Virus record (IMG/VR): IMGVR_UViG_3300032092_000079
Coordinates: 1 to 40,658 of that record
Reading direction: 5' to 3' (one strand)
Origin: a virus
Length of the DNA: 40,658 nucleotides
The translations under genes were made by a program, and so were the position numbers. The notes under the pieces were generated by a model. That model ran no database searches and was not told the origin of the DNA. It was given only the letters and a program-made list of their open reading frames with translations. Position 1 is the first letter of the stretch. Every line of letters starts with the position of its first letter. Positions 1-40,658 of this stretch are shown one piece after another.

Positions 1-145
1 CGTATCAACGTTGGTTCTTGCCGTCACGTAAACGCTCGTTCGTACCGCCTGGTTACCACTTCGGCTCTCGCGCAAACCGCTCGTCGTATTCTTTCGACGA
101 CTGAGGTTCGCCGCACCGAAGGTTCGGATGTTCTCATCCAGTCGC
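1..145. repeat. Terminal overlap, left copy (circular genome)
   Basis: Bases 1-145 are repeated at 40514-40658 with one mismatch (T at 19, G at 40532). The reading frame of the capsid gene runs through the overlap without a break, so the contig closes into a circle of about 40,513 bp. This is what an assembler leaves for a circular or circularly permuted phage genome. Confidence 0.95.
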
Positions 146-471
146 CTGCTCTCGGAAACGTGGACTACACGAACTTCTGGGCGCTCGACTCGGTTGGTTC
201 GTTCACCACTGCTGGTGCAGTTGACGACTACTGGTTCATTGTTCCTCAGGGAACTTCGCGCCCCGCGTTTGCTGAGGTCTTCCTCGCAGGTTACCGCACC
301 CCGCTCATCACGATTAAGGACAGCGGCCAGTTCACTCTTGGTGGCGGCGTTGTTCCTGCTCGTGAAGGCTCATTCGAGTTGGATGACATTGAGGTTCGTG
401 GCCGCCACGTTGTTGGCGCAGCCGCAATCGCACCTCAGATTGTTGTTGGCTCTGACGGTACTGGCGCGTAA
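1..471 (+). CDS. Major capsid protein, C-terminal part (gene continues from the end of the window)
   Basis: This is the 3' part of the major capsid gene, whose 5' part is at 39842-40658. Frame 1 is open from base 1 and ends in TAA at 469-471. Joined across the circular junction the protein is about 380 residues, a usual size for an HK97-fold capsid subunit. The call rests on position (directly after protease/scaffold and a DUF2190-like decoration protein, before connector genes) and on the sequence style; no diagnostic motif proves the fold. The cut through the gene is a linearisation artefact, not a broken gene. Residue 7 of this copy reads Cys (TGC), while the copy at the other end reads Gly (GGC). 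Four hairpins follow the stop codon. Confidence 0.85.
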   Translation, partial: RINVGSCRHVNARSYRLVTTSALAQTARRILSTTEVRRTEGSDVLIQSPALGNVDYTNFWALDSVGSFTTAGAVDDYWFIVPQGTSRPAFAEVFLAGYRTPLITIKDSGQFTLGGGVVPAREGSFELDDIEVRGRHVVGAAAIAPQIVVGSDGTGA

Positions 472-495
472 ATCTAAAACGCTACTTTAGCGATT

Positions 496-523
496 GAACC
501 CTCTGCCTTATGGCAGGGGGTTC
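496..523 (+). terminator. Hairpin after the capsid gene, terminator-like
   Basis: GAACCCTCTGCC (496-507) pairs with GGCAGGGGGTTC (512-523) over 12 bp with one wobble and a TTAT loop, followed by TTTCG. The strong stem 25 bases after the capsid stop suggests partial termination or mRNA 3'-end protection, which would raise capsid output over downstream connector genes. The T-run is short, so read-through is likely. Confidence 0.65.
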
Positions 524-543
524 TTTCGTGTATCATTGTGGTT

Positions 544-575
544 AGGATAGTTGTTTCCCCCATTGTGACTATCCT
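544..575 (+). other. Hairpin with a TTTCCCCC loop
   Basis: AGGATAGT (544-551) pairs with ACTATCCT (568-575); the 16-base loop contains GTTTCCCCC. That loop is the exact complement of the GGGGGAAAC ribosome binding site used at starts 29351, 29587 and 30631 on the other strand. A similar loop occurs at 22621-22659 in the leftward transcript. A regulatory RNA role is inference. Confidence 0.4.
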
Positions 576-581
576 GTTGAT

Positions 582-644
582 GCGGTTTCCTCCTGACCGC
601 AGGTGCGGGGTTGCAGGCTTTGACCCTTTCGCCTCCCCCGCACC
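582..644 (+). other. Two further hairpins in the capsid-connector gap
   Basis: GCGGT/ACCGC (582-586, 596-600) encloses a loop with CCTCC, identical to the core anti-Shine-Dalgarno of 16S rRNA. GGTGCGGGG/CCCCGCACC (602-610, 636-644) is a strong 9-bp stem with a 25-base loop. With the two hairpins before them they fill the 198-base gap after the capsid gene, which holds no open reading frame worth calling. Confidence 0.45.
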
Positions 645-657
645 GTTTATCATAAGG

Positions 658-669
658 TAGAATGATTAT
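658..669 (+). promoter_or_regulatory. -10-like element TAGAAT just before a start codon
   Basis: TAGAAT (658-663) lies six bases before ATG at 670, so a transcript starting at the usual distance would begin at or next to the ATG. No -35 hexamer is visible. The element matches those at 2441, 14637, 17111, 37029 and 38544, though here the TG of an extended -10 is missing and an AAGG 12 bases upstream could act as a distant binding site. Confidence 0.45.
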
Positions 670-1098
670 ATGACAAATATTGGTGTAGCCCCTTACAATC
701 CTGCAACTCTTGTTGGTAAGGTTCGCGTGACTACTGGTGATGTTATTTATGGAACTATCACTTCAGGTCAGGCAGAATATCAAATGTTTTCTGATGCCGA
801 TATTGAGGCGTTTCTTTTAACTGCTGAAGATAATGTTCTTCGTGCGGCAGGTTTTGGGTTTATGTCTTTGGCGGCTCGTGCTTCGCTTGAATCTAAGACT
901 ATTAAAGATTATGATTTGTCTATTGATTTGAAGTCGTTGGCTGATTCTTTGCGGAAGCAGGCTAATGAGTTCTTTAATCAGGCTGATAATGCTGATGCCC
1001 GTTTGGGTAACTTGGATGTTTTTGAGTTGACGAGGACTGGTCGTGACCTTACGTGGCCTGAACTTGCTGAACGCGAAAACTGGTGGTGGGAATATTAA
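670..1098 (+). CDS. Head-tail connector/adaptor protein (putative)
   Basis: 142 residues. The first gene after the capsid, in the position of the head-tail adaptor in actinophage siphoviruses. It starts with a short beta-rich stretch (about 1-45) followed by long amphipathic helices with several Ala/Asp-rich turns (46-115), which is the general plan of HK97 gp6-type connectors. No catalytic motif is visible. The ATG at 670 has no well-spaced binding site but sits directly downstream of a -10-like element, suggesting a leaderless mRNA. The stop overlaps the next start (TAATG). The function rests mainly on gene order. Confidence 0.6.
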   Translation: MTNIGVAPYNPATLVGKVRVTTGDVIYGTITSGQAEYQMFSDADIEAFLLTAEDNVLRAAGFGFMSLAARASLESKTIKDYDLSIDLKSLADSLRKQANEFFNQADNADARLGNLDVFELTRTGRDLTWPELAERENWWWEY

Positions 1099-1535
1099 TG
1101 CTGGTTTTTGATTCGTGGGAACAGCAAATTGCAAATGTTAGTGGGCTTGCTGAGTTCCAGAACGCAACAATAACTATTTATGACCCGTCTTTGTTGACGA
1201 AGACGTATAGTTATGACACTAATGCGTACACGGTTACGGGTGATGCTGTTGTGTATGAGGGGCAGGCTCGTGTGCAACCTAACCGTTCTGCTTCTGCGGT
1301 AAACTCTACGCCTGTTGATGACCCGTCTTCTGCTAAGGGTATTATTGTGCAGATTCCTTCGGCTGAGGTTGATGTTATTAGTCGTGGTTTTCAGGTGCAG
1401 GTTACTGATGGTGGGCGTAATCCTGGTTTGGAAACGTATTTGTTTACTGTTGTTGCTGATGTTAATTCGTCGCATATGGCTTCGCATACGTTTGAGTGTG
1501 TTGTGAATGTTGAGCAGAAACCTGAGTGGGATTAA
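1098..1535 (+). CDS. Head-tail stopper-like protein (DUF6093-like)
   Basis: 145 residues from ATG 1098, which overlaps the previous stop; an earlier GTG in frame at 1083 lies inside the upstream gene and is less likely. Mostly beta-strand sequence with a YEGQARVQP stretch near residue 60 and VTDGGRNPGLETYLF near 115. This resembles the small beta-barrel proteins placed second after the capsid in actinophages, which act as head completion or stopper proteins. Assignment is from position and general resemblance, not from a search. Confidence 0.55.
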   Translation: MLVFDSWEQQIANVSGLAEFQNATITIYDPSLLTKTYSYDTNAYTVTGDAVVYEGQARVQPNRSASAVNSTPVDDPSSAKGIIVQIPSAEVDVISRGFQVQVTDGGRNPGLETYLFTVVADVNSSHMASHTFECVVNVEQKPEWD

Positions 1536-2005
1536 TGGATACCAATGACCCTGGTAAGTTTGGCGAATGGTTAAAATCCAACTTAAATGATGTTGGTGTA
1601 AAAATTAATTTGGCGGTAAATGAGGCCGTTACTGACGGTGCTGTTGTGATGCGTGAAACTATTATGTCAACTGGAACAAAGCGTTACCCTGGAACTAGAG
1701 ATGCTTGGAAGTCTGCATGGCGTGGTAAAAATAGTGGGGAATTGCGTTACGGTACTGGTGATGCGCGTTTTGAAACAGGCAAAATGGTTAACGCTGTAAA
1801 GTCTGCCATGCTTGAGTCAAGCAATACTAAAGCAAGTGGCGTGTTTGGCTGGCTTAACACTCAAGAAGAATATTTTATTTATCAAGATAAAGGCTTTCGC
1901 CATTGGATTACTGGCGACAAAATTCCCGCCATGAACGCTTTGCGCGACGGTTACACTCAGGCAATTACTGTTGTTGAGAAACGATTAAAGGAAATGTTTA
2001 GATGA
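1535..2005 (+). CDS. HK97 gp10-like tail completion protein (putative)
   Basis: 156 residues from ATG 1535 (TAATG overlap with the gene before). Early helices include VKINLAVNEAVTDGAVVM, followed by basic stretches such as KRYPGTRDAWKSAW and a C-terminal TQAITVVEKRLKEMF helix. This helix-rich basic pattern with a central FEWGW/FGW-type turn (here FGWLNTQEEYFIYQDKG) is typical of the HK97 gp10 family, which closes the tail-proximal connector. The final ATGA overlap with the next gene implies translational coupling. Confidence 0.6.
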   Translation: MDTNDPGKFGEWLKSNLNDVGVKINLAVNEAVTDGAVVMRETIMSTGTKRYPGTRDAWKSAWRGKNSGELRYGTGDARFETGKMVNAVKSAMLESSNTKASGVFGWLNTQEEYFIYQDKGFRHWITGDKIPAMNALRDGYTQAITVVEKRLKEMFR

Positions 2006-2433
2006 TAAGTATTGAGGCAATCCGTGAAGACCTCCTTGAATATTTGCAAGGCGCAGTAAGCCTCGAAGTTTATCGTGGCGGCGTACCAGAACTGTCAACA
2101 CTGCAATACGAAAACGGAATCTTAAAACCATACGCTGTTTTAAACTTTGGTGACATTATGAAAGTTGGCGAAGGCGCATTTGTTGGTTCACGAAGCGACG
2201 AATATATGCAAACCATTCACGTGTATTGTGTAGCCAAAGAATCAGATATTGCTGAAGGTTGGCAAATTCGTATGATTGATGCCCTGATGGGTTACCGACC
2301 AGAATATGCTGGCGAAGTTTACAAGCGGCCTGGTGCAGGAACATATGTAATCATTAATAATGCTGGTGGTATTGAATCTTTTATTTCTGCTACAGCGTTC
2401 GGTTGCAACATTCAACTCATGGATTTACCGTAA
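2002..2433 (+). CDS. Tail terminator-like protein (putative)
   Basis: 143 residues; start ATG overlaps the previous stop (ATGA). Alternating beta strands and two helices, including HVYCVAKESDIAEGWQIRMIDALMG in the middle, are what tail terminator proteins (lambda gpU type) show, and the gene sits in the expected slot just before the tail tube. No motif is decisive. It is followed by a probable promoter element 8 bases after the stop codon. Confidence 0.55.
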   Translation: MISIEAIREDLLEYLQGAVSLEVYRGGVPELSTLQYENGILKPYAVLNFGDIMKVGEGAFVGSRSDEYMQTIHVYCVAKESDIAEGWQIRMIDALMGYRPEYAGEVYKRPGAGTYVIINNAGGIESFISATAFGCNIQLMDLP

Positions 2434-2437
2434 TCCG

Positions 2438-2446
2438 TGATAGAAT
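2438..2446 (+). promoter_or_regulatory. Extended -10 element TGATAGAAT
   Basis: TGA-TAGAAT (2438-2446) is an extended -10 hexamer ending nine bases before ATG 2456. No Shine-Dalgarno lies between, so transcripts from it would be leaderless or carry one to three leader bases. The same arrangement recurs at five other late genes. Confidence 0.6.
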
Positions 2447-2455
2447 GATATAGAT

Positions 2456-2713
2456 ATGATTAAAGTTATTAATACTCTCAGCGGTCAAACCGCTGTCGTA
2501 AGCGAAAAAACTTTTAACCACCCCGTCTTGGGCGCTAATCTTGTGCTTGCTGATGAGGAACAAAAGTCGTATGTTCCTGAAATGTACGAACCTAAGACTG
2601 CGGAAGGGTTCGTTGAGTCGAAGCCTAAGCGTTTTAAGAAAAACATTAACCAAAAAGTAGAAGCATCCGAAGAAATGGTTGCCGATAATTTTGAAGAAAT
2701 AGAGGATAAGTAA
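2456..2713 (+). CDS. Small acidic/basic tail-region protein, function unknown
   Basis: 85 residues. The N-terminal half (MIKVINTLSGQTAVVSEKTF) looks like a small beta fold; the C-terminal half is highly charged with a Lys-rich then a Glu/Asp-rich tail, so it may be partly disordered. It lies between the tail terminator and the tail tube genes and probably takes part in tail assembly, but I do not recognise the family. Start ATG 2456 lacks a Shine-Dalgarno and is next to an extended -10 element. Stop TAA overlaps the next ATG. Confidence 0.6.
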   Translation: MIKVINTLSGQTAVVSEKTFNHPVLGANLVLADEEQKSYVPEMYEPKTAEGFVESKPKRFKKNINQKVEASEEMVADNFEEIEDK

Positions 2714-3225
2714 TGACTAACACTCGCCTGTACCGCGAGAACGTTACATTCGCACTTGCTCTGCCTGAGGCTTTCGCTGATTGGGAAGCGCCTACGGCTG
2801 CCGAGTTGAATGGCGCTCTTGTTTACAACATCACTTGTGCGCTCAATGAAGGTGGAACATCTTTCGATTTGGGTGATTCTGACACTGACGATTCGTTGTC
2901 GTTCTGTCAGGCCGCTGGTGCTGTAAGCCCCACCTACTACAACCCCAGCGTTACCTTTGAGGCTTTCCGTTCTGAAAACCCAACAAGTAGCAACACGGCT
3001 AACACCGCTTTTGGTTTGATGGCTTTCCCCGACATTGAATATTTGGCTATTCTTCGTGTCAACGGTGCGCCTGATGCGGCGTTTGCTATTGGTCAGCGCG
3101 TCAGCCTTGTCCGTGTAAAGACCGACAACCCTGTTGACGTTATCGCTGCAGGTGAAAACATCCGAATCAGCAACGCTTTCCTTTCACAAGGTGACGTTAA
3201 CTGGAACTACGAAGTCGCGGCGTAA
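2713..3225 (+). CDS. Major tail tube protein, first of two related copies
   Basis: 170 residues. Predicted beta-rich protein in the tail-tube slot. Its N-terminal part shares a pattern with the next gene: F-x-x-W-x-x-PTA-x-ELN-x-AL (AFADWEAPTAAELNGAL here, SFANWKSPTATELNAAL there), a segment common in actinophage tail tube proteins. The tube polymerises along the tape measure. Start ATG 2713 overlaps the upstream stop. Two tandem tube-like genes suggest that one is the tube subunit and the other a decorated or specialised variant; which is the main one cannot be told from sequence. Confidence 0.7.
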   Translation: MTNTRLYRENVTFALALPEAFADWEAPTAAELNGALVYNITCALNEGGTSFDLGDSDTDDSLSFCQAAGAVSPTYYNPSVTFEAFRSENPTSSNTANTAFGLMAFPDIEYLAILRVNGAPDAAFAIGQRVSLVRVKTDNPVDVIAAGENIRISNAFLSQGDVNWNYEVAA

Positions 3226-3237
3226 GGAATATAAAAA

Positions 3238-4008
3238 ATGTCTGTAACTCTTGATTACACCAAACTGACCTCTAACGGTCACGTCACTGTCCTGTGGGCT
3301 GCTGCTGGTTCGTTTGCTAACTGGAAGTCGCCTACTGCTACTGAACTTAACGCTGCACTTAACCTTTCGTCTTCAATTTCGTGGAACGATTATGGTTTTG
3401 GCGTTCAGGCTTCCAACACTCAGAACGACCCGTCGCTTGCCGACACTGGTAACCGTACTGACCGTGGCGCTTCGCAATACGGTGGGGCTATCTCGTTCTA
3501 CTACCCTGGCGCTTTTGACGACGACACCAACGCTTACTCGTTGACGTTTGATGCCGTTTCTGTTCCTCGTACTTCTGGTTACATTGTTGCCCGCATTGAT
3601 GGCAACAAGCCGACCACGCAGGCTTTTGCTGCTGGCGACTTTGTGAGCGTCATGGAAGTTTTGACTGACGGCCAGGCTAACGTTATCACTGGTGAGGAAG
3701 CGTTCCGTTACACGGTTAACATGCTTCAGCAGGGTTCGTTGGAAGTTTACACGGTTGTTCGCACAACTACTGTTACGGTTGTTACTCCCACAACGTTAAC
3801 GGTTGCGGTTGGCGCAAAAAGCCGCTTGACTGCAACCGTAAATAGTCGCGCATACACCAATGGTGTTGTTTGGTCAACGTCAGATGCAACTAAGGCTACC
3901 GTTTCTAACGCTGGTGTTGTTACTGGCGTGGCTGCTGGTGCGGCCACCATTACGGCAACGTTTGCACAGACTGGTGCTACCGACACTACGGCGGTCACTG
4001 TTTCGTAG
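3238..4008 (+). CDS. Tail tube paralogue with a C-terminal Ig-like (BIG2) domain
   Basis: 256 residues. Residues 1 to about 170 match the tube plan of the gene before it. From about residue 178 a separate module begins, with VWSTSDATKATVSNAGVVTG and AAGAATITATF, which is the hallmark pattern of bacterial Ig-like group 2 domains. Known tail tube proteins (for example lambda gpV) carry a C-terminal Ig-like domain exposed on the tail surface, probably for weak cell-surface binding. Binding site AAGGAA lies 10-15 bases before ATG 3238. Confidence 0.8.
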   Translation: MSVTLDYTKLTSNGHVTVLWAAAGSFANWKSPTATELNAALNLSSSISWNDYGFGVQASNTQNDPSLADTGNRTDRGASQYGGAISFYYPGAFDDDTNAYSLTFDAVSVPRTSGYIVARIDGNKPTTQAFAAGDFVSVMEVLTDGQANVITGEEAFRYTVNMLQQGSLEVYTVVRTTTVTVVTPTTLTVAVGAKSRLTATVNSRAYTNGVVWSTSDATKATVSNAGVVTGVAAGAATITATFAQTGATDTTAVTVS

Positions 4009-4010
4009 TC

Positions 4011-4019
4011 TGATATACT
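4011..4019 (+). promoter_or_regulatory. Extended -10 element TGATATACT
   Basis: TGA-TATACT (4011-4019) follows the tail tube stop codon at once and precedes a strong hairpin whose first base is only 13 bases downstream. A transcript starting here would begin with that hairpin, giving either an attenuated start or a 5'-protected mRNA for the tail chaperone. Confidence 0.5.
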
Positions 4020-4031
4020 AGGGCTACTAGC

Positions 4032-4062
4032 GCCCCCGCATCCAAAGGGTGCGGGGGCTTTT
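4032..4062 (+). terminator. Intrinsic terminator after the tail tube genes
   Basis: GCCCCCGCA (4032-4040) pairs perfectly with TGCGGGGGC (4050-4058), loop TCCAAAGGG, followed by TTTT. This is a textbook rho-independent terminator, placed to separate high tail tube expression from the lower-demand chaperone and tape measure genes. A GGAGGT binding site follows it directly. Confidence 0.85.
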
Positions 4063-4076
4063 ACTTGGAGGTAATA

Positions 4077-4643
4077 ATGGCTGAATTAAACCCAGGCACT
4101 TTTGATTTAGGTGCTGTTTTATCGGGGCAAGATTATCCCGAAAAAAGTGTTGACGTTTATTTTAATGAAACGTTGGCTTACGAAGTGGCTAAAGCAAATC
4201 GTGAACTTGATTTTCTTGACGGTTTAAATGAAGAAAAATTTAAAGAAGCGCAAGATAAGTTTGATGATTTGGTTCAAAAACTTTCACAACACAAATATGT
4301 TTTTCACTTGAAGGCCATTCCGTCGCGTTTTAAGAATGATATTGATAAGCAGGTTGAAGCCAAGTTTCCAACAAAGTTTAATCAAATTGGGATGCCTGAA
4401 CAAAACAGTAATCGTGATGAATTGTTTGCCGTCTTAATGATGGAAGCGTATATTACTAAAATTGTTGCACCTGATGGTGCTGAGATTATTAAACCAAATA
4501 TTGAAACTATTGAAAACTTTAGGCTGAACGCGCCACGTCATGCTTTGGCTTTGGTTGAGTCTGAAATTATTTCTTTTGAGCAGGACATTATGGTTGGGTT
4601 TGAAACAGCCAGTAAGTCGGCTGATTTTTTATCCAAGCCCTAA
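4077..4643 (+). CDS. Tail assembly chaperone, short form (G-type)
   Basis: 188 residues. The start is ATG 4077 with GGAGG at 4067-4071; an in-frame TTG at 4065 overlaps the binding site and is rejected. Acidic, helix-rich protein located immediately before the tape measure gene, the fixed place of the lambda G/T-type chaperones that coat the tape measure during tail assembly. Near its end it contains the slippery heptamer TTTTTTA in the correct phase, and the next gene lies in the -1 frame, so this is the unshifted product of a frameshift pair. Chaperones are absent from the mature virion in known cases. Confidence 0.85.
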   Translation: MAELNPGTFDLGAVLSGQDYPEKSVDVYFNETLAYEVAKANRELDFLDGLNEEKFKEAQDKFDDLVQKLSQHKYVFHLKAIPSRFKNDIDKQVEAKFPTKFNQIGMPEQNSNRDELFAVLMMEAYITKIVAPDGAEIIKPNIETIENFRLNAPRHALALVESEIISFEQDIMVGFETASKSADFLSKP

Positions 4644-5074
4644 GTAGGGGCGCTTCTCAAAAATATTTAGCAACTATGCGTGTTGCTGTTAAAGTTGGTC
4701 AGCGGCCTACTGCCATGTTGTTCCACGACCATTATGCGTTGCATAGAGATTATTACACGGGCAAACCGTATGAGGTTGTGGTGTGGACTGATTGGGATTA
4801 TGTGTTGGCTGAGTGTGTTCAGTTTATTGCTGATTACACAACGCAAGAAGGTCATTTGGTTTGGGAAGCCGAATCAGATAATGTGACGTTTAATGCTACT
4901 CGGAAGATTAATAAGGCTCGTGCGGCGATTGACCGTAAGACTAAGAGTACGAAGAATAAGTCTTATGAACCTGCTGATGGTGAGTATTGGGTTACTAATC
5001 CTGTGTTGATGCGTGGTGATGATTGGCCTACGTTGGTGGATTGGTTTGAGGAACAGGCTCGTAAAAATGGCTAA
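4077..5074 (+). CDS. Tail assembly chaperone, frameshifted long form (GT-type fusion)
   Basis: A -1 slip at TTTTTTA (4625-4631) joins the upstream chaperone to the downstream frame, giving a protein of about 332 residues: 185 from the first frame, then IQALSRGASQKYLATM and the rest to the TAA at 5072-5074. The -1 frame is open from 4625 on (its last stop is TGA at 4622-4624), so only a slip in the 4625-4640 window works. An AUG at 4676 could start the second part alone, but it lacks a binding site. In lambda-like tails the T domain binds the tube subunit while G coats the tape measure. Confidence 0.8.
4625..4631 (+). promoter_or_regulatory. Programmed -1 frameshift site TTTTTTA
   Basis: In the frame of the short chaperone the codons are GAT TTT TTA TCC, so T-TTT-TTA fits the X-XXY-YYZ rule. 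Both tRNAs re-pair after slipping one base back. A possible GC stem (AGCCC with GGGGC, around 4636-4652) lies about five bases downstream and could stimulate the slip. Confidence 0.85.
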
Positions 5075-5083
5075 TGATAGAAT
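5075..5083 (+). promoter_or_regulatory. Extended -10 element TGATAGAAT before the tape measure gene
   Basis: TGA-TAGAAT (5075-5083) begins one base after the chaperone stop. Here the start codon is 37 bases further on with its own AGGTGG, so a transcript would carry a normal short leader of about 30 bases, unlike the leaderless cases. Confidence 0.5.
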
Positions 5084-5119
5084 ATATATAGGTTTCCATA
5101 TTAGTTAGGTGGTTCTGCT

Positions 5120-8100
5120 TTGGCAGATGAAATGAACTTTAAGGCCAGTGTTGAGGTTGGCGTTAATAGTGGTAAAGCAGTTGGGGAAATTGATGCCATT
5201 GTTAAAGAGTTGCAACTGCTTAACAAGACTGTTGCTAAAGCGGTTGAGGAACTTGTTTCGCTTAATGAAAAAGGGTTAAAGCGTACAGCGACTGTTGCTA
5301 AAGAAACTGCCGCAGCAGTTAAACAAGTTAACACTGAAGCGGAAAAAACTACAAAAGCGGCTAAAGGTTCTGATGTAGCAATACGTGGCTGGAATCAGTC
5401 AATGGAGTCGCATTATAAAACTTTGTTTGATGTTGGTCGTGTTGCACAAAGTTCTGGGCGTAACTATTTAAACGCATCAACAATGATTGATGACGCTATT
5501 GCTCAACGTGATAAGTCTAGTAAACAGTTTGCTAAGTCGCTTAAAGAGCAAATGCAACTTGAGCAGTCGCAACTTAACAGTTTGCCTCGTTTGCGTTACG
5601 CTTTGTATGATGTTGCTTCATCATTGACGGCAGTATCGGCTGCCACGTTGGGTGCGGTTGCGGCGACTCTTACTTTTTCTGCAAAGTTTGAAACTGCGTT
5701 TACTTCTATTGAGCGAACAACAATGGCATCTACGGGCGCACTTGGTTTGTTGCGCCAACAACTTATTATTTTATCAACTGAAGCGCCGCTTGCTTTTGAA
5801 GAATTGGCAAAAATTGCTACGCTTGGTTCACAGTTGGGCATTGGAACTAATGACCTTATTGGTTTTACTAAAGTTGTGTCGCAGTTTGCGGCAACTACAA
5901 ACGTTTCTGCTGATGAAGCCGCTAAAGGTTTTGGTCGTCTTGGAGAACTGTTAGGCGTTTTGCCAAGTCAATATAATCAACTGGGTTCTGCTATTGCGTT
6001 TGTTGGTGTGAAGTCGGCAGCAACGGAAACAGAAATTTTGCGTACTTCTATTGGTTTGGCTGGTGTTGCTAAAACTGCTGGGTTGAGTACCGATTTTATT
6101 ATTGGTTTGGCTGGTTCGTTGGCTTCGTTGGGTGTTCCTGCAGAACAGTCGCGTGGTGCGATTACTCGTGTGTTTCAAGAGATTAACCGAGCGGCGTCAC
6201 GTGGCGGCCCAGTGCTTGATTCTTTTGCAGAAGTTTTAGGTAAAACTTCTTCGGAGGCTAGAAATCTTGCACAGTCTGACCTTCAAGGATTTTTTAAACA
6301 ACTCTTGGTTGGGCTTAGTGGAATGTCGAGTGGTGAACTAACTACTGCACTTGATGCTTTAAACCTGTCCGACATTCGTGTTACTAATACTTTGTCACGT
6401 TTGGCAACCAATGTTGATTTTACTAACGGACTTATTAGCGATTCTGCAACACAGTTTAAAAACGGAACATTCCTTGCTGATTCTTATGCTCTTAAAGTTG
6501 ACGATTTGGCTTCACGTTTTCAAATTTTGCAAAACTCTTTGTCTGCATTGTTTGCTGCTGTTGGTGACAGCATTTCTCCTTTTGCAAAAAATGTTATCAA
6601 CTTTTTAATTGAGTTTGTTAATGGCTTAACGGCTGTTGCGAAAACGCCCATTGGTCAAGCACTTCTTATTATCAATTCAACTTTAACAATATTTATTGGT
6701 GTTATTGCGGCTACTGTTGCTGGTCTTGCAATCTTTGGTGCATCAATGGCTGCAACAAAAACTGCACTTGTTACTCTTGGCGTTTCTGCTGATGGCGCTT
6801 CTGCCGCAATTGGCCGACTCGGAAAAGTAATGAAAATTGCTAGTGGTGTTGGAATTGCATTATTCCTTGTTGAAGTTGTTGCAAGCCTTTTTGCTGTCGG
6901 TCAAGCCGCCGAAGATACTGCCGCAAAGTTTAATTCATTTGTTAGCGACACTACTGGTTTGTCGGATGCTATTATTGCTGATTCTAAATTGCGTGATGAA
7001 GCAATTGCTGAAAGTGGCGCTTCTGCTGCTGGCGCTTTTATTAAAGTTGGTGGCGCTGCTTCTCAGGTTAGCCCAGAGATTCAAAAACTTCAAGACCAGT
7101 TAAAAAGTACGGCAGAACTTTTAGGAACAAATATTCCTGGTGGATATGATGCCACCAATGCTGCTATTGGAAATAATACTCGTTATATTGGTGAGAATAC
7201 TCTTGCGTGGGTTAAGAACGCTCTTATTGCTAGTGATTCATTTAGGGAACTTGCTTCTCAAGAACTTATCCCTTTTAGTGGCAATACTATTTCGGATGCT
7301 CTTAATGATATTGGTCTTGATTTTGATGAGTTTACTGCTCGCATTATTAAAGATGGCCGTAATGGTGGTCAACTTTATATTCGTGAATTGTCGGATGCGG
7401 CACAAAAGGCTGGAAGAATTGACCTGGCAACAAAGATTGCAATTCAGGCTAGTTCTTCTATTGGGCCAGTTAGTGAACTTATTGACCTTCTTCGGGGTTA
7501 TGGTTCTGTGGTTTCTACTATTGATTCTTCTGGTGCTGCGGCTGGCATTGAAGATGTTGGTTTTTCGGCAGAGTTTACTGGTAAAAAACTAACTAAAGTT
7601 GTAACACCAATCAACAATGCTTCGGCAGCGGTTAGAACTTTAACTGATTACGCTAACGATTTGTCGTCAACGTTTAAACGGGCGTTTGACCTTCGTTGGG
7701 CAAGTGCGCTTAACGCAGATGCTATTGCGGATTCTTGGGAAAATCTATCAAAACGAATTACTGATGCTCGTAACAGGGTTCTTGGTTTAACCGCCACACG
7801 CGATAAGTTGGAATACTTTTTATCTATTGCGATTAAGGCTGGCGACCAGTTGCGTATTGCTGATTTGCAGGCGCAGTTGGCTAACGCTAATGCTGAGTTG
7901 TCCACCGCAACTGATGATGCATCAACGTCTTTGCAGGGAAACTCGTCTGCGGCGAGAAAAAATCGCCGTGAATTGCTTGGAATTATTCAATCTAATGGAG
8001 ATTATCTTTCTTCGCTTGCCGCTAATGGCGCAAGTCAAGAAAAGTTGCGTCGAGTTGCCCGCCAGTTGCGTGAAGATTTTGTTAATCAGGCTTTGGCTAT

Positions 8101-8797
8101 GGGTTATTCTGCTGATGAAGTTTCTAAGTTTGCTAAAACATTTGGCGACTTTACAAATATTATTAATAAAGTTCCACCAAATGTTACTGTTGATGCTGAT
8201 ACCAACCCTGCTACTCAAGCGTTAAATGAATTTATTGCTAAAGCAAATTCTAGTTCCGCTAAAGTCAAGATTGATTATGTTGAATCTGACGCTTATAAAA
8301 AGTTTAAGCGAGGAGAAGTTCTTAACGCAAGTAAACTTGAAAAGTTGGCGCTTTACGAATCTTTAATTTTGGCAAAAAACTATTCTGGTGCGGCCAGGCT
8401 TGCCGAGCAAATTGGAAAAATTGCTACTCGTCTTGCTACTGGTAATTATGCTTCTGGTGGTTATACTGGTCGTGGCGGTAAGTATGAGCCTGCTGGTGTT
8501 GTTCACCGTGGAGAGTATGTTATTCCGAAGCAGCATGTTAATCAGTCCACTGGTTTGCCGTATGCGGATGCTATGGGTCGCATGCTGCCTGCATCTGCCC
8601 CTGCAACGTCTTCATATGCTAATGGCGGCCTTGTTTCTGGCGGCATGATGGTATCACTTTCCCCTGACGATAGGGCGCTGCTTCGCGGCGTGGGCGCTTC
8701 TGGTGACATTGTGGTGGCTGTTGATTCACGTGAAATTGCTAGGGCTAATGCGCGTGGTGCTAGACTCGTAACTGCTGAAGGAGGCTACCTTGTCTAA
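5120..8797 (+). CDS. Tail tape measure protein
   Basis: 1225 residues, by far the longest gene. Start TTG 5120 with AGGTGG seven bases upstream. N-terminal 110 residues form a Lys/Ala/Glu-rich coiled coil; hydrophobic segments lie at about 165-190, 515-545 and 570-595, as in proteins that reach the host membrane during DNA entry. The C-terminus has the Gly-rich motif YASGGYTGRGGKYEPAGVVH followed by RGEYVIPK, which is characteristic of actinophage tape measures. No lysozyme or peptidase domain is visible. At roughly 0.15 nm per residue the tail would be about 180 nm long (inference). It ends eight bases inside the next gene. Confidence 0.95.
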   Translation: MADEMNFKASVEVGVNSGKAVGEIDAIVKELQLLNKTVAKAVEELVSLNEKGLKRTATVAKETAAAVKQVNTEAEKTTKAAKGSDVAIRGWNQSMESHYKTLFDVGRVAQSSGRNYLNASTMIDDAIAQRDKSSKQFAKSLKEQMQLEQSQLNSLPRLRYALYDVASSLTAVSAATLGAVAATLTFSAKFETAFTSIERTTMASTGALGLLRQQLIILSTEAPLAFEELAKIATLGSQLGIGTNDLIGFTKVVSQFAATTNVSADEAAKGFGRLGELLGVLPSQYNQLGSAIAFVGVKSAATETEILRTSIGLAGVAKTAGLSTDFIIGLAGSLASLGVPAEQSRGAITRVFQEINRAASRGGPVLDSFAEVLGKTSSEARNLAQSDLQGFFKQLLVGLSGMSSGELTTALDALNLSDIRVTNTLSRLATNVDFTNGLISDSATQFKNGTFLADSYALKVDDLASRFQILQNSLSALFAAVGDSISPFAKNVINFLIEFVNGLTAVAKTPIGQALLIINSTLTIFIGVIAATVAGLAIFGASMAATKTALVTLGVSADGASAAIGRLGKVMKIASGVGIALFLVEVVASLFAVGQAAEDTAAKFNSFVSDTTGLSDAIIADSKLRDEAIAESGASAAGAFIKVGGAASQVSPEIQKLQDQLKSTAELLGTNIPGGYDATNAAIGNNTRYIGENTLAWVKNALIASDSFRELASQELIPFSGNTISDALNDIGLDFDEFTARIIKDGRNGGQLYIRELSDAAQKAGRIDLATKIAIQASSSIGPVSELIDLLRGYGSVVSTIDSSGAAAGIEDVGFSAEFTGKKLTKVVTPINNASAAVRTLTDYANDLSSTFKRAFDLRWASALNADAIADSWENLSKRITDARNRVLGLTATRDKLEYFLSIAIKAGDQLRIADLQAQLANANAELSTATDDASTSLQGNSSAARKNRRELLGIIQSNGDYLSSLAANGASQEKLRRVARQLREDFVNQALAMGYSADEVSKFAKTFGDFTNIINKVPPNVTVDADTNPATQALNEFIAKANSSSAKVKIDYVESDAYKKFKRGEVLNASKLEKLALYESLILAKNYSGAARLAEQIGKIATRLATGNYASGGYTGRGGKYEPAGVVHRGEYVIPKQHVNQSTGLPYADAMGRMLPASAPATSSYANGGLVSGGMMVSLSPDDRALLRGVGASGDIVVAVDSREIARANARGARLVTAEGGYLV

Positions 8798-9689
8798 CGT
8801 GAGAACACACATTTGGTTTGGTATTCCAGGTGTAAAAATGCAGTGGTGTCCTGCGCCGTTGGCTGGCGCTCAAGCGTCAAACATTAACTTTGTTGAGTCT
8901 ATGTCTTTTGAGAATGGTGGTGCAGATGTTTCGCGTTCTAAACAATACCGTAAGCAATACGCTTTTAGTTTCACTGGGCTTTCAGAAGAACTGGATGGTA
9001 TTGGTGTTTATAATAAATATGCTTCTGGCTTTTATGGTGATGGTTTGTTTCAATTTGCTGACCCTTACGCTTTTGAAACTAACCTTTTTTCTGTTGGTTG
9101 GGCTTCCCCTGGTTTGATTGAACAGGGTTGGGAAAACATTTATGATGTTCTTCCGACGTTTAGTGCAACATCAACTAACTCTTACAATCAACCTGTTCGT
9201 AAGGCTACGTGGAGTGTGACTGGTTCGGCTAATGCTGTGCCTACTAAAGCGAACAGTGTTGCTATTATTCCGATTCCGCCAACACATACTTTAAATATTG
9301 GTGTGTCTGGCGCAAAAACTGGTACGGCGGTGGTTCGTGTTGTTCCGATTAATACTGATAATACTCTTGGCACTGCTGTTGATTTAACTTTGTTGACTGA
9401 TACTTCTTCGACTCGCATGAACGCTACGTTTGCTGGTTCGTCGTATCAGGCGGTAAAGGTTTACATTACTCGCACTTCTACGACAGCATCAACAATTACG
9501 GTAACATCAATGATGGCTCGGCTTGTGGAAACAGGCAGGTCGCTTACGCTGACAGGCGACCATGCGCCTGGTGAAGGCCACACTGGTTTAGAGTTTGCTG
9601 ATGATGCCCGTGTTGAAACCTATACGTACATGTATCCGCCACGTAAAGGTTTGTCCACTACTCTTGTTGAGGTTGGCGCGTGGCGTTAG
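8790..9689 (+). CDS. Distal tail / minor tail protein
   Basis: 299 residues, directly after the tape measure, the slot of the distal tail (Dit-like) protein that forms the tail-tip hub. Start TTG 8790 is chosen for the AAGGAGG at 8778-8784; GTG 8799 is an alternative. The first 110 residues contain WFGIPGVKMQW and a YRKQYAFSFTGL stretch like the N-terminal barrel of such proteins; the middle (about 140-250) is a Thr-rich beta sandwich, possibly carbohydrate binding; the end has LEFADDARVETYTYMYPPRK. Confidence 0.75.
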   Translation: MSNVRTHIWFGIPGVKMQWCPAPLAGAQASNINFVESMSFENGGADVSRSKQYRKQYAFSFTGLSEELDGIGVYNKYASGFYGDGLFQFADPYAFETNLFSVGWASPGLIEQGWENIYDVLPTFSATSTNSYNQPVRKATWSVTGSANAVPTKANSVAIIPIPPTHTLNIGVSGAKTGTAVVRVVPINTDNTLGTAVDLTLLTDTSSTRMNATFAGSSYQAVKVYITRTSTTASTITVTSMMARLVETGRSLTLTGDHAPGEGHTGLEFADDARVETYTYMYPPRKGLSTTLVEVGAWR

Positions 9690-12121
9690 AAGTTTCTATG
9701 ACGGGTACTGGCACGATTGGTAACATTGCGCCAGGCTGGTCGGTTAATGAATCAATTAACGCTGTTGCTGTTGGCGATACTGGTGCTGGCACTGGTTCTG
9801 TTTCTTTTAGCGCACAGGCCACAGATGAATCTTTGCTGGTTATCAATAACGATACTGTTTCAACGGTTGGGGATTTAGGTACTGTTCATGGGATTGTGCA
9901 GTCGGTAAGTCAAACTGGCCTTAATGCTTCTGTTACGCATGGAACTATTGCGGATAGGTTTAACCTTGATTGTGCTGTTGAACCTGTTGAGTGGGGCGGC
10001 ATTAAGGGTTGGCTTTATAACATGTATTGCGCCATTGGCATACAGGAACGCCAAAATTATTTGCCGACCATTGCTTCGGCTGGGGCTTCTTTTCCAGTTA
10101 ATTACAGCAGCATGAGCAGTGATTATCTTTATACTTTTAGGTCTTTCATTAAAGATAGTTTTATTAACATAATTGATGATGTTGGTGGCAACGGCGTAGT
10201 TTTTAATGCTGACCCTCCATCTCTTGATTGGATTTTTGATTCTGGTGTAACAACAAGTTTTCTGCCATTTATGGTTGGCGCACAAACAGGAACTTATGGT
10301 TCTATTACGCCAACTAATTCTATGGTTTTGCAAATTAAAACAATCGTAAGCGATAGTAATGCAAGTCGAATTTACTTAGGTAATTCTCTTGGCGCAATTA
10401 CACCCAACCTTTTGGCTTACGGAAATTGTTTCACTATTGACATTAATGGGGTTGCTTTAACAGCAACAATTACGGAACTTAACACTGAAACATCTCAGCA
10501 AATTGATTTAAGCGGTTACGATTTATCGCAGCCAATACTTTTCACTTTTCAAGTTGTTTCATCTTCCACTGGGATGACCATTAAAATGTACGCAACACAA
10601 TACAGTGGCGCAACAGAATCTACCTCAACAGTTTTTATTAATAATGGTTCTGGAACAAACTGGCAAATTCTTAGAGATTCTTTTGAGGGTAACGTTTCAG
10701 CAATTAATGCTTTTACTACATCAATTACAGGTGACTTGACTTCATCAATTTCATATTTTGATACTGAAATTACCGCACCGTGGGCCGATATTAACTTTAC
10801 AGATTTAAATGCGTCGGCTGAAAATGCGCGACATTATGGTGCTTTTCCAGCAACAAGCGGTGTTGCTTGGGAACTAATGCAACAACTTGCTGCCGCACAA
10901 TACTTTGAATTTGCCATTTCGGGTGACACATTAATTGCCCGAAATAATGGCGAAATACCTTTTGACATAACTAATGTTGGCTCGCCACCAACAATAAACC
11001 CGCAAAGCACTTTGTCTGGTCGGCAAATTAATGTTTCATACAATAATGCGTATTTTATTAATGGAACAATTTATGATGCCGAAGAAGACGGAAACAATAT
11101 TATTAGTGTTAATGCTGGGGAAACAACTGTAACAAGCGTTAAAGGTAATGTTAGTCCGATTGCTGTTCGTAACCCTGTGCGTTCAGATAATTGGCCTGTT
11201 GCTGATGGTGAATATTATGTTATTGACTCTGCTGGCGTTACACTTCTTGCTGAGCAGTGGGAATCTTTTGGAGGTTCTGTTTCTGCCGAGATTGACCCTG
11301 AAGATAATTCGGCAATCAGAATTACGGTTGTTGGCCCTTACACTGACACTACTTTGGCTGGCGGCCCTTATGAACTGGCTGCATCTGATAGTAGCGTAAA
11401 GTATGCTGCCCTTAAACTTAATGGCACTGGTGTTTATGGTGAAGAAAATTTGCTTGGTTTGATTACAGGCATTGACCCTATTAAATATACTCGCGCAACA
11501 ATTAACACTATTAATAACCCTTTTATTATTAGTCAAGAAGATGCTTATGACCGTGGCGTGTGGGCTGCACAGCGAGCATCTGGGCCTGTTGTTACGTTAA
11601 GTGCTACCATTCCAACTTCTTCTATTCAAGGTATCGGTTTGACGTGTGGTTCTTTGATTAGTTATTTGGATTCCACTTACCGTATTACTACTTGTTCTAT
11701 TGGCAATATTTCTACAAGTATTACTGCTGAACGTTATGTTACGGTTTATGATATTGACGCTATTTGGGGTACTGGAATTACTGTACCTGAAACTTTTACT
11801 ATTAGTATTGCTTCGCCTGCAGTGATTACCTGTTCTTCTCACGGCCTTTCTAATGGAGATTTTGTTTCATTTACTACCACGGGAGAATTACCCAATAATT
11901 TAGCAACCTCTCTTCCAATCTGGGGTGGATATGTTATTAACTCTGCAACTAATACTTTTCAGATTTCGGCAACTCAAGGTGGTTCTGCAATTAATTCAAC
12001 TGGTTCGCAGTCTGGAACTCATTCATTTATTACTGGCGATAAAAGCGTTGCCGAGTATGATGCTTTGTGGGAAAACTATGAGTGTCAAGACCAAATTATT
12101 TTTCCGTATAAGGTGGCGTAA
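9680..12121 (+). CDS. Minor tail protein / baseplate hub (putative Tal-like)
   Basis: 813 residues; start GTG 9680 overlaps the previous gene by ten bases. Third gene of the tail-tip block, in the place of the tail-associated hub protein. Long beta-rich body; a segment at about 690-800 (VITCSSHGLSNGDFVSFTTT ... NTFQISATQGGSAI) is the common phage module resembling the small barrel of E1-type enzymes, often found in tail proteins where it helps trimerise or bind surfaces. No peptidase motif seen. Stop overlaps the next ATG (TAATG). Confidence 0.7.
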   Translation: MALEVSMTGTGTIGNIAPGWSVNESINAVAVGDTGAGTGSVSFSAQATDESLLVINNDTVSTVGDLGTVHGIVQSVSQTGLNASVTHGTIADRFNLDCAVEPVEWGGIKGWLYNMYCAIGIQERQNYLPTIASAGASFPVNYSSMSSDYLYTFRSFIKDSFINIIDDVGGNGVVFNADPPSLDWIFDSGVTTSFLPFMVGAQTGTYGSITPTNSMVLQIKTIVSDSNASRIYLGNSLGAITPNLLAYGNCFTIDINGVALTATITELNTETSQQIDLSGYDLSQPILFTFQVVSSSTGMTIKMYATQYSGATESTSTVFINNGSGTNWQILRDSFEGNVSAINAFTTSITGDLTSSISYFDTEITAPWADINFTDLNASAENARHYGAFPATSGVAWELMQQLAAAQYFEFAISGDTLIARNNGEIPFDITNVGSPPTINPQSTLSGRQINVSYNNAYFINGTIYDAEEDGNNIISVNAGETTVTSVKGNVSPIAVRNPVRSDNWPVADGEYYVIDSAGVTLLAEQWESFGGSVSAEIDPEDNSAIRITVVGPYTDTTLAGGPYELAASDSSVKYAALKLNGTGVYGEENLLGLITGIDPIKYTRATINTINNPFIISQEDAYDRGVWAAQRASGPVVTLSATIPTSSIQGIGLTCGSLISYLDSTYRITTCSIGNISTSITAERYVTVYDIDAIWGTGITVPETFTISIASPAVITCSSHGLSNGDFVSFTTTGELPNNLATSLPIWGGYVINSATNTFQISATQGGSAINSTGSQSGTHSFITGDKSVAEYDALWENYECQDQIIFPYKVA

Positions 12122-13815
12122 TGAGTTTAAATAATGTTCGTGCCGTTGGGGATGACCGTCAATGGAAAGATGAAGTTGAGCGTGAATTAAAATCAGTGCT
12201 TGACATTATTAAGTATGGCAAGATTACTATTCGTTCCGCTGGTGCTGCAACTGGTGGCGGTGGTGGCGGTGGTGGTGGTGCTGGCGCTGAAGTTATTACT
12301 GCAACGTTGCCTGCCACTTATGACAATACTACTTATGTTGTTGGTGTTGACCAGGATGCGTTTGACCGTATTGGCAACCTTGATTATGCCCAGTTTAATA
12401 CTGCTACTGCCGCAACGGATGCCGTTGGTCGAATGGTTTGGGATGCAAATGTTGGAACTCTGCGCCTCGGTTTGGCTGGCGGCAATGTTGAAGTTCATTT
12501 AGGTCAAGCCCAATATGCGTTAGTTAAAAACAATACTGGTACTGCTTTCACTAAAGGACAAGTTGTTTACCCGTCGGGTTCTGTTGGTGCTTCTGGTGTG
12601 CTTGAGGTTTCGTTGGCGATTGCAACAAGTGATGCTACGTCTGCTCAAACTTTTGGTGTTGTTGCTGAACCTATTGCTAACGGCGCACAAGGGTATGTGC
12701 AAACATATGGAGTGATGGAAGATTTAAATACTGCTGCGTTAACTGAAGCAGAAATTGTTTATTTGTCTGGCACTACTGCTGGTGGTTTGACTTCAACAAA
12801 ACCTCAAGCACCAGTTCATTTAGTTTATGTTGGTTTTTGTTTGCGTTCACAGTCCAGCACTGGAATGATTTTTATTAAGCCTCAGAATGGTTATGAACTT
12901 AATGAGTTGCATGATGTGCAAATTACTTCGGCAACATCTGGAGATATTCTTCAACGTAATGCTTCTAATCTTTGGGTTAACCGAAGTCTTAGCACTGCTG
13001 GGATTGCTACTTCTGCAAGTCCTACTTTTACGGGTACTATTACTACCCCGTTGACTACTGCTGGTTATGTGACGACTACGGCTGGTGGTGTGCTTGGTTC
13101 TGTTGCTACTATTCCTAATGTTGGTTTAACTAATTCTTCTGTGACGGTTGCTGGTCAAACTGTTGCACTTGGCGGGTCAACAGGTGTTTCGCTTGATAAC
13201 CTTTCTGATGTTGTTATAACTACACCAGCATCAGACCAAGTTATTAAATACAATGGCACAAACTGGGTTAATGCTGCTTCGCCTGGTGGTGGTGGCGGTA
13301 CGGTTACTTCTATTACTGCTGGTACTGGCCTGTCGGCATCCCCATCCTCACCTATTACCACTAGCGGTACTTTGAATGTTACAGATGCGGCGCTCAATCC
13401 GCCAGGCGCAATTATTATGTTTGGTAGTGCCACGCCACCATCAGGCTGGTTGTTGTGTAACGGTCAATCAACAACTGGTTACACTGCGCTTGCCGCGATT
13501 GTTGGTGCTACTGTGCCTGATTTACGTAACCGTTTTATCGTTGGCGCTGGTTCAACGTATGCTCAAGGCGCTACTGGTGGTGCAACAACACATACGCATG
13601 GTTTGGCTGATGGTTGGGCTGAGATTGCTCGTCGTGGTAACAACGTGCGCATGAAACTTAAAACGGTAACGTCTTGGACTGCAACTGATGAAGTTAACGC
13701 AACATCAACTGGTAACGCTATTGCTGGTACACCAGCAACAGTGCTTGGTGGTTCAACAGAAAGCGGCAGTAGCCTTCCTCCCTACTATGCACTTACATAC
13801 ATTATCAAAACTTAA
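12121..13815 (+). CDS. Tail fibre with C-terminal collar domain
   Basis: 564 residues. A short N-terminal helix is followed by a pure glycine run around residue 43-55, then repeated beta segments (about 60-400) with low-complexity Thr/Ser/Gly linkers. The C-terminal 130 residues hold the phage tail collar domain: PPGAIIMFGSATPPSGWLLC, the VPDLRNRFIVGAG signature and a GATTHTHG histidine cluster like metal-binding sites in fibre tips. It probably contacts the host receptor. AAGGTGG precedes ATG 12121. Confidence 0.85.
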   Translation: MSLNNVRAVGDDRQWKDEVERELKSVLDIIKYGKITIRSAGAATGGGGGGGGGAGAEVITATLPATYDNTTYVVGVDQDAFDRIGNLDYAQFNTATAATDAVGRMVWDANVGTLRLGLAGGNVEVHLGQAQYALVKNNTGTAFTKGQVVYPSGSVGASGVLEVSLAIATSDATSAQTFGVVAEPIANGAQGYVQTYGVMEDLNTAALTEAEIVYLSGTTAGGLTSTKPQAPVHLVYVGFCLRSQSSTGMIFIKPQNGYELNELHDVQITSATSGDILQRNASNLWVNRSLSTAGIATSASPTFTGTITTPLTTAGYVTTTAGGVLGSVATIPNVGLTNSSVTVAGQTVALGGSTGVSLDNLSDVVITTPASDQVIKYNGTNWVNAASPGGGGGTVTSITAGTGLSASPSSPITTSGTLNVTDAALNPPGAIIMFGSATPPSGWLLCNGQSTTGYTALAAIVGATVPDLRNRFIVGAGSTYAQGATGGATTHTHGLADGWAEIARRGNNVRMKLKTVTSWTATDEVNATSTGNAIAGTPATVLGGSTESGSSLPPYYALTYIIKT

Positions 13816-13823
13816 GGATTGAT

Positions 13824-13964
13824 ATGATTACATTAGAAGATTTAAAAACAAAACCATCATTAGAACTAATCCTCGAAACAGAGGCCATAGACAAAGTTCT
13901 TGACGCTATGGTTGATTACATAAAAACTTTAGAACAACGAATTGAAACATTGGAGAAAAACTAA
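13824..13964 (+). CDS. 46-residue coiled-coil protein
   Basis: Short gene with AAGG seven bases before ATG 13824 and a stop overlapping the next start (TAATG). The peptide is almost entirely helical with heptad-like Leu/Ile spacing (VLDAMVDYIKTLEQRIETLE), so it likely forms a coiled-coil oligomer. It sits between the fibre and another tail-region gene and may be a fibre-assembly factor or a small structural linker. The family is not recognised. Confidence 0.65.
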   Translation: MITLEDLKTKPSLELILETEAIDKVLDAMVDYIKTLEQRIETLEKN

Positions 13965-14629
13965 TGCCCACAACATCACCAGATAATATTTATTACGCTG
14001 ACGGTACAACGCCAGCATCATTGGCCGATATTACGTCAGCAATGGCAACCAGTGTTCAGAACGCTTTTAATGTGCGAGAAATGCAATCATTTTCGTGGGC
14101 TAACTCTACTGCTAAAAGCGCACAGACTGGCATGATTATTGGTGACATTGGGTATCAGATTGATAATCTTGTGTATTACCGTTGGGATGGTTCGACATGG
14201 AAGATTTGGGCTAAAGCGCCAGTATCGTACACGCCTACTTTTGTTAACATAACCCCCGCCTCTACCCTTATAACCTATTCTGTCGGCTCAGGTGTAGTAA
14301 ATATTACTGGCGCTATTAACAATTCCACAACAACCACTTCTGGAATTACAATGACGTTGCCTACTGGTTTCAACATTGACACAACATATGTTTTTACTGG
14401 TTCACTTTTCCACAAACTAGGCACAGCATCATATCTTAATACCAGCGCAAGCGTTGTTTATGACGGATTTGTTGCACCAAACAGTGCATCAGTAGTTCAG
14501 TTTGGTCGGTTTGTTTCATCCACAGCAAACCTAACTGTTGGTGCTGTCGGTGGCGCGACTAACCCATTTGGCGAAGCGTGGGCTTCAGGCGACTATATCT
14601 CATTCAACTTCTCATATCCTGTCGCATAG
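13964..14629 (+). CDS. Putative tail/receptor-binding accessory protein
   Basis: 221 residues. N-terminal part contains GMIIGDIGYQIDNLVYYRWD followed by GSTWKIWA, a pattern common in small actinophage proteins encoded next to the tail fibre. The rest (70-221) is a Thr/Ser/Val-rich beta sandwich without enzyme motifs, consistent with a virion surface or receptor-binding module. Starts at ATG 13964 in TAATG overlap. Ends eight bases before the extended -10 element that precedes the lysis genes. Confidence 0.6.
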   Translation: MPTTSPDNIYYADGTTPASLADITSAMATSVQNAFNVREMQSFSWANSTAKSAQTGMIIGDIGYQIDNLVYYRWDGSTWKIWAKAPVSYTPTFVNITPASTLITYSVGSGVVNITGAINNSTTTTSGITMTLPTGFNIDTTYVFTGSLFHKLGTASYLNTSASVVYDGFVAPNSASVVQFGRFVSSTANLTVGAVGGATNPFGEAWASGDYISFNFSYPVA

Positions 14630-14633
14630 TATA

Positions 14634-14642
14634 TGATAAACT
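14634..14642 (+). promoter_or_regulatory. Extended -10 element TGATAAACT before the lysis genes
   Basis: TGA-TAAACT (14634-14642) ends nine bases before ATG 14652, with no Shine-Dalgarno in between. It could give the lysis cassette its own, nearly leaderless, transcript. Confidence 0.55.
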
Positions 14643-14651
14643 GGTAGTATT

Positions 14652-14936
14652 ATGACATTTAAAGACCGAATTGTTGACGCATTTAAAATTATTGGCGAAT
14701 TTATTTGGCGGGCTTTTGGTCTGTTCTTATTTGTTCTTGGCGCTGGTGCTGGTGTTGGTGGTCTAATGGGCGACTCGCTCATGGGAATCCTTGCCGTTTT
14801 TGGTGGCGCAATCCTAGTGGCAATCGGCTGGGTCGGTTACCGAATCACAATCACTGGTGAACTTTCTCGTGAAGATGTGGCTGCTGGTATGCGTCGTGCC
14901 GCTGAGCAGGTTGAAACTAAGAAGGATGACAAGTAA
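14652..14936 (+). CDS. Small membrane protein, holin candidate
   Basis: 94 residues with two hydrophobic helices at about 16-42 (IIGEFIWRAFGLFLFVLGAG region) and 45-66 (MGILAVFGGAILVAIGWVGY), then a charged C-terminal tail ending KKDDK. Size, topology and place immediately before a peptidoglycan hydrolase fit a holin. Stop TAA overlaps ATG of the endolysin gene (TAATG), so the two are translated together. Confidence 0.7.
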   Translation: MTFKDRIVDAFKIIGEFIWRAFGLFLFVLGAGAGVGGLMGDSLMGILAVFGGAILVAIGWVGYRITITGELSREDVAAGMRRAAEQVETKKDDK

Positions 14937-15565
14937 TGACTGCTGAACCACAGTGGCCTATTAATGGTCGTTTTAATAAAGATTTTAAGGTGACGGGTGA
15001 GTATGGTTACCGTATGCACCCGATTCGTAAGGAACGCATCCATCACAATGGTGTTGATTTGTGGGGTTCTAAAGAGCCGTTGAAACTTGAGGTTTGGTTT
15101 GATGGTGTTGTGATTGCTAAAGGTTACAACAGTGCTGGTTTTGGTCATTATGTTGTTCTTCGCCACAAAGTTTTTGGCAAGAATGTGACTTCTTTGTATG
15201 CTCACATGAAGGCTGAATCGAAGTTGCGTAAGGGTCAGAAAGTTACTGCTGGAACAGTGGTTGGTATTATGGGTACTACTGGTGCTTCTACTGGTAAGCA
15301 TCTTCATTTTGAGATTGGTAAGGGCCGCACTCACCCATTTGTTTTTGGTGGGGATGGTAAGCGTTACTATGAGCCGATTAAGTTTGTTCGTTCGACGATT
15401 AGGAAGTGGGAGGCTGAGCAGGAACTTTTGGAATCCCATAAAGAGGCTGGTCTTGCTACGCCTGCTGATTCTGCGGATGTTCCTATGCCTGACCACAGTG
15501 TGACTTGGGCGGATATTGTTTCCGCACCTGTTGTTGTGGTTGAGTCTTCTTCTAAAAAGAAGTAG
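14936..15565 (+). CDS. Peptidoglycan endopeptidase, M23 (LytM) family endolysin
   Basis: 209 residues. Zinc metallopeptidase domain at about 15-150 with all family signatures: H37 and D41 in HHNGVDL, the YAHM box at 88-91, and HLHFEI with H122 and H124. M23 enzymes cut peptide cross-links in peptidoglycan. The extra 55-residue C-terminus is charged and ends in lysines, perhaps a wall-binding tail. No signal peptide, so export would depend on a holin. Flanked by one small membrane protein on each side, forming the lysis cassette. Confidence 0.92.
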   Translation: MTAEPQWPINGRFNKDFKVTGEYGYRMHPIRKERIHHNGVDLWGSKEPLKLEVWFDGVVIAKGYNSAGFGHYVVLRHKVFGKNVTSLYAHMKAESKLRKGQKVTAGTVVGIMGTTGASTGKHLHFEIGKGRTHPFVFGGDGKRYYEPIKFVRSTIRKWEAEQELLESHKEAGLATPADSADVPMPDHSVTWADIVSAPVVVVESSSKKK

Positions 15566-15567
15566 TT

Positions 15568-15783
15568 GTGTCTGAGCCTGAGCGCGAACCTTCTGTTCGT
15601 ATTACTTTGACACAGGTTTATCAGAAACTTGTTGATATTGAGGCTCGGCTTGGTGACCATCCTAAAACTTTGGATGACCATGAAAAGCGTATTCGTAATT
15701 TGGAAATGAAAATTTGGGGTTTTGCTGGGCTTAGTTCTGCTGTGGCAATTATTGTTTCAGCAATTATCACTAAAATGCCTTAG
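15568..15783 (+). CDS. Second small membrane protein of the lysis cassette (holin/XhlA-like)
   Basis: 71 residues from GTG 15568, two bases after the endolysin stop. Residues 10-48 form a charged amphipathic helix (VYQKLVDIEARLGDHPKTLD and following) and 50-68 one membrane helix, the plan of XhlA-type hemolysins and some actinophage holins that work together with a second membrane protein. Followed by a short stem GTTAGG/CCTAAC near 15788-15805. Confidence 0.65.
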   Translation: MSEPEREPSVRITLTQVYQKLVDIEARLGDHPKTLDDHEKRIRNLEMKIWGFAGLSSAVAIIVSAIITKMP

Positions 15784-15835
15784 CGTGTGTTAGGGTTTAC
15801 CTAACCTTCAACTTAAACTTTAGGGAGAAAAGGTT

Positions 15836-17104
15836 ATGGCTAAATCCGAATGTGTTACTTGCGTGTGGCAAAAACTTACGGGCATTACGGTTGACGATTC
15901 TCGTAGCAAGATGGATTGGGCTGAACAGATTGAAGTTTCCGAGGCTTCCATTCGCCGCCATTTTAAACATGGAAATGTTAAAAGGACTCTTGATGTTGAA
16001 CCTGAGATTCCTGCTAATGCTCGTTGGGAAGTTTCGTCTGATGAGTTCACGGGTGATAGTCCTGCTTCGTTGTTGGAACTTGACATTGATGATGTTGAGT
16101 CGTTTATTATGGGTAAGGGTTTAAATCCTGCCGAGTGGGATTATCAGTGGCGCTTTTCGGAATGGGAACAGTCTTCTAAGTTGCATGGCACACGCACCCT
16201 TCACGCCGTAAAAGTGTGGGGTAAACGTAAAAAGTCTGAGGATGCGGGCTTTGATATTGATGCGGCTATTGCTGAGATTGATGGTTATGAGTGGGGTCGT
16301 TCTAACAAGCATGAAATTTATGACCGTAATCATGCTGATTCGTCACAGGTTGTTTTGGCTAACGATTTTCAGTTGGGTAAAGTTGACTGGAATGGTGGCA
16401 GTAAAGAAACTTTAGACCAAGTTTTTGAGTCGTTTAAAAATGTTCGCGCTGAGGCTACCCGTAATGGTGTTGATGAAATTGTGATTATTGATGGTGGCGA
16501 CATTATTGAGAACTTTTATAACACGCCAAGCCAACGCCAAACTAATGATTTGTCTTTGCCGAAGCAGGTGTTGTTGGCGTACAAGGTGATGATTAAAGGT
16601 TTACGTTACCTTGCAGATGAAGGTTTTGTTCTCAAATATGTCGCTGTTCCGTCGAATCATTCGCGTGACCGTTTGGGTATGCAGGCCGCTTCTGGTGATG
16701 TGCATGATGATTGGGGTATTGTTATTGCCAAACTGATTGAAGCATCAACCGATATTGAGGTGATTGTGCCTGAAGATTATTTTGATAGTGTGGCGTTCAT
16801 TACTGCAAATACTGGTATTGGTGTGGTGCATGGGCATCAGGCTGGTAGCGCCGACAAAATTGGGACATGGTGGCAGGGGCAGTCACATGGTGAAATGCCT
16901 GTCGCTCACGCCGATATTCTTGTTACTGGGCATTTCCATTCCATGCGAGTCCAACAGTCGGGCAACAAAAAGTGGATTATTGTGGGTTCTGCTTCTGACC
17001 GTGGCTCGTCATGGTTCACAAACAACCGTGGGGAACGGTCTATTTCTGGTATGACCACTTTTGTGGTTCGTGACGGCGCGTGGTCTGATTTGCGTATCGT
17101 TTAG
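15836..17104 (+). CDS. Calcineurin-like metallophosphoesterase with N-terminal HTH
   Basis: 422 residues. The first 50 residues look like a helix-turn-helix (MDWAEQIEVSEASIRRHFKH). From about 175 the dinuclear metal phosphoesterase motifs appear in order: NDFQLG, GGDIIEN, PSNHSRD, HGH and TGHFHS. This domain pair is common in actinophages; the substrate is unknown and could be a nucleotide or DNA end. Unusual for an enzyme to be the last gene of the late rightward unit. GGGAG and AAAAGG precede ATG 15836. Confidence 0.85.
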   Translation: MAKSECVTCVWQKLTGITVDDSRSKMDWAEQIEVSEASIRRHFKHGNVKRTLDVEPEIPANARWEVSSDEFTGDSPASLLELDIDDVESFIMGKGLNPAEWDYQWRFSEWEQSSKLHGTRTLHAVKVWGKRKKSEDAGFDIDAAIAEIDGYEWGRSNKHEIYDRNHADSSQVVLANDFQLGKVDWNGGSKETLDQVFESFKNVRAEATRNGVDEIVIIDGGDIIENFYNTPSQRQTNDLSLPKQVLLAYKVMIKGLRYLADEGFVLKYVAVPSNHSRDRLGMQAASGDVHDDWGIVIAKLIEASTDIEVIVPEDYFDSVAFITANTGIGVVHGHQAGSADKIGTWWQGQSHGEMPVAHADILVTGHFHSMRVQQSGNKKWIIVGSASDRGSSWFTNNRGERSISGMTTFVVRDGAWSDLRIV

Positions 17105-17107
17105 GCG

Positions 17108-17116
17108 TGATAAAAT
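17108..17116 (+). promoter_or_regulatory. Extended -10 element TGATAAAAT
   Basis: TGA-TAAAAT (17108-17116) begins four bases after the phosphoesterase stop and ends six bases before ATG 17123. No Shine-Dalgarno, so a leaderless transcript of the 29-residue peptide is expected. Confidence 0.55.
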
Positions 17117-17122
17117 TGTCTA

Positions 17123-17212
17123 ATGAACCCAGAGAATAACATTGAAATGATTGGCGGCTACGCCTGTAGCCTTGACCCTATGGATGCACTCCAGTGCGAT
17201 TCTTGCCAGTAG
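17123..17212 (+). CDS. 29-residue cysteine peptide, possible leaderless gene
   Basis: ATG 17123 to TAG 17210-17212. The peptide has GGYACSLDPMDALQCDSCQ at its end, with Cys15, Cys25 and Cys28 and a terminal Gln. It is directly preceded by a well-formed extended -10 element and followed by the strong terminator at 17260, so it looks like a self-contained transcription unit. Three cysteines in 14 residues suggest metal or thiol chemistry. I do not recognise a family, and an open frame this short could be chance; the promoter-ATG-terminator setting is the main support. Confidence 0.45.
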   Translation: MNPENNIEMIGGYACSLDPMDALQCDSCQ

Positions 17213-17259
17213 GCAAATAGTTTCCCCTGCCCCTTCTATTGAAAGGCTGGTGAACAAAT

Positions 17260-17291
17260 GAAGAAGCCCCGTCGTTTGGCGGGGCTTCTTC
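17260..17291. terminator. Bidirectional terminator between converging transcription units
   Basis: GAAGAAGCCCCG (17260-17271) pairs with CGGGGCTTCTTC (17280-17291), 12 bp, loop TCGTTTGG. A/T-rich flanks on both sides allow function in either direction. It sits exactly where the rightward late genes and the leftward genes meet. Confidence 0.85.
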
Positions 17292-17374
17292 TTACATGTT
17301 AAGTTGTTGTATCCATCTTGCTAAGGTTGTCACCTGTGAAGATGCATCTTCTAACAACACTAGGATAGCATGTT

Positions 17375-17563
17375 TTATGCTTTACGGTTCTCCCTGTTTA
17401 CCCAGTCACCTTCGTACCGTTCGTCAGTGTTGAGGGCCACCGCGAGCGCCTGGTCTATGGCTGCCTGTTTGGTGCTGTGGCATCCGAGAACTTCACCGTC
17501 AGATTTTACTGCGGCCCATTTGTTTTCGCATCCTGGTGCGTCTTGTCGAATATAGTATGGCAT
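17375..17563 (-). CDS. Small conserved actinophage protein (GCH-type)
   Basis: 62 residues: YYIRQDAPGCENKWAAVKSD followed by GEVLGCHSTKQAAIDQALAV. This small alpha/beta pattern, with the WA-VK-DGEV-GCH-TK-AA core, recurs in actinophage proteins, sometimes as a separate gene and sometimes as a domain of larger ones. Its role is not known to me. It is the last gene of the leftward unit; ATG overlaps the methyltransferase stop (TAATG). Confidence 0.7.
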   Translation of the reverse strand: MPYYIRQDAPGCENKWAAVKSDGEVLGCHSTKQAAIDQALAVALNTDERYEGDWVNRENRKA

Positions 17564-18663
17564 TAAAATAATCCTTCGTTTTTTATTTTTGTTTCTTCGG
17601 CATGCTTCAACCTGCCCTGAATAATGGGTAAGTATTCTTCAGTCAATTCTATCCCAATAAAATTGTTGCCTTCTAGGATTGCGGCTTTACCTGTTGACCC
17701 TGAACCCGTGAAAGGGTCTAGGATTGTTCCGCCTTGTGGTGTTACGAGTTTGATGAGGTATCTCATCAGGTCTGTTGGTTTGACTGTTGGGTGCGTGTTT
17801 GCCTCAACGCCTTCGTTGCGGTCTTGTTTGTTTGCTTTACTGACGTAGAAGAAACGTGAAGCGTCAGCCTGTTCGTCTAATAGTTCGGCAGTGTGTTGGT
17901 CTAACAAAATGTTTGCAGGCCAACGGCCAAGTTCACTACCAGCAACCCACCCATCATTTTCATAACCAGCGGCGAAACCACTTGTGCCTTTAGTTCCGCC
18001 ACCAAAACTGTCTGTTGTGCTAATGCGTGTGCCGTCAATGTTTAACCCACCAACACCCCACGTCAACACGTTATCCGCAACAGTACCAATCAGCGGCTTA
18101 CGCGCCACCACTATAGGCTCAAATGCGGGCTTTAAGGCCGTACCCCAACCATCCCATTGTTTTGCTTTATCGGTTGCGGGGGCAGTTACATCCCACTCAG
18201 TAGTAGCATCACCGCCTTGAGTTGTATTCCCGCTACCAAAACCTTTCACCTTATTGAATCCAGCGCCCGCATTTCCAGTACCAATAACTTCACGTTCAAC
18301 GCCAGCCGATTTGTCAATCGCTTTGCCAATGTTGTGCGACTTCGGAAACCCTGAACCATACAACCAAGCAATCGAATCACGCACCTCAAAACCAGCATCC
18401 TCAATGGCAACACACAACCTATGCCAAGTACGCGAACCGCCAAAAGCCAACAAATGCCCGCCAGGTTTTAGCACACGCAAACACTCCAGCCAGACATTAA
18501 CATTAAAAGCGATACCACTGTTATCCCACTTCTTACCCATAAACGCTAACTCGTAAGGAGGGTCGGTAACAACAGCATCAACACTGTTATCAGGCAACTC
18601 TTTGAGCCGAACTAAACAATCGCCATGCATAACAAAAAAATTATCACCAGTAATGTCAGTCAT
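17563..18663 (-). CDS. Site-specific DNA methyltransferase (N6-adenine or N4-cytosine)
   Basis: 366 residues from ATG 18663 (GGGGAAATA before it). The catalytic motif DPPY lies at 34-37 and the AdoMet-binding DPFTGSGSTGK near 316-326, so the motif order is catalytic first, binding last (beta-type arrangement). In between, SIAWLYGSGFPKSHNIGKAI is a segment seen in many phage enzymes of this kind. No restriction endonuclease gene is next to it, so it probably marks phage DNA against host restriction. Target sequence cannot be read from the gene. It overlaps the resolvase gene by eight bases. Confidence 0.9.
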   Translation of the reverse strand: MTDITGDNFFVMHGDCLVRLKELPDNSVDAVVTDPPYELAFMGKKWDNSGIAFNVNVWLECLRVLKPGGHLLAFGGSRTWHRLCVAIEDAGFEVRDSIAWLYGSGFPKSHNIGKAIDKSAGVEREVIGTGNAGAGFNKVKGFGSGNTTQGGDATTEWDVTAPATDKAKQWDGWGTALKPAFEPIVVARKPLIGTVADNVLTWGVGGLNIDGTRISTTDSFGGGTKGTSGFAAGYENDGWVAGSELGRWPANILLDQHTAELLDEQADASRFFYVSKANKQDRNEGVEANTHPTVKPTDLMRYLIKLVTPQGGTILDPFTGSGSTGKAAILEGNNFIGIELTEEYLPIIQGRLKHAEETKIKNEGLF

Positions 18664-19186
18664 TATTTCCCCAATACTTCTTAAGAGTAGGAACATGCTT
18701 GTTCTTCTTTAAGTATGCCAGAGCGTGAATAATTGCGTCGTTAGTGTCACGCGCATCTTTCCACCCAACGTATTTGCCTGTGTGCCATAAACCATTATCT
18801 TTCAAAACCGAGTCTTCAACGAGTGACTTGTCGGAACGCAACTGCCACACAATTTCACCACCATGCAACGCCGACAATGCGCCCTCAATAAGTAACGGTT
18901 CAGTGTCAGCAACAAACTGGTTTGACCTCAACACAAACTTTTCACACACCACAACAATCGGTTTCATGTACGCCCATTCACGATACATCACAACTTTGCG
19001 GCCCGTTTCTTCCCACCAATCAACAAAACCTGTAAGTCCATCACCGACCTGCCACACTTTCAGCAACTGGTATTCGTGGTCACCATAAATACCCAGCGCT
19101 ATCCCCGTCTGTTTCCCTGGGTCTAGGCTCAGGATTGCTGTTTTTTGAAGCCAATACATTGGGTTCGGGATTGATGAGTCGTTCAC
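18656..19186 (-). CDS. RuvC-like Holliday junction resolvase / RNase H-fold endonuclease
   Basis: 176 residues. Acidic residues in RNase H-fold order: D22 in AILSLDPGKQTGIALG, E82 in VVVCEKFVL, and D147/D150 with H154 in DARDTNDAIIHAL. Such enzymes cut branched DNA before packaging. The start is GTG 19186 with AGAAAGAGA upstream; ATG at 19159 is an alternative. The first 107 bases lie inside the 3' end of the preceding gene in another frame, an unusually long overlap. The last bases overlap the methyltransferase gene. Confidence 0.85.
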   Translation of the reverse strand: MNDSSIPNPMYWLQKTAILSLDPGKQTGIALGIYGDHEYQLLKVWQVGDGLTGFVDWWEETGRKVVMYREWAYMKPIVVVCEKFVLRSNQFVADTEPLLIEGALSALHGGEIVWQLRSDKSLVEDSVLKDNGLWHTGKYVGWKDARDTNDAIIHALAYLKKNKHVPTLKKYWGNND

Positions 19187-19526
19187 TGTAATCTCTTTCT
19201 TCTAAATGTTCAAACACTTCGCCGCCCATTATGCGTGACAACATTTGGGCAACTGTTATTACCCGCTCATCTTTTTTGATACCAAAAAACCATAACAGCG
19301 CGTCAGTAAAACCTGCCACACTGCCCGATTTGATTAAAGCATAGTCGCATAGGAACGGTGGCGGCTCAACACACACCACACGCATGTCACCTGGTTTTGC
19401 TTCACGCGGCAACACTTGGTCGGTTACACCTGTAGCCTTTTTAGCCTGAACAATTACGGCCTTATGTTTATCCCACTCAGACCAGGGGTAAAACGGTAAA
19501 GGTTGTGCAGTCAATTTGGGTGGCAA
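19080..19526 (-). CDS. Hypothetical protein, 148 residues
   Basis: Starts at TTG 19526 and ends 107 bases inside the resolvase gene. N-terminal half includes LPFYPWSEWDKHKAVIVQAK and a well-formed CVEPPPFLCDYALIKSGSVA stretch; the last 30 residues (NPEPNVLASKNSNPEPRPRE) look disordered and correspond to the overlap, so the extra tail may have arisen by loss of an earlier stop. No recognised family. It lies in the resolvase/methyltransferase group, so a DNA-related role is possible but not shown. Confidence 0.55.
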   Translation of the reverse strand: MPPKLTAQPLPFYPWSEWDKHKAVIVQAKKATGVTDQVLPREAKPGDMRVVCVEPPPFLCDYALIKSGSVAGFTDALLWFFGIKKDERVITVAQMLSRIMGGEVFEHLEERDYSERLINPEPNVLASKNSNPEPRPRETDGDSAGYLW

Positions 19527-19630
19527 TCACAAATACAAACATCAACAACACCAATAGCAATTGTTGATTCCCATTGACCTGGACATTCATTGCAGTGGCG
19601 TTTGCCAATACACCAACCGAGCGGGTACAC
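19511..19630 (-). CDS. 39-residue cysteine-rich peptide
   Basis: GTG 19630 overlaps the upstream stop (TAGTG) and the frame runs to TGA at 19511, overlapping the next gene by 16 bases. The peptide has WCIGKRHCNECPG and VCICDCHPN, six cysteines and two histidines in 39 residues, which suggests a zinc-binding knuckle. The binding site before the GTG is weak. Accepted because it fills an otherwise empty gap in a gapless operon and its Cys spacing resembles the other small zinc-ribbon proteins of this phage. Confidence 0.5.
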   Translation of the reverse strand: MYPLGWCIGKRHCNECPGQWESTIAIGVVDVCICDCHPN

Positions 19631-19965
19631 TACTTTGGTTTATTCTCAGGGTTAAACCGTTCCTGCTTAACCCACGACGCGGCGGCATCTCCACCCCACG
19701 CATCCCATGCGACACGACCAGGCGACGGGTAACCTTTTTCACCAGAGCGGAAACCTTCAGCCTTCTTGTCACCTGCGTGACGGCCCAAATAGTTTCGCAT
19801 ACGCTGAATGGTTGACCAATCAATTGCGTTACCTGACGCTAGTTGCTTTGCTCGATAACGCCCAACAGATGTAAACCCGCTGCCCGCTTTACCATCTTTA
19901 ATCCACATGAGCGCACGTTTCGCCGCAGACGATACGCTTGCTGGCGGTTTGTATGTTTCAGCCAT
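19630..19965 (-). CDS. Conserved actinophage protein with KAGSGFTSVGRYRAKQLASG motif
   Basis: 111 residues, basic, with AKRALMWIKDGKAGSGFTSV, a helical RMRNYLGRH segment and GEKGYPSPGRVAWDAWGGDA at the end. This full pattern recurs in many phage proteins, alone or as a domain of larger ones, and is generally thought to be a DNA-binding or packaging-related element; its true function is unknown. Overlaps the next upstream gene by eight bases. Read as part of the primase-to-methyltransferase operon. Confidence 0.7.
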   Translation of the reverse strand: MAETYKPPASVSSAAKRALMWIKDGKAGSGFTSVGRYRAKQLASGNAIDWSTIQRMRNYLGRHAGDKKAEGFRSGEKGYPSPGRVAWDAWGGDAAASWVKQERFNPENKPK

Positions 19966-20209
19966 TATCTTCCTCGGTTAAAATTCCTGCCTTGTATGCA
20001 TCAATTATACGCGGCATGAGAAACATAATCACCTCACGGTTGTAACACGTGGAACAACCGCAATATGGTTCGCCACTAACAGTTTCAAACTCTGCGCTTG
20101 AACTCATCCCTGGCGCATAGTCTAAAGAGTCCATACATCCAAAAATATATTCGTCAAAGTCTTCTTCAAGTTTCTTAGCCCACGCCTCATCATCATGTAC
20201 GTAACGCAT
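19958..20209 (-). CDS. Hypothetical protein with CGCSTC motif
   Basis: 83 residues, acidic, ATG 20209 in TAATG overlap with the primase stop. Central GEPYCGCSTCYNREVIMFLM could bind a metal through its closely spaced cysteines. N-terminal 30 residues are Asp/Glu-rich and helical. Family not recognised; found directly downstream of the primase-helicase. Confidence 0.6.
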   Translation of the reverse strand: MRYVHDDEAWAKKLEEDFDEYIFGCMDSLDYAPGMSSSAEFETVSGEPYCGCSTCYNREVIMFLMPRIIDAYKAGILTEEDNG

Positions 20210-22527
20210 TAAACATTTACCTCCACTTTCGTTCCAGTCTGGTCTTCACGCAAACGGCCCTGCTGAATGAGTGATTCCAAACGTTCCTGAAATTCTCTAA
20301 ACCGCCAAGCCCTAAACCTGTTAACCAGTTTTGCTTTAGTCATACTACCACCAGACGTAACAACAGCCCGCTCAACCTCGTCACATTCTTTCTGAAAGAT
20401 GGAAGAACTAATCCCTTCAGAAACAACCACCAAATTGTTGACCCATTCTTCAGCATGTTGCAGCGCGTACACGGCATGCCGCAACTCAACAATGAGCGAC
20501 CCTTCAGATAAGGCAATCAGCGAAGCCAACTTGCGTACCGTTTCGGATGCTAAACGTTTCCACGACGGTTCAATCAAACGCCACAACGGGTGCTTAATTA
20601 ATTGTTCTTTCATCAACTTGGATGCTTCAGCAAACCGTTGTAGCGCCGCCTCGGTTGCCCGAACAGGGTGACGGCCTGTACCAATCATGCGACGAATCAA
20701 CATAAACTCGGTTGCAAACCCACGAGCCACAGGGTCATAATCTAGTTTCATTAAGCGTGATGATGCTTGCGACATTTTGTGTTGCTCATCCGAATCGTCA
20801 GGCGGGTCACCAATAGTCCATGCGAAACGCGGCAGAAACCCAGTTAGGAACATGTCTTGGGTGAGAATGTCCATCACGCGGTCAGGAGTGCCATACATTG
20901 CCACGTTAAACGAAGTCATTGCAGGTTTTGTAACATCAGACCCACGACGCAACATAGGCGGCACATAGCCCTCGTACAGCCTCGTAAGGAACGATTCCAT
21001 ACCAGCCAACCACTTCTGCTCAACCATTTGACTGAACGTCACAGCCGCTTCATCAGCGTTAAAGAATGATGGCCGACCATCCCGCTTCAACAACACATCA
21101 TGTAACGCTTGAATGGAAGCATCAGAACCTAAGTCGTAATTCTCGTCACCTTTAAAGAACTCACGCAACACAGCATCACGCATTTTCAGTGACCGAGTTT
21201 TACCTGTGGATGATTCACCCAACCCAATCTGAAAAACATTCAGACCCATTGCACCCTCAGCCTCAGGAATAAACCCGTACATTCCGTAAGCCAATGACAG
21301 GATTGTGACTGCGTTCATACGGTGGTATGGCACGTTGACGGTGCGCGATTTTGATTTAACCCAAAACAGGTAGCGTTCAACAAAGGTTTCATACACGGAC
21401 ATTTCGGTTCGCTCAACATCAGTAAGCAACTGAATGTCACGAATCTTTACCCTTTCAGCCTCCAGCGTAGGGTTCTCAATAGTCACATCATTCTTAGCCC
21501 GCAGTTCAGCAATCTGCTTATACACATATTGCAAACCCCATTCACGCGCCCAACCTTTAACTGTTGGCGCACCCCACAAAATTGCGGCAACCTGATAGTC
21601 GTCAAATTCTGTTGCACACAATAAACGCAACACATCAAAGAAATGTTTTTTAGGTTTCGCTTCACCAACTAACATGTTGATAGGAAACTCTGACGGCAAG
21701 TTCGCTAGTGTCGTTGAATACTCAGGCAACTCTGTAATAGCAGAATCGGTTGCCCCAAACTTTTTTACACAACCATCAAGCCCAGCGTCATACTCATACG
21801 CATAATCAGCATTATCGTAAGGCGGCCGCAACCATTCTCGGCGCAAAGCATCCAACGCCACACGAACCCCAGGATGCCCTTCAGCGGCCAAGCGCACCAA
21901 TTCCATTTGACGTTCAACCATTTCAACATGGTCAAACTCGCCTTTCGGAATACGTTGAATGGCTTGAATTACGCGACCATCAGGTTCACCATCAGCAGTA
22001 GCCAACCACTCATCAAGCCTCCCATCAAACGCTGAACCAGTCCTCGACACAGCCTCATCACACAACCAGTTAGGCGCATCTTTAATCATGTCAGGCGCAG
22101 GCGCATCACCGTACCAGACGGCATAGGATGACCCGCCACGGCGGTCAACCCCAGCCAACGACCTGTAATCCCTGGCGGGTGCTAAAACCTTGTCTGCGGG
22201 CGCACGATAAATGTAGTGCCTTCCGCCGCTTGGCGTGTCGTAATGAAAAGAATCAGGGATTTCGAGCCAACCTTCATCAACCGACTCGAACCCATCCTTA
22301 CCATTCTTTTTATCCAAATCAAGAATGACCAAACCTGAAGCGCCAGCATGAACACCAACCACAGCCTGAGGATAATCCAAACTAAACCATGTGGCAACCA
22401 GTTCCACATCATGTGTCGCATCCAAATGACCATGTGTAGTAAACGGTTGTTTTGTTTCAGGATTAACAGGGAACACTGCGAAGCCTTGCTCAATCAAGTC
22501 AAACGCTAACGTCATCTGGTCAACCAT
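20209..22527 (-). CDS. Bifunctional primase-polymerase/helicase
   Basis: 772 residues. Residues 5-150 are a Prim-Pol domain: FAVFPVNPETKQPF near 17-30, metal-binding D70/D72 in LVILDLDKKNGKDG, and the SGGRHYIYRAP strand near 100-110. The second half is an ATPase with Walker A GLGESSTGKT at 435-444 and an acidic FFNADEAAV box near 488-496, as in phage replicative helicases of the DUF3987 type. Together these would prime and unwind phage DNA. No DNA polymerase gene is present, so synthesis likely relies on the host enzyme. GTAGGTGA precedes ATG 22527; two hairpins lie upstream. Confidence 0.85.
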   Translation of the reverse strand: MVDQMTLAFDLIEQGFAVFPVNPETKQPFTTHGHLDATHDVELVATWFSLDYPQAVVGVHAGASGLVILDLDKKNGKDGFESVDEGWLEIPDSFHYDTPSGGRHYIYRAPADKVLAPARDYRSLAGVDRRGGSSYAVWYGDAPAPDMIKDAPNWLCDEAVSRTGSAFDGRLDEWLATADGEPDGRVIQAIQRIPKGEFDHVEMVERQMELVRLAAEGHPGVRVALDALRREWLRPPYDNADYAYEYDAGLDGCVKKFGATDSAITELPEYSTTLANLPSEFPINMLVGEAKPKKHFFDVLRLLCATEFDDYQVAAILWGAPTVKGWAREWGLQYVYKQIAELRAKNDVTIENPTLEAERVKIRDIQLLTDVERTEMSVYETFVERYLFWVKSKSRTVNVPYHRMNAVTILSLAYGMYGFIPEAEGAMGLNVFQIGLGESSTGKTRSLKMRDAVLREFFKGDENYDLGSDASIQALHDVLLKRDGRPSFFNADEAAVTFSQMVEQKWLAGMESFLTRLYEGYVPPMLRRGSDVTKPAMTSFNVAMYGTPDRVMDILTQDMFLTGFLPRFAWTIGDPPDDSDEQHKMSQASSRLMKLDYDPVARGFATEFMLIRRMIGTGRHPVRATEAALQRFAEASKLMKEQLIKHPLWRLIEPSWKRLASETVRKLASLIALSEGSLIVELRHAVYALQHAEEWVNNLVVVSEGISSSIFQKECDEVERAVVTSGGSMTKAKLVNRFRAWRFREFQERLESLIQQGRLREDQTGTKVEVNV

Positions 22528-22576
22528 TCACCTACCCCATTTCATTTGATACAAATTTTAACATCCCCTTATTTGT

Positions 22577-22617
22577 GGTGGGGGGTGTGACGGAGAAAGT
22601 TCTCAACGCCACACCCC
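22577..22617 (-). other. Strong hairpin in the primase leader
   Basis: Read leftward, GGGGTGTGGCG pairs with CGTCACACCCC through 11 positions with one wobble, and an inner GAGA/TCTC extends it. No T-run follows on this strand, so it is more likely an mRNA structure or processing site than a terminator. It sits between the single-strand binding gene and the primase start. Confidence 0.5.
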
Positions 22618-22620
22618 GTT

Positions 22621-22659
22621 TTACAATCAGGTAGAAAGGGGGAAACAACCTGATTGTAA
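22621..22659 (-). other. 12-bp hairpin with a TTTCCCCC loop between ssb and primase genes
   Basis: TTACAATCAGGT (22621-22632) and ACCTGATTGTAA (22648-22659) are perfect inverted repeats. In the leftward transcript the 15-base loop reads TGTTTCCCCCTTTCT, sharing GTTTCCCCC with the hairpin at 544-575. A TAGAAT hexamer lies directly upstream at 22659-22664 on this strand and could start a short RNA here. Confidence 0.5.
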
Positions 22660-22664
22660 TTCTA

Positions 22665-23024
22665 TTAGAACGGTTCGGCCACAGTCTGTGCAGACTTACT
22701 GTATTTCACAGTAAGCGCCGCAACATAATCCGATTCTAAACGACGGCCTTCAGTGCCATCCTTGCGCTGAAAGTGCTTCTCAACGATTGTACCATCAAAC
22801 TCAACAAGGTCGCCCTTACCAATTTCTTGGTTGGCTGCCTCACCCCACAGTTTAACAGTAACCCATGTTGTGTCACCAGTGCGCTCATACTCGCCAGTGT
22901 CACGGTTCTTCTTGTCATGGTTAACCGCAATGTTCAGTTCTTTTAGCGGCGTATTTTTTGCACCAACCGTTTTAACTTCAGGTTCGTTTGTAACATTCCC
23001 AGTGAATTGTGCTTTAACTTGCAT
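22665..23024 (-). CDS. ssb: Single-stranded DNA-binding protein
   Basis: 119 residues, OB-fold plan: QVKAQFTGNVTNEPEVKTV at the start, LKELNIAVNHDKKNRDTGEY, TTWVTVKLWGEAANQEI and KGDLVEFDGTI, in the usual SSB order. The protein is shorter than bacterial SSB (about 165-180) and lacks a long disordered linker, but still ends in AEPF, a reduced form of the acidic ...PF tip that recruits partner proteins. AAGGAGG precedes ATG 23024. Grouped with annealing protein and nuclease genes, as in recombination operons. Confidence 0.85.
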   Translation of the reverse strand: MQVKAQFTGNVTNEPEVKTVGAKNTPLKELNIAVNHDKKNRDTGEYERTGDTTWVTVKLWGEAANQEIGKGDLVEFDGTIVEKHFQRKDGTEGRRLESDYVAALTVKYSKSAQTVAEPF

Positions 23025-23027
23025 AAT

Positions 23028-23891
23028 TTATACCTCCTTGATTTGTTCTTTGGTTACCATATTCAGTTGTCGTTCATACTTCTTCAAAGCCAAAGCCCCT
23101 AAGAAGCCTTCAAAGTGTAGTGGAATATTCTCCACCTCTTTGAGGGTACAAAATGATTCCATGATGTTCCCATTGTTATCCCAATCAGTTGGGCGTAGAT
23201 GAAGAATAGCATACTTATCGTAGGCAGGTATCGGCTTTTCAACCCACACACCATCCGCTTCTTCAACCATCATCACGGTACACGCATCCAACGCCGCAAG
23301 TTGTTGGTAATGTTCAGGCCACGTGTTGCGTGACGTTTTAACATCCAACAAATATGTGACACCATCAATCTTCCAAATACCGTCAAGTGTGCCAGCATAC
23401 CCATGTTCAGGATTAAACACTGTTGCTTCAACAGCCAACGTTTCAATTTCATGTTCAGATTTAAACTGTTGCCAATGAGCAACCATTTCATCCATCTGTT
23501 CATTAATAATTGTTGGCGGGAAATCATCAGTTAAGTCTGCTTCAATCCATTCATGCACACCAGTACCTAATTCGGCTGCATCATTCAACACGCCAGAATG
23601 GTAATCTAAAAGGTCACCGAACTCTACATCAGGAGTGCGCTTATGATACCAACGCAACATGCCCCAACCTTGCTGGTCGGTACGTGACAGCAACGCATCA
23701 ATGTTTGCTACAGCATATGCGGCAGTCTGGTCAACAGCCCACTGCACAATGCCAGGTTTCGCGGTCACGCCCGTAATGGTTGTGACACCTGGCACAACAA
23801 TCGGCTTGCCGCGTTCATCCAGTCTGGTGGGAATGGAATAACCAGACCCACCAAACCCAGATGAGCGAACCCGAAGTTTAGGTGCAGACAT
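23028..23891 (-). CDS. PD-(D/E)XK family exonuclease (RecB/Cas4-like)
   Basis: 287 residues. Nuclease motifs are GTGVHEWIE (about 110-118), the GYAGTLDGIW strand with its metal-binding Asp (about 166-175), and YLLDVKTSRN with the D-x-K pair (about 181-190), followed by QLAALD. This arrangement is typical of RecB-like phage exonucleases that make single-stranded ends for an annealing partner. The partner is very likely the ERF protein encoded directly upstream, with ATG 23891 overlapping its stop (TAATG). Confidence 0.85.
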   Translation of the reverse strand: MSAPKLRVRSSGFGGSGYSIPTRLDERGKPIVVPGVTTITGVTAKPGIVQWAVDQTAAYAVANIDALLSRTDQQGWGMLRWYHKRTPDVEFGDLLDYHSGVLNDAAELGTGVHEWIEADLTDDFPPTIINEQMDEMVAHWQQFKSEHEIETLAVEATVFNPEHGYAGTLDGIWKIDGVTYLLDVKTSRNTWPEHYQQLAALDACTVMMVEEADGVWVEKPIPAYDKYAILHLRPTDWDNNGNIMESFCTLKEVENIPLHFEGFLGALALKKYERQLNMVTKEQIKEV

Positions 23892-24589
23892 TACGCGACT
23901 TCACCAGCGTTCAACGCAGTAACAATGCCACGCAAAATGTCGGCATCATTCTTGTCATACGACGGCTTGTTCAACTCTTTAGTGACACGTTCACCAATGG
24001 CCTTAACAATGTCAGCACCAACGCCACCATCCACAAACTTACGGACAGTACCCTGCAACTCTGAAACTTCAGGCGTCACAGCAGAACGTGATGCTTTACT
24101 AATAACCTGTGCGGCTTTAGTGTTAGCAGGTTCAGAACCACGACCAGCAGACGGTTCATAACCTTCATCATCAAACTCAGAGTTCGGGATAGTGAACGTG
24201 TGCAAGTGGCTAATCTTCAACGCTTGTGTTGCCGCCTTACGAGTGGCAGTATCCGAACCAATATCTGAACCTTCACCAATGGCCGTAACAATAATGTACG
24301 ACCCGTCATCAACAGACACATACTGATACTGTGCCTTGATTGCAACAGACACCATTTGGCGGTTGTTCACATACTCAGTTTCATGCTTCGTATATTCCAA
24401 CGCAGGAACAACAATCACATTCTCCTGCACCAGCAGCGAATGAATCTTGTCAAGAATGTCCTCAGCCTTCACATACTTAAACGAACCCTTCTGTGACGGG
24501 CCAGTACCATTACGCGGAATAGCACCAACCTCACGTTGAATCGTCGCAATCTTCCCAAAAATACTACCCACATTGTTTTGTTCAGTCAT
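23891..24589 (-). CDS. ERF-family single-strand annealing protein
   Basis: 232 residues. ERF signature: KYVKAEDILDKIHSLLVQEN near 38-57, then GEGSDIGSDTATRKAATQAL and KISHLHTF near 105-132, the pattern shared by P22 Erf-like recombinases. These proteins coat and anneal complementary single strands in phage recombination and genome circularisation. The C-terminal third (from about 145) is a linker and a second small helical region. AAGGAGG precedes ATG 24589. Confidence 0.85.
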   Translation of the reverse strand: MTEQNNVGSIFGKIATIQREVGAIPRNGTGPSQKGSFKYVKAEDILDKIHSLLVQENVIVVPALEYTKHETEYVNNRQMVSVAIKAQYQYVSVDDGSYIIVTAIGEGSDIGSDTATRKAATQALKISHLHTFTIPNSEFDDEGYEPSAGRGSEPANTKAAQVISKASRSAVTPEVSELQGTVRKFVDGGVGADIVKAIGERVTKELNKPSYDKNDADILRGIVTALNAGEVA

Positions 24590-24591
24590 TA

Positions 24592-24921
24592 TTATTCCTC
24601 CTTGTTTTCTTCGTCAGGGTCAATCCCCAACAGTTTACGAAACTTCTCAACCTCTTCATTTGTTATTCGATTATTATTCCCATTATCTACCTGACCACCG
24701 ACATGAAACCCATCATCAAGGTCATAATCTAACTTAACCATTGACTGTGTAATAACTTCAAGAATGTCCTCAATACTAATGACACCAACTTGACCCTCAT
24801 TATCAGCGGCACTCATTGCCATATCAATATAGTCCACCAAGTTCCACAACGCAACCCGAAGATTAATTGCTGGCGCAAGAGTAACAATACCTTTAATCAT
24901 TTCAGCAGGATTCTCAATCAA
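24592..24921 (-). CDS. Hypothetical protein, 109 residues
   Basis: Acidic protein starting at TTG 24921, which overlaps the WhiB stop (TTGA). Helical first half (NLRVALWNLVDYIDMAMSAA), an Asn/Gly-rich linker (VDNGNNNRIT) and an acidic end (DPDEENKEE). The gene lies between WhiB and ERF genes, but the sequence shows no known motif. The start has no good binding site, so translational coupling to WhiB is likely. Confidence 0.6.
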   Translation of the reverse strand: MIENPAEMIKGIVTLAPAINLRVALWNLVDYIDMAMSAADNEGQVGVISIEDILEVITQSMVKLDYDLDDGFHVGGQVDNGNNNRITNEEVEKFRKLLGIDPDEENKEE

Positions 24922-25232
24922 TTTTTGATACCCCGACCTTTACCGTTACGCCATAAAATGCCACCCCACACGCCATGATTCGGCCTATAAAGTTTTGCAT
25001 ATTCAAAACAGGCTTCAACAACAGGGCAACCAGAACACATTGTTACAGCCTCAACAGCAGTAGGCGTTGGATAAAAATCTTCCTCATCCCCATAGTCAAC
25101 CCAGGGGGAAGGAATCATCTCCAAACAATTAGCACCCAAATCATTCATGTCCTCATGCAGTTCAGAATACAACGCTGCAACTTGTGGATTAGAATACGCA
25201 AACGCAAACAACCTATCATCTTTAGTAGCCAT
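24918..25232 (-). CDS. WhiB-like iron-sulfur transcription regulator
   Basis: 104 residues. The four ligand cysteines of WhiB proteins are present: C36, then C66-x2-C69-x5-C75, followed by the GVWGG turn at 87-91 and a basic tail (RNGKGRG) that in family members contacts DNA. WhiB proteins occur in actinobacteria and their phages and plasmids; they bind a [4Fe-4S] cluster and the principal sigma factor. Phage copies such as TM4 WhiBTM4 can interfere with host WhiB2 and septation. Here it may redirect host RNA polymerase. AAGGTAGG lies upstream of ATG 25232. Confidence 0.93.
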   Translation of the reverse strand: MATKDDRLFAFAYSNPQVAALYSELHEDMNDLGANCLEMIPSPWVDYGDEEDFYPTPTAVEAVTMCSGCPVVEACFEYAKLYRPNHGVWGGILWRNGKGRGIKN

Positions 25233-25246
25233 AAAAATAACCTACC

Positions 25247-26611
25247 TTATCCCTTATCATTCTTCAACATTGACGCCCGCATTTGCAACTCTTTATTCAA
25301 CAACGTATTCGCCTGAGGGTCATCTAAAGTATCACGCGCCATCACCCGATACACAACCACCCGTTTATCTTGACCAGTCCTATTCAAACGACCAACCATT
25401 TGCTGATTCAAAATAGGACTATCAGATTTAGACAACTCAATCAGCACACGACAAGCCCGCTGCAACCCATCAGTACCTTCACTAATCGCAGCCTGTGTTG
25501 CCACAATAATTCGCAACTTTTTATTCATAAACTTTTGTTTCGCATCTTCACGGTCAACCTGTGAAACATCACCAGTCCACGCAAACCCACCAACACGTGC
25601 CGCCACAACCCTAGCAAACTTGGCACTATCGGTAGCAATCACAACCTGCTCACCAACAAGGTCATCTAACAACCCAACAACAGCATCCAACTTTGATGAC
25701 TTACAGTTCATATCAAAATCAACCACATCATCATCAGACACAACTGTTTCACCAAGAGTCAACTGCCTCAACCTGACACGCTGCGTAATAGGCAACTCGG
25801 CCACCATAGGATTATCGGTAAGCCACGCTACCCCGTCACGTTCCATTTGGGAATAAAGAGTGCGTTGCCTTGTTGACAAATCAACATACACGTTCACAAA
25901 CTCAGGAGTTTCCGTAGCAGTATTACGCAAATTTATGTAACACGGTATTTCTTTAGCCAAATTGCCAAGAGTTTTTTCCCCAACAATTCTCAGGTTGCCT
26001 TCAGCAAAATGGTCATACTCAGTCTGACACCAGTTACGAACCCACCTATGATACGAACGGTCAGCAAACATTCCAATACCGTCATGGTCGGGATACACAA
26101 CCCGAAGCACAGCCCATGCACCTTCAAAAGATGAACCAAACCATGTTGCTGATTGTGCAATAGTTAGCCGCGCATCCACATTACGTGCAGTTTTGAACCC
26201 ACGACTTTTACGATTCTGCAACGAATGGCACTCGTCGTGAACCATCACATCAATCGGAATACCAGACCAATCCTGTAAACGGAAAAATTCTCGGCCAACA
26301 AAATACCAACCTTTAGTTCCCCATTGCAACGCTTCAAGATTGCTTTTCCCCCGTTTAGTTTTGTTATCCACTTTACGAAACTGCCGCGCACCATTAGTTT
26401 GCCCAAACAACGTGTCAAACCAACCATAATAAGTATGGAGTGGTGCAGACACTACGATTACACCGTCACCAGCAAACCGTAGCGCTGCCTCCACAGCCAT
26501 AAGTGTTTTGCCTGTACCCAAATCTGATGCTTGTATAACGCCGCCGCTAGGTTCAGACACTATCCGTTCAATGGCCGCCTCTTGTTCAACAGTTGGCGTA
26601 AGTCGCGGCAC
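25247..26611 (-). CDS. SNF2/DEAD-box superfamily 2 helicase
   Basis: 454 residues from GTG 26611 (TAGTG overlap with the previous stop, AAAAAAGGT upstream). Walker A is SDLGTGKT at 29-36, motif II is DECH at 126-129, and motif VI QQMVGRLNRTGQ is near residue 410, so both RecA-like lobes are complete. Phage helicases of this type serve in recombination-linked replication or DNA repair. It opens the recombination and replication block of the leftward unit. Confidence 0.88.
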   Translation of the reverse strand: MPRLTPTVEQEAAIERIVSEPSGGVIQASDLGTGKTLMAVEAALRFAGDGVIVVSAPLHTYYGWFDTLFGQTNGARQFRKVDNKTKRGKSNLEALQWGTKGWYFVGREFFRLQDWSGIPIDVMVHDECHSLQNRKSRGFKTARNVDARLTIAQSATWFGSSFEGAWAVLRVVYPDHDGIGMFADRSYHRWVRNWCQTEYDHFAEGNLRIVGEKTLGNLAKEIPCYINLRNTATETPEFVNVYVDLSTRQRTLYSQMERDGVAWLTDNPMVAELPITQRVRLRQLTLGETVVSDDDVVDFDMNCKSSKLDAVVGLLDDLVGEQVVIATDSAKFARVVAARVGGFAWTGDVSQVDREDAKQKFMNKKLRIIVATQAAISEGTDGLQRACRVLIELSKSDSPILNQQMVGRLNRTGQDKRVVVYRVMARDTLDDPQANTLLNKELQMRASMLKNDKG

Positions 26612-26772
26612 TAACTACCTTTTTTGATAACAGGGATAAGTTCAGCAATCAAAGGATTCACAACCGCCAAATCAGCAATCAGTTTGACAATACGTTCCTG
26701 CTCAACCTTGACACCCAAATTGAAAGCCTCAACTGCACCTTTAGCCATAACATCAATCACATCAGTATTCAT
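26611..26772 (-). CDS. 53-residue helical protein
   Basis: ATG 26772 to TAG 26611-26613. Peptide with alternating hydrophobic helix segments (VIDVMAKGAVEAFNLGVKVE and LIADLAVVNPLIAELIPVIK). The end of the gene supplies the AAAAAAGGT binding site for the helicase. Not recognised; too hydrophobic in pattern to be random but no membrane helix of full length. Confidence 0.65.
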   Translation of the reverse strand: MNTDVIDVMAKGAVEAFNLGVKVEQERIVKLIADLAVVNPLIAELIPVIKKGS

Positions 26773-26909
26773 AGTTCCATCCTCACTTCATTTGTATATT
26801 CACAGATAGGACAATCCCATTTTGTTTGGCCTTCCCGATAAATAGTTACCGTAACATCTTTATCGCACATTCCACAAAGGTCATCATAATAACCAATCTC
26901 TTTTTGCAT
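26769..26909 (-). CDS. 46-residue zinc-ribbon protein
   Basis: ATG 26909 to TGA 26769. Two cysteine pairs, LCGMC at residues 11-15 and CPIC at about 34-37, with beta-strand sequence in between (DVTVTIYREGQTKWD), the layout of a rubredoxin-like zinc knuckle. Its ATG overlaps the stop of the gene before, and its TGA overlaps the next ATG. One member of the zinc-ribbon cluster at 26.8-34.4 kb. Confidence 0.75.
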   Translation of the reverse strand: MQKEIGYYDDLCGMCDKDVTVTIYREGQTKWDCPICEYTNEVRMEL

Positions 26910-27187
26910 CACCTGTTCTGCCCTTCATTATCAACAGCACATTCAGGACAAGTCCAGTAATAAGTGTATTCATCCTCATTACCAACACAACTGGCCGTCA
27001 CAATCCCATTCCAGCCGCACATATGATTATCTTCTGACGGTTCACAATTATCATTACACATATGCCCGTCAGGTGCATGGTCAAGTTCCGCTTCACAAGT
27101 AGGCTCAATGTTTTCTTCCCACTCTTGGTCATCATCATACGGACTAGCCGTTTTCCAACTGTCATACCCACTAATACTTGGCAACAT
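26909..27187 (-). CDS. Cysteine-rich protein, 92 residues
   Basis: Acidic protein with at least seven cysteines and several His: EPTCEAELDHAPDGHMCNDN, HMCGWNGIVTASCVG and YWTCPECAVDN. The last part is a classic CPEC ribbon; the earlier ones could form a second site. First 25 residues are Asp/Glu-rich and likely flexible. GGGGAAG precedes ATG 27187. Function unknown. Confidence 0.75.
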   Translation of the reverse strand: MLPSISGYDSWKTASPYDDDQEWEENIEPTCEAELDHAPDGHMCNDNCEPSEDNHMCGWNGIVTASCVGNEDEYTYYWTCPECAVDNEGQNR

Positions 27188-27189
27188 AA

Positions 27190-27414
27190 TTACTTCCCCT
27201 CTCTAATGTCATGGTCAACGAAGTCAGCCACGTTACCCAAATCTTCAGACGAGTTACCCTCACCACAATCAGGGCAAACCCACGAACCAAAGATACTGCC
27301 GTCACGCCAAACATACGCCGCAAACTCCAACGAATGTTCCTTTTCACAATCATCACATTGAACATCAAACTCCCGCGTAATCTCACGCGGCTCATACTCA
27401 GACCAATGGCACAT
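27190..27414 (-). CDS. Zinc-ribbon protein, 74 residues
   Basis: Two CxxC pairs (VQCDDC near 18-23 and WVCPDCGEGN near 46-55) around a predicted three-strand sheet, then an acidic helix. Related in layout to the genes on both sides. Such small ribbons often act as protein-protein or nucleic-acid adaptors; no direct evidence here. AAGGTGG precedes ATG 27414. Confidence 0.75.
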   Translation of the reverse strand: MCHWSEYEPREITREFDVQCDDCEKEHSLEFAAYVWRDGSIFGSWVCPDCGEGNSSEDLGNVADFVDHDIREGK

Positions 27415-27614
27415 TACTTTTCCACCTTCCCAACAGTTTCAATACTCAACACAAACCCAATCACTAAAAGAATAGCCCCAGCCGTAATGTTCCACAACAA
27501 AAAACCAATGAAGAACATTAGCAGCCACCAGTCAGAACCAATCGCGGCCGCAAAAATAACACCAGCCATGATACTGAACACCACATTCATAATCAGAATA
27601 AAAATATTCCACAT
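27414..27614 (-). CDS. Small two-helix membrane protein
   Basis: 66 residues from ATG 27614 (GGGGGTAATAG upstream; in-frame codons further up lack a good site). Two transmembrane helices: about 2-25 (FILIMNVVFSIMAGVIFAAA) and 30-55 (WWLLMFFIGFLLWNITAGAI). One of two adjacent early-side membrane proteins; it may act on the host envelope or in superinfection exclusion (inference). Confidence 0.7.
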   Translation of the reverse strand: MWNIFILIMNVVFSIMAGVIFAAAIGSDWWLLMFFIGFLLWNITAGAILLVIGFVLSIETVGKVEK

Positions 27615-27619
27615 TACTA

Positions 27620-27805
27620 TTACCCCCAAACCGTAATCGAAGCACCAACAATCAGCGCCAACGTCATCAACATAAACACAACATACAACGTATCCAAACG
27701 CCCAGACGCATAAGCATTATAACGACGAGTCTTCATGGAATGAAACAACCAATACGATATTCCAGAAAAACCCCAAGCAACAACAAACAAAATAAACATA
27801 CCCAT
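27620..27805 (-). CDS. Small membrane protein with basic loop
   Basis: 61 residues from ATG 27805 (AAAGGTGG upstream). Helix about 1-22 (MFILFVVAWGFSGISYWLFH), a basic loop MKTRRYNAYASGR, then helix about 40-58. The stop is preceded by TGG GGG, so the end of this gene doubles as the binding site for the next gene. Paired with the membrane protein at 27414-27614. Confidence 0.7.
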   Translation of the reverse strand: MGMFILFVVAWGFSGISYWLFHSMKTRRYNAYASGRLDTLYVVFMLMTLALIVGASITVWG

Positions 27806-27807
27806 AA

Positions 27808-28140
27808 TCAAACCACCTTTCGTTCGCACCACAAACCTGTGGCAACATTCATAGCCATAATATTCTGGCCTTTACTAAAATGCACAACACACCACACCAC
27901 ATTGTCAAACCCAGCATTATCCCTCAAATACTGCAACGCCAACAACTGTTGCGAATGGTGCGACAAATCATTCCCATAATGAAAAGCCGCCCCAGTACGC
28001 CCTTCTTCCTGACGGGCATAAATACTTTCAGGTGTTTCAAACTTACGCGGCGGCGTGTAATCATTCAAGCGCACACCTTCACCCTCATTCCAAATAAGAG
28101 TGCCACTTGAATATGGAATACCATTACTATCCAATAGCAT
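27808..28140 (-). CDS. Hypothetical protein, 110 residues
   Basis: ATG 28140 chosen; TTG 28146 is an alternative, both inside the end of the upstream gene. Contains TPPRKFETPESIYARQEEGR and HFSKGQNIMAMNVATGLWCE, with a predicted helix LSHHSQQLLALQYLRDN. No known motif. It is longer and less Cys-rich than most genes of the cluster. Confidence 0.6.
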   Translation of the reverse strand: MLLDSNGIPYSSGTLIWNEGEGVRLNDYTPPRKFETPESIYARQEEGRTGAAFHYGNDLSHHSQQLLALQYLRDNAGFDNVVWCVVHFSKGQNIMAMNVATGLWCERKVV

Positions 28141-28651
28141 TGACAATCAAATCATAAACAGTAAAGTCATTAGCACCTGTAGTGCGTTCAAGCAGTTCCC
28201 AAATTGGGTCGGCCGAATCGCCGCTAGGCACTTCAAAACCGATAGGTGTATCATGCTCACTAAACACAGCGTTACATACAAGGCTGCCATAAATACGTGA
28301 ACCTAAATAGTCCACAAAATTTACGGTAAACGTTTCAACACCATTCCACGTAATCATTTCACTCTCAGGCAAACCAACAGCCCCACCAATCGAAATAATA
28401 TTTTGCAACGTCGCATGGTCTTTACTACCAATAGCCCGTTTCAATGTGGCCTTCTTCACCCCCATAGCATACGCAATACGCACCTCATTATCACGCACAG
28501 CCATCAACGCTTGAAGTTTCAACATCAGTTCATCACGCAACTGACGTTCCAACGTATCCCTAGCAATCCGATAATTATCTGCAGCAATACGCACTTTAGA
28601 TACAGCAGTACGTTGTTCAATACTCATAGCACTATCAGCATTAGTTCCCAT
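28127..28651 (-). CDS. HTH DNA-binding protein, possible phage repressor/regulator
   Basis: 174 residues. A helical N-terminal region (SKVRIAADNYRIARDTLERQ) precedes a homeodomain-like/resolvase-like HTH at about 53-77 (DNEVRIAYAMGVKKATLKRA followed by IGSKD). The C-terminal half is beta-rich with two Cys-free strands. Actinophages often encode this arrangement in early regions. It is the only clear HTH regulator among the leftward genes, so it is a candidate to bind the operators at 34545 and 34661, but that is inference. ATG 28651 overlaps the stop of the gene before. Confidence 0.7.
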   Translation of the reverse strand: MGTNADSAMSIEQRTAVSKVRIAADNYRIARDTLERQLRDELMLKLQALMAVRDNEVRIAYAMGVKKATLKRAIGSKDHATLQNIISIGGAVGLPESEMITWNGVETFTVNFVDYLGSRIYGSLVCNAVFSEHDTPIGFEVPSGDSADPIWELLERTTGANDFTVYDLIVNAIG

Positions 28652-28827
28652 TACTCGGCCAACCTTCCCTTCTCACGGAGAATACCCCCGCCAGCACCAA
28701 TCAGCGTAACTTTAGTTACCCCGTGACGTTCACATAAATCCTCATAAAACTTTTGTGCCGCATCAAGCGATTCAAACTGTTGCACAATAGTTCGCTTATC
28801 AACCTCAAACACTACACTAATCTTCAA
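28651..28827 (-). CDS. 58-residue small alpha/beta protein
   Basis: TTG 28827 with GAGGTGAG six bases upstream, to TAA 28651. Peptide includes VVFEVDKRTIVQQFESLDAA, KFYEDLCERHGVTKVTLIGA and a GGGILREKG turn. The first two segments look like a beta-alpha-beta unit. Overlaps the gene before by eleven bases. Not recognised. Confidence 0.65.
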   Translation of the reverse strand: MKISVVFEVDKRTIVQQFESLDAAQKFYEDLCERHGVTKVTLIGAGGGILREKGRLAE

Positions 28828-28984
28828 GATTACTCACCTCATCAGGGAACGATTCCAACAACCCGTCTTTATTTAGTTTCATGTTTAGTGCAATCGAAAC
28901 GTTACCGTCTGCTTCTTCAAACACTATCGCTTCTGGCGCGTACTCGCGTACTGCCGCCATAATCATACCTAAGTTTGCTTCCAT
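28817..28984 (-). CDS. 55-residue acidic protein
   Basis: ATG 28984 with GGGGGGAAAATA upstream, to TAG 28817. Sequence GMIMAAVREYAPEAIVFEEA then DGNVSIALNMKLNKDG suggests a small helix-beta hairpin fold. The end carries the GAGGTGAG binding site of the next gene. No known family. Confidence 0.65.
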   Translation of the reverse strand: MEANLGMIMAAVREYAPEAIVFEEADGNVSIALNMKLNKDGLLESFPDEVSNLED

Positions 28985-29091
28985 TATTTTCCCCCCTTAT
29001 CGTTGAATTTACGTAACATAACCCAGCCTGTACCATAACAGTACCGACAATCCATAGTCAAACCTTGACATACACACGCTACTGGCAGCAT
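28984..29091 (-). CDS. 35-residue DnaJ-type zinc knuckle
   Basis: ATG 29091 to TAA 28984. CVCQGLTMDCRYCYGTGWVM shows two CxC/CxxC pairs with the G-x-G turn that follows each pair in DnaJ zinc domains. The C-terminus NDKGGK is encoded by the GGGGGGAAAATAA binding site of the next gene, an example of the translated junction cassette. At 35 residues it is easily missed by gene callers, but the motif, coupling and spacing support it. Confidence 0.7.
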   Translation of the reverse strand: MLPVACVCQGLTMDCRYCYGTGWVMLRKFNDKGGK

Positions 29092-29351
29092 TAGTTTTGC
29101 CCCATTCTTTTTCTCAACACATCTCTTATTTCCGAAACAATAATATCGTTATCAACATAATCAAAAAATCGAACATCACCAATTATGCTACGCCAAACTT
29201 CACGCGCAACATCTTCAGTAACATCAACATAATCCGTATCGTCTTGAACAAAATCCAGCACGTCTTCATGTGTCCAATATTCAACAGCAACAACATCATC
29301 ACCAATCGCCGCAAACATCTCGGCCAATTCTTTACCCGTTCTAATAATCAT
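29091..29351 (-). CDS. Hypothetical acidic protein, 86 residues
   Basis: ATG 29351 in TAATG overlap with GGGGGAAAC before it; an in-frame ATG further upstream lies inside the preceding gene. Very acidic: YWTHEDVLDFVQDDTDYVDV. Its end (RKRMGQN) is encoded by the GGGCAAAACTAA junction. No motif recognised; such acidic proteins can mimic DNA, but nothing shows it here. Confidence 0.65.
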   Translation of the reverse strand: MIIRTGKELAEMFAAIGDDVVAVEYWTHEDVLDFVQDDTDYVDVTEDVAREVWRSIIGDVRFFDYVDNDIIVSEIRDVLRKRMGQN

Positions 29352-29587
29352 TAGTTTCCCCCAATCGTTCCAGTATGCGAACATTCCAATTCATCAAACA
29401 CTTCATCATTTATATCCCAGCCAGTATCCTCAAACACTTTTACGGCCGCATAATTCTGCGCCTTATCCTCAATCGTGGCGTAATGATAATCATCACCTTC
29501 CCCAACATATTCATCATCAACATACACAACCGTTGTGATATTCACCCCGCCAACAATAAACCGTACCTCATACTCATACTCTGGCAT
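29351..29587 (-). CDS. Small protein with EYEVRF-YVDD pattern, copy 1
   Basis: 78 residues. N-terminus EYEVRFIVGGVNITTVVYVD is closely similar to the protein at 29712-29915 (EYEVKFYDGLVTVVVTAYVD), so the two are paralogues. This copy goes on with an acidic middle and helix DKAQNYAAVKVFEDTGW, and ends in TIGGN from the junction cassette. Predicted beta-beta-alpha fold; function unknown. GGGGGGAAAC precedes ATG 29587. Confidence 0.7.
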   Translation of the reverse strand: MPEYEYEVRFIVGGVNITTVVYVDDEYVGEGDDYHYATIEDKAQNYAAVKVFEDTGWDINDEVFDELECSHTGTIGGN

Positions 29588-29712
29588 TAGTTTCCCCCCT
29601 TATATTCTGGTGTAATTCTGTCACAATAACGACACAACCAAACAGTACCCACACTAGGATTATTACGCCCTATAACCCCCCCGTAGGGTAAGTCACATTC
29701 AAAACAATCCAT
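29587..29712 (-). CDS. 41-residue zinc-ribbon protein
   Basis: ATG 29712 to TAA 29587, both overlapping neighbours (TAATG). Cysteine pairs CFEC near residues 3-6 and LCRYC near 26-30, separated by a Gly/Asn-rich hairpin. Ends in KGGN from the junction cassette. It lies between the two EYEV paralogues. Confidence 0.7.
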   Translation of the reverse strand: MDCFECDLPYGGVIGRNNPSVGTVWLCRYCDRITPEYKGGN

Positions 29713-29915
29713 TAGTTTTCCCCCCAACTACGGTCAGCACCAATATATTCCACTTCCACGCGGCGGCAATCCTCAACGTCGAATGATACCCCGCTATTCT
29801 CCACAACCACGCCTAACGCCCGTTCAATCGCGGCCGTAGGTGTACGGTCATCCACGTAGGCCGTCACCACAACGGTTACTAGCCCGTCATAAAACTTCAC
29901 TTCATACTCAAACAT
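29712..29915 (-). CDS. Small protein with EYEVKF-YVDD pattern, copy 2
   Basis: 67 residues; paralogue of the protein at 29351-29587. After EYEVKFYDGLVTVVVTAYVD comes a helix TPTAAIERALGVVVENSG and a last strand CRRVEVEYIGA, a beta-beta-alpha-beta unit. Ends in SWGEN from GGGGAAAACTAA. AAGGGGGTAAAT precedes ATG 29915. Confidence 0.7.
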   Translation of the reverse strand: MFEYEVKFYDGLVTVVVTAYVDDRTPTAAIERALGVVVENSGVSFDVEDCRRVEVEYIGADRSWGEN

Positions 29916-30025
29916 ATTTACCCCCTTGATTATTGTTTACATTCTGATAATGGCGGCCGCGTAATACCATTCGCGTAACCACAACCGTTAGCACGTTCAC
30001 CCGTACTCGCGGCCGCCACACCAAA

Positions 30026-30631
30026 CTACACCCGCTTAGGTGATTGAATAACCACACCAAACACGTCAGGATTACCCTTATCGAAACGCCACGTGCCGCC
30101 ACTACTGCCGCCGCGTGTAGCGTTCCACTTATCGTCACGACGGGCAGCCGTCACCACGCCTTCAATCGGATTGGCAAACTTCACCACGTCGGCCAACAAC
30201 TTCATATTGAACATAACGCCGCCACCTTCATCCGTAGGTTGCCATTCTTGAACCAGCGAATAAGTACGCGGGTATTGGCCGCGCACAGTATCGCCCGACA
30301 TTACTGCCCCAAAACAACTAATGCGAGTAACATTCTCAACAACTTCAATCGTCACGGGCATACCGTTGTCAATATTTTTGTTAGCCGTAGCGAATGAAAC
30401 AATCATAGACATAGGCACAATCACGTTCACACCCGTAACCGTAGTGTCACCCGCGTTAGGCGAAACGGAATAAACAATCCGATACCTATCAGTAACGGTT
30501 GCGATAACACTATCCCCTTCAACCATTACGTTCACACCTTCAAGGACAAAAGTATTGTCCACGTTCTTAGTGACGGGCTGCCACGTGGCCACTGCCCTAA
30601 TCCACTTCATGTCTACTGTAACTACTTCCAT
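30026..30631 (-). CDS. Sliding clamp-like protein (DnaN beta-clamp fold, putative)
   Basis: 201 residues, about half a bacterial clamp subunit. The clearest clue is ATVTDRYRIVYSVSPN (about 44-60), like the ATD-x-YRL strand of beta clamps, followed by IVPMSMIVSFATANKN and LLADVVKFANPIEGV, which match the order of clamp strands and helices. Two domains would need three copies per ring. A phage clamp could hold the host polymerase on phage DNA. A plain hypothetical protein is the alternative. GGGGGAAACATT precedes ATG 30631 and is complementary to the loops of the hairpins at 544 and 22621. Confidence 0.55.
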   Translation of the reverse strand: MEVVTVDMKWIRAVATWQPVTKNVDNTFVLEGVNVMVEGDSVIATVTDRYRIVYSVSPNAGDTTVTGVNVIVPMSMIVSFATANKNIDNGMPVTIEVVENVTRISCFGAVMSGDTVRGQYPRTYSLVQEWQPTDEGGGVMFNMKLLADVVKFANPIEGVVTAARRDDKWNATRGGSSGGTWRFDKGNPDVFGVVIQSPKRV

Positions 30632-30642
30632 AATGTTTCCCC

Positions 30643-30729
30643 CTAACCTAGTTTCGCCGCGCTTATAGACATTCCATAAGCACCATACTCATCACAATAC
30701 ACTTCAACATATTCGTTGTCAAGTACCAT
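30643..30729 (-). CDS. 28-residue peptide
   Basis: ATG 30729 with GGGGGAATAAGA before it, to TAG 30643. Peptide MVLDNEYVEVYCDEYGAYGM and ISAAKLG resembles a single beta hairpin plus helix. Support comes from the strong binding site and its place in a gap; still the weakest of the small genes. Confidence 0.45.
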   Translation of the reverse strand: MVLDNEYVEVYCDEYGAYGMSISAAKLG

Positions 30730-30731
30730 TC

Positions 30732-30926
30732 TTATTCCCCCTTACCCTTCACATATCCCTTACTGATAACGTAACCCATATCGGCCATACGTTCCCTAAA
30801 CATTCGCGCTACTTCCCGCCGCGAATACCCTTCATAGTTGCACCATTCCCGCCACGCCATATGCCCGTCAATCACTATGGCACTAGCGCACAACATACCG
30901 TTGTCTAGTTTCGTCACTTCAATCAT
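30732..30926 (-). CDS. Small hypothetical protein, 64 residues
   Basis: ATG 30926 with AAGGGGTATCTA upstream. Strands LDNGMLCASAIVIDGHMAWR then a helix SRREVARMFRERMADMGYVI and a Lys/Gly-rich end whose codons form the GGGGGAATAAG binding site of the next gene. Looks like a beta-hairpin-helix DNA-binding or adaptor protein; not recognised. Confidence 0.65.
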   Translation of the reverse strand: MIEVTKLDNGMLCASAIVIDGHMAWREWCNYEGYSRREVARMFRERMADMGYVISKGYVKGKGE

Positions 30927-30941
30927 TAGATACCCCTTCCC

Positions 30942-31166
30942 CTAATTATTCTCATTATGAATATCGTCACTACACGGATAGCAATACACTTCAAAACCGT
31001 CACGATTAGTATCGTTGCCGCAACGTTCACACGTCATCACATCACCACCATTCGCGCCACACTTCCCGCAATATTCCCCATACCCTTCACATAACGGGCA
31101 GAATGAATGACAATCCCAATTGCCCTTATGTTTAGGGCATTCGATTACGTTATGTTCACACGTCAT
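30942..31166 (-). CDS. Multi-zinc-ribbon protein, 74 residues
   Basis: Twelve cysteines and several histidines: CEHNVIECPKH, CHSFCPLCEGYGEYCGKCG, MTCERCGN and YCYPCSDD. The middle is a DnaJ-like CPLC-x-G, CGKCG unit, the end a CERC/CYPC ribbon, so two or three metal sites are likely. The richest member of the zinc cluster. ATG 31166 overlaps the previous stop. Confidence 0.8.
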   Translation of the reverse strand: MTCEHNVIECPKHKGNWDCHSFCPLCEGYGEYCGKCGANGGDVMTCERCGNDTNRDGFEVYCYPCSDDIHNENN

Positions 31167-31459
31167 CAGTACCGTTCCCCTTCACGATACTTCACCGTCG
31201 CGGCCAAACAATCGGAATACGACACGTCACCAATAATCATATTCAATTCATCTACCCGCTTATCGTAATGCCATGCTGCATACGCCACATAATCCGCGTA
31301 CCCTTCACGCCCCGCATAATTGGCGGCCGCAACAAAAAATATGTTCCCCGCATTATCGGCCGTGATACTCTCAACAATCACCCCGTCTACTCTTACCATT
31401 CCCCTATCCCCTTCCAAAAATTCGTTGTTCACTTCTAATTGTTCATCAGTAAATTCCAT
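31166..31459 (-). CDS. Hypothetical protein, 97 residues
   Basis: Starts at ATG 31459 with GATAGGGGTAAC upstream. Acidic N-terminus (MEFTDEQLEVNNEFLEGDRG), a strand pair with FFVAAANYAGREG, then a Tyr/Ala-rich helix YADYVAYAAWHYDKRVDEL. No known motif. Its stop overlaps the ATG of the multi-ribbon gene. Confidence 0.65.
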   Translation of the reverse strand: MEFTDEQLEVNNEFLEGDRGMVRVDGVIVESITADNAGNIFFVAAANYAGREGYADYVAYAAWHYDKRVDELNMIIGDVSYSDCLAATVKYREGERY

Positions 31460-31617
31460 TAGTTACCCCTATCTGCCACGTAATCTAATTCGATTAGCAC
31501 CCGCCGCCAGTAGCCGCCGCGAGTATCACCCCTATCCTTCAACAACCTAGCCGCATACTCATACCCGTACTCACGGTATAAGAATGTTGCCCGTAACCGT
31601 TCATCATTCTCAAACAT
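31459..31617 (-). CDS. 52-residue basic protein
   Basis: ATG 31617 to TAA 31459, overlapping neighbours at both ends (TAATG). Helical: LRATFLYREYGYEYAARLLK then DRGDTRGGYWRRVLIELDYV. Many Arg and Tyr; may bind nucleic acid. Ends in DRGN from the junction GATAGGGGTAACTAATG. Confidence 0.7.
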   Translation of the reverse strand: MFENDERLRATFLYREYGYEYAARLLKDRGDTRGGYWRRVLIELDYVADRGN

Positions 31618-31829
31618 TATCTAATCCCCCGTTCGCGCCAGTAGTGACGTGGCGTAATATCTTCCCCCGCCAATTCATACATCTTCTCAATCGTGTAATC
31701 AATCCCGTACCCGTTCGCCGCAATATCGGCCGCCGCATACGTTGCGTGTATCTCATGCCCTAGCCACACGTTCCCATGCCACTTACCAATAACCCATACG
31801 CGGCCACCCGTAAATTCACTATCAGACAT
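31617..31829 (-). CDS. Small hypothetical protein, 70 residues
   Basis: ATG 31829 with GAAGGGGGTAAC upstream. Strand WVIGKWHGNVWLGHEIHATY followed by helix AAADIAANGYGIDYTIEKMY and a basic end HYWRERGIR. No family recognised. The CGGGGGATTAGATAATG at its end is a looser form of the junction cassette. Confidence 0.65.
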   Translation of the reverse strand: MSDSEFTGGRVWVIGKWHGNVWLGHEIHATYAAADIAANGYGIDYTIEKMYELAGEDITPRHYWRERGIR

Positions 31830-32041
31830 TAGTTACCCCCTTCAAGAATAATATCCTTCAACGTTGTTTCACTTACCCATAGTTTGCAAATCGTTCCCGA
31901 ATGTTGTTCAAGATTCACAACACTACGAATAGCCACCGTCTGCCCCGCGAATTGTCCACTAGCAATATCTGCCCGTATGCGCGGCCGTTGCCCGCTAGGC
32001 GCGGCTAGTAATTCCCGCGCCGCTAATTCTGTAATATCCAT
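31829..32041 (-). CDS. Small hypothetical protein, 70 residues
   Basis: Residues 1-30 are helical and basic (LAARELLAAPSGQRPRIRAD), then beta strands VAIRSVVNLEQHSGTICKLW and VSETTLKDIIL. C-terminus LEGGN comes from the junction cassette. ATG 32041 overlaps the stop of the zinc protein before it. Confidence 0.65.
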   Translation of the reverse strand: MDITELAARELLAAPSGQRPRIRADIASGQFAGQTVAIRSVVNLEQHSGTICKLWVSETTLKDIILEGGN

Positions 32042-32259
32042 TACTTACCCCCTTCATTCCATATTGCCCCGCGAAACCGCGCACCCGCGAGAGTAGTTGC
32101 ACACGTGCCACACGGTTGCTTACTAAACGCGGCAACCCCTTCATCTAATTCGATAACACAATCAAGTGTCACCCGATATTTAGCCCATGTACCGTTATCG
32201 TCGGCCGCGCAATCAAAACATAGCCACGTCGTACCAATACGCTTATCAATCGTTACCAT
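32041..32259 (-). CDS. Zinc-ribbon protein, 72 residues
   Basis: CFDC near residues 14-17 and PCGTC near 50-54 on either side of a beta sheet (WAKYRVTLDCVIELDEGVAA). Ends in NEGGK from the junction cassette. GAAGGGGGTAAC precedes ATG 32259. A typical member of the small-ribbon series. Confidence 0.72.
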   Translation of the reverse strand: MVTIDKRIGTTWLCFDCAADDNGTWAKYRVTLDCVIELDEGVAAFSKQPCGTCATTLAGARFRGAIWNEGGK

Positions 32260-32429
32260 TAGTTACCCCCTTCCGTTTCAATCCACGTTTCAACAGTACG
32301 CGGGAACGTCACAACCCCGTTAGCCCCGCAAAAATAGCACATATTGTTAGGCACGTGCCACCCGTCAGACATTCCCCCTAAGTGAGAACAATCGCCGCAT
32401 AAAAATACCCGCATAGTTTCGACGGCCAT
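32259..32429 (-). CDS. 56-residue zinc-ribbon protein
   Basis: ATG 32429 to TAA 32259, both in TAATG overlaps. LCGDCSHLGGMSDGWHVP then NMCYFCGANGVVTFPRT: a CGDC/CYFC pair plus His residues. Ends in ETEGGN from the cassette. Short enough to be missed, but framed by two standard junctions. Confidence 0.72.
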   Translation of the reverse strand: MAVETMRVFLCGDCSHLGGMSDGWHVPNNMCYFCGANGVVTFPRTVETWIETEGGN

Positions 32430-32614
32430 TAGTTACCCCCTTCAATCGTGGCCGTGATACGTCGCGCCATAGTAATCTGCCGCGTATCCACATTCTCCAA
32501 TATCCATAGGTTGCCGCTACGTGTCATGCCTACAACAACGTAAGTGTTATCCCAACCGTTGCGTAGCCAATCACCTAGTTTCGTTTCCGTAGTAATCCCA
32601 ATAACCGTTTCCAT
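32429..32614 (-). CDS. Small beta-barrel protein, copy 1 of a pair
   Basis: 61 residues. Aligns with the next upstream gene: ETKLGDWLRNGWDNTYVVVG versus ETKIGDVVTNHYGETGTVVG, then G-x-W-I-x-N and a shared RRIT/HKIT strand. About five strands, like SH3-type or Sm-type small barrels. Ends in IEGGN. GAAGGGGGTAAC precedes ATG 32614. Function unknown; tandem duplication is clear. Confidence 0.7.
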   Translation of the reverse strand: METVIGITTETKLGDWLRNGWDNTYVVVGMTRSGNLWILENVDTRQITMARRITATIEGGN

Positions 32615-32808
32615 TAGTTACCCCCTTCAATCGGTTGCCCAACAATAGTCACCGTGTAACGTGTAATTTTGTGGCAGAAGGTTTCGCGGCCGCTACTCGC
32701 GTTGCGAACAATCCACCATGTACCCTTCTCAGATTCCCCGACAACAGTACCCGTTTCCCCATAGTGATTAGTAACTACATCACCAATTTTCGTTTCAATC
32801 GTAATCAT
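32614..32808 (-). CDS. Small beta-barrel protein, copy 2 of a pair
   Basis: 64 residues; paralogue of the gene at 32429-32614, with KGTWWIVRNASSGRETFCHK where copy 1 has SGNLWILENVDTRQITMARR. Ends in IEGGN from the junction. TTAGGGGGGAATA precedes ATG 32808. It is the first gene after a 283-base gene-free gap, so transcription may restart there. Confidence 0.7.
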   Translation of the reverse strand: MITIETKIGDVVTNHYGETGTVVGESEKGTWWIVRNASSGRETFCHKITRYTVTIVGQPIEGGN

Positions 32809-33091
32809 TATTCCCCCCTAAGAGAATGTTATTTATGTTAGATATTCTTACACACATTATTCAATTATGCAACCCCGCCGCCACAAAACATTACCCGTGT
32901 CATGTCCACCCCGTAGATATATGTCATATCTTATCACCCGCTACCTAACTACACCCCCCCGAAAACGCCCATTCTCACGTCATGCACCCGTCTGCAACAA
33001 TCGGCCGCCCCGTAAACACTTGACACAATCCCCAAAAATACAACCGTATCAATATAGTTAGATAATAATGTTATATGTAGTTATTACTGTA
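32809..33091. other. Gene-free segment inside the leftward small-gene series
   Basis: No open frame worth calling on either strand. It contains an AT-rich stretch near 33040-33095, the word ACACTTGACA at 33016-33025 (also found in the promoters at 34569 and 34687, but here without a matching -10 at 16-19 bases), and a leftward TTGAAT/TAACAT pair with an 18-base gap upstream of the barrel genes. It could hold an internal promoter or an origin; neither is shown. Confidence 0.35.
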
Positions 33092-33253
33092 TTACCCGTA
33101 TAACGGGGATAGGCCAACAATCACAACCGTAAGCACTAGCCACAACCCCGCCACAATCACAACCCCCCCGACAATCAGATACGCCACATACCCCCGCAAC
33201 GTCAACGGCAAACGTTCACCCTTCACAACGACATAGCCAAAATCCCCCCGCAT
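33092..33253 (-). CDS. 53-residue membrane protein
   Basis: ATG 33253 overlaps the previous stop (the text reads GGAATGTAATGCG) with GGGGGGG upstream, to TAA 33092. After a polar start with VVVKGERLPLTLRGY, one long membrane helix of Val/Ile/Leu/Gly runs from about 23 to 48. Function unknown; too short for most gene callers. Confidence 0.62.
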   Translation of the reverse strand: MRGDFGYVVVKGERLPLTLRGYVAYLIVGGVVIVAGLWLVLTVVIVGLSPLYG

Positions 33254-33399
33254 TACATTCCCCCCCGACGCTTAGCAAACACGACATTAGCCGACAACTT
33301 AGCCGCCCTAGCCGCCCCCCGTTTCAACGTTCTCACACGACGGCCATACTCTCGCAACCGATACAATTCTGCCCGTTGCGGCGATAATCTCTTAGCCAT
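33253..33399 (-). CDS. 48-residue highly basic protein
   Basis: ATG 33399 to TAA 33253. Composition is Arg/Lys/Ala-rich: AELYRLREYGRRVRTLKRGA and AARAAKLSANVVFAKRRGG, about one third basic residues in an amphipathic helix. It may bind DNA or RNA. Ends in RRGGM, encoded by the G-run that serves as binding site for the membrane protein gene. Confidence 0.62.
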   Translation of the reverse strand: MAKRLSPQRAELYRLREYGRRVRTLKRGAARAAKLSANVVFAKRRGGM

Positions 33400-33466
33400 A
33401 ACTAAACCCCTTCAATTGTTGATATCGGTATTGGCCGCCACCCGATTGAATGGCGGCCGTCGAACA

Positions 33467-33709
33467 TCAGTACCCGCGTACTGCCCATAACATAGCCCGC
33501 CCCGCGTTCCACAATTCCCGCTTACTGCCGCCTACGCCGTCAAACGTTTTTGAGATTGTTCCCGCCGCCGTGTAAATTGCCCAAACCCGAATGCTCCACG
33601 CCGTGAACGTGTCCACGCGTTCGCCGTGTGTAATCGTTCCGTTCTCACGTAGCGCGGCCGTTAGCCGTTCGGCCATAGCCGCTAGTTGTTGTTCCGTGAT
33701 ACGTTCCAT
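33467..33709 (-). CDS. Hypothetical protein, 80 residues
   Basis: ATG 33709 with GAGAAGGGGTAAGGGC before it is preferred; the open frame continues upstream to 33856, but that part is Arg-rich out-of-register sequence overlapping another gene. N-terminal helix (ITEQQLAAMAERLTAALREN), then AWSIRVWAIYTAAGTISKTF and a basic C-terminal helix. Not recognised. Confidence 0.6.
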   Translation of the reverse strand: MERITEQQLAAMAERLTAALRENGTITHGERVDTFTAWSIRVWAIYTAAGTISKTFDGVGGSKRELWNAGRAMLWAVRGY

Positions 33710-33812
33710 GCCCTTACCCCTTCTCCATGTACGCGGCCACAGTAGCCGCGTATCGCCCCGCCGCGTGTATCGAACACGCCTAGCCCCAATCGGTAGCGGG
33801 TGGCCGTCTGCC

Positions 33813-34094
33813 CTATTGTTCTGATTGTAGTTGAGTAATCTTGTCGGCCAATTCATGCGCGAGACGTTCCGCGCGTTCTAGCGACGTTCCACGCCCCGTA
33901 AAATCATCAATCTCGCGGCGTATCTCATGCAAAATCTCGCGCCATTCGATTACGGCCGCACTGTTCGCGTTGCCCGCGAAACACGTCGGGCACTGCCATT
34001 CGCCCCCGTTCATGTCCCCGTTGTCGTACCATTCGGGTATCCATGTGGCCGCGCCACATTCGGCACATTCTGTAGGTTGTGTATCCGTGTCCAT
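33813..34094 (-). CDS. Zinc-ribbon protein with C-terminal helix, 93 residues
   Basis: ECAECGAATW near 8-17 and WQCPTCFAGN near 33-42 form a two-pair ribbon; residues 50-93 are one long charged helix (EWREILHEIRREIDDFTGRG) that could dimerise. GAAGGGGGAATC precedes ATG 34094. Second gene after the leftward promoter, so probably expressed very early. Confidence 0.72.
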   Translation of the reverse strand: MDTDTQPTECAECGAATWIPEWYDNGDMNGGEWQCPTCFAGNANSAAVIEWREILHEIRREIDDFTGRGTSLERAERLAHELADKITQLQSEQ

Positions 34095-34117
34095 GATTCC
34101 CCCTTCTAGGGATTGGT

Positions 34118-34145
34118 GGCCGCCGCCTATCGTAGCGCGGCGGCC
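34118..34145. other. Perfect 9-bp GC hairpin between the first two leftward genes
   Basis: GGCCGCCGC (34118-34126) and GCGGCGGCC (34137-34145) with loop CTATCGTAGC. There is no T-run on either side, so this is more likely an mRNA stabiliser or processing site than a terminator. Confidence 0.5.
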
Positions 34146-34151
34146 GTTCGA

Positions 34152-34445
34152 TTAGTTAGCGGCCATCTCGCGACATTCGCGGCCGTTGCGTTCGCGTTCC
34201 GTGTGAAAATCAGATTCACAGATTGGGCATTCGTAGTATTCGGCACGTGCCATTCGTTCGGCCGCCATTCGCATATAGCCGCGTGCATAATCGGCCAATT
34301 CGCCAGATATGCGGCGCGTTGTTTCGCTATCTTGATTATCTCGCAATTCTTCCGCGAACTGTTCAAGCGTTTCCGCGATACCGTGCGCTAGTATCTCGGC
34401 CACCGTTGCGGGTATCTCAATCACTACCCGTTCGACGTTCTCCAT
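34152..34445 (-). CDS. First leftward gene: helical protein with C-terminal zinc motif
   Basis: 97 residues. Helical body (VVIEIPATVAEILAHGIAET, LEQFAEELRDNQDSETTRRI) and at the end YYECPICESDFHTERERNG, a C-x2-C...H type metal site. It is the promoter-proximal gene of the leftward unit; AGAAGGGGAAC precedes ATG 34445. Could be an early host-interaction or anti-host factor, by position only. Confidence 0.7.
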   Translation of the reverse strand: MENVERVVIEIPATVAEILAHGIAETLEQFAEELRDNQDSETTRRISGELADYARGYMRMAAERMARAEYYECPICESDFHTERERNGRECREMAAN

Positions 34446-34484
34446 GTCGTTCCCCTTCTGGTTGTTGTGATGTGATGATATTTA

Positions 34485-34524
34485 GTTATAACAACAACAT
34501 AGCACGGATACGCGGCGGCCGCAA
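34485..34524 (-). promoter_or_regulatory. Leftward promoter candidate with operator-like palindrome
   Basis: On the minus strand TTGCGG (34524-34519) and TATGTT (34501-34496) are 17 bases apart. The -35 matches consensus at three of six positions and the -10 at four, so it is moderate. The palindrome GTTATAAC (34485-34492), also the core of operators A and B, lies where transcription would begin. Confidence 0.4.
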
Positions 34525-34544
34525 CCCGATTAGGCCATATTTTG

Positions 34545-34562
34545 ATAACGATATTGTTATAA
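34545..34562. promoter_or_regulatory. Operator A
   Basis: ATAACGATATTGTTATAA contains the inverted repeat ATAAC/GTTAT. These 18 bases are the exact reverse complement of 34661-34678 in operator B. It ends eight bases before the -35 of promoter A. Confidence 0.6.
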
Positions 34563-34570
34563 AAAAACAC

Positions 34571-34599
34571 TTGACAATTAGCGGCCGATAGTGTAATAT
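34571..34599 (+). promoter_or_regulatory. Rightward promoter A
   Basis: TTGACA (34571-34576, perfect -35), 17-base gap, TAATAT (34594-34599, four of six). It shares CACTTGA-AAT around the -35 and CACGCGGC after the -10 with promoter B, so the two are duplicates. Confidence 0.65.
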
Positions 34600-34660
34600 C
34601 ACGCGGCGCGGCAACGTCGCGGCATCATACACGACAACGGGCAGAATATCAAGCACATAA

Positions 34661-34680
34661 TTATAACAATATCGTTATAA
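34661..34680. promoter_or_regulatory. Operator B
   Basis: TTATAACAATATCGTTATAA is an inverted repeat with perfect 7-base arms (TTATAAC/GTTATAA) and a 6-base centre. The same site, inverted, is operator A 116 bases away. It lies directly before the -35 of promoter B, a position used by activators or by looping repressors. Confidence 0.7.
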
Positions 34681-34688
34681 TTCGACAC

Positions 34689-34717
34689 TTGATAATCACA
34701 CGGAAAACCGATATAAT
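34689..34717 (+). promoter_or_regulatory. Rightward promoter B
   Basis: TTGATA (34689-34694, five of six), 17-base gap, TATAAT (34712-34717, perfect). The best promoter in the genome by eye. Transcription would start near 34724 and give a leader of about 245 bases before the terminase gene, passing through the inverted repeat, direct repeats and LexA-like boxes. Confidence 0.75.
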
Positions 34718-34775
34718 CACGCGGCCGCGCTATTGTCTATAATGTCTAGTAACCCGATAGACATAGTGAACAATC

Positions 34776-34811
34776 TCATAGGATTCACATAGCCAATTCA
34801 TAGGATTCACA
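34776..34811 (+). repeat. Direct repeat pair TCATAGGATTCACA
   Basis: Two exact 14-base copies at 34776-34789 and 34798-34811 start 22 bases apart, about two helical turns, so a protein binding both would lie on one face of the DNA. They lie between promoter B and the LexA-like boxes. No match known to me. Confidence 0.7.
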
Positions 34812-34834
34812 CAGCAAACGCCAAGCGGCCGCTA

Positions 34835-34850
34835 TCGAACATATGTACGA
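34835..34850. promoter_or_regulatory. LexA-like (SOS) box 1
   Basis: TCGAAC-ATAT-GTACGA matches the mycobacterial/Bacillus-type SOS box TCGAAC-N4-GTTCGA at 11 of 12 arm positions. Confidence 0.55.
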
Positions 34851-34867
34851 AACATCACGGATTGTAA

Positions 34868-34883
34868 TCGAACAAACGTTCGA
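34868..34883. promoter_or_regulatory. LexA-like (SOS) box 2
   Basis: TCGAAC-AAAC-GTTCGA is a perfect match to the actinobacterial SOS box. It starts 33 bases (three helical turns) after box 1. A -10-like TGTAAT (34863-34868) abuts it, so bound LexA could block transcription into the terminase gene. LexA belongs to the host; none is encoded here. Confidence 0.65.
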
Positions 34884-34969
34884 ACGGGGGTGTGGCACTA
34901 TCGCATATTTTTTTTGTTGTGTTTGGGGTTGTAGCCTACTGTATGATTGTGGTTGGAGGTGTGTGTCTA

Positions 34970-35464
34970 GTGGATGATGTTGACCGCTTGTTGTTGCGTG
35001 AGTATGGGCGTAGGTCGCCGCAGGAACTTGAGGTGTTGACGGGTGTGCCTGCGTTGGAGGTTGCTCAGCGTTTGGAACGGGTTTTGGGTGAGCGTGATTT
35101 TTTGGGTGAGGATGCGCGGATTGGTGTTTTGTTGCAACGGTTGGATGGGATGGTTGCTGAGGTTGAGTCGCGTATGTCTGGTATTTCTGACCGTAATTTG
35201 GGTTCGGTGGTTAATGCTGCGGCTGGGGCGATTGGTCGTCAGTTGAAGGTGTTGGCTGATTTGCGTGATAGGTCTGTGGTTGACCTTGAGCGGGTGCAGT
35301 CGGTTTATGCGAGGGAACTGGTGCGTATTGTGGAGTTGTCTTTTGAGAGGCTTCTTGGCCGTTTGGAAGAAAGGTATCCCGATATTGAGGCTGAGGATTT
35401 GCGTGTCGAGTTTGAGGGTTTGATTGGCGTGGTGGCGCGTGAGGTTGATGATGGGGTTGTGTGA
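34970..35464 (+). CDS. Terminase small subunit (putative)
   Basis: 164 residues from GTG 34970, chosen because GGAGG lies ten bases upstream; the open frame reaches back to GTG 34892, but that part (LSHIFFVVFGVVAYCMIVVG) overlaps the control region and has no usable binding site. N-terminal RRSPQELEVLTGVPALEVAQ looks like the DNA-binding HTH of small terminases; the rest is a long helical region (EVESRMSGISDRNLGSVVNA and on) suited to ring oligomerisation. Directly upstream of the large subunit, with stop and start overlapping. Confidence 0.7.
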   Translation: MDDVDRLLLREYGRRSPQELEVLTGVPALEVAQRLERVLGERDFLGEDARIGVLLQRLDGMVAEVESRMSGISDRNLGSVVNAAAGAIGRQLKVLADLRDRSVVDLERVQSVYARELVRIVELSFERLLGRLEERYPDIEAEDLRVEFEGLIGVVAREVDDGVV

Positions 35465-37020
35465 TGTTTGATGGGATTGCGGTTCGTGCGTTGGAGGAGA
35501 TGCGGTTAAAGTCGCAGGCTTTGGTGTATCAGTCTGACCCTGAGGCGTGGATGGCTGATGTGTTGAATATTCATTTGTGGTCGAAGCAGTCGGAGATTGC
35601 GGAGGCTTTTGTGAATAATCGTCGCGTGGCTGTGAAGTCTGCGAATGGTTGTGGGAAGTCGGCGTTGGCGGGTGCGTTGATTTCGTGGTGGTGTTCTGTG
35701 TTTCCTGTGGATGAGGCGTTGGCTATTGTGTCTGCACCTACGTTGTCGCAGATTGAGAAAGTTATTTTTGCTTATTTAAAAAACAATTTTGCGAGTGCTA
35801 AAACGTTGGGTTCGCCGTTGCGTGGGGAGATTAGTGAGGAGTTGACGTGGAAGGTGTTGAATCCTGTGACGGGGAAGAAAGATTTTTTGGCTTTTGGGAA
35901 GCGGCCTGCGGATAAGGATATTGTTAGTTCGTTTCAGGGTACTCGTAAACTTCGGACTGGTGTTTTTATTGATGAGGCGGGTGGTGTGCCACGGGAGTTG
36001 TTTACTGCTGCGGAGGCGGTGACGACTGGTGCGGAGTCACGGTTGTTGGCGATTGGTAACCCTGACCACCGTGGTACGGAGTTTCATAATATTTTTACGC
36101 GACCTGAAATGGCGGATGAGTTTTGGTTGGGTACTATTTCTGCGTTTGATTTGCCTACGTTTACAGGTGAGGTGGTGTATGCCGACCAGGTGAAGCAGGA
36201 ACGGTTTTTGGCTGAGTTGACTTCGGTGGAGTGGGTTGACCATAAACGTCGTGTGTGGGGTGAGGGTGATGCTCGTTGGATGAGTAAGGTGATGGGTGAT
36301 TTTCCTGGGGAAACGGATAATACTTTTTTTGGGCAGTCTGCGATTGATACTGGTATTGATACTATTATTGTGGAGGATGCTGCGGTTAAACCAATTTTGG
36401 GTGTGGATGTGGCCCGTTTTGGTGATGATGAGTCTGTGGTTTATGTGAACCGCGCAGGGCATGTGCGGTTGTGTGATTCGTGGGGGAAGGTGGATACGGT
36501 TGTGTCTGCCCGTAGGATTCACCAGTTGGCTATGTCGGTGGATGCGTCTGAGGTGCGGGTGGATGCGTCGGGTATTGGTGGGGCTGTGTTTGACATGTTG
36601 GAATCATTGGATGAGTTTGATGATAAACGGTATGTGTTGATTGGGATTGATGGTGCAGCGAGGTCGCCTGACCCTGCACAGTGGGCGAACAGTCGTGCCT
36701 ATAACCATGACTCTTTGCGGAAGCAGTTGCTGGATGGCAAGTTAGATATTGACTTTGAGGATAACGAGTTGCGTGACCAGTTGTTGATGGTGACGTATCG
36801 GTTTAATAATCGTGGTGCTGTGCAGATTACGCCGAAAGATGAGTTGCGTGGTGTGATGGGTGGGTCGCCTGACCGTTTGGATGCGTTGATTTATGCGACG
36901 ACTGATTTGAATTATTTGTTTACTAAGGATGTTAATGCGGTTAATGCTGGGGATAGGGTCATGTTTGACCCTGCTGACATACTGCAGATGAGCATTGATG
37001 ATGTGGGTATGCCGTGGTAA
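35464..37020 (+). CDS. Terminase large subunit
   Basis: 518 residues. ATPase: Walker A VKSANGCGKSA near 58-68 and Walker B GVFIDEAG near 166-173. Nuclease (RNase H fold): Asp in LGVDVARFGDD near 315, Asp in RVDASGIGG near 367, Asp in SPDRLDALIYA near 473. The enzyme pumps DNA into the prohead and cuts the concatemer. ATG 35464 overlaps the small-subunit stop; GTG 35461 is an alternative. Followed by a promoter element for the portal gene. Confidence 0.95.
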   Translation: MFDGIAVRALEEMRLKSQALVYQSDPEAWMADVLNIHLWSKQSEIAEAFVNNRRVAVKSANGCGKSALAGALISWWCSVFPVDEALAIVSAPTLSQIEKVIFAYLKNNFASAKTLGSPLRGEISEELTWKVLNPVTGKKDFLAFGKRPADKDIVSSFQGTRKLRTGVFIDEAGGVPRELFTAAEAVTTGAESRLLAIGNPDHRGTEFHNIFTRPEMADEFWLGTISAFDLPTFTGEVVYADQVKQERFLAELTSVEWVDHKRRVWGEGDARWMSKVMGDFPGETDNTFFGQSAIDTGIDTIIVEDAAVKPILGVDVARFGDDESVVYVNRAGHVRLCDSWGKVDTVVSARRIHQLAMSVDASEVRVDASGIGGAVFDMLESLDEFDDKRYVLIGIDGAARSPDPAQWANSRAYNHDSLRKQLLDGKLDIDFEDNELRDQLLMVTYRFNNRGAVQITPKDELRGVMGGSPDRLDALIYATTDLNYLFTKDVNAVNAGDRVMFDPADILQMSIDDVGMPW

Positions 37021-37025
37021 AGGCA

Positions 37026-37034
37026 TGATAAAGT
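37026..37034 (+). promoter_or_regulatory. Extended -10 element TGATAAAGT before the portal gene
   Basis: TGA-TAAAGT (37026-37034) ends seven bases before ATG 37042; the only G-rich word between (TAGG) is too close to the ATG for ribosome binding. Suggests a leaderless portal transcript. Confidence 0.55.
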
Positions 37035-37041
37035 AGTAGGT

Positions 37042-38535
37042 ATGGCTAAAGAAACTGCTAAAGAAATTGCTCAGACGGAACAGATGGCTGAATTGCAGGG
37101 TGTTCTGACGGAGATTAGTGACAAGTATTCTACTGTTGAGTTTGAATTGCAGGAAAGGCTGGTTGAACTTGACCGTGTGATGGGTGGCGAGAATTGGATT
37201 CCCATTTTGTCGTATGGTGATGAAGGCCCTTCGATTGAACAGTTAGTTAATCGTGCGAAACAGATTCGTGTGGCGGCTACGCTGAATCCGCATGTAAAGC
37301 GTGGCGCAAAGTTGCGTTCGTCATATGTGTGGTCTGACCAGATTGATTATTCTGGTGTGCCTGGGATGGGTGAGCAGCCTGGTCGTGGGCAGGCGAATGT
37401 GGGTGCGCGTGTTGATGACCCGATTAATCAGCGGTATGTGTTTAGTGCGTTGGCGCATGAGGAACGCGAAATGTCGCTTTACACTGATGGTGGTTTTTTT
37501 CTTGTGGGTGATGACCGTACCCGCCAATTGCGACCCATTTCGTTGAATCAGATTAGTGGGCTTTATACGAATGATGATGACCCTTCTGAGGTGTGGGCTT
37601 ATCGTCGTTTGTGGTACACGGATGGTGGGGTTACACCGAACGTGGAATGGATTTTTACTGACTTGTTTAAAGACAAGCAGACTGAGGCTATTATTTATAA
37701 TGGTGTTCGGGAAACGGTTAATCGTAATAAGACCATGATTGATGGTTGGGTGAACACGCAACCTGGTTGGGCTTTGGGTTTCCCTGATGCTGGTTGTATT
37801 GTGGAGTGGGCAAAAATTTATTCCGAGTTCATCAAGTCGGGTAAAGTTATGACGGATGCTATGGCTCGTATTTGGGCTACCGCTAAAGCGCAGTCTTCTG
37901 CTGGTGCAACTCAGATTGCGGCGAAGATTGGTGGCGCAACTGGTTACGGTAAAGTTGCGGTTGGTAATGAACTTGCACCGTTGGCTACCGCTGGTAAGGC
38001 TTACGATTTTGATGCGGGTCGTGCGCTGATTGCGATTGTTGCGACAGGTATTGAGGTGTCGGTTGTGCATTTGACTTCTGACCCTGGCGCTTCTGGTTCG
38101 TCTTATGCTTCGGCCGCAACGTTGGATTTGCCGACACGCTTGGCTGTGGAGGCTCGTCGTCGTTGGCATGAACAATATGAGGAACGTGTGTTGCGTTGGT
38201 TGGGTGCGCGTAATCCTCGCGCTAAATTCCCGCCGCTCATTGATGGTGCAGAGTTGTATCGTAAAACGCAGTCGGTTGTTTTGAAGTGGCAGACGGGTCT
38301 TTACACGCCTGAGCAGATTAAGAATGAGTTGCAGTTAATTGTGGGCGACCCTATGCCTTCTGAAATTCCTGATGGTATTCTTGTTCCGAATAATGAATAT
38401 AGTGTTGGTCGTAACGACATTGACCCGATTATGAACATTAATCCTACGGTTGGGTCACCAGACCAGGGTCAATCTAATGGCACTGGTTCGTTTGACGGCT
38501 TGGGTATGGATTTACGGAACGATACCATTCAGTAA
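37042..38535 (+). CDS. Portal protein
   Basis: 497 residues, in the fixed position between large terminase and protease. Contains ALAHEEREMSLYTDGGFFLV, VWAYRRLWYTDGG, and a long helical segment MARIWATAKAQSSAGATQIA followed by YASAATLDLPTRLAVEARRR, all typical of actinophage portals. Twelve copies would form the DNA entry ring. N-terminal 45 residues are a charged helix. The ATG has no Shine-Dalgarno but sits seven bases after an extended -10. Confidence 0.88.
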   Translation: MAKETAKEIAQTEQMAELQGVLTEISDKYSTVEFELQERLVELDRVMGGENWIPILSYGDEGPSIEQLVNRAKQIRVAATLNPHVKRGAKLRSSYVWSDQIDYSGVPGMGEQPGRGQANVGARVDDPINQRYVFSALAHEEREMSLYTDGGFFLVGDDRTRQLRPISLNQISGLYTNDDDPSEVWAYRRLWYTDGGVTPNVEWIFTDLFKDKQTEAIIYNGVRETVNRNKTMIDGWVNTQPGWALGFPDAGCIVEWAKIYSEFIKSGKVMTDAMARIWATAKAQSSAGATQIAAKIGGATGYGKVAVGNELAPLATAGKAYDFDAGRALIAIVATGIEVSVVHLTSDPGASGSSYASAATLDLPTRLAVEARRRWHEQYEERVLRWLGARNPRAKFPPLIDGAELYRKTQSVVLKWQTGLYTPEQIKNELQLIVGDPMPSEIPDGILVPNNEYSVGRNDIDPIMNINPTVGSPDQGQSNGTGSFDGLGMDLRNDTIQ

Positions 38536-38540
38536 TATTG

Positions 38541-38549
38541 TGTTATTAT
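38541..38549 (+). promoter_or_regulatory. Extended -10 element TGTTATTAT before the protease gene
   Basis: TGT-TATTAT (38541-38549) ends six bases before ATG 38556. No Shine-Dalgarno between. Same layout as the portal and the other leaderless candidates. Confidence 0.55.
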
Positions 38550-38555
38550 TAGTTG

Positions 38556-39455
38556 ATGAAACTTTTATCCGAATCGTCTAATAGCACCCTGACAAAAAAT
38601 GGCAAGCGCTGGAAAGCGACGCTTGCTGTTCCTGGGCAGGGTTCTTCAGGTTTTTATTCTGAAGAAGTGCTAAAAGAATTTGGGCCGCAGGCTCTTGCTC
38701 CTGGCGCTAAAGCGTTCATTGACCACGATTCGACTCGTTCGCCAAAAGATATGATTGGTGTTTATCCTGACGGCGCATGGTGGGATGACGAAACGGGCAG
38801 CCTTGTTGGTGAGTTGGAAGTTTTCCCTCACTGGTCTGACTTTGTTGAAGCGGTTGGCCCTCACGCTGGTTTGTCTATTTATATGATGGGCGAAACAGAT
38901 GCTGATGGTAATGTGACCACACTTATTCCCGACCAAATGAATGGTGTTGACTTGGTTTCATACCCTGGTCTTGCTGGTTCAGGGTTGGTTGAAAAACTGT
39001 ACGAGTCTGCGAAAGCAAAACTCGCTACTGAGGATTCTCACATGGATGTTGAGGATACCGAAAATACGGAAGGAATGGATATGGATAGGGAAGAACTCCT
39101 TACCATCCTAGAAGGATTCAAAGAAGAAATTATCGCTGCGGTAATGGAAGCAATGATGCCTGCTATGGAAGATGTTTCTGTCGAAGAAGAAGCCGCAGAC
39201 GTGGCCGACATGTCGGAAGTTGCCGAGGCCGCTATTCAGGCTGGTATCCCCGCTGAACTTCGTGCAGAAATTTATGAGTCCGCAAAGACTATGACGGGTG
39301 CTGCTGCACTTGCCCTGGTTGAGGCTCGTAAGGGAACGGTTGACGCAATTCGCAAAGCCGTAACCGAAAGCGTAAAGCAGGATTCGCCTGCTGGTCGCGT
39401 TGTTGAGGCTGGAACTGCTGGCTTCAATCTTACCGATATTGCAAAGGTTAAGTAA
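38556..39455 (+). CDS. Capsid maturation protease fused to scaffold
   Basis: 299 residues from ATG 38556; TTG 38553 just before it is in frame but less likely. The N-terminal 150 residues form a prohead serine protease: H57 in AFIDHDS and S107 in HAGLSIYMMG are the probable catalytic pair, as in the S14/S78-type phage proteases. From about 165 the chain is very acidic and helical (MDREELLTILEGFKEEIIAA, then VEEEAADVADMSEVAEAAIQ), which is the scaffold that shapes the procapsid and is digested later. Overlaps the next gene by TAATG. Confidence 0.88.
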   Translation: MKLLSESSNSTLTKNGKRWKATLAVPGQGSSGFYSEEVLKEFGPQALAPGAKAFIDHDSTRSPKDMIGVYPDGAWWDDETGSLVGELEVFPHWSDFVEAVGPHAGLSIYMMGETDADGNVTTLIPDQMNGVDLVSYPGLAGSGLVEKLYESAKAKLATEDSHMDVEDTENTEGMDMDREELLTILEGFKEEIIAAVMEAMMPAMEDVSVEEEAADVADMSEVAEAAIQAGIPAELRAEIYESAKTMTGAAALALVEARKGTVDAIRKAVTESVKQDSPAGRVVEAGTAGFNLTDIAKVK

Positions 39456-39832
39456 TGGCTACTAACGAAATTTACCGTGACGGCTTTTCGCTGTCATACA
39501 AAGTTAACTCTGCTGTAGAGTCAGGAATGTTTGTTACTTTCGGCGCAACTGCTGGCACAACTGGCGGTGCTGCTACGGGTATTGTTGGTGTTGCAGAAAC
39601 TGACGCTGAACTTGGCGCAGACGGCAACTACTATGCCACGCTTCGTTCGATTGGTGTTTTCACTGGAACGACCTCTTCGGCAACCGCGCCAGGTACTCCC
39701 ATGTACCTTGCTTCGGGAGCAACATACGGAACGGCATTGACCACTACCGTCGGCTCTAACATCTTTGTTGGATACGCTATCAACACAAAGGGCGCTACCG
39801 CTGGTGACGCTTTTGTCCGAGTCAACAACTAA
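39455..39832 (+). CDS. Capsid decoration protein, DUF2190-like
   Basis: 125 residues, Gly/Ala/Thr-rich beta structure: GMFVTFGATAGTTGGAATGI, VGVAETDAELGADGNYYATL and RSIGVFTGTTSSATAPGTPM. The VGVAE-DAE-G...RS-GVF pattern is that of DUF2190 proteins, which trimerise on the capsid surface and strengthen it. ATG 39455 overlaps the protease stop. Placed directly before the capsid gene, as usual. Confidence 0.82.
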   Translation: MATNEIYRDGFSLSYKVNSAVESGMFVTFGATAGTTGGAATGIVGVAETDAELGADGNYYATLRSIGVFTGTTSSATAPGTPMYLASGATYGTALTTTVGSNIFVGYAINTKGATAGDAFVRVNN

Positions 39833-39841
39833 GGAATGATG

Positions 39842-40658
39842 ATGACTGACCGTAAATCTCTTATTGAAAACGCGATTGTTGACATTGACCGTAAGGCCAG
39901 TGACCGTCAGCGCGAAGCAGGGAAACTGTACCTTGCTGCCCGTTCGGGTGACCAGAAGGCTAAGCACCAACTGGTTGAAGGTATTTCCACTTCGGACATT
40001 CCTTCGCTTCTTGCACCTGCTATCAACGTTGAGTTCCTTGCGAACTACGCTGACCAGCCTGTTGTGTGGAACGAAATTGCTGAAACCGTTATTGACGCAC
40101 CTCGCTTTGGCGTGGTTGAGTTCGGTGGGTTCGACTTTGATGTTGACGCACTGAAGGGTGTTCACGACGGTGACACGTATGTTGGCGCTGGACTTCCTGG
40201 TGTTGGCGAACTTGGCGAGTACCCTGCTCTTGGTTTCACGACTGAGCAGTTGGATGCCGACCTTCGTAAGAACGGTGTTCGCCTCCGCATCTCATGGGAA
40301 GCCATTATGAACAGCGGAAACGTTGATATTATTGGTCGCGCAACCCAGGCGTTCGCACGTTACGCTGCCGAGCAGGAAGACATTGCGCTTGCTAAGCAGT
40401 TCGTTAGCACCGCTGGTGTCATCAACGCCTCGTTCGTTGAGGCTAACGACGGAACTGACCCGAACCCTGCACTGAGCCTGGAATCGCTTGAGGCTGTTCT
40501 TGCTCAGGCTGCACGTATCAACGTTGGTTCTGGCCGTCACGTAAACGCTCGTTCGTACCGCCTGGTTACCACTTCGGCTCTCGCGCAAACCGCTCGTCGT
40601 ATTCTTTCGACGACTGAGGTTCGCCGCACCGAAGGTTCGGATGTTCTCATCCAGTCGC
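39842..40658 (+). CDS. Major capsid protein, N-terminal part (runs off the end and continues at base 1)
   Basis: ATG occurs three times in a row (39836, 39839, 39842); the third has AAGGA at a proper six-base distance and is preferred. The N-terminus MTDRKSLIENAIVDIDRKAS is a helical arm, followed by QREAGKLYLAARSGDQ and TSDIPSLLAPAINVEFLANY. The frame continues without a break into base 1 of the window (position 40514 corresponds to base 1) and stops at 471. Roughly 380 residues in all. Confidence 0.88.
   Translation, partial: MTDRKSLIENAIVDIDRKASDRQREAGKLYLAARSGDQKAKHQLVEGISTSDIPSLLAPAINVEFLANYADQPVVWNEIAETVIDAPRFGVVEFGGFDFDVDALKGVHDGDTYVGAGLPGVGELGEYPALGFTTEQLDADLRKNGVRLRISWEAIMNSGNVDIIGRATQAFARYAAEQEDIALAKQFVSTAGVINASFVEANDGTDPNPALSLESLEAVLAQAARINVGSGRHVNARSYRLVTTSALAQTARRILSTTEVRRTEGSDVLIQS
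40514..40658. repeat. Terminal overlap, right copy
   Basis: Second copy of bases 1-145. The single difference, G at 40532 versus T at 19, changes a codon of the capsid gene from GGC (Gly) here to TGC (Cys) in the left copy. Confidence 0.95.

Follow-up and report, generated by a model that had tools for sequence, protein, structure and literature searches.

Two LexA-type boxes stand in tandem in this phage, at the head of the late operon (the packaging and structural genes) and within its leader. Box 1 (positions 34835 to 34850) reads TCGAAC-ATAT-GTACGA and departs by 1 mismatch from the 16-bp palindrome TCGAAC-N4-GTTCGA of the actinobacterial-type LexA operator; box 2 (34868 to 34883) reads TCGAAC-AAAC-GTTCGA and is perfect. 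Neither they nor the spacer between them (34851 to 34867) are assigned to a strand, and the boxes start 33 bp, or 3.1 helical turns, apart. An earlier sequence-only reading had described the pair with these coordinates, match qualities and distance, all of which are confirmed here. The first gene of the operon (34970 to 35464, + strand) has no family match and is named the probable small terminase subunit gene from its position. Its longest open reading frame begins at 34892, and a ribosome site, GGAGG, lies at 34955; judged by the relatives, the GTG at 34970 is more likely to be the start than the GTG at 34892. Counted from this probable start, the boxes lie at -135 (box 1) and -102 (box 2), within the ~200 bp from a gene start taken as the range of a LexA operator. 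There follow, all on the + strand, the genes for the large terminase subunit (35461 to 37020; phrog_2, E 5.6e-31), the portal protein (37042 to 38535; phrog_10963, E 6.9e-75), and the head maturation protease (38553 to 39455; phrog_15531, E 4.6e-29).

The two ends of the window, i.e., of the whole 40,658-nucleotide (40.7-kb) stretch analyzed, share a 145-bp overlap containing 1 mismatch, which makes the window a complete genome, either circular or circularly permuted. Beginning at the boxes, the rightward genes take in the terminase, portal, and protease genes and then, across the record ends, the tail and lysis genes, up to 17104. The leftward (early) genes, which extend from 34445 to 17563, include those for a primase-polymerase, an SSB, an exonuclease, an Erf-like protein, a helicase, a WhiB protein, and a methyltransferase; the GC skew changes sign at both borders between the two sets. 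The WhiB-type regulator gene (24918 to 25232, - strand), a mark of actinophages, and the terminase and portal relatives, many of which are found in Clavibacter, Arthrobacter, and Microbacterium phages, indicate an actinobacterial host. Elsewhere among the leftward genes, a short protein (30026 to 30631, - strand) weakly resembles both a RusA-like resolvase and a polymerase processivity factor; the Pfam beta-clamp domain DNA_pol3_beta_2, detected among the 39 scanned proteins, perhaps belongs to it.

Two promoter-like sites on the + strand point toward the boxes, TTGACA-N17-TAATAT (34571 to 34599) and TTGATA-N17-TATAAT (34689 to 34717), ending ~120 to 240 bp upstream of them, and no recognizable promoter overlaps the boxes. 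The sequence-only reading had placed the boxes between the main rightward promoters and the small terminase gene; the position ahead of the terminase holds, and the promoters amount only to consensus matches. A second palindromic operator family, likewise unassigned to a strand, is represented by one copy upstream of each -35 element: TGATAACGATATTGTTATAA (copy A, 34543 to 34562) before that at 34571 and TTATAACAATATCGTTATAA (copy B, 34661 to 34680) before that at 34689. This family recurs across the wider terminase family; it is also present at L008 (883 to 902), and similar GTTAYCNNATCGTTAT sites occur in L051, L084, and L088. Its position beside promoters points to an additional regulator belonging to the phage itself, so that the statement that the phage has no repressor means only that none is recognized. 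Directly after the boxes comes an element, GTGGCACTATCGCATATTTTTTTT (34892 to 34915, + strand), that is near-invariant in the window and its two closest relatives and is possibly a late-promoter core or a packaging element; its core, TGGCACTATCGCATATTT, has no match in any other viral contig. The element GTGGCACTATCGCATATTTTTTT and, adjoining the ribosome site, a TATGAT are kept in the alignment of these three phages; the TATGAT (34942 to 34947, + strand), ~60 bp downstream of the boxes, might serve as the -10 of a late promoter lacking a recognizable -35.

Rarity and conservation of the boxes

A scan of the 40,658-base genome with TCGAACNNNNGTTCGA returned these two boxes as the only matches with 0 to 1 mismatch, an absence of further boxes that is meaningful since the genome is complete. 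Equally good matches scattered over the genome, which the sequence-only reading had named as evidence against its proposal, are thus not present. All remaining matches have 3 mismatches, and at up to 3 mismatches the 13 matches compare with 14 expected from shuffles; hence it is the two good sites that carry the evidence. About 0.002 perfect sites are expected per genome, and 150 third-order Markov simulations yielded a mean of 0.047 sites with at most 1 mismatch per simulation, no perfect site, and no pair within 60 bp. The genome scan, the expected number of perfect sites, these simulations, and the reversed control motif described below led us to reject a chance origin of the pair.

The details of the boxes are those of known LexA operators. 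The Bacillus-type LexA box has a central tetramer RNRY, with which both centers here (ATAT and AAAC) agree. By their sequence, the boxes match published actinobacterial LexA boxes. Additionally, the hexamer TTCGAA is avoided about ten-fold in the genome (1 seen versus 10 expected), its sole copy starting at 34879, inside box 2, and in the compared parts of the two closest relatives it occurs at the boxes only; its avoidance elsewhere and retention at the box are hard to explain without a function. TTCGAA is one of several 6-base palindromes, with TGCGCA, ACGCGT, TGGCCA, and TCGCGA, that have one copy each in the genome versus 8 to 10 expected, a scarcity that suggests pressure from host restriction.

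Only two viral contigs, G001 and G002, encode a terminase more than 62% identical to that of the window, both at 81% for the large subunit. The boxes number three in G001 and two in G002 and occupy the same place as in the window, with box 1 conserved in both relatives; the loss of boxes in close relatives, which would have spoken against the earlier proposal, was seen in neither. In the three-way alignment, 26/32 box columns (81%) and 13/17 spacer columns (76%) are invariant, against 41/270 columns (15%) in positions 34501 to 34770, most of the intergenic DNA upstream having diverged. The central tetramers differ among the three phages (ATAT, AAAC, and AAAT), and most half-site positions are constant.

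Farther afield, we screened 78 further terminase relatives, 32 to 62% identical and some ending short upstream, most of which carry no box, and obtained 5 perfect boxes versus 0 for the reversed control, with boxes of at most 1 mismatch numbering 11 for both. Perfect boxes are present in L051, L075 (which shares the L038 contig), L081, and L088. Most terminase relatives at 45 to 62% identity lack a box, which makes the boxes a trait of particular lineages. In a search of 2.9 million viral contigs, tandem perfect boxes were recovered from 32, and the reversed control motif from 0. Terminase or portal genes follow the boxes in at least three further lineages: in the unrelated phages L028 (12914 to 12981) and L035 (6897 to 7036) the next recognized gene is that of the large terminase; in L030 (553 to 600), likewise unrelated, the portal gene lies three genes downstream, an arrangement shared by L019, L037, and L042; and in L038 the boxes precede a gene in the small-terminase position by 1.9 kb. 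Other tandem boxes are near genes for helicases (L031, L032, and L043), methyltransferases (L021, L034, and L036), and a ribonucleotide reductase (L045), as well as among unnamed genes of Gordonia phages. A separate case is the 67-kb contig IMGVR_UViG_3300009084_000003 (G003), which has eight clustered LexA-type boxes, each with at most 1 mismatch (L014, 7079 to 7333), and encodes a 79-residue protein (L126, 3122 to 3361, - strand) consisting of the LexA DNA-binding domain only, like gp6 of the Bacillus phage GIL01.

The isolated phages gave no DNA match to positions 30000 to 40658 of the window, and their best terminase relatives are ~54 to 55% identical; in the Clavibacter phages CN1A and CMP1 no box with 0 to 1 mismatch was found near the terminase. 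A terminase profile recovered no prophage relatives from bacterial genomes, and one narrow pattern, too strict to mean much, recovered no tandem boxes from them. A partial literature search found no paper on LexA boxes in actinophages.

Host LexA and the competing readings

Judged from sequence and conservation, the LexA-type operator pair is genuine and conserved, and its location is unusual. By analogy with GIL01 and Streptomyces venezuelae, the most likely explanation is that host LexA holds the late operon of the phage; we consider it probable that the boxes are operators at which this SOS repressor restrains late transcription from within the leader. The rarity of the sites, their retention in the closest relatives, and their location before the late operon support this explanation, as does the presence of tandem boxes before late genes in other phage lineages. 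LexA binding, its repressive effect, and the mode of that effect are the parts that we infer. In an undamaged host, LexA dimers would sit side by side on both boxes and hold late transcription at a low level, whether by obstructing a late promoter adjoining the boxes or by stopping polymerase arriving from the two upstream rightward promoters. RecA, activated by host damage or by the DNA replication of the phage itself, would then induce LexA self-cleavage and release the late operon. Against this explanation, the boxes overlap no recognizable promoter, so that an activating rather than a repressing role is also possible, and the boxes are missing from most of the 45 to 62% terminase relatives, whose matches with at most 1 mismatch are no commoner than those of the control. 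On balance, repression by host LexA is likely, and a dormant state is possible.

Repression by host LexA could take two forms, which share its probability and fit the data about equally well. In the first, which we regard as less likely than not, the phage is temperate and non-integrating, persisting as a circular or linear element while LexA and a phage partner silence the late genes until damage releases them. In favor of this form, among 27 records including the window, G001, and G002, some of them fragments, none has a tyrosine integrase and one, distinct from these three, has a serine recombinase. No integrase or resolvase was found in the window, and no HTH_3 repressor or LexA is detectable there, which agrees with the sequence-only description of a phage lacking a recognizable integrase or repressor. 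Further, GIL01 provides a precedent for host LexA serving as the repressor of a phage (PMC6182141). Weighing against such dormancy, no partition or episome-maintenance family is present among the 39 window proteins scanned, and the leftward early promoter has no box, whereas that of GIL01 has LexA sites. With its early operon left on, the phage could scarcely stay dormant without a second repressor acting there, perhaps one binding the TTATAAC operator; the missing early-side boxes thus make it somewhat less likely that LexA alone keeps the phage fully dormant.

The same restriction of the boxes to the late side favors the second form, in which a strictly lytic phage uses its own replication intermediates to trigger LexA cleavage, delaying the late genes until enough genomes have accumulated. 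The SSB, Erf-like annealing protein, exonuclease, helicase, and primase of the early operon would expose single-stranded DNA, and the lack of detected lysogeny genes is in keeping with a lytic cycle. We regard this form as slightly less likely than the first; against it, LexA is unnecessary for a delay and most relatives with 45 to 62% terminase identity do without the boxes.

Two further readings exclude host LexA. A phage-encoded activator or repressor sharing the sequence preference of LexA might bind the boxes, much as GIL01 gp6 descends from LexA; the boxes precede the conserved TATGAT, a position suited to an activator, and the box-rich G003 does encode a LexA DNA-binding domain. This is improbable, given that the GIL01 gp6 site is unlike a LexA box (PMC6182141) and that neither a LexA-type nor an HTH_3 domain, nor any match to PF01726 (the gp6-like LexA homologue), was detected in the window or its two closest relatives, so that a regulator of these types was rejected as the ligand. 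Least probable is a packaging (pac/cos) or terminase-binding site or a leader RNA element: packaging sites commonly lie directly before the small terminase gene, as the boxes do, but the motif matches the LexA box down to its details, unrelated phages have tandem boxes near non-packaging genes, and leader RNA structure is no greater than in shuffles (z -0.6), on which ground an RNA element was rejected.

Implications and comparison with known systems

Returning to repression by host LexA, the near-perfect LexA sites before packaging and structural genes, together with their retention in the closest relatives, suggest that particle building by the virus is timed by the damage alarm of its host. 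More speculatively, and with considerable doubt, we propose that several unrelated integrase-less lineages of tailed actinophages have ceded control of the late operon to host LexA, giving a non-integrating, SOS-released dormancy. Lytic and temperate calls rest mostly on whether integrase and repressor genes are present, and such dormancy would escape these standard markers of lysogeny. If the late operon is gated by host LexA in phages devoid of both, many “lytic” actinophages may conceal a state released by damage or follow a lytic cycle timed by it, for which tandem LexA boxes would offer a simple DNA marker. The principle of GIL01, in which host LexA represses structural genes, would then reach from a tectivirus to tailed phages.

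Phage genes under LexA control are known in phage 186 (Tum), CTXphi (RstA), and similar cases. These share with the present phage a host LexA box in a phage promoter region but differ in that LexA there controls an anti-repressor or replication gene, not a packaging and structural operon. The LexA of Streptomyces venezuelae binds tCGAAC-N4-GNNCGa, at boxes placed -14 to -199 from start codons with one at +91, and its listed targets include a phage tail-fiber gene induced 526-fold by mitomycin C (Table 1 in PMC9380542). The 16-bp operator and the range of distances from start codons are the same as here; the targets there are chromosomal, whereas the boxes described here belong to a complete free phage genome. 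In GIL01, LexA acts with gp7 at tandem boxes to repress the late promoter P3, which gp6 activates (PMC6182141). The present phage differs from this tectivirus in being a tailed actinophage with a terminase, in having no detected gp6-like LexA-domain protein, in lacking any further site of 0 to 1 mismatch that could correspond to the boxed early promoter of GIL01, and in that its boxes are not seen to overlap a promoter, as those of GIL01 do. The two nevertheless have in common tandem LexA boxes before the late operon, the lack of a recognized dedicated phage repressor, and the use of host LexA as repressor, which is established for GIL01 and, by analogy, likely here.
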